DNA of 64,000 nucleotides from an uncultured Dehalococcoidia bacterium (GTDB taxonomy: Bacteria; Chloroflexota; Dehalococcoidia; Lucifugimonadales; UBA3495): positions 789,416 to 853,415 of the forward strand of contig OY282494.1 of assembly GCA_958296385.1 (NCBI GenBank). Direction: 5' to 3'. Both the position numbers and the translations under genes were made by a program. Below the pieces are notes generated by a model. The model was given only the letters and a program-made list of their open reading frames with translations, had not been told where the DNA came from and did no database searches. This document shows positions 1 to 64,000 of this stretch, piece by piece (positions within the stretch are counted from its first letter, which is position 1; each line of letters begins with the position of its first letter).

Positions 1-1252
1 CCTCCTCGATCAGCGCCGGATCGCCGGACACCGCCGGCAAATCGCTTGGGAATGATACTGCAAGCTGATGCTCCCTGGCGGCCGGCTGCATCCGCCCCAC
101 CACCCGCTCGGCCAGCGCCGGCAGCTGGATGTGCTCCTGATTGATTGGCAGCGCCCCGGTTTCCAGTCGCGAGGCCAGCAGCAGTCGGTTCATCAGCCGG
201 CTCATGTGGTCGGTTTCCTCCTCAATCGCCTCAAAGCTGCGCCGCAAAACGTCGCCGTCCCACTCCGCATCGGGGCGGGACAGGGTGTTGGTGTAGCCCT
301 TGATTATCGCCAGCGGCGTTTGCAGCTGATGCCCCAGCATTGATAAGAACGCCGACCGCATATCCTCCATTTCCCGAACCCGCGTCATATCCCGCACGTT
401 CACTACCGCGTTCAGCGGCGCCAGTTCCGGCGAGCGCACTACCGAATAGACCAGCGCCACCTCGGTGCGCTGGCCGCTGCGGGAGCGCACGGCGGCCGCC
501 AGCTCGGTAGCGTTCTCGCCGTTGCCCGCCGCCGGTTGCAGCATCGGACACCGGCCCGGACACACCGGCCGCCCCTCTCGATCCCGCCAGTTCAGCCCCA
601 CCGCGCAGGGCCGCCCGATAATTTCCTCGGCCGGCAGCCCCAGCAGCCGCTCCATCGCCGGGTTGACGCTGACGATGCGCCGGAACGCGTCCACCGTATA
701 GATGCCGTCGGCGCTGCCCTCCAGAATAGACTCCACCCGCTGCTTTTCCTGGCTCAGCAGATGCGCCAGCCGGGCCGACTGTACGGCGATGGCCGCCTGC
801 TCCGCAAACGCCGCCAGCACCGGCGGGTCCAGCTGCGAGAAATTAGCCGCCTCCGACGCCCGCAGCACCAGAATCAGCCCCACCGTTTCCCCCCCCGTCC
901 GCAGCGGCACCGCCATAATCGGGTTTTGCATCTGCCCCGTCAGCGACACCGGCAGCGCCGATTGCGGAAACAGCGCCGACAGCAAAGCGTACTGCTCCCG
1001 GCTCAACGCCAAATCCGGTATCGCCTCGTTAAGCAGCGGACGAATCCGGGCAACCTGCCCGCCGTCCAGCCCGTAAGACCCGGTGATTACAAACCGGCGG
1101 CTGGCGTCATCCCACGTAGCCACCACCGCCGCGCTGCCGCCCAGGGCCCGGACGGCATTGCGCAAAATGCTCTCCAGCTCCGGTTGCAGTTCGGGGTACT
1201 CGTCCCCGTCTGAATAGCGGTAAGAGGTGGCGGGTGAATTGCCGCTGGCCAT
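1..1252 (-). CDS. GAF-PAS sensor histidine kinase, C-terminus cut by window edge
   Basis: This is the sensor half of a two-component system. Translating the minus strand from the ATG at 1252 gives a GAF-like domain (about residues 20-160), a PAS domain (about 175-290, with a CPGRC motif) and a HisKA dimerisation domain. The phospho-accepting histidine is near residue 308 (codon 329-331) in the H-box GHQLQTPL. No transmembrane segment is visible, so it is probably cytoplasmic. The ATPase domain lies beyond base 1 and no response regulator is in view. The residue after the histidine is Gln, where most kinases have Glu or Asp. It is divergent from the fmdB gene. The start is the most upstream in-frame ATG that keeps the GAF domain intact. 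Confidence 0.85.
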   Translation of the reverse strand, partial: MASGNSPATSYRYSDGDEYPELQPELESILRNAVRALGGSAAVVATWDDASRRFVITGSYGLDGGQVARIRPLLNEAIPDLALSREQYALLSALFPQSALPVSLTGQMQNPIMAVPLRTGGETVGLILVLRASEAANFSQLDPPVLAAFAEQAAIAVQSARLAHLLSQEKQRVESILEGSADGIYTVDAFRRIVSVNPAMERLLGLPAEEIIGRPCAVGLNWRDREGRPVCPGRCPMLQPAAGNGENATELAAAVRSRSGQRTEVALVYSVVRSPELAPLNAVVNVRDMTRVREMEDMRSAFLSMLGHQLQTPLAIIKGYTNTLSRPDAEWDGDVLRRSFEAIEEETDHMSRLMNRLLLASRLETGALPINQEHIQLPALAERVVGRMQPAAREHQLAVSFPSDLPAVSGDPALIEE

Positions 1253-1409
1253 TGCGATACCGTCGTTCCGTTGCGGATTTGCGGGTTTGCCGCGTGATTT
1301 TCTATGCAATTTTAACATTAAGGCCATTGGAATACGGCCCGCGTGCGCCCAAAATAGGATAGGAAAGTTGGCGGACGAATGTCTTGCCGTTATACGGAGG
1401 GAGACAGAG

Positions 1410-1595
1410 ATGCCCAGGTATGTGTACCAGTGCACCTCGTGCGACCACGAATACGACCAGCGGCAGAGCTTTGGCGCATCCCCGGAATCCCAATGTCCGG
1501 AATGCACCGGCGTGGCCCGCCGGAAGTTTCACGCCGTGCCGGTAATCTACAAGGGTTCCGGGTTCTACACCACGGACTACGCCCGCAAAAAATAA
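1410..1595 (+). CDS. FmdB-family zinc ribbon protein (61 aa)
   Basis: This small protein begins MPRYVYQCTSC and carries Cys8, Cys11, Cys29 and Cys32, the CxxC...CxxC zinc ribbon of the FmdB/CxxC_CXXC_SSSS family. The C-terminal GSGFYTTDY stretch is typical of the family. These proteins are called putative regulators after FmdB of methylotrophs, but their role is not settled. The start at 1410 is preceded by GGAGGGAGA, a strong ribosome binding site, so the longer upstream frame is unlikely to be used. It lies 72 bp before groES on the same strand and may be cotranscribed with it. Confidence 0.85.
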   Translation: MPRYVYQCTSCDHEYDQRQSFGASPESQCPECTGVARRKFHAVPVIYKGSGFYTTDYARKK

Positions 1596-1667
1596 GCCCG
1601 CCGGGGCTCACCCGGCCCACCGCAACCACTACCACACCACACAATCACAATCGCAAGGAGGCAATCA

Positions 1668-1958
1668 GTGGCTAATTTCACACCCCTGGGCGAGCGAATC
1701 GTCATCAAGCCCATGGAACAGGAAACCCAGACCCGGGGCGGCATCCTGCTCCCCGACACCGCCAAGGAAAAGCCCCAGGAGGGCGAAGTCATCGCCGTCG
1801 GCCCCGGCCGCGTCGGCGACGACGGCAGCCGCATCACCATGGAACTGTCCGTTGGCGATAAGGTCATCTACTCCAAGTACGCCGGCACCGAGTACGAGGA
1901 CGGCGACGACGAGTACCTCATCATGCGCGAGTCCGACGTCCTGGCCAAAATCGGCTAA
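1668..1958 (+). CDS. groES: GroES co-chaperonin
   Basis: This 96-aa protein has the 10-kDa chaperonin pattern: LGERIVIKP at the start, a mobile loop around [13 protein letters not shown], then GEVIAVGPG and [11 protein letters not shown]. It caps the GroEL cavity as a heptamer in the cytoplasm. Translation starts at a GTG, seven bases after an AAGGAGG ribosome binding site. The gene sits directly before groEL, the usual order. I see no CIRCE inverted repeat upstream, so HrcA control is not supported here. Confidence 0.97.
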
Positions 1959-3635
<1,677 letters not shown>

Positions 3636-3661
3636 ACCTCCGGCCATACCACCGGATCCAC

Positions 3662-3690
3662 GCCGGGGCGGTTATCGCAACTGCCCCGGC
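3662..3690 (+). terminator. Hairpin after groEL, possible terminator
   Basis: GCCGGGGC at 3662-3669 pairs perfectly with GCCCCGGC at 3683-3690, 27 bp after the groEL stop. There is no clear U-tract behind it, so factor-independent termination is only suggested. A TATAAT box follows at 3730-3735 and may drive the next gene. Confidence 0.45.
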
Positions 3691-3876
3691 AATTCGTTAA
3701 CCGCCCGCCTCATCCCCAAAGCATTGGAGTATAATTACGCCCGCCATATTCTTTAACGCAGCGCAGTTCAGTCAAAATGCCGGCAATGCCGGCCTAGCGA
3801 GTCCTCTCTGAAACCATCACTTACAAAGCGAATCCTGGCCTGGTATCCGCCCACGCCGTTTTATTACGGCTGGCTG

Positions 3877-5169
3877 GTGCTGGCGATGGCCTCCCTGTCC
3901 TCGGCGGCCGGCGCCAGCGTGTCCCAGGTAGTGCTGGGCGCCATCCAGGTGTACATCGTTGACGACACCGGCTGGGACATCGGCCGCCTGTCCATCGCCG
4001 TCACCGCCGGCACCTGGTGCTCCGGAGCATTAGCCCCCTTCGCCGGCCGCCTCGCCGACCGCTACGGCCCCCGCGGACTGGTAACCATGGGCCTGCTGGT
4101 AGTCGGCTGTTCGCTGCTGGCCCTGTCGCAAGTCAACACCACCACGATGTGGCAGTTTTTCGTGGCCTACATCATTGGCCGCAGCATCAGCAACCCGTTC
4201 CTGATTGGCGTAGTGCCGCGCACGGCAACCGTCAACTTTTTCCGCCGCCGCCGCAACATCACCCTCTCCATTTCGGGAATGTCCCGGCCCATCGGCGGCG
4301 CAATCAACATCCAGATTATCTCGCTGATTGCGGTATCCCAGGGCTGGCGCGCCGCCTACGGCTACGTCGGATTATTCCTGCTGGCGCTGTCGGTGCCGGT
4401 GTTCATCATCATGCGCCGCCGCCCGGAGGAAATCGGTATGCTGCCCGACGGCGCGCGGGTTGCCCCCGGCGCCGGACGCGACTCCCGAACCGGCGGCCCC
4501 CGCGCCGCATCCGAACTGCCCCCCGAATTCAGCTGGACGGCCCGCGAGGCCATGGGCACCCGGGCCTACTGGTGCATCGCCGGCACCGCAGTGCTGGCCG
4601 TCATCGCCTCCGCCGGCCTGGGCTACATCCTCGTCCCTTACCTGATTAGCGAGTCCGGCCCGCAACTGTCCAAACCCCAGGCCGTCGGCGTCGGCAGCCT
4701 GGGCGCCGTGCTGGCCCTGACCAACCTGGCCTGGGGCATCCTGGCCGACAAGTTCGGCCCCCGCCAGTGCATGGTAATGACCATCGCCGGCGCCGTGCTG
4801 TCCGGCGTATTCCTGATGACCGCCGTTCACTCCGTATGGACGGCCTACGCTTTCGCCATCCTGTGGGGCTTTTTCTCCAACACCGTCGGCACGCTGGAGC
4901 ATATGCTGCTGGCGCAATACTTCGGGCGCGGCTCCTTTGGCGCCATCCTGGGCTCGCTGGGGCCGCTGCAAACCACCGCGCTGGGCGTGGCGCCCGTATT
5001 CGGCAGCTACCTGCTAACCTTCACCGGCAACTACACCATAGTATTCACCGTGCTGATGGCGATGTACGCCGGCGCCGGATGCCTGATTTTCCTGGCCAAA
5101 GCCCCCCGACTGCCGCCCCGGGCCCGGGAAATCCAGCCCGACGCCGACCCGTCGCCAGCGGCGGTATAA
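3877..5169 (+). CDS. Major facilitator superfamily transporter
   Basis: This is a hydrophobic protein of about 430 aa with a typical 12-helix MFS layout, a basic loop (NFFRRRRN) and the cytoplasmic motif RLADRYGPRG after helix 2. A charged central loop (about residues 190-220) separates the halves. The substrate cannot be read from the sequence; similar proteins are annotated as oxalate/formate or monocarboxylate transporters. The GTG at 3877 cuts into the first helix: the frame is open upstream and encodes PFYYGWLVLAMA, a usual MFS start, but contains no ATG, GTG or TTG. A CTG at 3808 may be the true start. Confidence 0.85.
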   Translation: MLAMASLSSAAGASVSQVVLGAIQVYIVDDTGWDIGRLSIAVTAGTWCSGALAPFAGRLADRYGPRGLVTMGLLVVGCSLLALSQVNTTTMWQFFVAYIIGRSISNPFLIGVVPRTATVNFFRRRRNITLSISGMSRPIGGAINIQIISLIAVSQGWRAAYGYVGLFLLALSVPVFIIMRRRPEEIGMLPDGARVAPGAGRDSRTGGPRAASELPPEFSWTAREAMGTRAYWCIAGTAVLAVIASAGLGYILVPYLISESGPQLSKPQAVGVGSLGAVLALTNLAWGILADKFGPRQCMVMTIAGAVLSGVFLMTAVHSVWTAYAFAILWGFFSNTVGTLEHMLLAQYFGRGSFGAILGSLGPLQTTALGVAPVFGSYLLTFTGNYTIVFTVLMAMYAGAGCLIFLAKAPRLPPRAREIQPDADPSPAAV

Positions 5170-5214
5170 TCCCGCTAACCCAAACCATCACAACCCCCTC
5201 TGGAGGTAACCCCA

Positions 5215-5607
5215 ATGGCCGCTAACGTGTACATGAACCCCGACGGCATCGCCAACCCGTCCGCATCCGGATTCTCCGCAGTGGTGAAAGCCGGCAACAC
5301 CGTCTATATCGCCGGCATGGTGGCCCAGGACGTTGACGGCAACGTCGTCGGCGCCGGCGATACCGAGGCCCAAACCCGCCAAATCTGGCGCAACATTGAG
5401 GTTGCGGTGCAGGCCGCCGGCGGCAGCCTCTCCGACATCGTAAAAACCACCACCTACGTAACCGGCATCGAACACGGCCCGGCCGTCCGGGCCGTCCGCG
5501 GCGAGCTGTTCCCGTCCAACCCGCCCACCAGCACCCTGCTGGTAGTCAGCGAACTGGCCAACCCCGCCTACGTGGTGGAGATTGAATCCATCGCCGTCAT
5601 CGGCTAG
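5215..5607 (+). CDS. RidA/YjgF-family protein without the usual Arg
   Basis: This 130-aa protein has the chorismate-mutase-like fold signatures of the Rid family: GNTVYIAGMVAQD, GDTEAQTRQIWRNIEVAVQAAGG and the C-terminal VVEIESIAVI. RidA proper hydrolyses reactive enamine/imine intermediates using an Arg in the PARS motif. Here the aligned segment reads NPPTSTLLVV and the Arg is absent. It therefore more likely belongs to a Rid subgroup of unknown activity. TGGAGGT lies just upstream of the ATG. Confidence 0.85.
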   Translation: MAANVYMNPDGIANPSASGFSAVVKAGNTVYIAGMVAQDVDGNVVGAGDTEAQTRQIWRNIEVAVQAAGGSLSDIVKTTTYVTGIEHGPAVRAVRGELFPSNPPTSTLLVVSELANPAYVVEIESIAVIG

Positions 5608-5608
5608 T

Positions 5609-5633
5609 GCCCGCCGGGCAAAGACACGGCGGG
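5609..5633. terminator. Weak hairpin between convergent genes
   Basis: GCCCGCC at 5609-5615 can pair through CCCGCC with GGCGGG at 5628-5633. It lies between the RidA-like gene and the convergent end of the thiamine operon. The stem is short and has no U-tract on either strand. Confidence 0.3.
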
Positions 5634-5646
5634 AGCAGACTGGCCG

Positions 5647-5907
5647 CTATCTTTCAGCGGATTCGATCTGTTCCCGCCGCCGCTCTTGCAGCACCAGCCA
5701 CATTTGATGCCACACCCACCGCCGCTCGGCGTACTCCAATGAGCGCCCCAGCAAGCGGCGCACCGTCAACACGGCCTGCCCGGCCAGAAACCCCCACTGG
5801 CCCGGTTCGTCCCGCATCCATCCGGCCACCTGCTCCGGGTTGGCGTCGGCCACGCCCTGCAACAGCCGAATTATCGCCGCATCCGGGCTGTCCGATTCCT
5901 GCGCCAT
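5647..5907 (-). CDS. Unknown 86-aa protein ending the thiamine operon
   Basis: I do not recognise this protein. It is 86 aa, soluble, acidic at the start and rich in Arg and Trp in the second half (RRWVWHQMWLVLQERRREQ), with a helical, possibly coiled C-terminus. The ATG is only 4 bp after the thiS stop, so it is almost certainly translated as the last gene of the thiG-thiE-thiS unit under the TPP riboswitch. No cysteines, signal peptide or membrane segment are seen. A role in thiazole synthesis is possible from position alone. Confidence 0.7.
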   Translation of the reverse strand: MAQESDSPDAAIIRLLQGVADANPEQVAGWMRDEPGQWGFLAGQAVLTVRRLLGRSLEYAERRWVWHQMWLVLQERRREQIESAER

Positions 5908-5911
5908 CGCC

Positions 5912-6121
5912 CTAACCGCCGCCCACCGGACGCACGATTTCCAGCGCGTCCCCCTCGTTCAGCCGCAGCCCGGCAAAGTCCTCTTTGCGGATGACCTGCC
6001 CGTTGTACCCCACGGCAATAAAGCGCATATTGACGTCAATCGTAGCGAGGTAAGCCTGCAAATCAAGCCCGGCGTCAATCTCCCGCGGCTTGCCGTTGAC
6101 TTTCAGCGTGATATTCCCCAC
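5912..6121 (-). CDS. thiS: ThiS sulfur carrier protein
   Basis: This 69-aa ubiquitin-fold protein begins with a GTG at 6121, after a strong AGGAGGTAACGC ribosome binding site. The longer upstream frame is therefore not needed. It carries sulfur as a C-terminal thiocarboxylate for thiazole formation by ThiG. The family shape is visible: ITLKVNGKPREID, GYNGQVIRKEDF and LNEGDALEIVRPVGGG, with the required terminal Gly-Gly. It starts 4 bp after the thiE stop. No ThiF adenylyltransferase is in the window. Confidence 0.93.
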   Translation of the reverse strand: MGNITLKVNGKPREIDAGLDLQAYLATIDVNMRFIAVGYNGQVIRKEDFAGLRLNEGDALEIVRPVGGG

Positions 6122-6125
6122 CGCG

Positions 6126-6818
6126 TTACCTCCTGTTAGCGCCGACACGGTTAGCTGCGGCGTACTGCGCCGGTTCCCGGACGTTATCAGATACCGATTC
6201 AAGCATCGCCGTTTTCAGATTGCGCGCGGCCGATTCCGGGTCAGCAGCGCCCAGCACGCTGCTGATTACCGCCGCGCCATAAGCCCCGGCCCGCATCACG
6301 TCCGCAACGTTAGATTCAGTGATGCCGCCGATACCCAGCAGCGGGATGTTCACGCCGGCGGCCCCAATCCGATTGAGCAGCCCGGGCCCTGACGGCTCCT
6401 CGCCCGGATGAGAGCGGCTGGCGAACATCGTACCCACCAGCAGAAAATCGGCGCCGTCAGCCTCAATAGCGCCGGCTACGGAATGTACCGAGCGGCCAAT
6501 CAACCCATCCGCCCCCAGCAGCGACCGCACTAGTTCCGTAGGCATCGCCCTTTCGCCCAACTGCACGCCATCGGCGCCGCCGGCCAGCGCCACATCGGCC
6601 CGCTCGTTGACCAGCAGCAATGCCCGGCCATCGCAAACGGCCCGCAGCTGCCGGGCCAAGTTCAGCAACGCGCCGCCGGGCAAGTCCTTGTCGCGCAGCT
6701 GCACCATATCAACCCCGCCGGCGATTGCTGCGGACACCCGCTCCGGCAGCTCGTCCGCCGGGCAAACGCCCCGGTCGGTAACCAGGCACAAGCCGGGATA
6801 CGGCAAAACCGCCGGCAT
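6126..6818 (-). CDS. thiE: Thiamine-phosphate synthase ThiE
   Basis: This 230-aa TIM-barrel enzyme joins HMP pyrophosphate and thiazole phosphate to form thiamine phosphate. Diagnostic motifs are LCLVTDR, VQLRDKDL, LLLVNERADVA, GVQLGE, GRSVHS, GTMFASRSHPG and LLGIGGI. The ATG at 6818 directly precedes the conserved start PYPGLCLVTDR, and a GAGGG lies upstream. The C-terminus extends about 20 residues past the barrel. It lies 16 bp after thiG. Confidence 0.95.
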   Translation of the reverse strand: MPAVLPYPGLCLVTDRGVCPADELPERVSAAIAGGVDMVQLRDKDLPGGALLNLARQLRAVCDGRALLLVNERADVALAGGADGVQLGERAMPTELVRSLLGADGLIGRSVHSVAGAIEADGADFLLVGTMFASRSHPGEEPSGPGLLNRIGAAGVNIPLLGIGGITESNVADVMRAGAYGAAVISSVLGAADPESAARNLKTAMLESVSDNVREPAQYAAANRVGANRR

Positions 6819-6834
6819 CGCAGTAACCCTCTGC

Positions 6835-7632
6835 CTACTGCGCCAGCACGGGTTCCGGCACGTCGGTCGGCGGGCTGCTGGCGATGGCCTCGGTCCGCAC
6901 CGGAATCCGCCCGGCCAGATACGCCTGCCGTCCCGCCTCCACGCCCTTGCGGAACGCATCGGCCATCATGGATGGATCTTCCGCCTGCGCGATGGCCGTG
7001 TTCACCAGCACCGCATCCGCGCCCATCTCCAGCGCTTTGGACGCATCCGACGGCACCGCCAGCCCCGCGTCCACCACCACCGGCACGGTAGCGTTCTCCA
7101 AGATGATGCGGATTTCCTCGCCGGTGTGGATACCCTGCCCGGAACCGATGGCCGAGCCCAGCGGCATCACCGTTACGCAACCCACGTCCTCCAGATTCCG
7201 GGCCAGCACCGGATCGGCGTGAATGTACGGCAATACTTTAAACCCCTCCCGCACCAGTTGGCGCGCCGCCTCCAAAGTTCCGTTAGGATCCGGGAACAGA
7301 TACTTGGCGTCGGGAATCACTTCCAGCTTGACGAAATCGGTTTGCGTAACTTCCCGCCCCAGCCGGGCCACGAACAGCGCCTCCTCGACGGAACGGCAGC
7401 CCGCCGTGTTGGGCAGAATCTGGTACTTGTCCCAGTCGATGTAATCCAGGATGGTCTTTTCCTCGGGGTTATCCAGGTCCAGCCGACGAATGGCGACGGT
7501 AACCATCTGAGTGCCGGACGCGGCGATGGAATCGACCATATCCTGCATCGTGCGGTGCCGTCCGGTGCCGACAATCAGCCGGGAGCCAAATGACACTCCC
7601 CCTATCATCAGTTCATCGGTCATCGTTGCCAC
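6835..7632 (-). CDS. thiG: Thiazole synthase ThiG
   Basis: This 265-aa protein makes the thiazole ring from 1-deoxyxylulose 5-phosphate, dehydroglycine and the ThiS thiocarboxylate. It shows [15 protein letters not shown], the lysine-bearing [11 protein letters not shown] that forms the substrate imine, [13 protein letters not shown] and [15 protein letters not shown]. It is the first gene of the thiamine operon and lies downstream of a TPP riboswitch and terminator. The dehydroglycine source (ThiH or ThiO) is not in the window. Confidence 0.97.
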
Positions 7633-7699
7633 TCTCCTGTTTGCCCAGTCCGGATTACATCGGCAGCCGCATCCACCGACGCCGTCGCCATCTCAATAC

Positions 7700-7727
7700 A
7701 AAACCGCCAGGCTGAGCGACCCGGCGG
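7700..7727 (-). terminator. Terminator hairpin of the TPP riboswitch
   Basis: Read on the minus strand, CCGCCGGG pairs with CCTGGCGG around an 8-nt loop, with one G-U pair, and is followed by TTTT. It stands between the TPP aptamer and thiG, where a transcriptional expression platform belongs. It should form when TPP is bound and stop transcription before thiG. Confidence 0.8.
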
Positions 7728-7744
7728 CAAGATAACGGCTTACC

Positions 7745-7845
7745 CACTGTCCCTGCGCCGGCATTATCCGGGTCCGGTACAGACGGTCGGCGACGAAACT
7801 GGCCGCCCTCTCAGCCTGGTTTGCCCAAGCTCCCGCCAGAATTGC
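7745..7845 (-). promoter_or_regulatory. TPP riboswitch (THI element)
   Basis: The minus-strand leader contains the conserved THI-box core: CAGGCTGAGAGGG, then ACCGTCTGTACCGGACCCGG, and GGATAATGCCGGCGCAGGGA. These match the CUGAGA pyrimidine-sensing strand and the GGAUAAUGCCxGCGxAGGGA helix of TPP aptamers. The aptamer lies 110-210 bases before the thiG start and upstream of an intrinsic terminator. This implies repression of thiG-thiE-thiS by thiamine pyrophosphate. Confidence 0.92.
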
Positions 7846-7868
7846 GTGAGGGATTCAATTGTAGCCTG

Positions 7869-7897
7869 ACTGTATCACTACGCCCCCGGCAAGTCAA
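7869..7897 (-). promoter_or_regulatory. Promoter of the thiamine operon
   Basis: On the minus strand TTGACT (7892-7897) and TACAGT (7869-7874) are 17 bp apart, a good vegetative sigma-factor promoter. Transcription would begin just before the TPP aptamer. Confidence 0.65.
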
Positions 7898-7899
7898 TC

Positions 7900-8566
7900 G
7901 CCAGCCGTTCTGCCATCCCCACCGTCATTCTGAGCGCAGCGCCGAATCCCGACGCCGTAGCAGCTCCCTCGCCCTCAAGAATCCGCCGAGGGGGTCTGGG
8001 GGAAATCATTTCCCCCAGCGTAGCCCCCCCTAGAATACGCCCCACCGCCAAATCCAAAATCAGCGACCCCAACCTCTTGCAATCGCACATCGGTTCGTGT
8101 AAGATACATCCATCGGGCAAATCAACAACCAATCCCCGCCTCAACCGTTCTCCACCGAGAGCGCCCATGAGGAACCGGGGCCATCACACTATCACAACAC
8201 CATCACGACCGCCGGAGATTCCAGTCACCACGGCCACCCCGTCAGCATCCAAATCGCAATCGGCCAGGCCGCCTATCCCTGCTTCCACAGCGCGGGCGGT
8301 ACTCCGCAGGGTATCGAGCTTCAGCCCGCGTGCTGCCTCTCATTAGGGCAGGACACGTAAAATGAAGGTCCGTAATAGTTGCGTAAAAACCTTCCGGCCG
8401 TAAGGGCTGACACCGACTTGAATCTCCGGCAACCAACACCAAATCCAAACCGAACCCACCGCCCGATAGACGCCCGATACCTGCCAACCGCAAACCCATT
8501 CCCAAAGGATGACCGATTATGACTTGAATAAATCACCCGAAACAAAACGCTGCCCCGCTGCAATCA
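7900..8566. mobile_element. Interrupted MITE-like element, copy A
   Basis: Two blocks (about 7924-8066 and 8455-8566) match, in opposite orientation, the complete element at 16542-16864. Shared landmarks are GTCATTCTGAGCGCAGCG (7924-7941), the palindrome GGGGGAAATCATTTCCCCC (7998-8016), a block around AAATCCAAAATCAGCGAC and a terminal GAAACAAAACGCTGCC (8539-8554) that corresponds to the terminal inverted repeat. The other end near 7900 is degraded. No transposase is encoded. Confidence 0.7.
8067..8454. other. Unrelated insert inside repeat copy A
   Basis: This stretch of about 390 bp splits repeat copy A and has no counterpart in the complete copy. I find no tRNA, terminator or convincing gene. 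The minus strand carries a short open stretch of about 47 codons without a good start (about 8340 to 8195) that ends in DADGVAVVTGISGGRDG. It looks like the tail of a decayed gene, but I cannot name a family. Confidence 0.35.
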
Positions 8567-8576
8567 GCAGCCGGCG

Positions 8577-9248
8577 CTAAACCTCGTATTCCTTAACGTC
8601 ATCCCCGATGATTAGCCGCGCCCCCGTCACCGACTGCACCTCGTCCGCCGTCCAGCCGGGAGCCACCTCTCGGAGTACCATTCCGGCCGGCGTCGGTTCC
8701 AGCACTGCCACGTCGGTCACCACCAGCGACACGCACCCTTTGCCGGTCAGCGGGAAATCACATTCCTGCACCACTTTGGGGTTGCCCTGGCGGTCGTTGT
8801 GCTCCATTGCGACGATTACCCGGTCGGCCCCCGCCGCCAGGTCCATCGCCCCGCCGATGTTGCCCACGCCCCGCTCCGGCAGCATCCAGTTGGCCAGGTC
8901 TCCGGTAGCCGACACCTGATGCGCCCCCAGCACCGTCGCGTCCACGTGCCCCCCGCGAATCATCGCAAACGCATCTACCGACGAGAAATAGGCCATCCCC
9001 GGCACCGGCTGCAAAAACTGCCCGCCGGCGTTAATCAGGTCAATGTCCTCGTTTCCGTCCTCCGCCAGCGGCCCGCAGTTCAGCACCCCGCTCTCGCTGT
9101 GATAAAAAACCACGCTGTCATCAGCCACGAACATTGACACCAGCGTAGGTATGCCGATGCCCAGATTGACGTAGCCGCCGGGCGGCAGTTCCCGCGCCAC
9201 CCGCATTGCGATAATCATCCGATCCAGCCGTTCTTTGTCAACCGTCAT
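8577..9248 (-). CDS. Family I CoA-transferase, B (beta) subunit
   Basis: This 223-aa protein has all the landmarks of 3-oxoacid/acyl CoA-transferase beta subunits: YVNLGIGIPTLVSMF near the N-terminus, the catalytic glutamate in FYHSESGVL, GGHVDATVLGAHQVS and VVTDVAVLE. Such enzymes move CoA between carboxylic acids through an enzyme-glutamyl-CoA thioester. It is the last gene of a run of three CoA-transferase genes and is the only one with an intact catalytic glutamate. It starts 26 bp after the fusion gene, so the three probably form one complex or operon. Confidence 0.92.
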   Translation of the reverse strand: MTVDKERLDRMIIAMRVARELPPGGYVNLGIGIPTLVSMFVADDSVVFYHSESGVLNCGPLAEDGNEDIDLINAGGQFLQPVPGMAYFSSVDAFAMIRGGHVDATVLGAHQVSATGDLANWMLPERGVGNIGGAMDLAAGADRVIVAMEHNDRQGNPKVVQECDFPLTGKGCVSLVVTDVAVLEPTPAGMVLREVAPGWTADEVQSVTGARLIIGDDVKEYEV

Positions 9249-9274
9249 TTCTGCGTCAGGCTCCGTCCATTTAT

Positions 9275-10600
9275 CTATTCGTAGCCGCTGAACCCGTCCG
9301 GCCGTTTCACGATGCGCTGCACGAAAACGCCGGGGGTAACTATCTCCTCCGGGTTCAACTCTCCCGCCGCAACTATTTCGTCAACCTCCGCTACCGTTAT
9401 CCGGGCCGCCGGCGCCATCACCGCGTTAAAGTTGCGGGAGGTTCCCCGGTACACCAGATTACCCCGCTCATCCGCCCGATGCGCCCTGATGATAGCGTAG
9501 TCGGCCCGCAGCCCGTACTCCAGGATGTACTCCCGCCCGTCGATAGTGCGCGATTCCTTGCCCTCGCTGATTAGCGTTCCGGCGCCCGTTGGCGTGTAAA
9601 AGGCCAAAACGCCGGCGCCTCCCGCCCGCAGCCGCTCCGCCAGCGTCCCCTGCGGCACCAGCTCCAGCTCAACCTCCCCCCGCCGGTAAGCCAGCTCAAA
9701 CTCAGACGGACGCGACACCGACGGCGACACCGGAAACGACGCTATCGCCTTGGCGACTTGCCCGTTCTCGATAAGCACGCTGTGGTCAATAGCCGTCCGC
9801 CCCGGCGGCGTGCCAAAGCTGACGACACGCGCAATCCCGGCAGTATTACTCACAATCGTAAGTCCCCGACTGCCCAAATCCCGCAGCGCCACCAGCAAAT
9901 AATGCGCCATCCCCCCCGGCCCGCCAAACCCGTCAATAAAAACCGTAGCCCCATCCGGCAAATCCGCAACAGCCCCCACCCCGTCAGAATAAACCTTGCT
10001 TACCGCATCCCCCGACGGCGCCGCAAGGTCAATCCGGCGCAATGCTGGAGACACGCTGAGGGATACCCCGGCCATCGCCTGCAAGTCGGCAGCCGTCCAT
10101 CCCGGCGCCGTTTCCGTAAGCACAAACTGGCCGCCCGCGACATTGATAACGCCCACGTCGCAAATAACGGTGTCAACGCAGTTAACACCGTCGGCCGGCA
10201 GCGACAGCGACTCGGCCAGATTAAGAACTCCATCCCGGCCGGCATTAGGCAGCAACGCCACCACCCGCTGCGCTCCGGATGACAAATCCACCGCGTTACC
10301 CGGAATACTCAAACCGCTGGCAGACTGCGCGCCGGCAATACTCCCGTTCCGGTCAACCTGCCCGGCTTCAATAACCGCCAGGTCAATATAGCCCCCCCGC
10401 GCGATCGCCGCCGCATCCGCAACGCTCAGCGGCGCCCCGTCCATCAGCCCGGCATCGCTCAGTGCCCAGACGCCCAAACTCCCCGGCAAAGCCGCCCGTA
10501 TCCGGTCAGCCCATACCCCGCTTGCGGCAACCACGCTGCCGGGCCGCGCCTCCCGCACGATGCGACGGGTGATTTCACCAACGCTTAACGCAGCCGCCAT
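9275..10600 (-). CDS. CoA-transferase fusion: degenerate B domain joined to an A domain
   Basis: This is a single open frame of about 440 aa. Its first 200 residues resemble a beta subunit (IARGGYIDLAVIEAGQVDRNG, TVICDVGVINVAGGQFVLTE), but the active-site segment reads LSDAGLM where the neighbouring B subunit has SESGVL, so Glu is replaced by Asp and nearby residues are lost. From about residue 205 it is a complete alpha subunit (KVYSDGVGAVADLPDGATVFIDGFGG, LELVPQGTLAERLRAGGAG). Normal fusions of this family run A then B. The ATG at 10600 abuts the previous stop; a TTG at 10621 is an alternative. Confidence 0.85.
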   Translation of the reverse strand: MAAALSVGEITRRIVREARPGSVVAASGVWADRIRAALPGSLGVWALSDAGLMDGAPLSVADAAAIARGGYIDLAVIEAGQVDRNGSIAGAQSASGLSIPGNAVDLSSGAQRVVALLPNAGRDGVLNLAESLSLPADGVNCVDTVICDVGVINVAGGQFVLTETAPGWTAADLQAMAGVSLSVSPALRRIDLAAPSGDAVSKVYSDGVGAVADLPDGATVFIDGFGGPGGMAHYLLVALRDLGSRGLTIVSNTAGIARVVSFGTPPGRTAIDHSVLIENGQVAKAIASFPVSPSVSRPSEFELAYRRGEVELELVPQGTLAERLRAGGAGVLAFYTPTGAGTLISEGKESRTIDGREYILEYGLRADYAIIRAHRADERGNLVYRGTSRNFNAVMAPAARITVAEVDEIVAAGELNPEEIVTPGVFVQRIVKRPDGFSGYE

Positions 10601-10601
10601 A

Positions 10602-11294
10602 TCAGCCCCCCATCCCGTCAATCATCACCGACTGCACCACCCGGTTAACAAATATCCCCGGCGTAATCACCAGTTCCGGGTCAATGTTACCGGCTTCCTC
10701 AACCCGATCCGCCTGCACGATAGTAAGCCGGGCCGACGCCGCCATCGTATGATTCCAACCCCGCTGCACGCCCCGGTAAGTCAGATTGCCCATCGTGTCG
10801 GCAGCGGCTGCCCGCAGCAAAGCCACGTCCGCGCGCAGCGGCGATTCCAGCACGCACTCCGTACCGTTGATAACCTTTGTCTCCTTTCCCTGAGCAAAAC
10901 GCGTCCCAATTCCCACCGGCACGAACACCCCGCCGATGCCAGCCCCGCCCGCCCGCAGCCGCTCCGCCAGCGTCCCTTGCGGAACCAACTCAATCTCCAA
11001 ATCCCCCGACTCCCAAAGCCGCCGCACGTCGCCGCCATCATCGCCCGGAAACGGATTAGACGACACCAGCCTGGCAACCCGCCCGGCCCGAATCAACTCA
11101 ATCAGCCCATCCGCCCCATCCCAGCGCGCGAAATCGCAGATGCCGGTCAACCCTCGAACCCCGCCGGCCAGCACCGCCGCCAGCAACTCGGCCGGCGCAT
11201 CGTCCGACGCCGTTCCTCCGATAAGCAAGGTTGCGCCATCCCGCACATCCGAAACGGCGGCGGCCGCGCTTTCATATACTTTTGAGAATGCCAT
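10602..11294 (-). CDS. Family I CoA-transferase, A (alpha) subunit
   Basis: This 230-aa protein is a CoA-transferase alpha subunit: FSKVYESAAAAVSDVRDGATLLIGGTA at the N-terminus, ELVPQGTLAERLRAGGAGIGGVF in the middle and ELVITPGIFVNRVV near the end. It shares a nearly identical central block with the A half of the adjacent fusion, so the two are paralogues. It is the first gene of the three-gene set, and its stop overlaps the start region of the fusion. It is divergent from the crotonase gene at 11348. Confidence 0.9.
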   Translation of the reverse strand: MAFSKVYESAAAAVSDVRDGATLLIGGTASDDAPAELLAAVLAGGVRGLTGICDFARWDGADGLIELIRAGRVARLVSSNPFPGDDGGDVRRLWESGDLEIELVPQGTLAERLRAGGAGIGGVFVPVGIGTRFAQGKETKVINGTECVLESPLRADVALLRAAAADTMGNLTYRGVQRGWNHTMAASARLTIVQADRVEEAGNIDPELVITPGIFVNRVVQSVMIDGMGG

Positions 11295-11347
11295 CCCTTC
11301 GCCTCAAACCGTCGCCATTCTAACCCAATCCATCATCCTGATAAAGA

Positions 11348-12220
11348 TTGCCCGCCGCCCTTGTCAACTGCCAACGCCCGGATTACCATTCATTATCCCC
11401 TCATCCCCTCTATACTCTCGCACCCGGACGGCCCGCTATCCATTATCTCCACATCCATTGCGCTTGCGCCCCTCCCACGGCAACCATCGCAATCAAAGCA
11501 GCCGCGCGCACGCCAACCATCAACCCGGCAACTGCTGCGGAGTTGCGGGAGTGTTGCGCTGAACTGGCGTTGCAGGATGACTTGGCGGTAGTCGTCATCA
11601 CCGGCGCCGCCGACTTGTTTGCAATGGGGCGGGCCCGGCCGCCGGCGGAAGTAAGCGATGGGCCCATGCCGGAGCGGATTGCCTGGCTTGACTCCATGCG
11701 CGCCGCCCAATCGGTTGCCGCTCTGCCCATGCCCGTAATCGCCGCGCTAAACGGGGATGCCACCGGCCACGGCCTTGAAATCGCCCTGGCCGCCGACCTG
11801 CGCGTGGCCTCCGAATCTGCCCGCATCGGCGCCGGCAGCCTCAGCGAAATGGGCTTTCCCTTTGACGGGGCCACGCAGCGCCTGCCTAGACTCATCGGCC
11901 CGGCTTTCGCCCGCGATTTGCTATTCACCGGACGCCTGCTGTCAGCCCACGAAGCGCATCAAATCGGACTGGTCAACCGCGTCGTCCCCCCCGCCGAACT
12001 CAACAACGCCGTGTCCGCACTGGCCGCCGCAATCGCCGGCGCAGCACCCCTGGCCAGCCGGTTCGTGAAAGAGGCTACGCTGGCCGCCGGCGATTTAACA
12101 CTGGAGCAAGGCTTGCGTCTGGAAGCCGACCTCAGCATCATCCTGCAAAGCACCGCAGACCGCGCCGAAGGATTGCAGGCTTTTCGGGATAAACGTTCGC
12201 CCCAATTCTCCGGCCGGTAG
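11348..12220 (+). CDS. Enoyl-CoA hydratase/isomerase-like protein with altered active site
   Basis: This is a crotonase-fold protein: the second oxyanion-hole strand is clear in ATGHGLEIALAADLRVASES, followed by GATQRLPRLIGPAFARDLLFTGRLLSAHEAHQIGLVNRVV. The first oxyanion segment, normally FCAGAD, reads LFAMGRARPP, so typical hydratase activity is doubtful. The N-terminus is uncertain: the TTG at 11348 is the most upstream start, no ATG exists before the core, and the first 45 residues look unlike coding sequence. It may be a decaying paralogue of the crotonase at 12817. Confidence 0.75.
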   Translation: MPAALVNCQRPDYHSLSPHPLYTLAPGRPAIHYLHIHCACAPPTATIAIKAAARTPTINPATAAELRECCAELALQDDLAVVVITGAADLFAMGRARPPAEVSDGPMPERIAWLDSMRAAQSVAALPMPVIAALNGDATGHGLEIALAADLRVASESARIGAGSLSEMGFPFDGATQRLPRLIGPAFARDLLFTGRLLSAHEAHQIGLVNRVVPPAELNNAVSALAAAIAGAAPLASRFVKEATLAAGDLTLEQGLRLEADLSIILQSTADRAEGLQAFRDKRSPQFSGR

Positions 12221-12249
12221 GTTATATTCCGTATGATGGTTTTTGCAAG

Positions 12250-12792
12250 ATGACGGTCAAGCTGGACATACACACTCACGTTGGCGAGATGTTTGGGTTT
12301 CAGACGCCAACCCCCGAGATTGCCGAAACGGTGATTACGCAAATCCGCGCCGCCGGGCTTGACGGCATCGCCGTAACCGACCACTGGCGTCCGGATTGGG
12401 GGCTGGAGCTGTACCGCGTCATCGAGCGGCATTTCCCCAACCAGGTCATCATCATCCCCGGACAGGAAATTGACGTCCGGCCGGCCCGCAGCCCTTTTGA
12501 CGAATACCACTGCACCGAGCTGTATCTGCCCGGAGGCCGCCTGTTCCGCACCTACTGCCATCCGGGCTACTACACGCCCAACATCATCATCGAGGACGAC
12601 ATTCACGGCATCGAGATTGCCAACTCTCACCACAACTGGCACATCCGCCGCGCCCAGGCGGAACAGGTTGCCGAGGCCCACGGCCTGCTCACTTTCAGCG
12701 TCAGCGACGCCAACACTCTGGGCGAAATCGGCGCCGGCAGTACCAACGTTGACCTTGACGATATGCTCCGCCGGGCCATCCCGCTGGATTAG
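12250..12792 (+). CDS. PHP-domain metal-dependent hydrolase
   Basis: This 180-aa protein has the metal-binding motifs of the PHP (polymerase and histidinol phosphatase) fold in order: LDIHTH, AVTDHW, IIPGQEID, YCHPGYY and SHHNWH. It probably hydrolyses a phosphoester with two or three metal ions, but its substrate cannot be read. It lies between two crotonase genes in a plus-strand run with 29-bp and 24-bp gaps, which suggests cotranscription without explaining its part in acyl-CoA metabolism. Confidence 0.85.
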   Translation: MTVKLDIHTHVGEMFGFQTPTPEIAETVITQIRAAGLDGIAVTDHWRPDWGLELYRVIERHFPNQVIIIPGQEIDVRPARSPFDEYHCTELYLPGGRLFRTYCHPGYYTPNIIIEDDIHGIEIANSHHNWHIRRAQAEQVAEAHGLLTFSVSDANTLGEIGAGSTNVDLDDMLRRAIPLD

Positions 12793-12816
12793 CGTCCAGG
12801 CCGGAGCCGGTTCCAA

Positions 12817-13569
12817 ATGACCGCCAACTTTGCCACCATCCGGTACGAGAAAGCCGGCGCCGTTGCCGGCCTTTCCCTGAACCGCCCGCAGCAGCTCAAC
12901 GCCTACTCGGTGGCGATGCGCGATGATTTTGCCGAGGTTTTGTCCGCCATCGCCGACGACCCCGACGTGCGCGCGCTGCTCATCTACGGGCAAGGCCGCG
13001 CTTTTTGCGCCGGCGCCGACTTGACCGAGTTTGGGACGGCGCCCTCGCAAGTGATTGCCCGCCGGGTGCGCTGGCAGCGGGATGTTTGGGGGCAGTTGCT
13101 TAGCCTGCCCAAGCCAATTGTGGCCGCCGTACACGGCTATTGCATCGGCTCCGGGCTGGAGATTGCGTTGCTGTGCGATGTCCGCATCGCCGCCGAGTCC
13201 ACCGTGTTTGCCATGCCGGAGACGCGGTTGGGGATGATACCGGCGGCCGGCGGCAGTCAAACCCTGCCCCGCAGCGCCGGCCCGTCGGCGGCCCTTGACC
13301 TGATGCTCACCGGCCGGCGGTTTGGCGCGGCGGAGGCCCGGCGCTGCGGCCTGGTCAGCCGCATCGTGCCGGATGACTGCCTGCACGATACCGGCTGGCG
13401 GATTGCCGGCGAACTGGCCGCTTTGCCCGCTGCTGCCGCCGCCGCCATGCGCTCCGCGCTGGCACGGGGCGCAGACTTGCCGCTGGATGAAGCCCTGTCC
13501 TATGAGCGACACTTGGCCGCTACTCTTATGGACGGCGTAATTACGCCCTCTGTTGCGGAGACCCGATGA
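12817..13569 (+). CDS. Enoyl-CoA hydratase/isomerase family protein
   Basis: This is a canonical 250-aa crotonase. It has LNRPQQLNAYS, the first oxyanion segment AFCAGADLTEFG, the second YCIGSGLEIALLCDVRIAAE, and AMPETRLGMIPAAGGSQTLPR with Glu in the usual catalytic region. The reaction is probably hydration, isomerisation or hydrolysis of an unsaturated or branched acyl-CoA. Its stop overlaps the ATG of the acyl-CoA ligase by 4 bp, showing translational coupling. Confidence 0.93.
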   Translation: MTANFATIRYEKAGAVAGLSLNRPQQLNAYSVAMRDDFAEVLSAIADDPDVRALLIYGQGRAFCAGADLTEFGTAPSQVIARRVRWQRDVWGQLLSLPKPIVAAVHGYCIGSGLEIALLCDVRIAAESTVFAMPETRLGMIPAAGGSQTLPRSAGPSAALDLMLTGRRFGAAEARRCGLVSRIVPDDCLHDTGWRIAGELAALPAAAAAAMRSALARGADLPLDEALSYERHLAATLMDGVITPSVAETR

Positions 13570-15158
13570 ACACCACTGAATTTCTGATGATTGCGTCGGC
13601 CATTGTCCCCGACCGCACCGCCATCATCTACGACGGGCAGCGTTTCACCTTTCAGGATTTGCAGGAGCGGGCCAACCGGCTGGCTGACGCTATGGCCCAA
13701 ATGAGCATCGGCCCTGGCGACCGGGTGGCTGCGATGCAGACCAACTGCAACCAGCTGCTGGAAATCTACTTCGCCGCCGCCCAGCTTGACGCCATCTACG
13801 TGCCGATAAACTTTCGCGCCAAAGAGGACGAACTCGCTACGATGCTGCGGATTGCCGAGCCGAACCTGCTGTTCCTCGGCGAACGCTACGCTCCCCTGGC
13901 GCCGGCTGACGGCTCCATCCCGGATAGCCGCATCGTCATACTGGACGCTGCCGCACCGGGCGGCCGGCTATCAGACGGCCGGCTGTCTTACGATGTCCTG
14001 CTGTCCACCGGCGAACCGGAGCAGCTGCATTTTCCGGAGGACGATGAGGACGCTACGACGGTTATTATGTTCACCTCCGGCACCACCAGCGTGCCTAAGG
14101 GCGTGCAGCTTACTCACGACAGCTTTGGCACTTTCCTGCTGACCAACGTTGCGCCGGCCGACCCGGACGTTGCGGAAAGCAACCTGCTCACGGTTCCCCT
14201 GTACCACGTGGCCGGGCTGCAAGCGGCGCTGGCCGCCGTGTTTGGCGGGCGCACTCTGGTAGTGATGCCGCAGTTTGACCCGGTGGGCTGGATGTCGCTG
14301 GTTGCCGAGCATCGCGTGAACCGGGCTATGCTGGTGCCGACTATGCTGAAACGGGTAATGGACCATCCCGGCTTTGCCGATTACGATTTGTCGTCGCTGG
14401 ACGTCATTACCTACGGGGCGGCGCCGATGCCGCTGCCCGTCATCCGGCAGGCCATCGCCGCCTTTCCCAAAGCCCGTTTTATTAACGCTTTCGGGCAAAC
14501 CGAAACCGCATCTACCATCACCATGCTCCCGCCGGAAGACCACATTTTGGACGGCACGCCGGAGGAGATTGAGGCGAAACTCAAACGGCTGTCGTCAATC
14601 GGCAAGCCGCTGGATGACGTGGAGGTGATGATAGTTGCCGAGGATGGCGCGCCGCTGCCCGCCGGCGAGGTGGGCGAGATAGTGGCCCGCGGCCCGCGTT
14701 TGATGAGCGGCTACTGGCGGCAGGACGACGCCACGGCGGAAACCGTCCGCTCCGGCTGGCTGTACACCGGCGATTTGGCGTGGCAGGATGCTGACGGCTA
14801 CATCTATCTGGCCGGCCGCGCCCGCGATTTCATCAAGCGCGGCGGCGAAATGATTTCACCCGAAGAGGTCGAGCAAATCCTGATGGAACATCCTGACGTG
14901 GACGATGCCGCCGTCATCGGAATACCCGACCTGGAATGGGGCGAGGAAGTCCGCGCGGTCGTCGTGCGACGGGATGAACTGCGGGGTGAATCGGTGGACG
15001 AAGCCGCCGTAATGGAGTTCTGCCGGCAGCGTCTGGCGGGCTACAAACGCCCCCGCTCGGTGGTGTTCGTTGACGCTCTGCCGCGCAACGTGATGGGCAA
15101 GGTCATGAAACGGGACCTGCGCGACGAGTTTGGCTACCCGGTGGGCGAAGGCCAGTAA
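13566..15158 (+). CDS. Acyl-CoA synthetase (AMP-forming)
   Basis: This 530-aa ANL-family ligase activates a carboxylic acid through an acyl-adenylate to its CoA thioester. The P-loop (MFTSGTTSVPKGVQL), INAFGQTETAS, YTGDLAWQDADGYIYLAGR, the hinge RDFIKRGGEMISPEEVE and the C-terminal lysine in RNVMGKVMKRDL are all present. It is coupled to the upstream crotonase by an ATGA overlap. The acid substrate is unknown. The order crotonase, ligase, reductase suggests breakdown of an organic acid. Confidence 0.94.
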   Translation: MNTTEFLMIASAIVPDRTAIIYDGQRFTFQDLQERANRLADAMAQMSIGPGDRVAAMQTNCNQLLEIYFAAAQLDAIYVPINFRAKEDELATMLRIAEPNLLFLGERYAPLAPADGSIPDSRIVILDAAAPGGRLSDGRLSYDVLLSTGEPEQLHFPEDDEDATTVIMFTSGTTSVPKGVQLTHDSFGTFLLTNVAPADPDVAESNLLTVPLYHVAGLQAALAAVFGGRTLVVMPQFDPVGWMSLVAEHRVNRAMLVPTMLKRVMDHPGFADYDLSSLDVITYGAAPMPLPVIRQAIAAFPKARFINAFGQTETASTITMLPPEDHILDGTPEEIEAKLKRLSSIGKPLDDVEVMIVAEDGAPLPAGEVGEIVARGPRLMSGYWRQDDATAETVRSGWLYTGDLAWQDADGYIYLAGRARDFIKRGGEMISPEEVEQILMEHPDVDDAAVIGIPDLEWGEEVRAVVVRRDELRGESVDEAAVMEFCRQRLAGYKRPRSVVFVDALPRNVMGKVMKRDLRDEFGYPVGEGQ

Positions 15159-15184
15159 GCGACGATGCGAATGGTGAACCGAAA

Positions 15185-16120
15185 ATGAAAATTGCTGTGA
15201 TGGGAACCGGCGGCGTGGGCGGCTATTTTGGCGGGCTGCTGGCCCGCGACGGCCACGACGTGACTTTTATCGCGCGGGGCGCTCATCTTGAGGCTATCCG
15301 GCGCAGCGGCCTGCGGGTGGAAAGCGTCAACGACGGGGAGTTCGCCGCTACCGGCGCGGCTACTAATGAACCAAGCACGGCCGGCGTTCAGGATTTGGTG
15401 CTGTTCACGGTCAAGATGTACGACAACGCTGACGCAATCAGGCTAATCGCCCCGCTGGTGGGCGACGATACTATTATCCTGACTTTGCAAAACGGCATTG
15501 ACAACGGCGACAGTCTGGCGGCGGCTTACGGGGCGGGGCGGGTGATGATTGGGTCGGCTTATATGGAGGGGCGTATCAGCGAACCCGGCGTGGTGACGCA
15601 GGGCGGGCCGGGCGCGGCGTCGTTTGGGGAACGCACGCTGGGCGTTACGGAACGCGGGCGGCGGTTGCTGGCGGTTTTCCAGAGCGCCGGCTGGCGGGTG
15701 GAGCTGCTGGAGAATATGACCGGGATGCTGTGGAAGAAGTTTGCCTATCTTTCCGGGTCGGCCGGGGTGTGCGCCGCCAGCGGGTGCGCTTACGGCGAAC
15801 TCCGCACCGTTCCGGAAACGCGGGCTACCATCCGGGCCGCCATCGCCGAGGCATTGGCCGTTGGCGAGGCGGCCGGGGCGCCCATCGAACCCGACTCTCT
15901 GGACTGGTCGATGGCGGCGCTGGACAACTTTCCGGCTACCGGAATGGCATCGCTGGCCAAGGACTTCGCCGAGGGCCGGCCCGTCGAACTGGAGGGGTTG
16001 ACCGGCGTAGTCATTGCGATGGGGCGCAATCTGAACGTCCCTACTCCGGTCAACGATGCGCTTTACGGCGTGCTGAAACCCCGGGCCAACCGCATTTGGG
16101 CCGAACTGGCCGGCGGGTAA
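15185..16120 (+). CDS. Ketopantoate reductase family protein
   Basis: This 311-aa NADPH-dependent enzyme has the Rossmann motif MGTGGVGGYFGGLLARDG, the active-site LTLQNGIDN, the catalytic lysine in LWKKFAYLSGSAG and SMAALDNFPATGMASLAKDF with Glu in VELEGLTG. PanE reduces 2-dehydropantoate to pantoate for CoA synthesis. Many PanE-like paralogues act on other 2-oxo acids, and the position behind an acyl-CoA ligase in a catabolic run makes that equally likely. Confidence 0.85.
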   Translation: MKIAVMGTGGVGGYFGGLLARDGHDVTFIARGAHLEAIRRSGLRVESVNDGEFAATGAATNEPSTAGVQDLVLFTVKMYDNADAIRLIAPLVGDDTIILTLQNGIDNGDSLAAAYGAGRVMIGSAYMEGRISEPGVVTQGGPGAASFGERTLGVTERGRRLLAVFQSAGWRVELLENMTGMLWKKFAYLSGSAGVCAASGCAYGELRTVPETRATIRAAIAEALAVGEAAGAPIEPDSLDWSMAALDNFPATGMASLAKDFAEGRPVELEGLTGVVIAMGRNLNVPTPVNDALYGVLKPRANRIWAELAGG

Positions 16121-16143
16121 TGCCGGGATGGAACGGGGCCGGG

Positions 16144-16509
16144 CTATTCGTCGGGGAACGTCAGCTTGAGCAGGACGTGCTTGCGGTTGGCGGTGTAGGG
16201 GCGCACGTGTTCCGGCCAGCGTCCGGCGTCCACCGCTTCGGCCCACTCCGGGCTGATTAGAACGTCGGGGCTGTCCAGCTGATAGACGGCGTGATGCTTG
16301 GGGGTGCCCGGTATATCAATCTCGCGCACCGCGCCGCCCATGGCCATTGCCAGCCGCTGCGTTTCGTAGCGGGTAACGCCGTTGACGCCGGGAACCTGGT
16401 TCAGCAGCGGGCAATGCTCGGTGTTGTACACGTCGTTGAACAACGCCTCCTGCTCCGCCGCAATGTCCATACTGGCGATGAATAGGTACTTTGATGTCAG
16501 TTCGCCCAT
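16144..16509 (-). CDS. Dimeric alpha-beta barrel (EthD-like) small protein
   Basis: This 121-aa soluble protein has a ferredoxin-like alpha-beta pattern: a first strand KYLFIASMDI, then FNDVYNTEHCPLLNQVPGV, like the EthD and related dimeric barrel families, and a closing strand RKHVLLKLTFPDE. Members act in degradation or binding of small organic molecules. I cannot assign a reaction. It lies between panE and the MITE, transcribed towards panE, with GGAGGCGCTCAA before the ATG. Confidence 0.7.
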   Translation of the reverse strand: MGELTSKYLFIASMDIAAEQEALFNDVYNTEHCPLLNQVPGVNGVTRYETQRLAMAMGGAVREIDIPGTPKHHAVYQLDSPDVLISPEWAEAVDAGRWPEHVRPYTANRKHVLLKLTFPDE

Positions 16510-16541
16510 TTGAGCGCCTCCTGTTAGTCGTGCGCCGGCGT

Positions 16542-16864
16542 CGGCAGCGTTCCGTTTCGGGTGATTTGGTCATTTCATATCATCATCGGTCATCCTGTGG
16601 GAGTAGGTTTGGGGTTGGCCGGTATCGGGCGGGCGTCGTATCGGGCAGTGGGTTCGGTAAGGGGGCAGTGTCGCTAATTTTGGATTTAGCGGGGGATTTT
16701 GACGGTGGAGCGTATCCTAAGGGGGGTGCCGCTGGGGGAAATGATTTCCCCCAGACCCCCTCGGCGGATTATTGAGGGCGAGGGGGGTGCTATGGCGTCG
16801 GGATTCATCGCTGCGCTCAGAATGACATTGGGGGGAATAAGCCGCCTGAAACGGAACGCTGCCG
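16542..16864. mobile_element. MITE-like element with terminal inverted repeats, complete copy B
   Basis: This 323-bp non-coding element is bounded by the perfect 17-bp inverted repeat CGGCAGCGTTCCGTTTC, at 16542-16558 on the left and 16848-16864 on the right. Inside it carries the palindrome GGGGGAAATGATTTCCCCC (within 16732-16754) and the reverse of GTCATTCTGAGCGCAGCG (16809-16826). It encodes no protein and fills the gap between the TPR gene and the EthD-like gene. I see no obvious target duplication. Related copies lie at 7900-8566 and 26870-26945. Confidence 0.8.
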
Positions 16865-16879
16865 TTCGGTGAGCCGTAA

Positions 16880-17536
16880 TCAGTGCGATTGATGCAGCAG
16901 TTGGCCGGCCATGGCCCAATCGGAGCGGGCGGCCGGCAAGTTGCCAACGGCGGCGTGAGCCTTGCCCCTTGATACGTAGGCCTCAGTGTGCCGGGGGTTC
17001 AGCCGGATTGCAGCGGTGAAATCAGCTATCGCCGGGGACGGCTGGCCGCCATCGCGCCGGGCCAGGCCGCGCCAGTAGTAGCCGGACGGCGCAGCGGGCA
17101 TCAGGCCAATTGCCTGCGTGCAGTCCTGGGCGGCGGCGGCGAAATCGCCAATCTTGTAGCGGGCCTGCCCGCGCGTTAGCCGCGATTGGGCATCGTTGGG
17201 GTCAATCTCCAATGCCCGGCCACAGTCGGCAATGGCACGGTTAAAATCGCCCAAGTGGTAGTGGGCAACGCCGCGCAGCTGCCACGATACCGCCGGCCCG
17301 GAATCTAAACGGAGGGCAACATCCAACTCGGCAACTGCGGCCTGGTGCTTGCCTAAACTTACTAGCGCCTGGCCCCGCAGATGCCGCGCCGTGGCGTTGT
17401 CCGGCTCGGCCAGCACGGCCAAGTCGAGGGGTTCCAGCGCGGCATCCGGATGGCCCAAGCGCATCAGCCGCCGGGCGCGTTCAATATAATCGGCGGCACT
17501 GGCGGCGGCCGGCGGCGGTGGTTCACTGCGGTTCAC
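16880..17536 (-). CDS. Tetratricopeptide repeat protein
   Basis: This 218-aa protein consists of about five 34-residue TPR units after a Pro/Ala-rich N-terminus. Units are visible as ATARHLRGQALVSLGKHQAA, AVSWQLRGVAHYHLGDFNRA, AQSRLTRGQARYKIGDFAAA, SGYYWRGLARRDGGQPSPAI and TEAYVSRGKAHAAVGNLPAA. It is a protein-protein interaction scaffold without a signal peptide or enzyme domain. It begins 14 bp after the TPP-enzyme gene on the same strand and may be cotranscribed with it. Confidence 0.88.
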   Translation of the reverse strand: MNRSEPPPPAAASAADYIERARRLMRLGHPDAALEPLDLAVLAEPDNATARHLRGQALVSLGKHQAAVAELDVALRLDSGPAVSWQLRGVAHYHLGDFNRAIADCGRALEIDPNDAQSRLTRGQARYKIGDFAAAAQDCTQAIGLMPAAPSGYYWRGLARRDGGQPSPAIADFTAAIRLNPRHTEAYVSRGKAHAAVGNLPAARSDWAMAGQLLHQSH

Positions 17537-17550
17537 GGGTGATTTGCCGG

Positions 17551-19197
17551 CTAGAACGCCCGGCGGTGGGAGTAGTTAATCTCCTCGTTGGTGATGAATT
17601 CCAGCAGCACGGCGTTGCCCTCCTCGTTCTGGCGGCGGGCGCGCTGGAAAGCGCCGATGATGTCGTTGGGATCGGTGATGCGCTCGGCGTAGCCGCCCAT
17701 GGCCCGGCCCAGGTCGGCGTAGTTGCCGCCCAGGTCGCGGGTGTTATAGAGGTCGTGGGAACGCTGCATGGCGTTCGTCTCCACCGCCATCGTGGAGTTG
17801 TTGAGTACGACGGTGGTGATGGGGGCGTTGCTGCGGACGGCGGTCTCAAAGTCCAGGCCCACCATGCCAAAGGCGGCGTCGCCCATAAAGTTGACGCACA
17901 TCTTGTCGGGGGCGGCCAGCTTGGCGCCGATGACGAGGCCCAGGCCGGTGCCCAGGCCGTGGGACTTGCCCCAGCCGAGGTAGGTGCGCGGGCCGCCGGA
18001 GCGGTAGAAGGGCGTAATCTGGTCGCGGGGGCTGCCGGAGTCGTGGGTGATGATGGCCTCGCGGGACGGCACCGCCTGCTGGAACTCGGTTATCACCCGA
18101 TAGGGGTTAACCAGCGGGCCGGCGTCGGTGGTTAGGTGCTGCCATTCGGCAAGCCAGGCGTTGCGGACGGATTCAATCTCGCCGGCAACCTCCGCATTGC
18201 TGCGCCGGGTGTCGCCGACAATCTCCCGGCAGGCGTCAATCATCTGGCGCAACGTCAACTTGGCGTCGCCGATGATGGGAAACTGCACGTCGTAATCTTT
18301 GTTGACGTCGCGGGGGTCGTTGGTGTTCTGGATTAGGGTGCGGCCCGGCGGCAGGTTCATTGACATACCGTGCCGGGTGAAACTGGAGCCGACGCCAAAG
18401 ATTACGTCGGCGCGGCGCACGTGATGATAGACGGTGCCGGACATCACGCCGGAGCCGCTGCCCAGGGCCAGGGGGTGATGCTCCGGGAAACCGCTCTTGC
18501 CCAGCAGCGTGGTCATAACCGGAACGGACAGCAATTCGGCCAGCTCAACCAGCTCGTCGGTAGCCTCGGCGTACATCACGCCCTGGCCGGCGTGGATGAC
18601 CGGATGGGCGGCGGAACACAGCGCGCGGGCCGCCGCCTCGACGTCTCCGGGGTCGGCCTGGGACGCGGCGCGGCGCACGTTGCCGCCCCAAAAGAACGCC
18701 TCCTCGGACACGTCCTCCAGGGCAACGTCGGCGGGAATCTCCACCATAGACGGGCCGGGGCGGCCGGTGTACAGCGCGTTGACGGCGCGGCGCATCACCT
18801 GGCTGGTGCTGCCGGACAGGTTCAGGCGTTCCAGGTGCTTGGTGACGCTGGCGAAACTTTCGATGGAATCAAACATCGGGAACACGCCCTGCCGCTCGCG
18901 GGGGTGGCCCAGCGGCAGCAGCAGGATGGGCACCGAGTCGGAGAAAGCGGTTGCCACGCCGGAGTAGGCGTTCTCGGCGCCCGGCCCGTACTGCATCGCA
19001 AACACCCCCGGCGGGCGGCCGTTGGTAACCCGGCTGTAGCCATCGGCGATGCCAACGCCCACGCGTTCCTGGCGGCATATGACGGGGCGGATGCCGGCGG
19101 CGGCGCAGGCTTCAATAACGGGCGTGGTGGGGAAACAGGAAAGGTACTGCACGCCCTCCCGTTTCAGAATCTCAGCGATGGCGTCAATGGTTTGCAC
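17551..19197 (-). CDS. Thiamine-pyrophosphate enzyme, acetolactate synthase-like
   Basis: This 548-aa protein has the three-domain layout of TPP-dependent decarboxylases and carboligases. The cofactor-activating glutamate is in VICRQERVGVGIADGYSR, and the pyrophosphate/Mg site runs from FMGDAAFGMVGLDFETA to VVLNNSTMAVE. The GD is followed by AA where many members have GS. GTG at 19197 behind TTGAGGT is chosen as start because it precedes the conserved TIDAIAEILKREGV. No ilvN regulatory subunit is adjacent. It faces a CaiB/BaiF pair, an arrangement that recalls oxalyl-CoA decarboxylase and formyl-CoA transferase, but the substrate is unproven. Confidence 0.88.
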   Translation of the reverse strand: MQTIDAIAEILKREGVQYLSCFPTTPVIEACAAAGIRPVICRQERVGVGIADGYSRVTNGRPPGVFAMQYGPGAENAYSGVATAFSDSVPILLLPLGHPRERQGVFPMFDSIESFASVTKHLERLNLSGSTSQVMRRAVNALYTGRPGPSMVEIPADVALEDVSEEAFFWGGNVRRAASQADPGDVEAAARALCSAAHPVIHAGQGVMYAEATDELVELAELLSVPVMTTLLGKSGFPEHHPLALGSGSGVMSGTVYHHVRRADVIFGVGSSFTRHGMSMNLPPGRTLIQNTNDPRDVNKDYDVQFPIIGDAKLTLRQMIDACREIVGDTRRSNAEVAGEIESVRNAWLAEWQHLTTDAGPLVNPYRVITEFQQAVPSREAIITHDSGSPRDQITPFYRSGGPRTYLGWGKSHGLGTGLGLVIGAKLAAPDKMCVNFMGDAAFGMVGLDFETAVRSNAPITTVVLNNSTMAVETNAMQRSHDLYNTRDLGGNYADLGRAMGGYAERITDPNDIIGAFQRARRQNEEGNAVLLEFITNEEINYSHRRAF

Positions 19198-19395
19198 GGT
19201 AAGTACCTCAACATGGGGTTGGCCGCATGGGGTTTGGTCGCGGGCGGCCGATTGATTGCCGGCAAGTATATCACCGGGCCGGCGGGGGCAAGCGGATTGT
19301 TTCGGCGGGGCAAACTGCGTAGAATTACCAGCGTTGCCGGAAACCGTCTCCCGGACGCCATATCGTCGCAAGCCATCTCGTATAGGAATGATATT

Positions 19396-20592
19396 TTGCC
19401 AAGCGGAGCTTTAGCGGGCGTCAAGGTTATTGACCTGACCCATCACATCGCCGGGCCGTATGCCACCAAGCTGCTGGCCGATTTTGGCGCGGACGTGCTT
19501 AAAATCGAGCGGCCCGCCGGCGATCCGGGCCGCCGGCTGCCGCCCTTTCACAATGATGAGCCGCACCACGAGAAAAGCCTGCCCTTTCTGTACTTGAACA
19601 CTAACAAGCGCAGCATTACCCTCAACCTGAAAACCGATGCCGGGCGGGGCATTTTGATGGATTTGCTGGCGGATGCGGATGCGCTGGTGGAGAACTTTGC
19701 GCCCCGGGTGATGCCGTCGCTGGGGCTGGATTACGCAACCCTGCGGGCGCATAATCCCGGTTTGGTAGTGGCGTCGGTGTCCAACTTTGGGCGGTCGGGG
19801 CCGTGGCGGGATTACCGGGCTACTGAAATCGTGGAGTACGCGCTGGGCGGGCTGATGTATATTTTTGGGGCTTACGACCGGGAGCCGCTGAAACACGCGC
19901 TGCATCAGGCGCAATTCAAGGCCGGCACCAACCTGGCGTCGGCCCTGCTGCTGGCGCTGTACCACCAGCGGCTTACCGGCCAGGGGCAGCAAGTGGAGGT
20001 GTCCATTCAGGAGAGCATTGCGTCGGCGCTGCGGGACGTTACCAACAACTACACCTACACCGGCGCGGTGCGGCGGCGGCAGCCTAATCACACCGGCGAC
20101 TTGACCCGGGTGCGGGCGGTGTCCGACGGGTACGTGCTGCCCAACCCCGGCCTGGGGGCATCGGTGGACTGGCAGGTGCTGGTGGACTTTCTGGAGGCGC
20201 CGGAGCTGGACGACCCGCGCTTTGACAACCCGTCGGCGCGGCTGGAAAACGCAGAGGCGCTGGGGGACATTCTGGACCAGATATTCGCCGCCAAGCAGAA
20301 ACAGGAAATCTTTTACGCCGCCCATCAAAAGCGGTTCATCTACGGGGTGATTGACTCGCCGGAGGAAACTATCGACAACCCGCAAATCCAGGCCCGCGGC
20401 TACTACGTGCCGCTGCATCATCCGCAGTTGGGCGAGATAACCTTTCCCGGCGCGCCTTTCCTGCTCAGCGATTCGCCCTGGCAGCTGAACGCCGCCGCGC
20501 CGGCGCTGGGCGAGCATACTGCGGAGGTGCTGGGGCAGTTGGGCTACGACGCCGCCGGGCTGGGCCAGCTGCGCGCATCGGAGGTAATCTGA
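19396..20592 (+). CDS. CaiB/BaiF (family III) CoA-transferase lacking the catalytic Asp
   Basis: This 398-aa protein shows the family start VKVIDLTHHIAGPYATKLLADFGADVLKIE, then NTNKRSITLNLKT and DALVENFAPRVMPSLGLDY. Where family III enzymes carry the nucleophilic Asp (gDyxAG), this one reads AQFKAGTNLA, so Asp is Gln. The TTG at 19396 follows TAGGAAT and fits the family start; the long open frame further upstream is antisense to the TPP enzyme. It is 1 bp before the second CaiB gene, so the two probably form a heteromer in which this subunit is non-catalytic. Confidence 0.88.
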   Translation: MPSGALAGVKVIDLTHHIAGPYATKLLADFGADVLKIERPAGDPGRRLPPFHNDEPHHEKSLPFLYLNTNKRSITLNLKTDAGRGILMDLLADADALVENFAPRVMPSLGLDYATLRAHNPGLVVASVSNFGRSGPWRDYRATEIVEYALGGLMYIFGAYDREPLKHALHQAQFKAGTNLASALLLALYHQRLTGQGQQVEVSIQESIASALRDVTNNYTYTGAVRRRQPNHTGDLTRVRAVSDGYVLPNPGLGASVDWQVLVDFLEAPELDDPRFDNPSARLENAEALGDILDQIFAAKQKQEIFYAAHQKRFIYGVIDSPEETIDNPQIQARGYYVPLHHPQLGEITFPGAPFLLSDSPWQLNAAAPALGEHTAEVLGQLGYDAAGLGQLRASEVI

Positions 20593-20593
20593 C

Positions 20594-21946
20594 ATGGCCG
20601 GGCCGTTGCAGGGTATCCGCATCGTGGAGATGGGCCAGCTCATCGCCATACCGTCGGCGATGAAGTGGCTGGGGGACATGGGCGCGCAGGTAATCCGGCT
20701 GGAATCGGTGCAGCGGCTGGAAAGCTATCGCACCGACTCCCTGTACCACAATGAGGTTGACGGCGATTTCTGGAACCGGGGCGCCAATTTTTACGAACAG
20801 AACCGCAACAAGCTGGGCCTGACGCTGGACTTGAGCCGGGATGAGGGGCGGGCGGTGCTGCGCGACCTTATCGCCATCGCCGACGTGTTCGCCGAGAACT
20901 TTACGCCGCGCGTGGTGCGCAACTTCGGGCTGGAGTACGACAGTCTGCGGCAGATACGGCCGGACATCATAATGGTGTCGTCAACGGGATACGGGTTTGA
21001 TGGGCCGTGGGCCAACTTCGGGGCTACCGGCCCGGCTACCGAAGGGGCGGCCGGGCTGGCCTACATGACCGGGTATCCGGACGGCGGGCCGGTGATGTCG
21101 GAGATTCCTTATACCGACTACACCGCCGGGGAGCATACGGTGGCCGCCGTGATGCTGGCGCTGCTGCACCGGCTGAATACCGGGCGGGGGCAGTTTATTG
21201 ACGTATCGCAGACGCAGACTTGCAGCGCAACGGTGCCGGAGGCGCTGCTGGACTGGACGGTGAACGGGCGCATCCAGCCCCGGCAGGGCAATTCAAATCC
21301 GGCGATGTCGCCCCACGGGTGTTACCCGTGCGCCGGCGATGACCGCTGGATTGCCATTGCCGTTGACAGCGACCAGGCGTGGCAAGGGCTGTGCCGGGTG
21401 ATGGGCCGTTCCGACTGGGCCGCCGACCGGCGGTACGCCGACGTTATCAGCCGTTTGTCGCACCGGGATGAGCTGGACAGGATGCTGGCTTTTGAGACCC
21501 GGCAGCGCGACAACCACGAGCTGATGGCCGCATTGCAATCTTCCGGCATCGCCGCCGGCGCCGTTATGGACAGCAAAGACTTGCTATTCAACGAGCATCT
21601 GCGGAGCCGGGGGTTTTACGAGGTTATAGAGCATCATCCCGATACCGGGATGCCGCCGCTGCCTTACGCCAGCCGGCCGTGGAAACTGCACGGCACGCCG
21701 GCCGTTGCGCCGCAGCCGGCGCCGCTGATGGGGCAGCACAACCGGGATATACTGGCCGGCTTGCTGGGCAGAACCGACGGCGAGATTGAAACGCTGACCG
21801 CCGCCAACATCATCGGGTTTGCGCCGCTGACGCCGCGCGGGGTGCGCCGGCCATCGCTGGACGAGCAAGTGCGGCAGGGGCGGATGCAGCGTTACGAAAC
21901 CGACTACGCCGCGCAGATACGGCGGGAGTACGGCATTGGGGAGTAG
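20594..21946 (+). CDS. CaiB/BaiF (family III) CoA-transferase, catalytic partner
   Basis: This 450-aa protein is a second CaiB/BaiF enzyme, with IRIVEMGQLIAIPSAMKWLGDMGAQVIRLE at the N-terminus and DVFAENFTPRVVRNFGLEYD. The catalytic aspartate is kept in PYTDYTAGEHTVAAVMLALL. A C-terminal extension of about 50 residues after MGQHNRDIL is longer than usual. It starts 1 bp after the upstream paralogue. Acceptor and donor acids are unknown. Confidence 0.92.
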   Translation: MAGPLQGIRIVEMGQLIAIPSAMKWLGDMGAQVIRLESVQRLESYRTDSLYHNEVDGDFWNRGANFYEQNRNKLGLTLDLSRDEGRAVLRDLIAIADVFAENFTPRVVRNFGLEYDSLRQIRPDIIMVSSTGYGFDGPWANFGATGPATEGAAGLAYMTGYPDGGPVMSEIPYTDYTAGEHTVAAVMLALLHRLNTGRGQFIDVSQTQTCSATVPEALLDWTVNGRIQPRQGNSNPAMSPHGCYPCAGDDRWIAIAVDSDQAWQGLCRVMGRSDWAADRRYADVISRLSHRDELDRMLAFETRQRDNHELMAALQSSGIAAGAVMDSKDLLFNEHLRSRGFYEVIEHHPDTGMPPLPYASRPWKLHGTPAVAPQPAPLMGQHNRDILAGLLGRTDGEIETLTAANIIGFAPLTPRGVRRPSLDEQVRQGRMQRYETDYAAQIRREYGIGE

Positions 21947-21964
21947 GCGGGTGACTCCGGGCGG

Positions 21965-22555
21965 TTAGCCGCGCCGGGCTTCGTAGGCGGCGATGGCGTC
22001 CTCGTGCTGCAAGGTTAGGCCGATGTCGTCGAGGCCGTTGAGGAGGCAGTAGCGACGGAAGTCGTCCACCTGGAAATCCACTACGATGTCCTCATCGGCG
22101 TCGCGCACCTGCTGGGCTTCCAGGTCAACGGTGAACTGCACGCCGGGGTTTGCTTGCACTTTGTCCATGATGCGGCGGACGGATTCCTCCGGGAGGGTGA
22201 GGGGGAGGAGGCCGTTTTTGAAGCAGTTGTTGTAAAAGATGTCGGCAAAGCTGGGGGCGATTACGCAGCGGATGCCGTAGTCCTCCAGGGCCCAGGGCGC
22301 GTGTTCGCGGGAGGAGCCGCAGCCGAAGTTGGGGCCGGACACCAGGATTTGCGCGCTGCGGTAGGCGTCCTGATTGAGCACGAAATCGGGGTTCTCCGAG
22401 CCGTCCTCCAGGTACCGATAGCGGTCGAACAGGTGGGGGCCAAAGCCGGTGCGCTCGATGCTCTTGAGGTACACGGCGGGGATAATCATGTCGGTATCAA
22501 CGTTGACCTGGTCGATGGGGGCAACCACGCCGTTGAGGGATACAAAGGGTTCCAT
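21965..22555 (-). CDS. leuD: 3-isopropylmalate dehydratase small subunit LeuD
   Basis: This 196-aa protein is the swivelling small subunit that, with LeuC, isomerises 2-isopropylmalate to 3-isopropylmalate in leucine synthesis. It shows [33 protein letters not shown] and [23 protein letters not shown]. The ATG at 22555 fits the family start [16 protein letters not shown] and has GAGGCAAGAT upstream; the longer open frame runs back into leuC. The gap to leuC is 70 bp. Confidence 0.96.
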
Positions 22556-22625
22556 ATCTTGCCTCTGCTCTGTTGTCTGATTGGTTGCGGGAATGGGGGT
22601 TAGCGTCAAGGTTGGCTGGCGGGGG

Positions 22626-24029
22626 TTAGAAATCGCGGACGTCAACGAAGTGGCCGGCGATGGCGGCGGCGGCGGCCATTTCCGGGCTGACCAGATGGGT
22701 GCGGCCGCCTTTGCCCTGGCGCCCCTCAAAGTTGCGGTTGGAAGTGGAGGCGCAGCGCTGGCCGGGGTCGAGGATGTCGGGGTTCATGCCCAGGCACATT
22801 GAGCAGCCGGCAACGCGCCAGTCAAAGCCGGCGTCCTTGAACACCTTGTCCAAGCCCTCAGCCTCGGCATCGGCTTTGACGCGGGCGGAACCGGGGACGA
22901 CCATGGCGTACACGTCGGAGCTGACCTGGCGGCCCCGGATGACGCTGGCGGCGGCGCGGAGGTCGTCAATGCGGGCGTTGGTGCAGGCGCCGAGGAACAC
23001 GCGGTCAATCTTGATGTCCTGGATGGGCTGAGAGGGCTCGAGGCCCATGTATTCCAGAGCGCGTTCGGCGGCTTCCCGTTCGTGGGCGCTGGCGAAAGAA
23101 TTGGGGTCGGGAACCCGGTCGGTTATCGCCGCTACCATGTCAGGCTTGGTGCCCCAGGTTACGAAGGGGGCCAGTTCGGCGGCGGGGATGACGACGGTGT
23201 TGTCGTAGGCGGCGCCGGCGTCGGTGGGGAGGGTGCGCCATTGCTCAATCAGGGCTTCCAGCTCGGCGCCTTTGGGAGCGTAGGGGCGGGTGCGGACGTA
23301 CTCAAAGGTGGTGTCGTCGGGGGCAATCATGCCGGCGCGGGCGCCGCCCTCAATGCTCATATTGCACACCGTCATACGACCGTCCATAGACAGGCCGCGG
23401 ATGGCTTCGCCGGTGTACTCAATGACGTGGCCGGTGCCGCCGTTGACGCCGATTTTGCCGATGATGCCCAGGATGACGTCTTTGGCGGATACGCCGTTGG
23501 GCAGGGGGCCGTCAACGCGCACTTCCATGGTGCGGGGCTTGAACTGGCGCAGGGTTTGGGTGGCCAGCACATGCTCGACTTCGGAGGTGCCGATGCCGAC
23601 GGCAAAGCAGCCCAGCGCGCCGTGGGTGGAGGTGTGGCTGTCGCCGCAAACGACCGTCTTGCCGGGGAGGGTGTAGCCCAACTCCGGGCCGATGACGTGG
23701 ACGATGCCCTGATTCTCGCTGAAACGGTCGTAGAAATGGGGCAGGTTGAACTCGGCGGCGTTGCGCTCCAGGGCGTCCAGCTGGGCCTTGGCGATTTCGT
23801 CCACGATGGGGCGGGTCAACTCCCAGGTGGGGGTGTTGTGGTCAACGGTGGCGACGGTGAGGTCGGGACGGCGCACGGGGCGGCCGGCCAGGCGCAGGCC
23901 GTCAAACGCCTGCGGGGAAGTGACTTCGTGGACCAGATGCAGGTCAACGTAGATAAGGGCGGGCTGGCCGGGTTCCTCGTGAACTACGTGGGCATCCCAG
24001 ATTTTCTCGAACATGGTTTTAGCGGCCAA
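22626..24029 (-). CDS. leuC: 3-isopropylmalate dehydratase large subunit LeuC
   Basis: This 467-aa aconitase-family subunit binds a [4Fe-4S] cluster through the cysteine in [13 protein letters not shown] and the pair in [10 protein letters not shown]. It begins [23 protein letters not shown] and has [32 protein letters not shown]. The TTG at 24029 follows GGAGGAATTACA and gives the family start [12 protein letters not shown]. leuA and leuB are not in the window. An extended -10 box lies at 24101-24109. Confidence 0.96.
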
Positions 24030-24100
24030 TGTAATTCCTCCATCATCAAGCCGGGCCGTACAGAAAGGCACCGGCGGTTCTCTGCCGGGAAAGCGCAAAC

Positions 24101-24109
24101 ATTATAGCA
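24101..24109 (-). promoter_or_regulatory. Extended -10 promoter of leuCD
   Basis: The minus strand reads TGCTATAAT, a consensus -10 hexamer with the TGn extension, about 70 bases before the leuC start. No good -35 is visible, as expected for extended -10 promoters. Confidence 0.55.
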
Positions 24110-24140
24110 TCGCCGGCGCAATCCGATGCGCCGCCGGCTG

Positions 24141-24149
24141 TGCTAAAAT
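24141..24149 (+). promoter_or_regulatory. Extended -10 promoter of the aminopeptidase gene
   Basis: The plus strand reads TGCTAAAAT about 70 bases before the aminopeptidase ATG, again with a TGn extension and no clear -35. It is back to back with the leuC promoter. Confidence 0.45.
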
Positions 24150-24216
24150 AGTCGGTTGCGGGGCCGAAAAACCCGCTGCCATTCACGCCTAGCAATTTCC
24201 AGCGGAGGAAAAACCG

Positions 24217-26832
24217 ATGCCGTCCACCGATGCCGTTGTGCTGCCCGACAACGTTCGACCAGTCCATTATGACCTGACCCTGACGCCCAATTTTGACGAT
24301 TTTACCTTTGCCGGTGAGGTGGATATTACGGTGCAAATGGCGCCGGGAACCAGCGAAATCGTGCTGAACTGCGACGAGATTGAGATTACGTCGGCGTCGC
24401 TGAGCTGGACGGACGGGGACGGCGCGGGCAGTGTGGCGGCGGCCGGCATTGCTTACGACAGCGCGGCGGAGCGGGCCATCATCAGCATCCCCGGCGTGCC
24501 GGCCGAGGGGCTGGTGGGCGACCAGCAGCTGCGGCTGTCTTTCACCGGGGAGTTGAACGACAAGCTGCGGGGGTTTTACCGCAGCCAGTACACCAACCCG
24601 GAAGGGGAAACGGCTTATCTGGCGACTACACAGTTTGAGGCTACGGATGCCCGGCGCGCGCTGCCCTGCTGGGACGAGCCGGCAGTCAAAGCGACGTTTC
24701 AGGTAACGCTGAACATCCCGGAGGATATGAGCGCCGTATCCAACACGCCAATCATCCAGGAGACGGCCGGGCCGACGGCCGGCACGCGGACGGTGGTCTT
24801 TGACCGGACGCCGGTTATGTCCACCTATCTGCTGGCTTTCGTCATCGGCGATCTCACGCACATTGAGAAAGAGGCGGCTGACGGTACGCTAGTGGGGATT
24901 TGGATGACGCGGGGGAAAGAGGCGCAGGGGCAGTTTGCGCTGGATACGTCGGTCAAGCTGCTGTCGTTTTTTAACGACTACTTCGGGATACGGTATCCGC
25001 TGCCCAAGCTGGACCATCTGGCGATACCCGACTTTGCCGCCGGCGCAATGGAGAACTGGGGGTGCGTGACCTACCGGGAAACCGCCTTGCTGGTGGACCC
25101 GGAGAACTCGTCGGCCGGCACGCGGCAGCGGGTGGCCGAGGTGGTGGCTCACGAGATGGCGCATATGTGGTTTGGGGATTTGGTGACGATGCAGTGGTGG
25201 GACGACCTGTGGCTGAACGAGAGCTTTGCCACCTGGGTGGGCACCAAGGCGGTGGACTGGCTGTTCCCGGAGTGGTCAATGTGGACGCAGTTCGTCAATA
25301 TGGACACCAACCGGGCTTTCAACCTGGACGGGCTGAAGAACTCGCATCCAATCGAGCAGGAAGTGGCAAACCCGGCGGAAGTCAGCCAGCTGTTTGACGC
25401 TATCAGCTACAGCAAGGGCGGGTCGGTGCTGCGGATGCTGGAGCACTTTCTCTCGGCCAACACGTTCCGGGTCGGGCTGAACATCTATCTGAACCGTCAC
25501 TCGTATCAGAACGCGCGCACCGTTGACTTGTGGGCGGCGCTGGAAGAGGCGTCGGGAGAGCCGGTTACGTCGATGATGGGCAGCTGGACGGGGCAGATGG
25601 GGTATCCGGTGCTGGACGTGGCGGCTAGCCCCGGGCCGGAGGGCCTGGCGCTGGAAATCAAGCAGGAACGGTTCGTGTTTGACTCGGTGCTGGAGGAGGA
25701 TGACGCCGGCGATGATGAGGAGCTGGTCTGGCCGGTGCCGCTGACGGTTACCGCCGACGGCGCCGGGGTTACGGCAACGCTGGTGAGCGCGGCTACCGGC
25801 ACGGTGCAGGTGGCCACGCCGGCCAACCCGGACTGGTTCAAGGTGAACCCGGACCAGACCGGGTTTTACCGGGTCAATTACACCGACGACGACTGGAACC
25901 GGCTGGCGCCGGCCATCGCCAGCCAAAAGCTGCCGGCAACGGACCGGCTGGGCATACAAAACGACGCCTACGCGCTGTCCAGGGCGGGGCTGCTGCCGGT
26001 TACCAGGTTTCTGTCGCTGGCGGAGTCGTATCAGCAGGAAAATGATGCTTCGGTGTGGAGCGATCTGGCAACCAACCTGCGGGAGATCGAGGGGCTAATC
26101 TCGGAGGAATCCTACCTAGAATCCTACCGGGACTTTGGGCGGCGGCTGTTCGGGCCGGCGGCGGCGCGTTCGGGCTGGGAGGCCCGGCCGGGCGAGGGGC
26201 ATCTGGACTCGCTGCTGCGCTCCACCGTGCTGAGCCAGGCCGGGGTGTACGGGGATGGCGACGTTATCGCGCAGGCGCAGCAGCAGTTTGCGGCCTATCA
26301 GCAGGATGCGGGCAGCGTGCGCCCGGACTTGCGGGGCGTGGTGTTCAGCCTGGTAGCGCAAGAGGGCGACCGGACGGTGTACGACCGCATCTGGGAGCTG
26401 GAACGCAACGCCGAGCTGCACGAGGAAAAGATACGGCTGCTGATGTCGCTGGCCCGGTTCCGGCAGGAAGACCTGCTCAGGGAAACGCTGGACCGTTCGC
26501 TTACCGATGACGTGCGCTTGCAGGACACAATCTTTGTAGTGTCGGCAGTAGCGGCCAATCACCGGGGGCGCAACCTGGCGTGGGAGTTTCTGAAAGAGCA
26601 GTGGGACGAGTTCAACCGGCGCTACGGCGGGGGCGGGTTCGGCCTGATGCGGCTGGTCGCCATCACCAACGCCTTCGCCAGCGACGCAATGCGCGATGAC
26701 GTAGCGGGCTTCTTTGAGGCGCATCCTACCCCGGCGGCGGAACGAACCATCCGGCAAGCGCTGGAACGCATCCGGCTGAACACGGCGTGGCTGAACCGCA
26801 ACCGGGGGGAGCTGGCGGCGCACTTCGCGTAG
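24217..26832 (+). CDS. M1-family zinc aminopeptidase
   Basis: This 871-aa metallopeptidase removes N-terminal residues from peptides. The exopeptidase motif GAMENWG, the zinc site HEMAHMWFGDLVTMQWWDDLWLNESFATW (HExxH plus Glu) and the ERAP1-like C-terminal domain are all present. The N-terminal beta domain begins LPDNVRPVHYDLTLTPNFDDFTF. No signal peptide is seen, so it is probably cytoplasmic, working in peptide turnover. A good GGAGG precedes the ATG. Confidence 0.95.
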   Translation: MPSTDAVVLPDNVRPVHYDLTLTPNFDDFTFAGEVDITVQMAPGTSEIVLNCDEIEITSASLSWTDGDGAGSVAAAGIAYDSAAERAIISIPGVPAEGLVGDQQLRLSFTGELNDKLRGFYRSQYTNPEGETAYLATTQFEATDARRALPCWDEPAVKATFQVTLNIPEDMSAVSNTPIIQETAGPTAGTRTVVFDRTPVMSTYLLAFVIGDLTHIEKEAADGTLVGIWMTRGKEAQGQFALDTSVKLLSFFNDYFGIRYPLPKLDHLAIPDFAAGAMENWGCVTYRETALLVDPENSSAGTRQRVAEVVAHEMAHMWFGDLVTMQWWDDLWLNESFATWVGTKAVDWLFPEWSMWTQFVNMDTNRAFNLDGLKNSHPIEQEVANPAEVSQLFDAISYSKGGSVLRMLEHFLSANTFRVGLNIYLNRHSYQNARTVDLWAALEEASGEPVTSMMGSWTGQMGYPVLDVAASPGPEGLALEIKQERFVFDSVLEEDDAGDDEELVWPVPLTVTADGAGVTATLVSAATGTVQVATPANPDWFKVNPDQTGFYRVNYTDDDWNRLAPAIASQKLPATDRLGIQNDAYALSRAGLLPVTRFLSLAESYQQENDASVWSDLATNLREIEGLISEESYLESYRDFGRRLFGPAAARSGWEARPGEGHLDSLLRSTVLSQAGVYGDGDVIAQAQQQFAAYQQDAGSVRPDLRGVVFSLVAQEGDRTVYDRIWELERNAELHEEKIRLLMSLARFRQEDLLRETLDRSLTDDVRLQDTIFVVSAVAANHRGRNLAWEFLKEQWDEFNRRYGGGGFGLMRLVAITNAFASDAMRDDVAGFFEAHPTPAAERTIRQALERIRLNTAWLNRNRGELAAHFA

Positions 26833-26869
26833 GGCGCGGGGGCGCGCGGGGCTGCCGCAGCGGAAGCGT

Positions 26870-26945
26870 ATTCCAAGGGGCTGCGCTGGGGGAAATGATT
26901 TCCCCCAGACCCCCTCGGTGTGTCTTTGGGGGTACGGGGCGGTTG
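26870..26945. mobile_element. Fragment of the MITE-like element, copy C
   Basis: This stretch repeats the core of the element at 16542-16864 in the same orientation: AAGCGTATTCCAAGGGG, then the palindrome GGGGGAAATGATTTCCCCC (within 26886-26908) and AGACCCCCTCGG. Terminal inverted repeats are missing. It lies directly upstream of the pyr operon promoter. Confidence 0.65.
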
Positions 26946-26970
26946 CAATTTGGCGTTGGGCTGGTACAAT
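26943..26970 (+). promoter_or_regulatory. Promoter of the pyr operon
   Basis: TTGCAA (26943-26948) and TACAAT (26965-26970) are 16 bp apart. Transcription from here would cover the PyrR-binding hairpin and attenuator that precede pyrR. The -35 lies at the edge of repeat fragment C. Confidence 0.55.
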
Positions 26971-27012
26971 GTTTGTGAAAATAATAACGTGCCTGCTTGC
27001 GGGTGCGGTCAA

Positions 27013-27749
<737 letters not shown>

Positions 27750-27750
<1 letters not shown>

Positions 27751-28799
27751 TGGCGTCACTGCCGGCTACGCGGGCCGCCGCAGCGCCGGCGGAATCAGCG
27801 GTCATAGACCCGGTTATTCCCGGTGACGCCGTTGCGTCCGGGCGCCGTCACGTCCTTGACCTGGATGACTTTACGGCGGCGGAAATTGCGGGGGTGCTGG
27901 ACAACGCCGCCGGGATGCGGGAGGTGCTGGGGCGGGACATCAAGAAAGTGCCTACCCTGCGGGGGCGGGTGATTGTGACTTTGTTTTACGAGGCCAGCAC
28001 ACGCACGCGGGTGTCGTTTGAGGAAGCCGGCAAAATTTTGAGCGCGGATGTAATCAACATGAGCGCCAGCGCCAGCAGCATTGAAAAAGGAGAATCGCTG
28101 CTCAATACCGGGCTGACTTTGCAGGCGATGGGGGTGGATACTATCGTGGTGCGGCATCCGCACTCCGGGGCGCCGAACTTTCTGGCGCGCAATCTGGGCC
28201 GGGTTTCGGTAATCAACGCCGGCGACGGCACGCACGCGCATCCGACGCAGGCGCTGCTGGACTTGTACACCGCGCGGAATCACGTGGGCGAGCTGGCGGA
28301 GCGCAAGGTTGTCATCGTGGGCGACGTTTTGCACAGCCGGGTGGCCCGTTCCGCCGTGTGGGGGTTTGCCAGGATGGGCGCCCAAGTGACGCTGTCGGGG
28401 CCGCGGACGCTGCTGCCGGAACCTTTTACCGCCGCCGGCTGGGGGGATGCTACGCACCGGAACGGGTCGGAGAACCCGCTGGCGTCGGTGCGGGTGGAGC
28501 CGGATTTGGACGCGGCTATTGAGGGGGCGGATTTGGTGATGGCGCTGCGGCTGCAATCGGAGCGGCAGCAGCTGGGGTTCTTTCCCAGCCTGCGGGAGTA
28601 CATCCGGCGCTGGCAGGTCAATGACGCGCGGATGGCGCGGGCCAATCCGGGGGCGCTGCTGATGCACCCGGGGCCGATGAACGAGGGGATAGAAGTCAGC
28701 ACCAATCTGGCCCACGGGGAACGCTCGCTGATTGAGGAACAGGTGACCAACGGCGTGGCAATCCGAATGGCGCTGCTGTACCAACTGGCCGGGGCATAG
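27750..28799 (+). CDS. pyrB: Aspartate carbamoyltransferase catalytic chain PyrB
   Basis: This 349-aa enzyme condenses carbamoyl phosphate and aspartate in pyrimidine synthesis. It carries the carbamoyl-phosphate motif YEASTRTRVSFE, DTIVVRHPHSG, GDGTHAHPTQALLDL, VVIVGDVLHSRVARS and LLMHPGPMNEGIEV. About 35 extra N-terminal Ala-rich residues precede the conserved HVLDLDDFT. It overlaps the pyrR stop by 1 bp. No pyrI regulatory chain is present. Confidence 0.96.
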
Positions 28800-28852
28800 A
28801 TTGGCCGGGGCATAGGCGCCAATCATCATAAACGCTAATCGTCAACCGAATT

Positions 28853-30271
28853 ATGACAACTGCTGAAACGAACGTACCCGTGCTAATCGCCGGCGGGCGG
28901 GTGATTGATCCGTCCTCCGGGTTTGACGGCATTGCCGACGTGCTGGTGGGGGATGGCGTCATCAAGGCGGTCGGGCCGGGGCTGGCCGGGCAGGTTTCAG
29001 CGGATGACGTGCGGGTTATTCCGGCGGATGGGATGGTGGTGTGTCCGGGGTTTATTGACGTGCATACGCATCTGCGGGAGCCGGGGTTTGAGTACAAGGA
29101 AACTATCGCTACCGGAGCGGCGGCGGCGGCGCGGGGCGGGTTCACTACGCTTTGCGCGATGCCCAACACGGAGCCGCCGGTGGACAACGCGGCGGTGGTG
29201 GACTACGTGCTGCGGCGGGGAGCGGCGGCGGCGGTTCGCATCCGGGCTATCGGCTGCGTGAGCAAAGGGCGGCGGGGGCGCGAGCTGGCGGATATGGAGG
29301 AGCTGGCGGCGGCGGGCTGCGTGGCGTTCAGCGACGACGGCGATCCGGTGCACGACTCCGGGCTGATGCGGCTGGCGCTTACTTACAGCCGGGACTTGGG
29401 GCTGCCCATCAGCAACCATTGCCAGGACCATGCGCTGTGTCCGCAGGGGGTGATGGCCGAGGGGTGGGTGAGCAGCCGGCTGGGGCTGGCCGGCATCCCG
29501 GCGGTGGCCGAGGAGGCGATGGTGGCACGGGACATTGCTTTGGCTGAACTGACGGGGGGGCGGCTGCATCTGGCGCATCTCAGTGCGGCGGGCAGCGTGG
29601 AAATGGTGCGAACGGCCAAGTCGCGGGGCATCCCGATTACCGCCGAGGTTTGCCCGCATCACTTGATGCTTACCGAGGATTGGGCGCTGGGGGGCCACGG
29701 CGATACGGCGGCAACGGGGGCGCTGTCTTACGAAACGCAAACCAAGGTGTACCCGCCGCTGCGCCGGCCGGAGGACGTGGCGGCCTGCATCAGCGGGCTG
29801 GCCGACGGGACGATAGACTGCATCGCTACCGACCACGCGCCGCACGACCGGGCCAGCAAGGAATGTACCTATCAGGACGCAGCGTTTGGCATCAGCGTGC
29901 TGGAGACGGCGCTGGGGATGTTGATGCAGGCGGTGCATGACGGGGGAATTCTGCTGCCCACTTTGATTGACCGGCTTACCCTCGGGCCGGCGCAAGCGCT
30001 GGGAGCGGCGTTTGCGCCTTACGCAGCGCTGGTGGCCGGCACGCCGGCCGACTTGGTGGTGTTTGACCCGGACGCGGTGTGGCGGGTGGACGTGAATCGG
30101 TTTGCATCGCTGGGGCGGAATACGCCGCTGGACGGGGTGGAGCTGCGGGGGCGGGTGGCGGCTACGCTGGTGGGCGGGCGGCCGGTTTTTGCGGAACCGG
30201 ACTTGTTAGCTCCGGACTTGTTATCCACTGACTTTTCATCCACTGACTTATTATCCAATGGGGGGCGCTGA
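28853..30271 (+). CDS. pyrC: Dihydroorotase PyrC
   Basis: This 472-aa amidohydrolase interconverts carbamoyl aspartate and dihydroorotate. The zinc motif DVHTHLREPGFEYKETI, AMPNTEPPVDN, ISNHCQDHAL and DCIATDHAPHDRASKE mark the long dihydroorotase type. The last 23 residues after the normal end are a tail of four 5-residue repeats (DLLAP, DLLST, DFSST, DLLSN) encoded by a 15-bp tandem repeat. The stop codon abuts the carA GTG. Confidence 0.96.
   Translation: MTTAETNVPVLIAGGRVIDPSSGFDGIADVLVGDGVIKAVGPGLAGQVSADDVRVIPADGMVVCPGFIDVHTHLREPGFEYKETIATGAAAAARGGFTTLCAMPNTEPPVDNAAVVDYVLRRGAAAAVRIRAIGCVSKGRRGRELADMEELAAAGCVAFSDDGDPVHDSGLMRLALTYSRDLGLPISNHCQDHALCPQGVMAEGWVSSRLGLAGIPAVAEEAMVARDIALAELTGGRLHLAHLSAAGSVEMVRTAKSRGIPITAEVCPHHLMLTEDWALGGHGDTAATGALSYETQTKVYPPLRRPEDVAACISGLADGTIDCIATDHAPHDRASKECTYQDAAFGISVLETALGMLMQAVHDGGILLPTLIDRLTLGPAQALGAAFAPYAALVAGTPADLVVFDPDAVWRVDVNRFASLGRNTPLDGVELRGRVAATLVGGRPVFAEPDLLAPDLLSTDFSSTDLLSNGGR
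30200..30259 (+). repeat. Four 15-bp tandem repeats in the pyrC 3' end
   Basis: Four consecutive 15-bp units begin GACTT (30200, 30215, 30230, 30245), with variants of GACTTGTTATCCACT. They encode an in-frame pentapeptide tail on dihydroorotase. Confidence 0.85.
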
Positions 30272-31396
30272 GTGAGCCGCGTAATCCATCTGGTACTTGA
30301 GGACGGGTCGGTGTTCACCGGCGAGTCCTTTGGGGCCGAACGCCGGGGCTGGGGCGAGGTTGTCTTTAATACGACGATGACCGGATACCAGGAGGTGCTG
30401 ACCGATCCGTCCTACGCGGGGCAGGTGGTGGCGCTGACTTACCCGCTGGTGGGCAACTACGGCATCAACCTGGCGGACAGCGAATCGCACCGGATACGGG
30501 TGGCCGGGCTGATTGTGCGGCAGCATTGCGACTTGCCCAGCCATAGCGACAGCGCGATGACGCTGGACGCGTTTCTCAAGGAATACGACGTACCGGGTAT
30601 CAGCGGAATTGACACGCGGGCGTTGACCCGCCGCCTGCGGACGCAGGGGGTGATGATGGGGCTGCTTACGGACGAGGCGCCGGAGCAGGGGCTGCGGCGG
30701 TTGGCGGAGGCGCCGCGCTACGACGACCTGGATTTGGTGAGCACGGTATCAACGGCCGGGGGGTATCTGTGGAACGGGCGGGACGAAACGGCGGCGTTTC
30801 CAACCGGGCCGGCGCCGGCCGGGGTGCGGCGCATACTGGTTACCGACGTGGGGCTGAAGTACAACATTCTGCGGCTGCTGCAAAGCCGGGGGTGCGAAGT
30901 GGTTGCGGTGCCAGCGACGATGCCGGCGGCCGATATGCTGGCGATGCGGCCGGCGGGGATACTGCTTTCGCCCGGGCCCGGGGATCCGGAGCTGCTGGCG
31001 GGAATTGTGGCTAACGTGCAGGAATTGCTGGGGCGGGTTCCTTTGATGGGGATTTGCCTGGGGCATCAGCTGGCGGCGCGGGCGCTGGGGGCGCGCACTT
31101 ACAAGCTGAAGTTTGGACACCGGGGGGGGAATCATCCGGTGCAGGACCTGGCAACCGGACGGGTGAACATCACGGCGCAAAATCACGGCTACGCGGTGGA
31201 CGGCAACGACTTGCCGGCGGGCGTGGAGATTTCACACGTCAATCTCAACGACAACACGGTTGAGGGGCTGGCGCACCGGGAGCTGCCGCTGTTCACCATC
31301 CAGTACCATTCGGAGGCTTCGCCGGGGCCGCGGGATAACGAGTATCTGTTTGACCGCTTTCTGAATATGATCGACGACAACGGCGGCCCGGTTTAG
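30272..31396 (+). CDS. carA: Carbamoyl-phosphate synthase small subunit CarA
   Basis: This 374-aa subunit releases ammonia from glutamine for carbamoyl phosphate. The N-terminal half has EVVFNTTMTGYQEVLTDPSY; the C-terminal class I amidotransferase has LSPGPGDPELL, the nucleophilic cysteine in GICLGHQLAARALG and the His/Glu pair in IQYHSEASPGP. The GTG start follows the pyrC stop with no gap, indicating coupled translation. Confidence 0.96.
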   Translation: MSRVIHLVLEDGSVFTGESFGAERRGWGEVVFNTTMTGYQEVLTDPSYAGQVVALTYPLVGNYGINLADSESHRIRVAGLIVRQHCDLPSHSDSAMTLDAFLKEYDVPGISGIDTRALTRRLRTQGVMMGLLTDEAPEQGLRRLAEAPRYDDLDLVSTVSTAGGYLWNGRDETAAFPTGPAPAGVRRILVTDVGLKYNILRLLQSRGCEVVAVPATMPAADMLAMRPAGILLSPGPGDPELLAGIVANVQELLGRVPLMGICLGHQLAARALGARTYKLKFGHRGGNHPVQDLATGRVNITAQNHGYAVDGNDLPAGVEISHVNLNDNTVEGLAHRELPLFTIQYHSEASPGPRDNEYLFDRFLNMIDDNGGPV

Positions 31397-31422
31397 ACGG
31401 CTGCGATACTTTGACCGTGCAG

Positions 31423-31469
31423 CAACGACTAACTGTATCAACGACTAACCTTGCAACGACAACTACTTG
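31423..31469 (+). repeat. Three 15-16 bp tandem repeats before carB
   Basis: The carA-carB gap holds CAACGACTAACTGTAT, CAACGACTAACCTTG and CAACGACAACTACTTG in tandem. The last unit contains the TTG used as carB start, and no Shine-Dalgarno sequence is visible. Confidence 0.75.
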
Positions 31470-34400
31470 CTGAATTGTGAATTGAATACTGCCATTCTCA
31501 AACCCCAAAAAGTGCTGGTGATTGGCTCCGGGCCAATAGTAATCGGACAGGCGGCCGAGTTTGACTATGCGGGTACGCAAGCCTGCAAAGCCCTCCGGGA
31601 GGAGGGGGTCACTACGGTGCTGGTGAACTCTAATCCGGCGACGATAATGACGGACCGGGATATTGCGGACCGGGTGTACATTGAGCCGCTGACGGTGCCG
31701 GTGCTGGAGCGCATCATCGCCAGGGAGCGGCCGGACGGGATACTGCCGACGCTGGGCGGGCAGACCGGGCTGAACCTGGCGGTTGCGCTGGCCGACGCGG
31801 GCATTCTGGAACGCTACGACGTGCGCCTGCTGGGTACGCCGCTGGACACCATACGCAAGTCGGAGGACCGGGATTATTTCCGGCAGTTTCTTACCGAAAT
31901 CGGCGAGCCGATGCCGCCGAACCGCACGGTGTCCAACACGGCGGAGGCGGGGGAATATCTGGCCGAGGCCGGGCTGCCGCTGGTGGTGCGTCCGGCGTAC
32001 ACGCTGGGCGGCACGGGCGGCGGCATCGCCAACACCGAGGATGAGTTCTGGACAATCGTGGAAAGCGGGCTGGCGGCCAGCCCAATCAGCCAGGTGCTGC
32101 TGGAGCGGTCGCTGGTGGGCTGGAAAGAGATTGAGTACGAGGTGATTCGCGACGGGGCGGACAACTGCATCACCGTTTGCAACATGGAGAACCTGGACCC
32201 GATGGGCGCGCACACCGGCGACAGCATCGTGGTAGCGCCAAGCCAGACGCTGACGGATAAGGAATACCAGATGCTCCGCTCGGCCAGCCTCAAGATTATC
32301 CGGGGTTTGGGGATTGAAGGGGGCTGCAACATCCAGCTGGCAACGCGTCCGCATCCGACGGCGATGCGGGACCGGGCGGGTAATTGGGAGGCGGATTCGG
32401 ATTACTACGTCATTGAGGTTAACCCCAGGGTCAGCCGGTCATCGGCGCTGGCGAGCAAAGCTACGGGTTATCCAATCGCGCGGGTGTCGGCAAAAATAGC
32501 CGTCGGCAAGCGGCTGAACGAGATACCAAACGAAGTTACGGGCACGACCGGGGCAGCCTTTGAGCCGGCGCTGGATTATTGCGTGGTCAAAATTCCCCGC
32601 TGGCCATTTGACAAGTTTCCGAACGGTGACCGTCAGGTTACTACTCAAATGAAGGCCACCGGGGAGGTAATGGCTATTGACCGCAGCTTTGAGTCGGCGC
32701 TGCAAAAGGCGGCCCGCTCGCTGGAGCAGGGCAACGCATCGCTGCTGTGGGAGGCTCCGGAATGGCGGGGCAGTGATACCGCCGGCAATAATGCCGCCGG
32801 CAGTAATAGCGCCCGTAGCACGATGGCTATTCTGCAAAGCCTGCCGCTGCATCCTAACGACTTGCGGCTGTGGGCGCTGGCGTCGGCGCTGCGGCAGGGG
32901 GTTGCGCGCGATGACCTGGTGGCTTACACCAGCGTTGACCCGTGGTTCATCGCCGCGCTGGAGCGCATCGTGGACCAGGAACGGCGGCTGCTGGGCAATC
33001 CGCTGACGCCGGCGACTTTGCGGGCGTCCAAGCGGCTGGGGTTTGCGGATGCCGAGATTGCTACGCTGTCGGGGCTGCTGCCGGAGCAGGTGCGGCAGCT
33101 GCGCATCCGGCACGGGATTAAGCCGGTGTACAAGATGGTGGACACCTGCGCCGCCGAGTTTGAGGCGGCTACGCCCTACTATTACAGCGCCTACGACACC
33201 GAGAACGAGGCGCCGCCGCTGGCCGGGGCGAAGGCGATCGTCATCGGCAGCGGGCCAATCCGGATTGGGCAGGGGATTGAGTTTGACTATTGCAGCGTGC
33301 ACGCGGCGTGGGCGCTGTCGCAGGCCGGCGTGTCCAGCATCATGATTAACTCCAACCCGGAGACGGTATCGACCGACTTTGACACCAGCGACCGGCTGTA
33401 TTTTGAGCCGCTGGACGAGGAATCGGTGCGGGACATTATTGACAACGAAACCGTGATTGACGGCGCAACGGATGGGGAAAGCGCGCCGCCGTCGCTGGTG
33501 CAGTTTGGGGGGCAGACGGCCATCAACCTGTCCCAATCGCTGGCGGCGGCGGGGCTGCCGATTCTGGGTTCCAGCGCGGAGGCGATTGACATCGCCAGCG
33601 ACCGGCAGCGGTTTGAGCGGTTTCTGGTCAATCTGGGCATACCGCAGCCGCCGGGGGCAACGGTGCAATCGGTGGAGCAGGCGTTGACCGTTGCGCAGCG
33701 CATTGACTATCCGGTGGTGGTGCGCCCCAGCTACGTGCTGGGCGGGCGGGCCATGGAAATCGTCGGCAACGCTACGCAGCTGATACGGTATCTGACCATC
33801 GCCACCGAAGTTACCCCGGAGCGGCAGGTGCTGGTGGACCATTACATTGAGGGGCGGGAGTGCGAGGTGGACGCCATCTGCGACGGCGAGACGGTGCTGA
33901 TTCCCGGCGTGATGGAACACGTGGAACGGGCCGGCGTGCACAGCGGGGATTCAATGGCCATCTACCCCGGCCTGAACCTGACTGAGGATGAGGTGGCAAC
34001 GCTGGTTGAGTACACGACGCGCATCGGGCTGGCGCTGGGGGTGCGCGGGCTGATGAACATTCAGTTCGTGTTGCAGGGGGGCAACGCTTATCGCAGCCCG
34101 AACACCCGCCAGCACGACCCCGCCGAACCGACTACCGTGTACGTGCTGGAGGTCAACCCCCGGGGCAGCCGCACCATACCGTTTATCTCCAAAGTAACGG
34201 GGGTGCCGGTGGCCAATCTGGCAACCCGCGTAATGCTGGGGGCAACCCTGCGGGAGCTGGGCTACGAGGGGGGGCTGTGGCCCAAGCAGGGGCTGGTGGG
34301 CATCAAGGCGCCGGTGTTCTCAATGTCAAAGCTGGTGGGGGTGGACTGGTACATGGGCCCGGAAATGAAGTCAACCGGGGAAGTGATGGGGGTGGACCGG

Positions 34401-34868
34401 GATTTCGCAGCGGCGCTGACGAAAGCGTTGCAGGCGGCCAGCATCAGCCTGTCGCCGGGGATGGGGGTGCTGCTGAGCATATCGGACCAGACCAAGCCGG
34501 ACGCGCTGACGCTGATACGGGGGCTGGCGGCGGCGGGCTGCCAGCTGTACGCCACCGAGGGGACGGCGGCGATGATAACGGCGCTGGGGCTGCCGGTGAC
34601 CACCATCACCAAGCGCATCGGAGAGGGAACCCCCGACGTGCTGGACGTTATCCACGACGGCACGGTGGGGGCGGTGGTGAACACGCTTTCCGGGGACAGG
34701 TCGGTTATGGAGGACGGGTTTCACATCCGGCGGGCCGCGGTGGAACGGCGCATCCCCTGTTTCACGTCGCTGGACACGGCGCGGGCGGCGATGGAGAGTA
34801 TGCTCAGCGGGCGGGAGAACTACAACGTGCTGACGACCGACGATTATCTGGCCACGCCGCGAGAGTAA
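31467..34868 (+). CDS. carB: Carbamoyl-phosphate synthase large subunit CarB
   Basis: This 1133-aa protein has two homologous ATP-grasp halves, starting at [21 protein letters not shown] and again at [19 protein letters not shown], and a C-terminal MGS-like allosteric domain. It makes carbamoyl phosphate from bicarbonate, ammonia and two ATP. It is longer than the usual 1060-1080 aa, partly because of a Gly/Asn/Ser/Ala linker encoded by 15-bp repeats (32769-32813). The TTG at 31467 is the only upstream start and lies in another tandem repeat. It completes the pyrRBC-carAB operon. Confidence 0.95.
32769..32813 (+). repeat. Three 15-bp tandem repeats inside carB
   Basis: GGCAGTGATACCGCC, GGCAATAATGCCGCC and GGCAGTAATAGCGCC follow one another in frame and encode [10 protein letters not shown] and GSNSA. 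They lie in a linker between the first carboxyphosphate domain and the helical oligomerisation region. Confidence 0.8.
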
Positions 34869-34886
34869 CGGCGGCGGCGGCCCGGT

Positions 34887-35840
34887 TCAGAAGGGAATCT
34901 CGGTTCCGATTTCCAGGCTTTCGGCGCGTTCGAGGAGCAGTTTGGCGGCGGCAACGTCGGCGACGCCGGTGCCCATCAGCTTGCAATAGACCTTGTCGGC
35001 CGGGGCGGTGCGTCCGGGGATTTGGCCGGCGACGACGTGGCGCAGTTCGTGAAACTGGTTCCACTGCACCAGGCCCAAGTCAACCGCCGCCGATATGTCG
35101 CCGCACTCCAGCGGGGCCTGCTCCAGCGAATCTACGAACCGATGAGTGGCGCCGGCCAGCGTGTCGTCGTCCACTTCCCGGAACCGGCGCAGGGTGGGCC
35201 CGGCGCCGATGACGGTGCAGCCGTCGGAGATCCATTGCCCCTCGACAACCGGGGTTTGGGCGGCGGCGATGGCGATGACAATATGGCAGTCGGCTACGGC
35301 CGCGCGGTTGTCGGCGGTGGCGGTTACGGGCAAGTTCAATTCGTCGCTCATCCGCTCCGCAAAGGCCTGGCGGTTATCGGGGTTGCGGCTGCACGCGATT
35401 ACCTCCCGGACATCACGCACGGCGCAGACGGCGCGCAGCTGGTCGCCGGCCTGATTGCCGGTGCCGATGATGCCAACCCGGACGGGGCCGGGGTTGGAGA
35501 GATGCTTGACCGCTACGCCGGTGGTGGCGCCGGTACGCAGCTGCCCCAAGCGGTTGGCCTGGGTGTACAGCAGCAGCCGTCCGGTTTCGGCATCGTAGAG
35601 GCTGACCTGGAACGAATAGCCGTTGCGGGTGTGGGTAAAAGTCTTGACGCCGAGCACGCCGGCGTAGGACAGGGCGCCGCCCATCACGGCCAGATAGCCG
35701 CCGGGGGTGGCCACGCGGCGGCGGGCCAGGTTGACGACCTCGCCTTGCCCGAAGTGACGCTGCATCTCCTCGATGGCGGGCAGCATCTGGGAAAGGTCAA
35801 TGCACCGCGCAACGTCGGCGTCTTGCAGGAACCGGGCCAT
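34887..35840 (-). CDS. Ornithine cyclodeaminase / mu-crystallin family protein
   Basis: This 317-aa NAD(P)-binding protein has LGVKTFTHTRNGYSFQVSLYD with the usual substrate-site lysine, then the Rossmann motif VRVGIIGTGNQAGDQ and GCTVIGAGPTLRRFREVDDD. Family members act as ornithine cyclodeaminase, alanine dehydrogenase or ketimine reductase; the sequence does not decide between them. It converges on carB with an 18-bp gap. Confidence 0.9.
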   Translation of the reverse strand: MARFLQDADVARCIDLSQMLPAIEEMQRHFGQGEVVNLARRRVATPGGYLAVMGGALSYAGVLGVKTFTHTRNGYSFQVSLYDAETGRLLLYTQANRLGQLRTGATTGVAVKHLSNPGPVRVGIIGTGNQAGDQLRAVCAVRDVREVIACSRNPDNRQAFAERMSDELNLPVTATADNRAAVADCHIVIAIAAAQTPVVEGQWISDGCTVIGAGPTLRRFREVDDDTLAGATHRFVDSLEQAPLECGDISAAVDLGLVQWNQFHELRHVVAGQIPGRTAPADKVYCKLMGTGVADVAAAKLLLERAESLEIGTEIPF

Positions 35841-35880
35841 GGCGTAACGTTACCTTGAAACGGGGCGTTGGGGCGGGACG

Positions 35881-36123
35881 TCAGGAGGCGAAGTAGCGAC
35901 GGTTGACCTGGATGTACTCGCGCAGGTTGGGGGGCACGGTGAACTCGTCGTAAATCGCGGAAACCGGGCAAACGGCAACGCAGTAGGCGCAGTCGATGCA
36001 ATCGGTGGGGTTGATGTAGTACATCGGAGCGTCGTCGTCGGTATGGATGCAATCCACCGGGCAGACATCAACGCAGGTCGCGTCTTTGACTCCCTCACAA
36101 GCTTTCGTAATCACGAATGCCAT
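35881..36123 (-). CDS. fdxA: 7Fe ferredoxin (FdxA type)
   Basis: This 80-aa electron carrier has a first Cys group with CX7CX3CP spacing (CEGVKDATCVDVCPVDC), as in [3Fe-4S]/[4Fe-4S] ferredoxins of Mycobacterium and Thermus, and a second CIDCAYCVAVCP group. It starts MAFVITKACEGVKDATC, close to FdxA. The ATG at 36123 is preceded by GAGGTAATCTG. It lies 40 bp before the cyclodeaminase-like gene on the same strand, which may share its reductant. Confidence 0.92.
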   Translation of the reverse strand: MAFVITKACEGVKDATCVDVCPVDCIHTDDDAPMYYINPTDCIDCAYCVAVCPVSAIYDEFTVPPNLREYIQVNRRYFAS

Positions 36124-36370
36124 CAGATTACCTCGGCAGGCGGGCGAATGATAGATAGGTAGATGACGGTTGCGGCCGGCCGATGCCGGAATGACGCAGA
36201 CGGATTTTGCCCGATAGCAGCCCGTATTTTGCGGTTTGTTACGATATTTTGTCAAGGCATACGGGCAGCATACCGCTATCGTTGGGGGCAATATGGCGGA
36301 TTGCGCAACATTAGGGGAAACACGCATCCCGATACCAGGGCAGCGTTCTGCTTGGAGGACAGGGCGCGCA

Positions 36371-36397
36371 TTGCATTATCCGCTGTGTTGATATAAT
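36371..36397 (+). promoter_or_regulatory. Promoter upstream of the LysR gene
   Basis: TTGCAT (36371-36376) and TATAAT (36392-36397) are 15 bp apart, and the -10 has a TG extension (TGATATAAT). The rest of the 330-bp gap between fdxA and the LysR gene shows no gene or repeat that I can recognise. Confidence 0.5.
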
Positions 36398-36457
36398 ATA
36401 TCCGCTAATGTACGGCGAACCGATGATACCGAACCGGCGCCCCAAGGTGGAATACCG

Positions 36458-37417
36458 ATGGAATTGCGAGAGATTGTCAGTTTTTACCATGTTGCCCGCC
36501 TGCGCAGCGTGTCCAAAGCGGCGCGCAAGCTGGAATTGGGGCAGCCTACCGTTACCACGCACCTGCGCAAACTGGAGGGCGAATTCGGCATCATCCTGTT
36601 TGACCGCATCAAGCGCCCGATACAGTTGACGTCCGAGGGGTCGCTGTTTTACGAACTGGTGACGCCGATTGTGGAGTCCATTGACACGCTCAAGACGCAG
36701 ATGGATTACTCCGAGGGCCGGGGGTCGTTTGTGGTGGGGGCCTATCCGGACATCGTGTCGTATCACCTGCCCCGCCCCATCCGGCAGTTTCGCAACCGCT
36801 ACCCGGACGTAAAGATGCGGCTGGTGGCGCGGTCTTACGCCAACCTGATACAGCTGGTCAAGTCGGGTGAGGTGGATCTGGCGCTGTGTTCGGCGCCGCC
36901 GATTGACGACCCGTCGCTGGAATTCAGCGACTTGTTTGACTACAACGTGGTGCTGATTACCGCGCCCCGGCACGACCTGCTGCACCGCACGCCCGTTGCG
37001 ATTGAGGATATGGCGGCGTGGCCGCTCATTCTGAACAGCCCGGAAAGCCTGAGCCGGCGGCGGGTGGAGCAAAAGCTGCGGGAAAAGGGCGTTAACTACG
37101 ACGTGGTGCTGGAGATGGACAACACCGAGATGATAAAGCGCTACGTGGCCATCGGAATGGGCATCGCCATCGTCAGCGACTTTACGCTGCACCCGGAGGA
37201 CCACGACCGGCTGGCGGTAGTGCGGCTGGACCACCTGTTCCCGTCGGCGAACATCGGCATCTGCACGCTGAAAGGCAAGTTTCACGGGCGGGGCGTGCGG
37301 AACTTTATCAACACGCTGTCGGAGAACCTGTCCGGGTTCCACGCCGACCTTTGGGATTGGGACGTGGACCACGGCGGGGAGCCGGCGCCGCAGGCAATCG
37401 CCAGCGGCACGCAGTAA
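36458..37417 (+). CDS. LysR-family transcriptional regulator
   Basis: This 319-aa regulator has an N-terminal winged helix-turn-helix (SVSKAARKLELGQPTVTTHLRKLE, residues about 18-41) and a periplasmic-binding-like effector domain from about residue 90. The effector domain (VVGAYPDIVSYHLPRPIRQF, IGMGIAIVSDF) resembles the CysB/Cbl type. It is divergent from fdxA, which it may control. No inducer can be named. The start follows CCAAGGTGGAATACCG. Confidence 0.92.
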   Translation: MELREIVSFYHVARLRSVSKAARKLELGQPTVTTHLRKLEGEFGIILFDRIKRPIQLTSEGSLFYELVTPIVESIDTLKTQMDYSEGRGSFVVGAYPDIVSYHLPRPIRQFRNRYPDVKMRLVARSYANLIQLVKSGEVDLALCSAPPIDDPSLEFSDLFDYNVVLITAPRHDLLHRTPVAIEDMAAWPLILNSPESLSRRRVEQKLREKGVNYDVVLEMDNTEMIKRYVAIGMGIAIVSDFTLHPEDHDRLAVVRLDHLFPSANIGICTLKGKFHGRGVRNFINTLSENLSGFHADLWDWDVDHGGEPAPQAIASGTQ

Positions 37418-37436
37418 TCAGGCGGGGCAAAGCGCA

Positions 37437-37484
37437 AGCGCAAACGACCCGGTGAGCGCCCATCTCAACCGGGTCGTTTGCGCT
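37437..37484. terminator. Bidirectional 17-bp hairpin between convergent genes
   Basis: AGCGCAAACGACCCGGT (37437-37453) and its exact reverse complement (37468-37484) enclose a 14-nt loop. It lies between the convergent ends of the LysR and HpcH genes, so it probably terminates both. A U-tract is lacking on both strands. Confidence 0.65.
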
Positions 37485-37510
37485 CTGCGCCGGGCAAAAA
37501 TGCCGGCCGG

Positions 37511-38257
37511 CTAGGGCAAGCGGGCCAGGAAATCGGCGCTGCTGCGGGCTACCCAGCCGTTCCAGGACGTCATCAGGAAACGCGCGCCCTTGTCCACGTA
37601 GGCGGCCATGTTGTCGTCGTTGACCAGCGTGCCGGCGGTGCGGCCGGCGCTGACGATGCGGGCCAGGGCGTCATCAATGGCCGACTGCACTGCGGGATGG
37701 GCGACGTTGCCGATGTGGCCCATGGTCTGGGACAAATCGGACGGGGCGACAAAGAACACGTCAATGCCGTCCACTTTGAGAATCTCGTCGAGGTTGTCCA
37801 GGGCGGCTACTTCCTCGATGAGTACGACGACCATAGTCTGGTCGTTGGCCTGGTGGAGGTAATCCGGCACGCCGAAGGACTGGCGGCCGCCGAACATACC
37901 CCGGTAGCCCAGGGGGGCGAACTTGGCGGCGCCGACGGCGGCTTCGGCGTCGGCGCGGGTGTTGACGTGGGGCAGCACTACGCCCATGGAACCCCGGTCC
38001 AGGGTACGGGTAATCAGGCCGGCGTCGTTGGCGTTGCAGCGGGTAACGGAGGCCATGCCCCACAGGTCGCAGGCGCGGGTCATATCGCCCAGCGTATCCC
38101 AATCCACCGGGCCGTGTTCGCACTCCATCCATACCGAATCAAAGCCGAGGGGGCCGAGGAAATCGATGATTTCGCTGGACAGCAGGCCGGAGATGCAGGT
38201 AGCCGGCTCGCCCCGTCGCAGCTTGTCTTTTACCGGGTTTGGTCGTATCGCAGGCAC
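37511..38257 (-). CDS. HpcH/HpaI-family aldolase
   Basis: This 248-aa class II (metal-dependent) aldolase has the family motifs WMECEHGPVDW with metal-adjacent residues, VTRCNAND, VVLPHVNTRADAEAAVGAAKF, PLGYRGMFGG, LIEEVAALDNLDEIL and DVFFVAPSDLSQTMG. Such enzymes cleave 4-hydroxy-2-oxo acids to pyruvate or a related 2-oxo acid and an aldehyde. The natural substrate is unknown. It lies 49 bp after cbiH on the same strand, but belongs to a different pathway. Confidence 0.9.
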   Translation of the reverse strand: MPAIRPNPVKDKLRRGEPATCISGLLSSEIIDFLGPLGFDSVWMECEHGPVDWDTLGDMTRACDLWGMASVTRCNANDAGLITRTLDRGSMGVVLPHVNTRADAEAAVGAAKFAPLGYRGMFGGRQSFGVPDYLHQANDQTMVVVLIEEVAALDNLDEILKVDGIDVFFVAPSDLSQTMGHIGNVAHPAVQSAIDDALARIVSAGRTAGTLVNDDNMAAYVDKGARFLMTSWNGWVARSSADFLARLP

Positions 38258-38306
38258 GATTATCCTCCTGTGGGTGATGCTGAATTGGCAGCGGGTGACT
38301 GGCGGG

Positions 38307-39062
38307 TTACTGCTTGGCCTCGTAGCCGCGCGGGGTTACCATGCGCCCCTGGTGGACGTAGGTGTTGGTGTTGCCGATGACGACGGTGGTGAACATATCC
38401 ACGCCCAGGGCCGGGTCGTCCAGCCCGCCCAGGTCGGCGATGGTTACCGCCTGTTCGGGGCGGTAGGCGTGCCGGACGATGCCTACGGGAGTGCTGGCCG
38501 GGCGGTGTTCCAGGAATATCCGGCGGGCTTCGTCCAGATGGCGGATGCGGCGGCGGCTGCGGGGGTTGTACAGGGCAGCGACGAAATCGCCGGCGGCGGC
38601 GGCTTGCAGACGGCGGACGATTTGCTCCCAGGGCGTCAGCAAGTCGCTGAGGCTGATGGCGCAAAAGTCCTGCATCAGGGGCGAACCGAGCAGGGCGGCG
38701 GCGGATTGCAGGGCCGATACGCCCGGAACCGTCTCAACCGCCGGGGCGATGCCGTCCCATCCCCGGTCGGTTAGCACGCGGAAAACCGGGCCGGCCATGC
38801 CGTAAATGCCGGCATCGCCCGACGACACTACCGACACGGTGTGGCCGGCGTAGGCGATGTCAACGGCCAGGGCCGCCCGCTCCAGCTCTTGCCCAAGCTC
38901 CATGGCGTGGATGACCTGATCCGAAACATCACCGGCCACCTGTTCAATATAGAATCGGTAACCGACCAGCTGGCCGCTGTCGGCGATGGCGGCGGCGGCG
39001 GCGGGGGTGAGGTGGGCGGCGTCGCCGGGGCCAAGTCCCACCAGGTAGAGTTTGCCGCTCAT
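38307..39062 (-). CDS. cbiH: Precorrin-3B / cobalt-factor III C17-methyltransferase
   Basis: This 251-aa SAM-dependent methyltransferase carries out ring contraction in corrin synthesis. Motifs: LYLVGLGPGDAAHLTPAA, VVSSGDAGIYGMAGPV, VPGVSALQSAAALLG, FCAISLSDLLTPW and NPRSRRR. It overlaps cbiG by 4 bp (ATGA). The presence of cbiG, cbiD and cbiX points to the early-cobalt, anaerobic route, hence the cbiH name over cobJ. Confidence 0.93.
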   Translation of the reverse strand: MSGKLYLVGLGPGDAAHLTPAAAAAIADSGQLVGYRFYIEQVAGDVSDQVIHAMELGQELERAALAVDIAYAGHTVSVVSSGDAGIYGMAGPVFRVLTDRGWDGIAPAVETVPGVSALQSAAALLGSPLMQDFCAISLSDLLTPWEQIVRRLQAAAAGDFVAALYNPRSRRRIRHLDEARRIFLEHRPASTPVGIVRHAYRPEQAVTIADLGGLDDPALGVDMFTTVVIGNTNTYVHQGRMVTPRGYEAKQ

Positions 39063-40225
39063 TGTTGACTCCTTGGGCCGGGGGACAGGCGGGCGAGGGC
39101 AACGGTAGCCCGGTCGGATTTGATGCGGGGATGCAGCAGGCCGGGGGCGCCGGCCGCCAGCAGCGCCGCCGGTTCCGAAACGCCGAACACGCCCAGCAAA
39201 TCGCGGGCCGCCGACGGGGTGGGCGGCGCCAGGCCGGGTGTTGTGTCAGCCGCAACGGTTTGGCGTTCCGCCGCCGCAGCGTTCAGTTGGGATGCGGTAT
39301 AGGCCAGCAGGGGAACATTCAGATGTTCGGCGAGGGCGTTCAGTCCCGGCTCATCGGCTTTGATGTCGGCGGTGGCGATGGCGGACAGGCTTTTGAGGGA
39401 CAGGCTCTGGGCTGTGAAAACGCTTTGCAGCAATTCCAGCAGGTGGGGCATAGCCACCCCGCGCCGGCAGCCGATGCCGGCAATCAGGGTGGGCGGGCGG
39501 TAGGTGATTATCGGAATGTCAAATCCGGCGGCGTAGCGCGGTACGGGGCTCACCTGGTCGGTCACCAGCAGGGCGGCGCGATATGATGGGTTCGCAAGCT
39601 CCGCTATGCCGGATACGGTTGTGATGCCATCAGACGGCGGGGCGTCGTCGGGCCAGGCGGCGCCGGTTTCAGGGTCAAACCACAACGCTACCGGATCGCC
39701 ATTCACGACGGCGGCCGCTGCGCGGGTTAAGTCCGCAGGGGAGGCGTCGATTTGCCAGCCGGCCGCCCGGCCTACCATATCGACGGCGGTAACCGACAGA
39801 GCATCCGAGGCGGCGGTGATTACGGGGTGGGCGCCGAGTATTGCGGCTGCTTGATGGGCGAGGGCATCGGCGCCGCCCTGGTGTCCGGACAGCAGGCTTA
39901 CGGCGTAGCGTCCGGCGTCGTCAACGCAGATTACGGCGGCGTCGCGGCGCTTGTCGGTTAGCACCGGGGCCAGCAAGCGCACGGTGGCCCCTACCGGCAG
40001 GAACACTACCAGGCCAGGGTATTGGGTGAACAGACGCTGCAACGTTGGCTTGAGGGGCAGGTCGTACAGCCGGATTTGCGGGCCCGTCGGGACTGGGGCG
40101 GGCGCGGTTTTGCGCTCCAGGTAGAGGTCGCAATCGGGTAAAGCGTCGGCCAGGCGGATGGCCAATGCTGCGCCGGGGTGTGAAACGGCGACAACGGCAA
40201 CCGGGGCGGGCGCAGCGTGGGGCAT
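39059..40225 (-). CDS. cbiG: Cobalt-precorrin-5A hydrolase CbiG
   Basis: This 388-aa protein opens the delta-lactone of cobalt-precorrin-5A and releases acetaldehyde. It has LVVFLPVGATVRLLAPVL, AVICVDDAGRYAVSLLSGHQGGAD, the C-terminal IAGIGCRRGV and TADIKADEPGLNALAEHLNVPL. The ATG at 40225 is after the cbiF stop; the longer frame runs back through the cbiF 3' end. The C-terminus has a Pro/Ala linker before FGVSEPAALLAAG. Confidence 0.93.
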   Translation of the reverse strand: MPHAAPAPVAVVAVSHPGAALAIRLADALPDCDLYLERKTAPAPVPTGPQIRLYDLPLKPTLQRLFTQYPGLVVFLPVGATVRLLAPVLTDKRRDAAVICVDDAGRYAVSLLSGHQGGADALAHQAAAILGAHPVITAASDALSVTAVDMVGRAAGWQIDASPADLTRAAAAVVNGDPVALWFDPETGAAWPDDAPPSDGITTVSGIAELANPSYRAALLVTDQVSPVPRYAAGFDIPIITYRPPTLIAGIGCRRGVAMPHLLELLQSVFTAQSLSLKSLSAIATADIKADEPGLNALAEHLNVPLLAYTASQLNAAAAERQTVAADTTPGLAPPTPSAARDLLGVFGVSEPAALLAAGAPGLLHPRIKSDRATVALARLSPGPRSQQ

Positions 40226-40241
40226 GACCGGGTTCGGCTGG

Positions 40242-41138
40242 CTAGTCGGCCGGAGTGCCGGCGACGTGGGGGGCGGCCTCGGGCTGGATTTCGTAGCCGC
40301 CGGCTTCGTAAAGCTCGGCGCGTTGGGCGTCGGCGTGGGCGCCCCGGCCGGCGCGGCGGTACAGGTGGGTGTACTCGTCGGAATAAAGGTGCGAAACGGC
40401 AACCTGCTGGCCGGAATCCGGGTCAAGGAGTTTAGGGTCAACGGCGGGGCCGACGATAATCAGGGCTTGCAAAGTAATTTTGGCATCGCGCACCTTTTGG
40501 GCGATGTCTTGCAGGGTGCCCCGGATGATTAGTTCGTCGGGCCAGCCCACCCGGTAGGCTACGGCAACGGGGGTGTCGGCGGGGTAGCCGGCGTCCTGCA
40601 ACTGGCCGGCGATGCGGAACATACGGGTAACGCTGAGGAATATCACCAGCGTGCTGCGGTGCCGGGCCAGGTCAATCAGGGCCTCGCCCTCCGGCATGGC
40701 CACCCGGCCCTCGGCGCGGGTCATGATGACGGTTTGGGTTACTTCGGGAACCGTCAGCTCGGCTTTCAGCACGGCGGCGGCGGCGAAAGCGGCGCTGACG
40801 CCGGGGATGATTTCGTAATCAACCTTTTGCGCCTCGAGGATGCGCATTTGCTCCAGAGTGGCGCCGTACAGCGAAGGGTCGCCGCTCTGGATGCGGGAAA
40901 CGATTTTGCCGTCGGCAACGGCTTGCAGGGTAACGGACATGATGGCGTCCAGGGACATATCCTTGCTGCCGAAAATCCGGGCGCCGGGCTTGGCGAAACC
41001 GGCGATTTCCGCCGGCACGAGGGAATCGGCGTAGATGATGACGTCGGAGGATTCAATCAGCCGCTTGGCTTTCAGGGTAAGCAGTTCGGGGTCGCCCGGG
41101 CCGGCGCCGATGATATAAACCTTTCCTGCAACGGTCAT
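40242..41138 (-). CDS. cbiF: Cobalt-precorrin-4 C11-methyltransferase
   Basis: This 298-aa SAM-dependent enzyme methylates C11. It shows VYIIGAGPGDPELLTLKAKRLI, VIIYADSLVPAEI, VSRIQSGDPSLYGATLEQM, IPGVSAAFAAAAVLKAELT and MTRAEGRVAMPEGEAL. The C-terminal 40 residues (after HLYSDEYTHLYRR) are longer than usual and of unknown role. It lies between cbiL and cbiG. Confidence 0.95.
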   Translation of the reverse strand: MTVAGKVYIIGAGPGDPELLTLKAKRLIESSDVIIYADSLVPAEIAGFAKPGARIFGSKDMSLDAIMSVTLQAVADGKIVSRIQSGDPSLYGATLEQMRILEAQKVDYEIIPGVSAAFAAAAVLKAELTVPEVTQTVIMTRAEGRVAMPEGEALIDLARHRSTLVIFLSVTRMFRIAGQLQDAGYPADTPVAVAYRVGWPDELIIRGTLQDIAQKVRDAKITLQALIIVGPAVDPKLLDPDSGQQVAVSHLYSDEYTHLYRRAGRGAHADAQRAELYEAGGYEIQPEAAPHVAGTPAD

Positions 41139-41186
41139 GGGCTATCGCCTCCGTGTGGGGGAGTTTGCAATTAGGGGCGTCTGTAA

Positions 41187-41921
41187 TCAGCGCCGGATTA
41201 TGAGCAGTGAGAAGTAGTCCAGGTCCTCGTTGGTTAGTTCGCGGATGTCGCGGACTACTCTTTCGCGTTCGGTGGTGGCGCGGCGGACGTAGATGGTGCG
41301 GCCGGCTAGGCCGAGGCGTTCCAGGTTGGCGAGGGCGTCCAGGAGGGTGCGGTTGACTTTCATCAGGACGATGGTGTCGTAGAGGGCGATGGCTTCGCGG
41401 AGGTCGTCGATGCCGTACACGGCGGGGAGGATGGCGAGGCGCTGGCCGTGGGTTACCAGGGGGGCAGCCGCCGATGCCGCCGCTGCCATTACCGAGGATA
41501 CGCCGGGGACGACTTCTACGGGCAGATGGGGGAACTCGTCCAGGATGGTTTCCAGCACGTAGGCGAAAGTGCTGTACAGCATCGGGTCGCCTTCGGTGAT
41601 AAAGGCTACGTCATCGCCGGCTTCCAGCCTTGCGGACAGCTCGCGGGCGGCCTCGCGCCAGACTTCGCCGGCGGCCTCCTCGTCGTTGGTGGGGAACTTG
41701 GCCCGCACGACTTCCTGCCGGGTTTCGTCAATGATGCCCTTGACGATGCTGTAAGCGTAGCTCTCCGGGCTGATGCCGGCTTGCGGAACCCAGATGACCG
41801 GAACGGATTGCAACAGGCGCTGCGCCTTGACGGTAAGCAGCTCCGGATCGCCGGGGCCAACGCCGACTCCGTAAAGACGGCCAACGCGCCCGGATTGGGT
41901 GTGGGATGCGGTAATGGTCAT
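41187..41921 (-). CDS. cbiL: Cobalt-factor II / precorrin-2 C20-methyltransferase
   Basis: This 244-aa SAM-dependent enzyme methylates C20. It shows LYGVGVGPGDPELLTVKAQRLL, VVRAKFPTND, DVAFITEGDPMLYSTFAYVLE, VVPGVSSVMAAAASAAAPL and MKVNRTLLDAL. I place the start at the ATG at 41921, which forms an ATGA overlap with the cbiT stop. Confidence 0.95.
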   Translation of the reverse strand: MTITASHTQSGRVGRLYGVGVGPGDPELLTVKAQRLLQSVPVIWVPQAGISPESYAYSIVKGIIDETRQEVVRAKFPTNDEEAAGEVWREAARELSARLEAGDDVAFITEGDPMLYSTFAYVLETILDEFPHLPVEVVPGVSSVMAAAASAAAPLVTHGQRLAILPAVYGIDDLREAIALYDTIVLMKVNRTLLDALANLERLGLAGRTIYVRRATTERERVVRDIRELTNEDLDYFSLLIIRR

Positions 41922-42556
41922 CGTTGCCCCCAAACTATGAATACGGGATTGAGGGCCGCCAGCCGCAGCGCGCCGTCGGGGAGAGGCCGTCCGCGCGCCG
42001 CGGATACCATGGTCATTTGCGACGACAGGCCCCGTTCGTCCAAAGTGCGGCAGGTGGCGACGGCCCGTTCCATGGCGGCGAAATTCGCCACGACCCGGCC
42101 CGGCGGGCGTAGTCGGGCCAGCACGGCGTCCAGGATGGCCGGGGCGTCGGAGCCGCCGCCGCCGATGAATACGGCGTCGGGGTTGGGCAGGCCGGCCAGA
42201 GCCGCCGGAGCGGTGCCGATGATGATGTTCACGCGTCCCTCGCCGAACCGGGCGACGTTGGCTTGCAGCAGGTGGGCGTTGTCCGCGTCTTTATCGATGG
42301 CGTACACGGAACCGGCGTAGGCGATGCGGGCGGCTTCGACGGCAACGGAGCCGGTGCCGGCGCCGATGTCCCAAACTATGCTGTCGGGGCGCAGGCCCAG
42401 GGCGTACAGGCTGACGGCGCGGGCCTCGGATTTGGTGATTTGACCGCGCACCGGGCGGCGCTGGTCAAAGGCATCGTCGGGTATTCCCAACGGGCGGCCG
42501 GCCGGGCCGGCGACGGGGGAAAGTATCGGGTTGGCGTTGGTATCAGTGCTGACCAT
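41918..42556 (-). CDS. cbiT: Cobalt-precorrin-6B C15-methyltransferase (decarboxylating) CbiT
   Basis: This 212-aa Rossmann methyltransferase methylates C15 and removes the C12 acetate carboxyl group. It has GQITKSEARAVSLYALGL, the SAM motif VWDIGAGTGSVAVEAAR, VYAIDKDADNAHLLQANV and AVFIGGGGSDAPAILDAVL. A separate CbiE for C5 methylation is not found in the window, nor is it fused here. The 5' leader consists of 17-bp tandem repeats. Confidence 0.93.
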   Translation of the reverse strand: MVSTDTNANPILSPVAGPAGRPLGIPDDAFDQRRPVRGQITKSEARAVSLYALGLRPDSIVWDIGAGTGSVAVEAARIAYAGSVYAIDKDADNAHLLQANVARFGEGRVNIIIGTAPAALAGLPNPDAVFIGGGGSDAPAILDAVLARLRPPGRVVANFAAMERAVATCRTLDERGLSSQMTMVSAARGRPLPDGALRLAALNPVFIVWGQR

Positions 42557-42575
42557 GTAGCATCACTAGCAGAGG

Positions 42576-42654
42576 AACGTCACTATCGGGGGAACATCAT
42601 TCGGAGGAACATCGCTATCAGGGGAACGTCACTATAAGGGAAATATCACTGTCC
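42576..42654 (-). repeat. 17-bp tandem repeat array between cbiD and cbiT
   Basis: Four units and a partial fifth resemble AACGTCACTATCGGGGG (42576, 42593, 42608, 42625, 42642), one of them 15 bp long. They fill the cbiD-cbiT gap; the last partial unit overlaps the cbiD 3' end. The repeat lies where the cbiT ribosome binding site would be. Confidence 0.8.
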
Positions 42655-43863
42655 GGGCCGGGCGGCGCGCGTGGGGATGCCGGCGGGGGAGGTGCTGGCG
42701 GAGCCGAGGAGGTTGCCCTCAAAGTCAAAGCACAGCGCGTCAACAATCAGGGCGTCGCCGCCGGGGCCAAGGTACTGCTGGGCCTGCTCGCAAACCAGTT
42801 GGCACATCAGGGGGAATACGTCCATCACGTTATGTTCCTGGGCCAGTTCCTGAAAGTGGCGGCCGCTGGCGGCGTTGCGCATCTCGTCTTGCAGCTCCGG
42901 CGATGCGCCGCATTGGGAGGCCAGGCCGGACAGGAAATCGCAATCTACCTGATTGCCGGCAACGTGGGTTACAAAGTAGCCCATGGCCATCTTGGAGAAC
43001 TTGCCGACCATGCCGACGTGGGCAACGCGCTTGATGCCTTTGTTCAGGCAGCGTTTCATTGATGGCCCGGAGAATATGCCGGCCTCAATGTAGGCCATGT
43101 CGGGCAAGTCCAGCAGCTCGCGGGTGTACTGCTCGCTGCGGGTGCCGGTGGAAAGCACGAGATGCTCCAGGCCGTTGGTGGCGGCAACGTCAATGGCGAG
43201 GTGGACGCTGGCGCGCCAGGCGGCGGTGCTGAACGGCTGGACGATGCCGGTGCTGCCCAGGATGCTGATGCCGTCCAGCACGCCCAGGCGGGCGTTGGTG
43301 GTCTGTTTGGCAATCTCGGCGCCGTTGGGCACGGAGATGCGGGCGCGGATTCCGGTATCGGCGGGCCAGCCGCATTCTTGCAGGCCCTCGGCAACGGCGT
43401 CGGCAATCATCCGGCGCGGCACGCGGGTTACGGCCGGCTCGCCGACGGCAATGCCGGTGCCGGGGCGGGTAACGGTGCCAACGCCGGGGCCGCCGGTGAT
43501 TTGCAGTCCCTTGATGCCGTCGGGCAGCCGCCACACGCCGACGATAATCTCGGCGCCGTGGGTAACGTCCGGGTCATCGCCGCCGTCCTTGATGGCCGAG
43601 CAGCGGATGCCCTCGGCGGCGTCCATGGGCCAAGTGCGGTGCACGGGCAGGGTGGCGCGCCCAACGTTGCCGGGGAGCGGCACCGAAACCTGCTCCGGCG
43701 CGCCGCTGGACAGCATCAGAATGACGGCCGCTTTGGCCGCCGCCGCCGCCGTAGTGCCGGTGGTGTAGCCGGTACGCATACCGCGCGGATCGCGCCTGGT
43801 GGGGCGGGAGTAGTCGCTTTCCGGGCGCAAAGCGTTGTCGGGATGGAGTTCTGGTTCAGTCAT
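42646..43863 (-). CDS. cbiD: Cobalt-precorrin-5B C1-methyltransferase CbiD
   Basis: This 405-aa enzyme methylates C1 in the anaerobic route. The N-terminus MRTGYTTGTTAAAAAKAAVI is diagnostic, followed by IKDGGDDPDVTHGAEI, ITGGPGVGTVTRPG, GISILGSTGIVQPFS and the C-terminal KMAMGYFVTHVAGNQVD. About 30 residues precede the usual start; the first ATG is used. cbiX precedes it by 14 bp. Confidence 0.95.
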   Translation of the reverse strand: MTEPELHPDNALRPESDYSRPTRRDPRGMRTGYTTGTTAAAAAKAAVILMLSSGAPEQVSVPLPGNVGRATLPVHRTWPMDAAEGIRCSAIKDGGDDPDVTHGAEIIVGVWRLPDGIKGLQITGGPGVGTVTRPGTGIAVGEPAVTRVPRRMIADAVAEGLQECGWPADTGIRARISVPNGAEIAKQTTNARLGVLDGISILGSTGIVQPFSTAAWRASVHLAIDVAATNGLEHLVLSTGTRSEQYTRELLDLPDMAYIEAGIFSGPSMKRCLNKGIKRVAHVGMVGKFSKMAMGYFVTHVAGNQVDCDFLSGLASQCGASPELQDEMRNAASGRHFQELAQEHNVMDVFPLMCQLVCEQAQQYLGPGGDALIVDALCFDFEGNLLGSASTSPAGIPTRAARPGQ

Positions 43864-43877
43864 TATGCTTGTGCGGG

Positions 43878-44777
43878 TTAGAGGCGCATCTGGGCTTCGC
43901 GTATCCGGTCGCGGGCTACTGCCACCAGCCGGTCATCCACGCCCAGCGGCGGGGCAACCCACATTGGCGTTGCGGGGTAGGTTTCCTGGAGCTGACGCAT
44001 GGTGCCGAGGACGTTGCGTTGCAGGATCAGGCCGGGGAAAAATACGTAAGGCACGCAGATGAGGCTGCCGATGCGCCGGTCGTTCACCAGATGGGCGGCG
44101 GCGCTTTCCATCGTAGGATCGCCGTAGTGGGATTGCGCGACGGCTACGGCGAAATCGGGGCCCAAGTCCTGCTCAACCCAGCCGCCTAGTTCTTTGAGCC
44201 AGAGGCAGTCATCGTATTGGGTTTGCGTGCCGGCTTTGACGATTAGCACGCCAACCGGACGGTCGGCAACGGGGCGGGATGCTTCCTCCGGCAAGGCGGC
44301 GATGCGGTCGTGCACCAGGTCGGCGATACGCAGGTCGGCGCCCAGCCCGTCGGCCAGATAGACGTCAACGCCGGGGGCGGCGTCGGCGATGTCCTCCAGC
44401 ACTTCGTCCATTTCCAGGGTGGCGTGCTTGCCCTTGCCCAGCAGGTAGGGCTGGATGACTACCTGGCTCAACCCCTCGTCGGCCAGCATCGCAACGGCCT
44501 CCGGGGGATGGGGGGGCAGGAATTCCAGGCACGAAACGATGACCCGGCCGGCGCTGCCGGCCAGCTGGTCTTGCAGGCGCAGGGCAACGTCGCGCAGGCC
44601 CACCGGGGTGTTGGGGCAGCCGGGGCACCAGGCCGGGAAACGCGGGCCGTCGGCGGCCCAGGCGCAGGAACACTCGTCGCGCGTCGCACCCCGCTGGCTG
44701 CCGTGGCACAGCAGCACCACGCCCCAGGAGGCGGCGTCGGCGGATGGAGCGGGCCGGCCGTCGGACGGGTTGACCAT
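43878..44777 (-). CDS. cbiX: Sirohydrochlorin cobaltochelatase CbiX with Cys insertion
   Basis: This 299-aa two-lobe chelatase inserts cobalt into sirohydrochlorin. The metal-binding histidine is in LLCHGSQRG, followed by the long-form features IQPYLLGKGKHATLEMDEVL and AQSHYGDPTMES and VPYVFFPGLIL. Between the first strand and helix is an insertion with Cys36, Cys38, Cys51 and Cys54 (CxC...CxxC), which could bind a metal ion or Fe-S cluster. The ATG overlaps the cbiC stop. Confidence 0.9.
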   Translation of the reverse strand: MVNPSDGRPAPSADAASWGVVLLCHGSQRGATRDECSCAWAADGPRFPAWCPGCPNTPVGLRDVALRLQDQLAGSAGRVIVSCLEFLPPHPPEAVAMLADEGLSQVVIQPYLLGKGKHATLEMDEVLEDIADAAPGVDVYLADGLGADLRIADLVHDRIAALPEEASRPVADRPVGVLIVKAGTQTQYDDCLWLKELGGWVEQDLGPDFAVAVAQSHYGDPTMESAAAHLVNDRRIGSLICVPYVFFPGLILQRNVLGTMRQLQETYPATPMWVAPPLGVDDRLVAVARDRIREAQMRL

Positions 44778-45433
44778 TATTCTTTCCCCCGGAGCAAGTC
44801 GAGTAGGGCGTTGATGGTGGCCGCCGCCGCCGAGCTGCCGCCGCGCCGCCCCAGGATGGTGATGTGCGGGATGCTGCGGGCGGCCAGTTCCTGCTTAGAT
44901 TCGGGGCAGGCGACGAACCCGACGGGCATACCTATCACTGCCGCGGGCGCTACCTGGCCGGCGTCAATCAAATCCAGCAGGGCCAGCAGGGCGGTGGGGG
45001 CGTTGCCGATGGCGACGACGGAATGGTTGATTAGGGGGGCCAGTTCCCGGACGGCGGCTACGCTGCGGGTGGTGCCTTCCCGCCGGGCCCGTTCGGCGAC
45101 TTCCGGGGCGTCAATGAGGCACGCCGTGTCCACGTTGTGACGGGACAGGGCGGCGCGGGATATGCCGACTTGAACCATGCGGACGTCGGTAACCACCCGG
45201 CGGGTTTGGCGCAGGGAGTCTAATGCGGCGGATATGGCGTTGGGGCTGAACTGCACCGACGGGGCGATGTCCGGGTCACCCTCCGCTCTGACGATGCGTT
45301 GCAGCACGTAGCGTTCCGAATCATCCAAGCCGGCCAGCGCCGGGCTGCCGGCCAGGCTGTCGCTGACCATGACCAGACTTTGCCGGTCGATTTCGTCCGG
45401 CAGCAGGGCGTATTTGGCAACCAGCGTCATCAA
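44777..45433 (-). CDS. cbiC: Precorrin-8X methylmutase CbiC
   Basis: This 218-aa enzyme moves a methyl group from C11 to C12 to give cobyrinate. Landmarks: RIVRAEGDPDIAPSVQFSP, RRVVTDVRMVQVGI, the catalytic-histidine region LSRHNVDT, and AVIGMPVGFVACPESKQEL. It is the first corrin gene of the run and begins 10 bp after the leuS stop, so leuS may share the transcript. Confidence 0.95.
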   Translation of the reverse strand: MMTLVAKYALLPDEIDRQSLVMVSDSLAGSPALAGLDDSERYVLQRIVRAEGDPDIAPSVQFSPNAISAALDSLRQTRRVVTDVRMVQVGISRAALSRHNVDTACLIDAPEVAERARREGTTRSVAAVRELAPLINHSVVAIGNAPTALLALLDLIDAGQVAPAAVIGMPVGFVACPESKQELAARSIPHITILGRRGGSSAAAATINALLDLLRGKE

Positions 45434-45443
45434 GGCGTCCGTA

Positions 45444-47921
<2,478 letters not shown>

Positions 47922-47948
47922 AGGAAAGAATCCCTCAATGAATTAACG

Positions 47949-47992
47949 GGCCGGGGCTGCGGCAGTGCGTTAGCGGTGATGACGCCCCGGCC
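47949..47992 (-). promoter_or_regulatory. Hairpin in the leuS leader
   Basis: GGCCGGGGC and GCCCCGGCC form a perfect 9-bp stem around a 26-nt loop, just upstream of the leuS ATG. There is no U-tract and no T-box sequence. It may affect translation or be fortuitous. Confidence 0.35.
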
Positions 47993-48080
47993 GCTGGCAA
48001 AACGGCGGGCCAAAAGCGCCTCTAATATAGCATAAGCGCCGCCCGACGGGTTGGCACTGCACGAGTATAGCACCCTTGCC

Positions 48081-48186
48081 AATGTCATTCTGAGCGCAGC
48101 GAAGAATCTCGACAGCGTAGGGAACACTTTGGGGGCAACGTCGTCGCTACGTCATCGAGATTCTTCGCTGCGCTCAGAATGACATT
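48081..48186. repeat. Perfect 32-bp inverted repeat with the GTCATTCTGAGCGCAGCG motif
   Basis: Positions 48081-48112 and 48155-48186 are exact reverse complements, 32 bp each, around a 42-bp centre. The left arm contains GTCATTCTGAGCGCAGCG followed by AAGAATCTCGA. Behind it, 48187-48250 holds two decayed copies of the right end in tandem (GCTCAAAATGACATTGGGGG, then GCTCAAAGCGATGGGGG). The element lies in the divergent gap between leuS and trkH; the gap holds no further gene. Confidence 0.85.
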
Positions 48187-48252
48187 AGGGAGTAGTGGGG
48201 GACGCTCAAAATGACATTGGGGGCTAGTGGGAGGCGCTCAAAGCGATGGGGG

Positions 48253-49938
48253 ATGATTGAGTTGACATATTTTGCGGGGCAACCCTACAATCTGCCGCCG
48301 GACTGTGCGGCAGTGGAGATAGTAAGCGAGTGCATCTGCGGATACCTGCGCCGGCGGCCTTTTGTGAACGTTCAACCTGACGCCAACGCCGGCTTGATGC
48401 GGAACGCCGGTTTTGCCCGGAACGCCGGCTCTGCGGGGGGCGATGCGGCTGCCGATGCGCCGCCGCCGGATAATGCGGAGCGGCTGCGGATTGACCGGCG
48501 GGTGCCCGCCGTGCGGGTGCCGGTGCGCCAGCGGGTGCCGCCGCGCCGGTGGTCGTCAACGCCGCTGATTCTGCTGGGGTTTTTCCTGCTGATGAACATC
48601 GTTGGCGGGGTTTTGCTGTCGCTGCCCGTCGCCGCGGCGGGGGAGGCGGCGCCGCCCTTAAAGGTGGGGTTCTTTACCGCCATCTCAGCGGCAACGGTTA
48701 CCGGGCTGGTGCTGGTGGACACGGCTACTTACTGGTCGCTGTTCGGGCAGGTGGTGATTTTTCTGCTGATGCTGATTGGCGGGCTGGAGTTCATCACGGC
48801 GGCGACATTTTTGATTGCGCTGATTGGGCGGCACGCTACCGCCGTTGAGGAGGACGTTTATCAGGATACGGTGGGCGCCGGGTTTATGAACAACATCCCG
48901 CTGGTGGCGCGCAACATCGTGATTGCGTTCTCCATCGGCTACGTGGTGGGGGCGGCGCTGCTGTTTTTGCGGATACGGGCGATGGCGGACTTTACGACGG
49001 CGGAGGCGCTGTGGCAGTCGCTGTTTCTGGCGGTATCGGCGCTGAACAACGCCGGGTTCTCCATCCTGCCCAACGCCGCATCCGGGAACAACGCCGACAC
49101 GCTGGGCGCCGAGCCGTACCTGATGCTGGTAATGGTGCCGCTGATTATCCTGGGCGCTTTGGGCTGGCCGCTGATAGTTGACGTGCACCGCAACTGGCGG
49201 TTCCGGCTATTCCGCCGGCCCCGCTGGCAAGCGTCGTCCGGCCTGCTGCTGCTGCCGTTCAACTTCAACCGGCTTTCCCTGGACACCAAGCTGGTGCTGA
49301 TACTTACCACTACGCTGTACGTCTTTGCGGCGCTGGTGTTTCTCTTTACGGAGTGGAACGGGGTGCTGGGGGGGCATGACCTTTCGGGCAAGCTGGGGGG
49401 GGCGGTGTTTCACGGCGTCAGCGGGCGCACGGCCGGGTTTGCCGCGCTGGACTGGGGGGCCACGGTGGATTTTACGCTGCTGGTGTACATCGGGCTGATG
49501 TTCGTCGGCGGCTCCACGGCGTCGGTGTCGGGGGGCATCAAGGTGAATACGCTGGCGGTGCTGCTGGCCGCCGCGCGTTCGTCGGCATTGCGGCTGCCCC
49601 GAACCGAGATATTCCGCCGGGAAATTGGCGCAACGCTGGTGGCGCGGGCATTGCTGGTGACGCTGCTGGGGTTTCTCTATCTGGGTCTGGTGGTGCCGAT
49701 ACTGACGTACACCGACCCGGAACTGCCTTTCGTGGAGCTGATGTTTGAGACGATTTCCGCCTTTGGGACTAACGGTATGTCAACCGGGCTGTCGGCGCGC
49801 CTCAGCCTGGGGGGGTCGATCATATTTATGGTAACAATGCTGCTGGGCCGGGTGGGGCCGCTGACTATCGTAATGCTGCTGGCGCCCCGCGAGAACACAT
49901 CCTATCGTTATCCGGAAGAACCCGTTAGAATTGGGTAG
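48253..49938 (+). CDS. trkH: TrkH/KtrB-family potassium uptake channel
   Basis: This integral membrane protein of about 560 aa has the four pore segments of Trk/Ktr transporters with their filter glycines: SAATVTGL, LNNAGFSIL, GVSGRTAGFAALD and ISAFGTNGMSTGL. It takes up K+ together with a TrkA partner encoded 5 bp downstream. The N-terminal 90 residues are poorly conserved and include three 6-residue repeats. The ATG at 48253 lies at the edge of the repeat region; ATG 48397 is a possible later start. Confidence 0.92.
   Translation: MIELTYFAGQPYNLPPDCAAVEIVSECICGYLRRRPFVNVQPDANAGLMRNAGFARNAGSAGGDAAADAPPPDNAERLRIDRRVPAVRVPVRQRVPPRRWSSTPLILLGFFLLMNIVGGVLLSLPVAAAGEAAPPLKVGFFTAISAATVTGLVLVDTATYWSLFGQVVIFLLMLIGGLEFITAATFLIALIGRHATAVEEDVYQDTVGAGFMNNIPLVARNIVIAFSIGYVVGAALLFLRIRAMADFTTAEALWQSLFLAVSALNNAGFSILPNAASGNNADTLGAEPYLMLVMVPLIILGALGWPLIVDVHRNWRFRLFRRPRWQASSGLLLLPFNFNRLSLDTKLVLILTTTLYVFAALVFLFTEWNGVLGGHDLSGKLGGAVFHGVSGRTAGFAALDWGATVDFTLLVYIGLMFVGGSTASVSGGIKVNTLAVLLAAARSSALRLPRTEIFRREIGATLVARALLVTLLGFLYLGLVVPILTYTDPELPFVELMFETISAFGTNGMSTGLSARLSLGGSIIFMVTMLLGRVGPLTIVMLLAPRENTSYRYPEEPVRIG
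48385..48438 (+). repeat. Three 18-bp tandem repeats in the trkH 5' end
   Basis: AACGCCGGCTTGATGCGG, AACGCCGGTTTTGCCCGG and AACGCCGGCTCTGCGGGG follow one another in frame, encoding NAGLMR, NAGFAR and NAGSAG. Confidence 0.75.
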
Positions 49939-49943
49939 CAATT

Positions 49944-50603
49944 ATGCCAAACAAAATTTGCGTCATCGGTTTGGGCCGGTTCGGCGCCAAACTAGCGGGA
50001 ACCCTGTTTCAGCGGCAGCACGAAGTGTTGGCGATTGACAGTGATGACCAGAAAGTGCAGTCAATGCTGGGGCGGGTGACCTACGCGGTGGAGGCCGACG
50101 GCACCAACGAAACGACGCTGCGCGACCTGGGCGTAGCCGAGATGGACGTGGCTATCGTTGCGCTGGGCAGCCAGATACAGTCCAGCATCATCTCTACGAT
50201 GCTGATGAAAACCATGGGGCTGCCCTTTGTAATCGCCCGGGCCACCGACGCGCAGCACGCTGAAATTCTGCATCGCATCGGGGCAGACAAGGTTATCTTT
50301 CCGGAGGAGGAGGCCGCCGTGCGGACGGCCAGCCTGGACATTACGCCCAACACCATTGAGTACATGGACATCACCGACTCGACGGGCGTCCACAAGCTGC
50401 GGCCGCCGGAACACATGAGGGGGCGGCGCCTGCGGGACGTGGGGCTGGTGCCCGATTCCAGCAATCCGCGCGTAGCCGTGATGGTGCTGCGGCGGGCCAA
50501 CGAATATATTCTGAATCCCAGCGACGACGAAATCATTGACGACGGCGACGTGCTGGTGGTGATGGGCAGCCACAGCGACATTGCGGAGGCGTTTGCGCGC
50601 TGA
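49944..50603 (+). CDS. trkA: TrkA/KtrA potassium uptake regulatory subunit
   Basis: This 219-aa cytosolic subunit has one RCK-N domain with the NAD(H)-binding motif ICVIGLGRFGAKLAGTL and the acidic AIDSD after the second strand. An RCK-C domain follows from about residue 135 (LRPPEHMRGRRLRDVGL, DDEIIDDGDVLVVMGSHSDI). A single RCK unit fits KtrA more closely than the double TrkA of enterobacteria. It forms the gating ring of the adjacent channel. Confidence 0.94.
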   Translation: MPNKICVIGLGRFGAKLAGTLFQRQHEVLAIDSDDQKVQSMLGRVTYAVEADGTNETTLRDLGVAEMDVAIVALGSQIQSSIISTMLMKTMGLPFVIARATDAQHAEILHRIGADKVIFPEEEAAVRTASLDITPNTIEYMDITDSTGVHKLRPPEHMRGRRLRDVGLVPDSSNPRVAVMVLRRANEYILNPSDDEIIDDGDVLVVMGSHSDIAEAFAR

Positions 50604-50648
50604 CGCACCGGGGCCGGTATTTGCTCCGCTGGCCGCAGCAAGGGAGAT

Positions 50649-51488
50649 ATGATGACCGAGCGTATTGGATACCTGGGGCCAGCCGGCACGTACACCGAGC
50701 AGGCGGCGCTGCTGTACGCCGCAGACGGTGCGCTGCTGCCCTATCCAACCATCAACGCCGTCGGCGCCGCCGTCGCCGGGGGCGAGTTGGACGCCGGCGT
50801 GGTGCCCATCGAGAACAGCCTGGAGGGTTCAGTTACGTTCACGCTGGACTTGCTCATCAGCCAGTCCGGGCTTTCCATCCGCAACGAGGTGGTGATTCCG
50901 ATTAATCATTACCTGGTAGCGCCGCACGGGGTGGCCGCGGATACGATACGGGTCATCTACTCGCATCCGCAGGCGCTGGCGCAGTGCCGCAGCTATTTGG
51001 AAACGCGGTTTCCCAACGCGCAAAGCGAGGCGTCATTGAGTACCGCCGCCGCCGTGTCGGATATGCAGGCCAGCACGCTGCCGGCGGCCGCCATCTGCCC
51101 GCAGCGGGCCACCGAAATCTACGACGTGGCCGTGCTGGACCGGGGGATACAGGATAACTCGGTGAACCAGACCCGGTTCGCCGTCCTGGCCCGGAACGAC
51201 CACCGGCCAACGGGGCACGACCGGACGTCCATTTGTTTCTCGTTCACCGTGGACCGGCCCGGAAACTTGTACCACTGCATCGGAGAGTTCGCGGAGCGCA
51301 ACATCAACCTGGTCAAGATTGAAAGCCGGCCGACGAAACAGGCGTTGGGGCGGTACATATTCCTGATTGACTGCCAGGGGCACCGGGAGGAGCCGACGGT
51401 GGCGGCGGCGCTGGACGGGCTGCGGCAGCGGGTGGATATGTTCAAGGTGCTGGGTTCGTATCCCTTGTGGGAACCGGCAAACGGCTGA
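50649..51488 (+). CDS. pheA: Prephenate dehydratase PheA
   Basis: This 279-aa enzyme converts prephenate to phenylpyruvate in phenylalanine synthesis. The catalytic domain shows RIGYLGPAGTYTEQAAL, VVPIENSLEGSVTFTLDLL, SHPQALAQCRSYL and the TRF motif in DNSVNQTRFAVLAR. An ACT domain follows (SFTVDRPGNLYHCIGEFAE) with the ESRP motif for Phe binding. There is no chorismate mutase fusion. GGGAGAT precedes the start. Confidence 0.96.
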   Translation: MMTERIGYLGPAGTYTEQAALLYAADGALLPYPTINAVGAAVAGGELDAGVVPIENSLEGSVTFTLDLLISQSGLSIRNEVVIPINHYLVAPHGVAADTIRVIYSHPQALAQCRSYLETRFPNAQSEASLSTAAAVSDMQASTLPAAAICPQRATEIYDVAVLDRGIQDNSVNQTRFAVLARNDHRPTGHDRTSICFSFTVDRPGNLYHCIGEFAERNINLVKIESRPTKQALGRYIFLIDCQGHREEPTVAAALDGLRQRVDMFKVLGSYPLWEPANG

Positions 51489-51503
51489 GCAGACGTCATA
51501 ATC

Positions 51504-51543
51504 CGCAGGGATACGCTACACGATTGTGCGACGTATCCCTGCG
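51504..51543. terminator. Bidirectional 12-bp hairpin after pheA
   Basis: CGCAGGGATACG (51504-51515) and CGTATCCCTGCG (51532-51543) are exact reverse complements around a 16-nt loop. It lies between the convergent ends of pheA and the YtxH-like gene and probably serves both. Confidence 0.65.
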
Positions 51544-51609
51544 ATTAGGAACAGTCAATCCGGTTCCAACGCCCGGCGGCAGCGTGGGCGTTGGACTGCG
51601 GACGGCGTG

Positions 51610-51831
51610 CTAACCCTCGATGATTTCCTCAACCACTTCGCCATCGCCGCGGGTGCGGACGCGGTCAACGTAGGAACGCCCGGTATCCACGGCGCGGCCG
51701 ACGTTGCGCCGGACGATGGCGCGGGACTCGGAGCCGCTCTGGGGGGCGAGCATCAGGCCGGCGGCCAGGCCCAGGGCGAGTCCGGCAAGTCCGGCGGTCA
51801 AAATGCCTATGGTTTGCTGCTGGTTGTTCAT
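51610..51831 (-). CDS. YtxH-like small membrane-anchored protein
   Basis: This 73-aa protein has one N-terminal Gly/Ala/Leu-rich membrane helix (ILTAGLAGLALGLAAGLMLAP) followed by a charged tail with repeated Arg and Val/Glu. That matches the YtxH/gas-vesicle-like stress proteins, whose function is not established. The ATG at 51831 follows AGGAGGATTGATT. A good promoter lies upstream at 51952-51980. Confidence 0.8.
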   Translation of the reverse strand: MNNQQQTIGILTAGLAGLALGLAAGLMLAPQSGSESRAIVRRNVGRAVDTGRSYVDRVRTRGDGEVVEEIIEG

Positions 51832-51951
51832 AATCAATCCTCCTGTGCGATAACCGCTCTTGTATACGTTGGGGACGGCGTTTGAGGTCTAGCGCAGGGG
51901 CTTATCCCTTTTTTGCGTTCCGCAACGCTGTGACGCCCCCAATTGCCATAC

Positions 51952-51980
51952 ATAATAAAGAATATCGGCTGATTGGTCAA
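51952..51980 (-). promoter_or_regulatory. Sigma70-like promoter of the YtxH-like gene
   Basis: On the minus strand TTGACC (51975-51980) and TATTAT (51952-51957) are 17 bp apart. The transcript would have an untranslated leader of about 110 bases. Confidence 0.7.
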
Positions 51981-52012
51981 CATCTCCAAGCGAAAATGGC
52001 CGGGGGCGGCGT

Positions 52013-54043
52013 TCAGCCGGAGACCTGCTTGCGGCGGTTGGTTATGTAATCCACCAGCATATATTCGCCGAGGTTCTCGCTGCTGCTGTAAAAGGCCCGG
52101 CCCCGGTTGATGCGCGTCATCCGGTCAACAAAGTTCACCAGCTGGTAGTTGTTCTCCAGCATAAAGGTGTTGATGATGATGCCCTCCTGGGTGCAGCGGC
52201 GCACTTCTTTCAGGGTTTCCAGTTCGGTGCGGTAGCTGGGGGGATAGGCAAAGTACGCCTGCTCGCCCTCCAGGTGCGCGGTGGGTTCGCCGTCGGTTAT
52301 CACCATGATTTGCCGGGTGCCGCCTTTCTCGCGGGACAGCAGCTTGCGGGACAGCATCAGGGCGTGGTGCAGGTTGGTGCCGGATACCCAATTGTTCCAG
52401 GTGAGGCCGGCCAGGTCGGATTCCTGCAACTCGCGGGCGTAGTCGGAGAAACCCACCACGTGCAGGGTGTCCCTGGGGTACTGCTGGCGGATGAGGGCGA
52501 ACAGGGCCAGCGTAACCTTCTTGGCCGCCGCCCAGTTGTTGAACAGGCCCATGGAGCGGCTCTGGTCCAGCAGCACGATTGTTGCGGCCCGCGTCATGTG
52601 TTCGTTGCGGTAAATCTCAAAGTCGTCGGGGCGCAGGCTTACCGGCACTTGCGGGCCGCCGCGCACGATGGCGTTTTTTACCGTAGCCTGCAAGTCCAGC
52701 TGGAGCGGGTCGCCGAACTCGTAGGGCTTGGTGTCGCCCAGCACGTCGCCGCCGGCGCCTCTGGTGTCCAGGTCGTGGTTGCCCATCCGGTCTTTTTTGA
52801 GCTGGCGGAAAACCTCCCGCATCGCCTTTTGGCCGATGCGCCGGATGCCGCGGGCGGTCAGGGTTAGCTGGTCATCGCCGGTGATATAGCCGGCATCTTT
52901 CAGCAGTTGGCGGAGGCGGTCCAGTTCCTCCCAGGCCCGGCGGGCGTCCTCGCCCAGCAGTTCGGCCAGCTGCTCCGGGTCAACGTCGTCAAGGTTGCCG
53001 GAGCGCATGGCCTGCTGCAAGGACTGTTCCAGCTGGTCAAGCGACTGCATTTCGCGCATGGCTTCCATCGCCTGTTCCAGCGTCATGCTGTCATCGCCGA
53101 GGAACGGGTACTGGCGGGCCAGCTCATCCGGAGGCATTAGCGATTGCATCAGGCTGGCGAATTCGGACATTTCGTCCGCCAGCCGGGGGTCCATTGCGGA
53201 TTGCAGGGCGTCCTCGAGTTCCTGGCGGGCGCCGGGGGAGAGGCTGTCCATTAGCGACTGCATTTGCGACATCTGCTGCTGGATGCGCTCCATCAGTTCG
53301 TCCAGGCTTTGCGGCGGGTCATCGCCGAACATGGCGCCCCACTTCTGCATAAAGCCGTCAAAGTCCGGCTGGCGTCCCTCCATGCGGTCGCGGAGCATCT
53401 GATTCAGGTCGCGCATCATATCCCGCATCGCTTCCATCTGCTCCGGGGTCATGTTTTGCATCTGGTCGCGCATCTGCTGGGAGATGTTCTGGGCCATCTG
53501 GCTTTTGAGCATATCCAGCAGTTCCTGGAATTGCTGCTGGGCGTCCGGGTCCATAAAGTCGTAGTCCATTAGGCCCTGAATCCGGCCGCCGACGTCGTTG
53601 GGCAGGTCATCCAGGCGTTCCAGGTTGCGTGCCGCGCGCTGGCGCAGCAGGTGGTTGAGGGAGCGCTGCTGCTCTTTGCCGGCGGCGTCGGCGGGTTCGG
53701 GCTGGGCGGCGGCATCGTCCAGACGCTTTTGGATGCCGTCCCGTTCGGTGCGGAGGATGTTGTCCAGCCGTTCTTTGAGGTCGTCCACTACGGAATCCAG
53801 GTTGCTTTGCTGCAACTGCTGGCGGCGCTGGTTTTTGAGGCGTTCCATCAGCTGGCGCAGGCTGGGCATTTGGGAGCCGTCGCGGTTTGGCATCCCGTTG
53901 CGCAGCAGCTCGCGCAGGGCGCGCATTACGTCGCCCTGCTGCATTAGGTCGTCGGACAGCGCATCCATAACCTCGCTGGCGTCAAGGTCAAAGATTTGCT
54001 GAGTACCGTCCCAGTGAGAGTAACGATAGCGCTGATACAGCAT
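52013..54043 (-). CDS. VWA-domain protein with a long Met/Gln/Leu-rich helical region
   Basis: This 676-aa cytoplasmic protein has a von Willebrand A domain at the C-terminus. Its MIDAS residues are visible: DQSRSMG (about residue 492), the threonine in SGTNLHHAL and the aspartate in MVITDGEPT (about 581). The first 430 residues are helical and unusually rich in Met, Gln, Asp and Leu (for example QQQFQELLDMLKSQMAQN). VWA proteins of this type usually work with a MoxR AAA ATPase, but none is nearby. The ATG at 54043 follows CGGAGGCCGC. Confidence 0.88.
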   Translation of the reverse strand: MLYQRYRYSHWDGTQQIFDLDASEVMDALSDDLMQQGDVMRALRELLRNGMPNRDGSQMPSLRQLMERLKNQRRQQLQQSNLDSVVDDLKERLDNILRTERDGIQKRLDDAAAQPEPADAAGKEQQRSLNHLLRQRAARNLERLDDLPNDVGGRIQGLMDYDFMDPDAQQQFQELLDMLKSQMAQNISQQMRDQMQNMTPEQMEAMRDMMRDLNQMLRDRMEGRQPDFDGFMQKWGAMFGDDPPQSLDELMERIQQQMSQMQSLMDSLSPGARQELEDALQSAMDPRLADEMSEFASLMQSLMPPDELARQYPFLGDDSMTLEQAMEAMREMQSLDQLEQSLQQAMRSGNLDDVDPEQLAELLGEDARRAWEELDRLRQLLKDAGYITGDDQLTLTARGIRRIGQKAMREVFRQLKKDRMGNHDLDTRGAGGDVLGDTKPYEFGDPLQLDLQATVKNAIVRGGPQVPVSLRPDDFEIYRNEHMTRAATIVLLDQSRSMGLFNNWAAAKKVTLALFALIRQQYPRDTLHVVGFSDYARELQESDLAGLTWNNWVSGTNLHHALMLSRKLLSREKGGTRQIMVITDGEPTAHLEGEQAYFAYPPSYRTELETLKEVRRCTQEGIIINTFMLENNYQLVNFVDRMTRINRGRAFYSSSENLGEYMLVDYITNRRKQVSG

Positions 54044-54145
54044 TGGCGGCCTCCGGCTCAACCGTGATTATCGGGGCGATGATAACACAGCCGCCACTGC
54101 TGCAACGGGCCAACTGATTGAACGAGCCAGCGGTCAACGGCCCGG

Positions 54146-54682
54146 TTATACTACCTGAGCGCCCAGAATATCCTTGACGTGGCGCAGGGCCCAGTCGTGG
54201 GCGGCGGGGTTGAACGAGGCTACGCAGTCGGCGGGAATCGCAACGGCGTAATCCCGATTGCGGGCGTCGGAGGTGGTGTGCAGCACGCAGATGTCGGTGC
54301 AGACGCCGCACACGATGATTTGCTCCGGCGCCAGGGCGGCCAGTCGGTGGGCCAAATCGGTGTTGAAAAATCCGCTGTAACGGTTCTTGGGGATTACGTT
54401 GCCGGCGGTGACCCACTGCGCTAATTCCGGAATTACGTCCGGTTCGGCGGTGCCTTTTACGCAGTGCACCGGGAACATCTGGAACTCCAAGTCATCCGGG
54501 TCGTGGTGGTCGGAGATGAACAGGATGGCTGAACCGGCCGCTTGCTCCCGGCGCAGGAGGGCTTGCACCGGGCCGATAATCCGGCGGGATTCGTCGCCGC
54601 AGTACAGATTATGCTTGCCATCATCATTCCCCGGCTCCAGAAAGCCGCGCACCATGTCAACTACCAGCACCACGTTAGCCAT
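54146..54682 (-). CDS. Isochorismatase/nicotinamidase-family cysteine hydrolase
   Basis: This 178-aa protein has the family triad: Asp in VVLVVDMVRGFLEPG, Lys in VIPKNRYSGFFNTDL and Cys in IIVCGVCTDICVLHT. Metal-ligand candidates are in FISDHHDPDD. Family members hydrolyse nicotinamide, isochorismate, ureidoacrylate or related amides. Nicotinamidase is the best guess. GGAGG precedes the ATG at 54682. Confidence 0.88.
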   Translation of the reverse strand: MANVVLVVDMVRGFLEPGNDDGKHNLYCGDESRRIIGPVQALLRREQAAGSAILFISDHHDPDDLEFQMFPVHCVKGTAEPDVIPELAQWVTAGNVIPKNRYSGFFNTDLAHRLAALAPEQIIVCGVCTDICVLHTTSDARNRDYAVAIPADCVASFNPAAHDWALRHVKDILGAQVV

Positions 54683-54712
54683 TGCTGCCACCTCCCGGTT
54701 GGCCGGGTGAGT

Positions 54713-55219
54713 TTAGCCATCGTCGGGGGCGAAAGGCGCCCCGTCCACCAGCACTTGCCGGATTACGGCCCGGCCGTTGCGGTTGACCGATACGACAACT
54801 TTCACGTCGTCGGCCCTTTCAATGATCTGCCCGGTTCCCTCCGGGACAAAGTAGGTGCCGATGCCGAAGTCCAGCCGGCCCCGGTCGTCCACCACGCCCC
54901 GCAGGTAGGGTTTGTTTCCTGATGGAATCGCGCCCATGTAATACCCGTCGTCGTGCCACAGGCCGCCGCGTTCGGTGAGGGCAACGTACATTACGGTTCC
55001 CGCCGGATGCTCGGAGAGGTATGACGGCACGGCGGCGATTTCGTAGTCGAGGATGGCGTAATCACCTTGCAGCAGGGAGCGGGGGTCAACGGGGACGGTT
55101 TGCAGGGTTACTTCCAAGCCCCGGGCCAGCGCCAATTCGCGGACGCCGGCGAAGGCCAGCAGGCCGGCTACCTGCGCCGCAACTACCGCAAAAAAGAGGA
55201 TGGCCGCCAGACGGTTCAT
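54713..55219 (-). CDS. GDYXXLXY-motif membrane-anchored protein
   Basis: This 168-aa protein has an N-terminal membrane helix (LAAILFFAVVAAQVAGLLAFA) and the diagnostic motif GDYAILDYE, with a predicted beta-rich extracytoplasmic domain. It overlaps the upstream DUF2157 gene by 4 bp. The two families are regularly neighbours and probably act together in the envelope, but their function is unknown. Confidence 0.88.
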   Translation of the reverse strand: MNRLAAILFFAVVAAQVAGLLAFAGVRELALARGLEVTLQTVPVDPRSLLQGDYAILDYEIAAVPSYLSEHPAGTVMYVALTERGGLWHDDGYYMGAIPSGNKPYLRGVVDDRGRLDFGIGTYFVPEGTGQIIERADDVKVVVSVNRNGRAVIRQVLVDGAPFAPDDG

Positions 55220-56493
55220 TGCGGCCTCGCCGGCGCGCGCATCCGCTGCAACATCCGGCGGCGCAGCAGTTCCAGCCCGAACCCAAGGGCCAGCAGGAGT
55301 ACGCCGGTTACGATGAACGCCATTGCCTGGCCCAGCAGCTCCAATCCGAACTCAACGTAGCGGGTGAATAAGGTTACGGCAAAGAGGACGACGGCAAAGT
55401 TGATGAGCTCAGCGCGCAGCATCCGGTAGCCGATGGCGATTAGCGCGCCGACGTAGCCCAGCATTATCAGGTTGAAAACCCACCACATCCAGCCCAGACC
55501 CAGGGCAAGGCCCAGCATCGCGATGGCGATGACGCTGCCGGCCGCCAGTATGGGGGCCAGCTCCCCGATGCGTGCTACCGAGGATGCCGGGGAGCGCCGG
55601 TTCCAGGCCAGCGTTGACGCGACGGCGATGATGCCGGCAACGCCCATCACGGCCCAATACTCCGCGCGCGGCCAAACCGGGGGGATGCCCTCTGAATAGC
55701 CATACGCCACTTCCTCCCAAAAGATGCTGAAACTCAACACGTAAATGGCGGCGCCGGCAACCAGCAGCGCCGCAATCACGAACAACAGCGACAGCGGGCG
55801 GGTGTAAGCGTAGCGGCTCTGCAACATCCCCATCCCGAATAGCGCGCCGGCCAGCGCCAGATACAGCGGCGGCATGGCAAACAGGGACGCATCGTCAAAC
55901 TCCGGGAACCATTCCGGCGCGCGGAATCCGGCGGCGGCCAGAAACAGTATCAGCATCAATCCGGCAACCGTGCGGGAGCGGGTCAGGTAGGCGATGGGGA
56001 TGACGCCCAGGAACCACGCCGCTACCAGGTTGGGGTGGTTCACCGGCACGTGATAGGTTTGCGCTATCAGATGGATGGCGGCGCCGAAAGCGATGGCGCC
56101 CAGCATGATTACTTCCGTGCCAACGACGGGATAGCCCCGGCGGTAGGCCAGATACCAGCCGATGGCGTAGATGACCGGCGTGGCAACCGCCATTATGGAC
56201 AGCCGGCCCCAGGGGGCGATTTCGCTCCAGTTGGCGGCAATCCAGGCGATGATTCCCAACCCGATGAGCGTGGCGCCCATCACGGCCACGATGGTGACTA
56301 CGCGGTTGCCCAGAGGGTTGGCGGCAGCGGAGGACGCGTCGGGCGGATACCGGGCCAGAATTGCGGCGGCCTGCTCCTCGGTAATCAGGCCATCCTCACG
56401 CCAGGACGCAACCTCGGTTCGCAAACGTCCGTGGAATCGGTTTGCGCCGGCAGCGTTGCCGCCGGCATTGCCGGGTTGTTCCGGGCCATCCAT
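55216..56493 (-). CDS. DUF2157 multi-pass membrane protein
   Basis: This 425-aa protein starts with a short cytoplasmic helix typical of DUF2157 (EVASWREDGLITEEQAAAIL), followed by about ten hydrophobic helices (for example VVTIVAVMGATLIGLGIIAW, AEYWAVMGVAGIIAVASTLA). It is coupled to the GDYXXLXY gene by an ATGA overlap. Its role is unknown. Confidence 0.88.
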   Translation of the reverse strand: MDGPEQPGNAGGNAAGANRFHGRLRTEVASWREDGLITEEQAAAILARYPPDASSAAANPLGNRVVTIVAVMGATLIGLGIIAWIAANWSEIAPWGRLSIMAVATPVIYAIGWYLAYRRGYPVVGTEVIMLGAIAFGAAIHLIAQTYHVPVNHPNLVAAWFLGVIPIAYLTRSRTVAGLMLILFLAAAGFRAPEWFPEFDDASLFAMPPLYLALAGALFGMGMLQSRYAYTRPLSLLFVIAALLVAGAAIYVLSFSIFWEEVAYGYSEGIPPVWPRAEYWAVMGVAGIIAVASTLAWNRRSPASSVARIGELAPILAAGSVIAIAMLGLALGLGWMWWVFNLIMLGYVGALIAIGYRMLRAELINFAVVLFAVTLFTRYVEFGLELLGQAMAFIVTGVLLLALGFGLELLRRRMLQRMRAPARPQ

Positions 56494-56534
56494 TATTGAC
56501 CTGCTGGCCGACCAGGGGCGCCGGGCGGACGGGG

Positions 56535-57416
56535 CTAGTTGGCGGCGGCGGCGATGCCGGCGTAACCGGCATCCCGGTTCAGCATCGCCGTCAGGCCCAT
56601 CAGCTCAAAGGCGTCGGTGAGGGGCGTCATTTCGTCCATCAGGTGGGCGGTGGTGCCGGTGGACTTCAGTTCGGCCATCAGGCGGGAAACGGTGTGGGCG
56701 GCCGCCATAAATGCGCTGCCGGGAAAGATTACGATGCGAAAGCCCAGCCGTTCCAGTTCGCTGACGTTCAGCAGGGGCGACTTGCCCGTTTCTACGAAGT
56801 TGTAGAGGAGGGGTACGCTGGTACGGGCGACGATTGCGGCGGCCTCATCGGGGGAGCGCAGGGCCTCGACGAACAGGGCGTCGGCGCCGGCGGCGGTGAA
56901 GGCGTCGCACCGGCGCAGCGTGTCATCCCAACCCGTAACCGCCAGCGCGTCGGTGCGGACGATGATGGTGAAGTCGTCGTCGGTGCGGGCGTCCACGGCG
57001 GCGCGGATTTTGGGCACCATCTCGTCGATGGGCGAAACGCGCTTGTCGTCCAGATGGCCGCAGCGTTTGGGGAACTGCTGGTCCTCAATGTGCACGGCGG
57101 CAACGCCGGCGCGTTCGTACTCGCGAATGGTGCGGCGGACGTTCATCGTGCCGCCGTATCCGGTATCGGCGTCGGCGATAACCGGCACGTCCACGGTGCC
57201 GGCGATGGCGGCGGCGTTGTCCAGCATCTCGGTAGCGGTCGCCAGGGCCAGGTCGGGGTAGCCGATGCGGGCTACGGAGGTGCCGGCGCCGGTCATGTAC
57301 ACCGCCGGAAAGCCGGTTTGGGCGATGATTGCCGCCGTCAGGCAGTCGTAAGCGCCGGGGGCGGTGATGATGCCGGGGGCCGCCAACAGCTGGCGAAAAC
57401 GCGTCGTCGCTCGCAT
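56535..57416 (-). CDS. Isocitrate lyase / PEP mutase superfamily enzyme
   Basis: This 293-aa enzyme has the metal-site motif VIADADTGYGG, VHIEDQQFPKRCGH with the superfamily KRCGH signature and its cysteine base, and ADALFVEALRSPDE. Length and motifs fit 2-methylisocitrate lyase, carboxyphosphonoenolpyruvate mutase or oxaloacetate decarboxylase types. No methylcitrate genes are adjacent. It lies 28 bp after fabG at the end of the lipid operon. Confidence 0.9.
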   Translation of the reverse strand: MRATTRFRQLLAAPGIITAPGAYDCLTAAIIAQTGFPAVYMTGAGTSVARIGYPDLALATATEMLDNAAAIAGTVDVPVIADADTGYGGTMNVRRTIREYERAGVAAVHIEDQQFPKRCGHLDDKRVSPIDEMVPKIRAAVDARTDDDFTIIVRTDALAVTGWDDTLRRCDAFTAAGADALFVEALRSPDEAAAIVARTSVPLLYNFVETGKSPLLNVSELERLGFRIVIFPGSAFMAAAHTVSRLMAELKSTGTTAHLMDEMTPLTDAFELMGLTAMLNRDAGYAGIAAAAN

Positions 57417-57444
57417 GACTTATTCCTCACTCGCGATGTCCAAA

Positions 57445-58209
57445 TCAGGCAATCAGGCCGCCGTCAATAGTCAGCGTCTGGCCGGTGATGTAACCGGCGG
57501 CGGGGCTGACCAGGAACAGCACTGCGCCGGCTACGTCCGCGGCGGCGCCGAAACGCCCGGCGGGGATGCGGGTTAAAATCTGCCGCCGCTGTTCATCGGT
57601 AAGTTCGGCGGTCATCCCGCCGGAATCGGCCGACTCGATGAAACCGGGGGTGACGGCGTTGACGGTGATGTTGCGGCTGGCAACTTCGCGGGCGGCGGCT
57701 TTGGTCAGCCCGATTTGCCCGGCTTTGGAAGCGGCGTAGTTGGCCTGCCCCGGATTACCCGACAATCCGACAACCGAGGATACGTTGACGATGCGCCCGT
57801 AGCGCTGGCGCACCATCAGCGGCACGGCAAAACGGGTGGGCAGAAAGGTGCCCCGCAAGTTGACGGACAGCACTTCGTCCCAGTCGGCCGCGCTCATCCG
57901 CATCAGCAGGCGGTCGCGGTTGACGCCGGCGTTGTTGACCAGGATGTCCAGCCGGCCCAGCTGCTCGACGGCGGTTTTGACTACGGCTTCGGCAGCGGCT
58001 TCGTCGGATACGTCGCCCGGCACGGGGATGGCGTGGCCACCGTTCCGGCGGATGGCGTCCACTACCGCATCGGCCTCGGCGCCCCGGCTGCGGTAGTTAA
58101 TAGCCACCGCAGCGCCGGCGTCGGCCAGCTGGCGGGCGATGACGGCGCCGATGCCGCGCGAGGCTCCCGTTACCAGCGCGCTTTGGCCGCTCAGATCGAT
58201 GGTTTGCAT
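57445..58209 (-). CDS. fabG: 3-oxoacyl-ACP reductase FabG
   Basis: This 254-aa short-chain dehydrogenase has the NADPH motif TGASRGIGAVIA, the structural NNAGVNRD, the catalytic Ser/Tyr/Lys set in SSVVGLSGNPGQANYAASK, and ends ITGQTLTIDGGLIA. It reduces 3-oxoacyl-ACP in the second step of chain elongation. The ATG at 58209 is 22 bp after plsX, and its position between plsX and MaoC dehydratases supports a fatty-acid role. Confidence 0.93.
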   Translation of the reverse strand: MQTIDLSGQSALVTGASRGIGAVIARQLADAGAAVAINYRSRGAEADAVVDAIRRNGGHAIPVPGDVSDEAAAEAVVKTAVEQLGRLDILVNNAGVNRDRLLMRMSAADWDEVLSVNLRGTFLPTRFAVPLMVRQRYGRIVNVSSVVGLSGNPGQANYAASKAGQIGLTKAAAREVASRNITVNAVTPGFIESADSGGMTAELTDEQRRQILTRIPAGRFGAAADVAGAVLFLVSPAAGYITGQTLTIDGGLIA

Positions 58210-58231
58210 AGTGTCGTCCCTTACCGTCCGG

Positions 58232-59263
58232 TTAGCCGTCCGGCGCGCTCGTGGGCCGCAGTTCCGCGAGTTCCTGCCGGAAACCTTCCACCAAGTCCAT
58301 ACGGTGGCATTGCAGGCCGGTGTCAATTGCGCCGGCGATGCCGGCGGCGGCGGAGGAGCCGTGGCCCACCATTACCAGCCCGTTGACGCCGAACAGCGGG
58401 CCGCCCATCGTGCGGGGGCGGTTGGTAGTGTTCCACAGCGCATCGGCGATACCGGCCAACTGCTCAGCGGGCAAAAGAGCCGCCAGCTGCCGGTGCAGGT
58501 AGGGGCCCAGCGCCGAGCCTAATCCCTGGGCGAACTTCATTAGTATGTTGCCCACGAAACCGTCACAAACGATGACGTCGGCCTTGTCGGTAAAGAAATC
58601 CATACCCTCCACGTTGCCGACGAAATTAAGATGGCTGTCGGTAAAGAGGGCGTGGCTTTCCTGCACCTGGCGGTTGCCTTTGGCGGCCTCCTCGCCCACG
58701 CTGAGCAGGCCCACGCGGGGGTTCTCGATGTCCAGCAGCCGCCGGGAGAAAGCTACGCCCAGGGCGGCGAAACTCAGCAGCAGCGACGGCCGGCAATCTA
58801 CGTTGCTGCCCAGGTCAACCACCGTCGTGTTGGGGGCCAGGCCGAGAAAATTGCCGCCGATGCAGGGGCGTTCCAGCCCGTCCATCAGGCCCAGGCCCAT
58901 CACCGCCGTAGCCATGCTGGCGCCGGTGGAACCCATGGACACCACCATATCGGCCTGCCCGCCGCGCAGCAGGTGGGTGGCAACGGCAATGGAGGAGCGG
59001 GGCTTGCTGCGCAGGGCGGATATGGGGTGTTCGTCGTCGGTAATTTTGCCCTCGGAGGGGGCTACTGCAAGGGGCAGCGCGCCGACGTCATGCCGCGCCA
59101 GCTCGGCCCGCAGGGGTTCCGGATCGCCCACCAGCGTAACTTGCAAGTCGGGGTACTTCCGCAGGGCCTGAATGGCGCCGGGGACGGTTGCCGGCGGGCC
59201 GTGGTCGCCGCCCATGGCGTCCAGGGCTACGTGAAAACGGGAGTTGGCGCTATTGGTAGTCAT
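58232..59263 (-). CDS. plsX: Phosphate acyltransferase PlsX
   Basis: This 343-aa enzyme makes acyl phosphate from acyl-ACP for PlsY in phospholipid synthesis. It begins HVALDAMGGDHGPPATVPGA and contains SMGSTGASMATAVM, VDLGSNVDCRPSLLLSFA, GLLSVGEEAAKGN and VIVCDGFVGNILMKF. The start overlaps the stop of the MaoC gene (ATGA). plsY, acpP and fabH are not in the window. Confidence 0.96.
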   Translation of the reverse strand: MTTNSANSRFHVALDAMGGDHGPPATVPGAIQALRKYPDLQVTLVGDPEPLRAELARHDVGALPLAVAPSEGKITDDEHPISALRSKPRSSIAVATHLLRGGQADMVVSMGSTGASMATAVMGLGLMDGLERPCIGGNFLGLAPNTTVVDLGSNVDCRPSLLLSFAALGVAFSRRLLDIENPRVGLLSVGEEAAKGNRQVQESHALFTDSHLNFVGNVEGMDFFTDKADVIVCDGFVGNILMKFAQGLGSALGPYLHRQLAALLPAEQLAGIADALWNTTNRPRTMGGPLFGVNGLVMVGHGSSAAAGIAGAIDTGLQCHRMDLVEGFRQELAELRPTSAPDG

Positions 59264-59718
59264 TCGCTTTGCTGCTCGTTCGCATTTACCGTCAGGGTTG
59301 CCGTTCCCGACAATATCCGGGCTCCGGTGGCCGCGTTTTGTACTGATACGTTACACGTTATGGTATGCCCGGCGTCCGTTGACTCGCATTTTGACACCGC
59401 GCCAACCGTTTCCAGGCAATCGCCGGGATAGGCGGCGCCGCGAAACCGGACGCGCAGGCCGCCGGTGCGGAGCCAGTGTTCACCGTAGGACGCCGCCATC
59501 ATCTCCGACACCAGCGCCAGGGTCAACATTCCGTGGGCGATAATGCCGCCGAAAGCGGTCGCAACGGCAAAGGCGGCGTCGTGATGCAGCGGGTTGTTAT
59601 CACCGGAGGCGGCGCGGTAGGCATCTATACGCTCTTGCGTGATTGTACGCTCAACGCGGGCCAGCGCGCTGCCGGCGTCAAGGGGGATTTCCGAGGTTGG
59701 TCGGACGTTAGCGAGCAT
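59260..59718 (-). CDS. MaoC-like (R)-specific hydratase/dehydratase subunit
   Basis: This 152-aa hotdog-fold protein carries the hydratase 2 motif: SGDNNPLHHDAAFAVATAFGG followed by IIAHGMLTLAL, with the catalytic Asp and His. It probably removes water from (3R)-hydroxyacyl-ACP or CoA. I place the start at 59718, behind GGAG; 59733 is possible. It overlaps the end of the upstream MaoC N-domain gene and the start of plsX. The pair resembles the HadB/HadA heterodimer of mycobacteria. Confidence 0.9.
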   Translation of the reverse strand: MLANVRPTSEIPLDAGSALARVERTITQERIDAYRAASGDNNPLHHDAAFAVATAFGGIIAHGMLTLALVSEMMAASYGEHWLRTGGLRVRFRGAAYPGDCLETVGAVSKCESTDAGHTITCNVSVQNAATGARILSGTATLTVNANEQQSE

Positions 59719-60118
59719 CGCCAGCGACTCCATCTGATGGCGCGTCGGCGGGCAGCAGGACGGTGGTGCGTCCGTCCAATAGGGAGCGGCTGCTGTCAGC
59801 ATCGGCAACGGCGAAATTGACGGTTAGAAACCGCAGGCCGCCGCGTTCCCGGAGCGGTTCAACCTCGGCGGTAGCCGATACGGTGGCGCCGGTGGCGGCC
59901 GGGTTAATCGTCTGAATATCTTGCAGGCTGTGGATGGTGCCGTCGGGCAGCGACAGTTTCGCCAGCAGCCGGCCAACAACGCGGGCGGCCAGCGCCAGCG
60001 GCGGCACGATTCCGGCCTGCCGGTACACGGGCTGTGCATCGCCAACCGCCGCCAGGTATTGCGCCGTGGCGTCGTCGGAAACTTGCCACCGCCCCAAGTC
60101 TATGTTCGTCGCTGGCAC
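59708..60118 (-). CDS. MaoC N-terminal-type dehydratase partner subunit
   Basis: This 136-aa hotdog protein resembles the N-terminal dehydratase domain of MaoC/FAS1 type: VSDDATAQYLAAVGD, VPPLALAARVVGRLLAKLSLP, then SLQDIQTINPAATGATVSATAEV and a closing strand. It lacks the DxNxxH active-site motif, so it should act as the non-catalytic partner of the following subunit. It is the first gene of the operon with plsX and fabG. Confidence 0.82.
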   Translation of the reverse strand: MPATNIDLGRWQVSDDATAQYLAAVGDAQPVYRQAGIVPPLALAARVVGRLLAKLSLPDGTIHSLQDIQTINPAATGATVSATAEVEPLRERGGLRFLTVNFAVADADSSRSLLDGRTTVLLPADAPSDGVAGDAR

Positions 60119-60250
60119 AGCCGGTTGAGCTCCAATATCCTGATTCCAATAGCCCGCTGGGGAGAATCCCGCAAGGGCGGTTAACTATACACCCGCCCCA
60201 AACGTGGCACAATCAAAGATGGCGCTGCGGTGGCAGACGATGCCGGCGCG

Positions 60251-61501
60251 CTAGGCCGTGGGCAGGCCAAAGTCTTGCCGCGCCATTTCGGTCAGGTATT
60301 CGCCGATGGCCAGCGATGAGGTTGCGCCCGGCGAGGGGGCGTTGAGGACGTGGAGGGCCCGGCGGCCGCGCAGGATGTGAAAGTCGTCCAGCAGGGCGCC
60401 GCTGGCGGCTACGGCTTGCGCCCGCACGCCGCTGCCGCCGGGTTCCAAATCGCCGGGCTGGATGTCGGGTATCAGCTTGCGCAGGTCGTTGACGAACACC
60501 GACTTGCGGTAAGAACGGTTCATCTCCTGCATCCCGGTGCGCCAGTGTTTCGCCGTCATTTTCCAGAATCCCGGAAAAGTCAGCGCGCCCATCGTCTCGC
60601 CAACGCTGATATTGCTCTTGCGGTAGCCCTCTCTGGCCCAAGCCAGCACCGCGTTGGGGCCGGCCTCCACGTAGCCGTGAATGTTGCGGGTGTAATGGAC
60701 GCCCAGAAAGGGGAATCGGGGGTCGGGCACGGGATAGATCAGGCCCTTGACCAAGCCCTCGCTGGCCTGGGCCAGCTTGTAATACTCCCCGCGAAACGGG
60801 ATGATGCGGACGTCGGTATCCTCGCCCATCATCCGGGCCAGGCGGTCGGCGTACAGGCCGCCGCAGTTGATGACGTGCCGGGCCTGCACCGTGCCGCGCG
60901 AGGTTTCCAAAGCGCTGCCGTCGGCGGTTTGCCGCACCGCTACAACCGTTGTGTCGGTGAATACATCGCCGCCGGCCGACTGGAACTTGCCGGCGTAAGC
61001 CTCTGCGACCTGCACGTAGTCAATGATGCCGGTGTGCGGCGCCCACAGCGCCCGGATGCCCGACGTATGCGGTTCAATCTCGGCCAGCCGCTCCGGTTCC
61101 ACCACTTCCAAATCGGGCACGCCGTTGGCAACCCCGCGCTCGTACAAGTCTTGCAGGCGGCCCAACTCGCTTTCGTGGGTAGCCACGATGACCTTGCCGC
61201 ACTCGTCAAACTCAATCTCGTTCCGCTGGCAAAAGTCAATCAGACGGTCTTTGCCGCCCACGCAAAACCGCGATTTCCAGGAACCTGGGCGGTAGTAGAT
61301 GCCGGAATGAATGACGCCGCTGTTATGCCCGGTCTGGTGCCGGGCCAGCCGCTCCTCTTTCTCAACAACCGCCACCCGCAAACCGGGCGACGAATCCAAA
61401 AGCTGCATCGCAGTGGACAAGCCAATGATGCCGCCGCCGACGATGGCTACGTCGTAGGGGCGAGATTCCACCGCTGGGGAGGCGTTAGCGCTTGCTGTCA
61501 T
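60251..61501 (-). CDS. lhgO: L-2-hydroxyglutarate oxidase LhgO
   Basis: This 416-aa FAD-dependent enzyme of the DAO family oxidises L-2-hydroxyglutarate to 2-oxoglutarate. It has the dinucleotide motif DVAIVGGGIIGLSTAMQLL, the LhgO signature RHQTGHNSGVIHSGIYYRPG, VINCGGLYADRLARM and the conserved LIYPVPDPRFPFLGVHYTR. No membrane segment is seen; the enzyme usually passes electrons to quinones. Confidence 0.92.
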   Translation of the reverse strand: MTASANASPAVESRPYDVAIVGGGIIGLSTAMQLLDSSPGLRVAVVEKEERLARHQTGHNSGVIHSGIYYRPGSWKSRFCVGGKDRLIDFCQRNEIEFDECGKVIVATHESELGRLQDLYERGVANGVPDLEVVEPERLAEIEPHTSGIRALWAPHTGIIDYVQVAEAYAGKFQSAGGDVFTDTTVVAVRQTADGSALETSRGTVQARHVINCGGLYADRLARMMGEDTDVRIIPFRGEYYKLAQASEGLVKGLIYPVPDPRFPFLGVHYTRNIHGYVEAGPNAVLAWAREGYRKSNISVGETMGALTFPGFWKMTAKHWRTGMQEMNRSYRKSVFVNDLRKLIPDIQPGDLEPGGSGVRAQAVAASGALLDDFHILRGRRALHVLNAPSPGATSSLAIGEYLTEMARQDFGLPTA

Positions 61502-61515
61502 AAGTTCACCTTATA

Positions 61516-61890
61516 TTATGTACGGACAGTCGCCGGCTCACCGTAAAGTTCCCGGTATTCGTCCGACGCCATAAACGCGTCAAAGGCGGCCTGCGCCTCT
61601 GCCTCCGTGCGTTCCGGCAGGGCCTCAACCACCAGCAGAGCGATGGCATCGTGGGCGTCCTCGTGAGCCAGCGCAGCATCGGCAGAGCGGGGCGCCGGAA
61701 TAGCGCCGCTGTCGGCGGCCAGTCCCTCCAAGTGGAGGGCCAAAACCTCGGCGGCCATCGTCCGGGCTTCCTCAATGGTGCTGCCAGCGGTGATACAGCC
61801 GGGCAAGTCAGGAAAGCTCACCCCGTAGTCGCTGTCCACATCCTTATGCACCAGCGCAATGTAAGTTCGTTCCATGCAAGTTCGTTCCAT
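61516..61890 (-). CDS. HicB-like protein without visible HicA partner
   Basis: This 124-aa protein has the partial RNase H fold of HicB antitoxins: TYIALVHKDVDSDYGVSFPDLPGCITAGSTIEEARTMAAEVLALHL. The C-terminal 50 residues do not look like the usual ribbon-helix-helix or HTH DNA-binding domain. HicA, normally an adjacent 60-aa gene, is absent on both sides. The start codon and the next 12 bases are duplicated in tandem, so translation could begin at 61890 or 61875. Confidence 0.78.
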   Translation of the reverse strand: MERTCMERTYIALVHKDVDSDYGVSFPDLPGCITAGSTIEEARTMAAEVLALHLEGLAADSGAIPAPRSADAALAHEDAHDAIALLVVEALPERTEAEAQAAFDAFMASDEYRELYGEPATVRT

Positions 61891-62015
61891 AATGATGCTA
61901 ACCCCCAACACGCAGCCGACGCAGAACCATCCTGCTGTCCATTGCCGCATTATACACGTCAACCGGAGCGGGCGGTGTTGCGATGCCCCCATCCCGCCGC
62001 TATCCTTGCCGTATT

Positions 62016-63320
62016 ATGAGCAACCTGACGCCCAACCTTGCCCAACGCATCGCCGAGTTCGCCGCCGGAATGGCCCAAACCGACGCCGCCTTGCCCCCGC
62101 CGGTTGCTGATTTGTGCCGCGCTATGATGCTGAACGCCGCCGCTGCTGCGCTGGCCGGCGCGGCCCATCCGGACGGGGTGGCCTTGGCCCGGTTTGTCCG
62201 CGCGATGGGCGGCAACGGACGCTGTACTATCATCGGGATGGGGCAGCGCACTTCGCCGGTGTACGCTGCGCTGGTCAACGGCGCTTTGGTGCGGATGCTG
62301 GATTTTGACGACAACGCCGCCGACACCGGCAGCCATCCCACCGCCGCCGTGTTTCCGGCGGCGATGGCGGTGGGGGAGATGCAGGCTTGCGCCGGCGCAG
62401 CGGTACTGTCCGCTTTTGCCGCCGGATGCGAGATTGCGGCGCGCCTGGCATCCGATGCAGCAACGGGCGGCAACGCCGGCGCAATCGGAGCGGCGGCGGC
62501 CTCCGCAATGCTGCTGGGGCTGGATGCCGACGGGATAGCCAACGCCGTCGGCATCGCGGCCGGCGGCGCCGAAACCGGCGTTGGCTACCCGGCCGCCGGG
62601 GCCGCGGCGCTGGCCGCCGGCCAGTCGGCCATGCGCGGCGTGATGGCGGCGCTGCTGGCAGCGGAAAGCATCGCCGGCGCGCCGGTTGACCTGCCGGCCG
62701 GGCCGGATGCGCTGGCCGGCCTGGGGCAAAGCTGGCGGCTGGCCGACCCCGGTATCACCATCCGGCTGTACCCGTGCCATCCGGCCGGCCACAGCGTAAT
62801 TGACGCCGCTTTGGATTTGACGCAGTTGCATCGCTTTGCGCCGGCCGACATCGCCAGCGTGCACGTCGGCGTAACCGCCGCCGGGTTGGAGCAACTGCCG
62901 CATCATCTGCCGGCCGACGGCTGGCAAGCCCGCAGCAGCGCGGGTTTCATCGCCGCCGCCACGCTGTGCCACGGCCAGCCTTTGATTAACTTTTTCTCCG
63001 ATGCGGCGGTGCAGGATGCCGGGGTGCGCGCGCTGATGGGGCGGGTATCCGTGGAGGCTACGCTGCCGCCGTCGGCGCTGTCGCGGCATCCGGCGGAAAT
63101 GGCGGTTACGCTCAACGACGGGCGCACGCTGCGGCATCGCATCGACCACCCGCGCGGCACGCCGGCCATGCCGCTGGACGCCGACGAGCTGGAGGCCAAG
63201 TTCCTCTACTGCACCCGCTACATCCTGCCGGCCGACCACATTGACGAAGCCATCAGCGGTTTCCGCAACATCACAACAATCGAGAACATCAGCGGAATGG
63301 TATCCGTACTTGGAGGGTAA
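62016..63320 (+). CDS. MmgE/PrpD-family protein
   Basis: This 434-aa protein has the family layout: an N-terminal helical domain with CTIIGMGQRTSPVYAALVNG, MLDFDDNAADTGSHPTAAVFPA in the active-site region, and a C-terminal domain with YPCHPAGHSVIDAALDL. PrpD is 2-methylcitrate dehydratase; other members are cis-aconitate decarboxylase or unassigned. No prpB or prpC is adjacent. The ATG at 62016 gives the family start LAQRIAEFAAG. It lies 3 bp before the next gene. Confidence 0.88.
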   Translation: MSNLTPNLAQRIAEFAAGMAQTDAALPPPVADLCRAMMLNAAAAALAGAAHPDGVALARFVRAMGGNGRCTIIGMGQRTSPVYAALVNGALVRMLDFDDNAADTGSHPTAAVFPAAMAVGEMQACAGAAVLSAFAAGCEIAARLASDAATGGNAGAIGAAAASAMLLGLDADGIANAVGIAAGGAETGVGYPAAGAAALAAGQSAMRGVMAALLAAESIAGAPVDLPAGPDALAGLGQSWRLADPGITIRLYPCHPAGHSVIDAALDLTQLHRFAPADIASVHVGVTAAGLEQLPHHLPADGWQARSSAGFIAAATLCHGQPLINFFSDAAVQDAGVRALMGRVSVEATLPPSALSRHPAEMAVTLNDGRTLRHRIDHPRGTPAMPLDADELEAKFLYCTRYILPADHIDEAISGFRNITTIENISGMVSVLGG

Positions 63321-63323
63321 ATT

Positions 63324-64000
63324 ATGAAAGGGATTCAGGCTTACGAAACCGGCGGGCCCGACGTACTCAAATACGGGGATATGCCGGAACCCGTTGCGGC
63401 CCCCGGCCAGGCGGTAGTCGCAATACGCAACATCGGCGTCAACTACACCGACGTATCCAGCCGGAAAGGAACCAACCCGCCGGCGGCCTTTCCCTGGACG
63501 CCGGGGCGAGAGGCGTCGGGGGTCGTCAGCGCGGTGGGCGACGGGGTGAGCGAGGTGAGCGTGGGCGACCGGGTGGCCTACGCCATGCACACCGGCTCCT
63601 ACGCCGAGCAGCAGGCCGTACCCGCCTGGCTGCTGGTGCGGATTCCCGACGACATGGACTTTGCGACGGGCGCCGCAACCCTGCTGCAAACTATGACGGC
63701 CCACTTTCTGGTCAACGACATCATTCCCCTGCAATCCGGAGACCGGGCACTGGTGCACGCCGGCGCCGGCGGGATGGGCCTGCTGCTCATCCAGATGCTG
63801 AAACGCCGGGGCCTGCACGTGTACACCACCGTATCCACCGACGAGAAAGCGGAACTGGCCAGCGGCGCCGGGGCCGACGACGTTATCCGGTACACGCAGC
63901 AGGACTTTGAGGAGGAAATACGCCGGCTGACCGACGGCGCCGGCGTCAAGATTATCTACGACGCCGTGGGGCAAACTACTTTTGAGAAAGGGCTGCGCGT
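63324..64000 (+). CDS. NADPH:quinone oxidoreductase / zinc-independent MDR, truncated by window
   Basis: About 225 residues of a medium-chain dehydrogenase are present. The N-terminal GroES-like domain begins MKGIQAYETGGPDVLKYGDM and contains FPWTPGREASGVVSAVGDGV. The Rossmann motif follows in ALVHAGAGGMGLLLIQML. The catalytic zinc cysteine and histidine are lacking, as in quinone oxidoreductases. GGAGGGTAAATT precedes the ATG. It continues past base 64000. Confidence 0.92.
   Translation, partial: MKGIQAYETGGPDVLKYGDMPEPVAAPGQAVVAIRNIGVNYTDVSSRKGTNPPAAFPWTPGREASGVVSAVGDGVSEVSVGDRVAYAMHTGSYAEQQAVPAWLLVRIPDDMDFATGAATLLQTMTAHFLVNDIIPLQSGDRALVHAGAGGMGLLLIQMLKRRGLHVYTTVSTDEKAELASGAGADDVIRYTQQDFEEEIRRLTDGAGVKIIYDAVGQTTFEKGLR

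Follow-up and report, generated by a model that had tools for sequence, protein, structure and literature searches.

A reversed B-A fusion gene of marine Chloroflexota and a probable asymmetric class I CoA-transferase with one active site

Three genes on the minus strand of an uncultured Dehalococcoidia genome, a 3.3-Mb single contig, encode proteins of the 3-oxoacid (class I) CoA-transferase family that probably constitute an obligate asymmetric enzyme of the pseudo-A2B2 type, in which one active site is working and the dead half serves assembly. The genes are located at positions 8577-11294 of the window, i.e., the whole stretch of 64,000 nucleotides that was analysed, and correspond to a subunit-A paralog (A1), a fusion of a subunit-B domain with a second subunit-A domain (B1-A2), and a subunit B (B2). 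Judging from the sequences, the complex derives from SCOT-type class I CoA-transferases and would work like them. The carriers of the array are uncultured marine Chloroflexota bacteria, and the named relatives include SAR202 bins and further Chloroflexota metagenome bins.

Gene Array and Family Assignment

The components of the array are the following:
10602-11294, minus strand: A1, degenerate subunit-A paralog, 230 aa
9275-10600, minus strand: B1-A2 fusion gene, 441 aa from the ATG at 10600
9275-10621, minus strand: fusion gene from the alternative start TTG at 10621, 448 aa, which would overlap A1
10028-10600, minus strand: B1 half, degenerate subunit-B domain, fusion residues 1-191
10454-10456, minus strand: Asp49 codon of B1, at the position of the subunit B catalytic Glu; motif SDAG
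9278-10006, minus strand: A2 half, subunit-A domain, fusion residues 199-441, with all ordinary-A active-site positions present
8577-9248, minus strand: B2, putative catalytic subunit B, 223 aa
9093-9095, minus strand: Glu52 codon of B2, equivalent of the catalytic Glu46 of Thermosipho melanesiensis CtfB

The A1 stop and the fusion ATG are separated by 1 base and the fusion and B2 by 26 bases; as the start of the fusion, the ATG at 10600 is likelier than the TTG at 10621. In the genus members G007, G011, and G019 (L018:4950-7703, L022:4959-7703, and L079:496-3393) A1, B1-A2, and B2 are in one frame with single stops between them, and in most other members A1 and the fusion are in a common frame with one stop between; the genes of the window are in different frames.

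The description of the array given in the initial annotation, three same-strand genes with two A and two B-type domains, is confirmed by profiles, PDB chains, and predicted structure. A1, B2, and the C-terminal half of the fusion all score far over the cut-off of Pfam CoA_trans; in NCBIfam, A1 and the C-terminal half are assigned to subunit A, with A2 passing TIGR02429 (251 bits, cut-off 128.5), and B2 is assigned to subunit B, passing TIGR02428 (273 bits, cut-off 243.6). The N-terminal half of the fusion matches TIGR02428 (E 3.9e-20) with 72 bits, below the cut-off of 243, and the match is partial, covering profile positions 78-206 only; PDB B chains also match this half as subunit B. In the AlphaFold2 model of the fusion, built on 41 aligned fusions (mean pLDDT 87.7, pTM 0.87), residues 5-191 fit CtfB, the nearest fold of B1 (9cry_B; Z 22.6, rmsd 2.2 Å over 185 residues), and residues 201-441 fit the subunit A of B. 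subtilis (Z 29.6), in agreement with the B-then-A order attributed to the middle gene. This corrects the annotation by profile libraries, which score the fused gene as a plain subunit A; the gene probably depends on two partners.

Distribution and Conservation

The fusion is present in all 14 genomes of the genus (68-71% identical) and in 46 of the 50 genomes of the family, with 18/18 among the best ones (completeness of 90% or more, contamination of 5% or less), and it is also found in the families f12, f17, and f24 of the same order. Its frame is open, devoid of internal stops, in 46/46 matching family genomes from 17 genera, and the open frame is seen in the single-contig genomes G000, G012, G013, and G049. 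No full-length match to the fusion at E 1e-101 was found outside the order among the 393 class and 400 phylum genomes sampled.

An assembly artefact, a frameshift, or chance is ruled out by the open frame in complete chromosomes and in the 46 family genomes, and confinement of the fusion to one genome by the matches across genus, family, and order. The genome search for the same fusion and gene order, which had been suggested at the outset, has thus excluded both outcomes that would have spoken against a functional fusion, namely its presence in this genome only and a frameshift or stop between the two domains.

A1 and B2 flank the fusion, with all three genes adjacent, in 37 genomes, and nearly all genomes without the adjacent trio are cases of contig ends. 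In two single-contig genomes one gene has been relocated and is still present: in G096 B2 is 1.6 Mb away, and in G084 A1 is 12.5 kb off on the opposite strand. The parts of the array are therefore retained even when the operon is broken.

Active-Site Residues

In CtfAB of T. melanesiensis the acyl-CoA site and Glu46 belong to subunit B and the carboxylate pocket to subunit A; the CtfB variants E46A and E46S are dead and E46D makes CtfAB a hydrolase (PMC12400318). A2 and B2 have the corresponding class I features, i.e., the catalytic Glu in S-E-S/N-G, the Asn of NLGIG, and the GF/SN/PQG pocket. In particular, N28, E52, R126, and K158 are all kept in 41/41 B2 sequences, and the Asn of SNT, the Gln of PQG, and both Phe in 45/45 A2 sequences; A2 has DGFG for GGFG, likewise several single AB pairs of the order.

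B1 presents Asp49 at the catalytic Glu position, the SDAG replacement already recognized in the initial annotation, and it lacks the stretch of approximately 30 residues found after this position in ordinary B subunits. Within the genus this position is occupied by D, A, N, T, or P, the subsequent loop is missing, and the equivalents of N28, E52, R126, and K158 are all lost (14/14). With the catalytic Glu gone and the following stretch missing, B1 has presumably lost catalysis, as had been proposed. The idea of a single dead B domain did not hold, since A1 is also degenerated, in step with B1: in the genus its Asn and both Phe positions are lost (14/14), and in the window GGFG is changed to GGTA, the Asn of SNxAG to Asp, and RNFN to RGWN, with PQG and LAER kept (overall, 28/39 A1 sequences have the PQG Gln and 39/39 the LAER Glu). 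Across most of the family, Glu or Asp is present in B1, but the Asn of NLGIG and the basic positions that contact CoA have disappeared; among the 24 genomes whose state is intermediate between the early one and that of the genus, B1 has Glu in 9 and Asp in 11, and some of these A1B1 halves could keep residual chemistry. In G034 (L087) A1 measures about 208 aa owing to a deletion in its second half and B1 is barely recognisable; A2 and B2 are intact.

Two equivalent catalytic protomers, typical of class I, are not found in the whole complex, as A1 and B1 of the genus are without active-site residues and the A1-B1 half lacks the catalytic Glu of subunit B. Since the active-site equivalents are intact only in A2-B2, the complex would be a pseudo-A2B2 with one active site. 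A second, different site in A1-B1, either a hydrolase (Glu to Asp) or one with chemistry like that of AibAB or IpdAB, would imply a complex that couples two reactions; this is unlikely, even if E46D converts CtfAB to a hydrolase (PMC12400318), Asp occurs at that position in 13/45 B1 domains, that of the window included, and the relatives AibAB (Cys for Glu; PMC7756340) and IpdAB (Gly for Glu; PMC5380842) are active. Against it, the residue varies within the genus and its loop is deleted, so that a conserved Asp in an otherwise intact site, as in a hydrolase-type site, is not observed; among the losses of B1 are the CoA-contact residues R126 and K158 and also Asn28, by which Asp46 is held in the structure of E46D; the pocket residues of A1 are gone as well, and no alternative conserved catalytic residue is seen in B1. 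Cys at the Glu position was found in none of the 45 B1 or 41 B2 domains. An altered A1-B1 activity is more conceivable above all in the genera keeping Glu or Asp.

Evolutionary Series and Origin

Ordinary single AB pairs, with 60-67% identity to A2, are found in other families of the order. In G097 (f18) and G102 (f20) the four genes A1-B1-A2-B2 occur in this order and unfused, with HSENG of B1 intact and the GF/N motifs of A1 kept; the stop of B1 overlaps the start of A2 by 4 nt in G102, and in G097 a gap of 4 nt lies between them, so that a small change is enough to join them. Fused forms with the B1 Glu intact are found in G081, G083, G084, and G085 (f12) and in G113 (f24). Since both unfused and fused Glu-intact forms exist, a stepwise series is preserved, from unfused intact to fused intact to degenerate, and A1 loses its own motifs along the same path as B1, while A2 and B2 keep every checked position.

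In the concatenated A+B tree the early A1B1 pairs form a clade (93/97) outside A2B2 and the single pairs of the order (99/98), and forcing A1B1 with the latter two costs 42 lnL units (AU p = 0.006); the early A1B1 branches are moderate, yet long-branch effects are possible. Tree and AU test disfavour a recent tandem duplication of one AB pair within the order, and A1B1 and A2B2 consequently resemble two paralogous pairs of older origin that were brought into tandem. The trees of the single domains give a less clear picture owing to the very fast evolution of B1. Thus, of the tandem duplication and fusion previously envisaged, the joining of the first B to the second A in an A-B-A-B ancestor is sustained by the unfused operons of G097 and G102, whereas the duplication of one AB pair is not. 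Two paralogous AB operons would have come to lie in tandem, followed by the merging of the B1 stop with the A2 start; after the fusion, A1 and B1 would have lost their active-site residues together.

Every stage seems to survive, i.e., separate AB pairs, the tandem four-gene operon, fused intact, fused with Glu or Asp, and loop-deleted forms, and therefore a question usually argued abstractly, whether a half-locking fusion permits or follows the loss of one active site, becomes testable with expressed proteins. Two class members outside the order, G276 (L151) and G285 (L152), carry arrays of three genes from the same family in the order A-A-B, through which uneven complexes could also have arisen.

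Selection and Pairing of the Domains

In 13 closer genome pairs the dN/dS values are 0.08-0.26 for A1, 0.09-0.49 for B1, 0.03-0.10 for A2, and 0.03-0.12 for B2; A1 and B1 are under purifying selection, weaker than that on A2 and B2. That A1 and B1 belong to a decaying duplicate without function is hardly credible: they evolve faster and have lost motifs, but their dN/dS is well below 1, the fusion frame is open throughout the matching family genomes (46/46, 17 genera), and parts are retained even when unlinked (B2 in G096, A1 in G084). The same purifying selection, together with the PQG Gln and LAER Glu of A1, could be ascribed to a site for regulation or substrate channelling (allosteric binding of acyl-CoA) kept by the dead half in place of a plain scaffold role; this is quite improbable, as the CoA-binding positions of B1 are lost and PQG/LAER may be structural. 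There is some, though small, chance that the pseudoenzyme AB half, tied in by the reversed fusion, has been recruited to a new function, e.g., allosteric control or selection of the substrate, along a path wholly preserved in living genomes.

The branch-rate partial rank correlations of the four domains, calculated on one topology, are 0.68 for A1-B1, a covariation that could stem from shared relaxation instead of contact, 0.39 for both A2-B2 and A1-B2, 0.31 for A1-A2, 0.01 for B1-A2, and -0.03 for B1-B2. When outliers and early forms are dropped and an A2+B2-only topology is used, they are 0.70-0.72 for A1-B1, 0.49-0.56 for A2-B2, and about 0 for B1-A2. By rates, A1 pairs with B1 and A2 with B2, and the covalently fused domains, with a correlation close to 0, are without rate co-evolution.

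The read-through of the three genes of G011 was folded as one artificial chain with stops as Gly (23 rows; pTM 0.80). In this computational device, whose domain order favours A1-B1 and A2-B2 pairing, A2+B2 fits the whole protomer of pig SCOT (3k6m_C; Z 38.1, rmsd 2.5, 424 residues). A second match, likewise with two domains, extends over A1+B1 (6mpr_B; Z 20.5, rmsd 4.0, 362 residues). The predicted structure would therefore pair A1 with B1 and A2 with B2. The covalent join of B1 and A2 and the confident two-domain arrangement of the fusion model (pTM 0.87) could instead indicate a circularly permuted protomer made of B1 and A2 from the same chain, with A1 paired to B2, resulting in two half-damaged sites or a swap; chain comparison in the structure search is sequential, so the B1-A2 interface is not readable from the fusion matches. 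Such an arrangement is very unlikely, because rate covariation is about 0 for B1-A2 and high for A1-B1 and A2-B2, and every loss is in A1 or B1 and none in A2 or B2.

Proposed Complex

According to the favoured model, the pseudo-A2B2 with one active site, A1, B1-A2, and B2 would assemble in a 1:1:1 ratio as two A-B protomers. A2 and B2 would form the only working active site, in which acyl-CoA binds in B2 and the carboxylate pocket is supplied by A2; Glu52 of B2 would form a glutamyl anhydride and then a glutamyl-CoA thioester. The reaction of class I enzymes is a ping-pong transfer of CoA between an acyl-CoA and a carboxylate. A1 and B1 would represent a catalytically dead protomer replacing the second AB half of the ordinary A2B2 tetramer and, the two halves being joined by the B1-A2 peptide bond, the active half would assemble only with the dead one, which apparently is a built-in scaffold for the working half. 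We infer complex formation, its stoichiometry, the activity of A2-B2, and the inactivity of A1-B1, which supports the A2B2-like complex with one structural half initially suggested; the substrate would be, at the class level only, of the 3-oxoacid or short-chain acyl-CoA type.

Comparison with Known CoA-Transferases

Pseudoenzyme halves within oligomers are known elsewhere; no description of an asymmetric fused CoA-transferase or of a pseudoenzyme half in CoA-transferases was found in the open-access literature searched. As in SCOT (ScoAB/PcaIJ type, class I), A2 and B2 align full-length with bacterial A and B subunits, A2 being 47% identical to 3cdk_A in the structure alignment, and A2-B2 keep the active-site Glu, Asn, and Gln. 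The known forms of SCOT are symmetric, either A2B2 or dimers of a single A-B chain; in contrast, the array described here has the B-A order, the join of two different protomers, and one degenerate protomer. CtfAB of T. melanesiensis is a heterotetramer well characterised by structure (9csc, 9cq2, 9cry), symmetric and with both halves catalytic, and its E46D and E46S variants are laboratory mutants, whereas here the predicted catalytic loss occurred naturally and only one half is affected.

IpdAB, a COCHEA-CoA hydrolase, shares the class I fold and a B subunit without the catalytic Glu (PMC5380842), but it is encoded by two genes, is about 24% identical to A2 in the structure alignment, and has no intact second B. 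The proposed analogy with IpdAB is not tenable, as IpdAB is a member of the glutaconate-CoA-transferase branch (PMC5380842) and the Glu is intact in B2; moreover, for all three proteins the matches to profiles and chains of the 3-oxoacid type are far stronger (for A1 among PDB chains, E 1e-5 with IpdA and 1e-44 with AtoD). Similarly, the 3-methylglutaconyl-CoA decarboxylase AibA/AibB has the class I fold with Glu replaced by Cys56 (PMC7756340) but consists of two genes, with every B changed and no fusion. IpdAB and AibAB are examples of this fold without the Glu, but they represent another branch and the loss affects each B subunit.

Genomic Context

A divergent block conserved in the genus (window 11348-16120) includes a crotonase-fold gene, a PHP-type hydrolase-like gene (12250-12792) without a Pfam match, a second crotonase-fold gene, and genes for an AMP-forming acyl-CoA ligase and a ketopantoate-reductase-like protein; it is likely a unit for the degradation of acyl-CoA. 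Of these, the crotonase and PHP-type genes are also encountered again in other genera. GroESL and ThiG are near the array in other genera. The neighbours of the array suggest acyl-CoA catabolism, without naming a substrate. The genome itself encodes a second, ordinary AB pair with HSENG intact (G000:C1:1542461-1543899; L002 and L005) and, therefore, does not rely exclusively on the fused complex for class I CoA transfer. A family III (CaiB-type) CoA-transferase gene is located at 20594-21946 of the window, about 9 kb from the array; an expansion of this family has been reported for SAR202 (PMC5395668).
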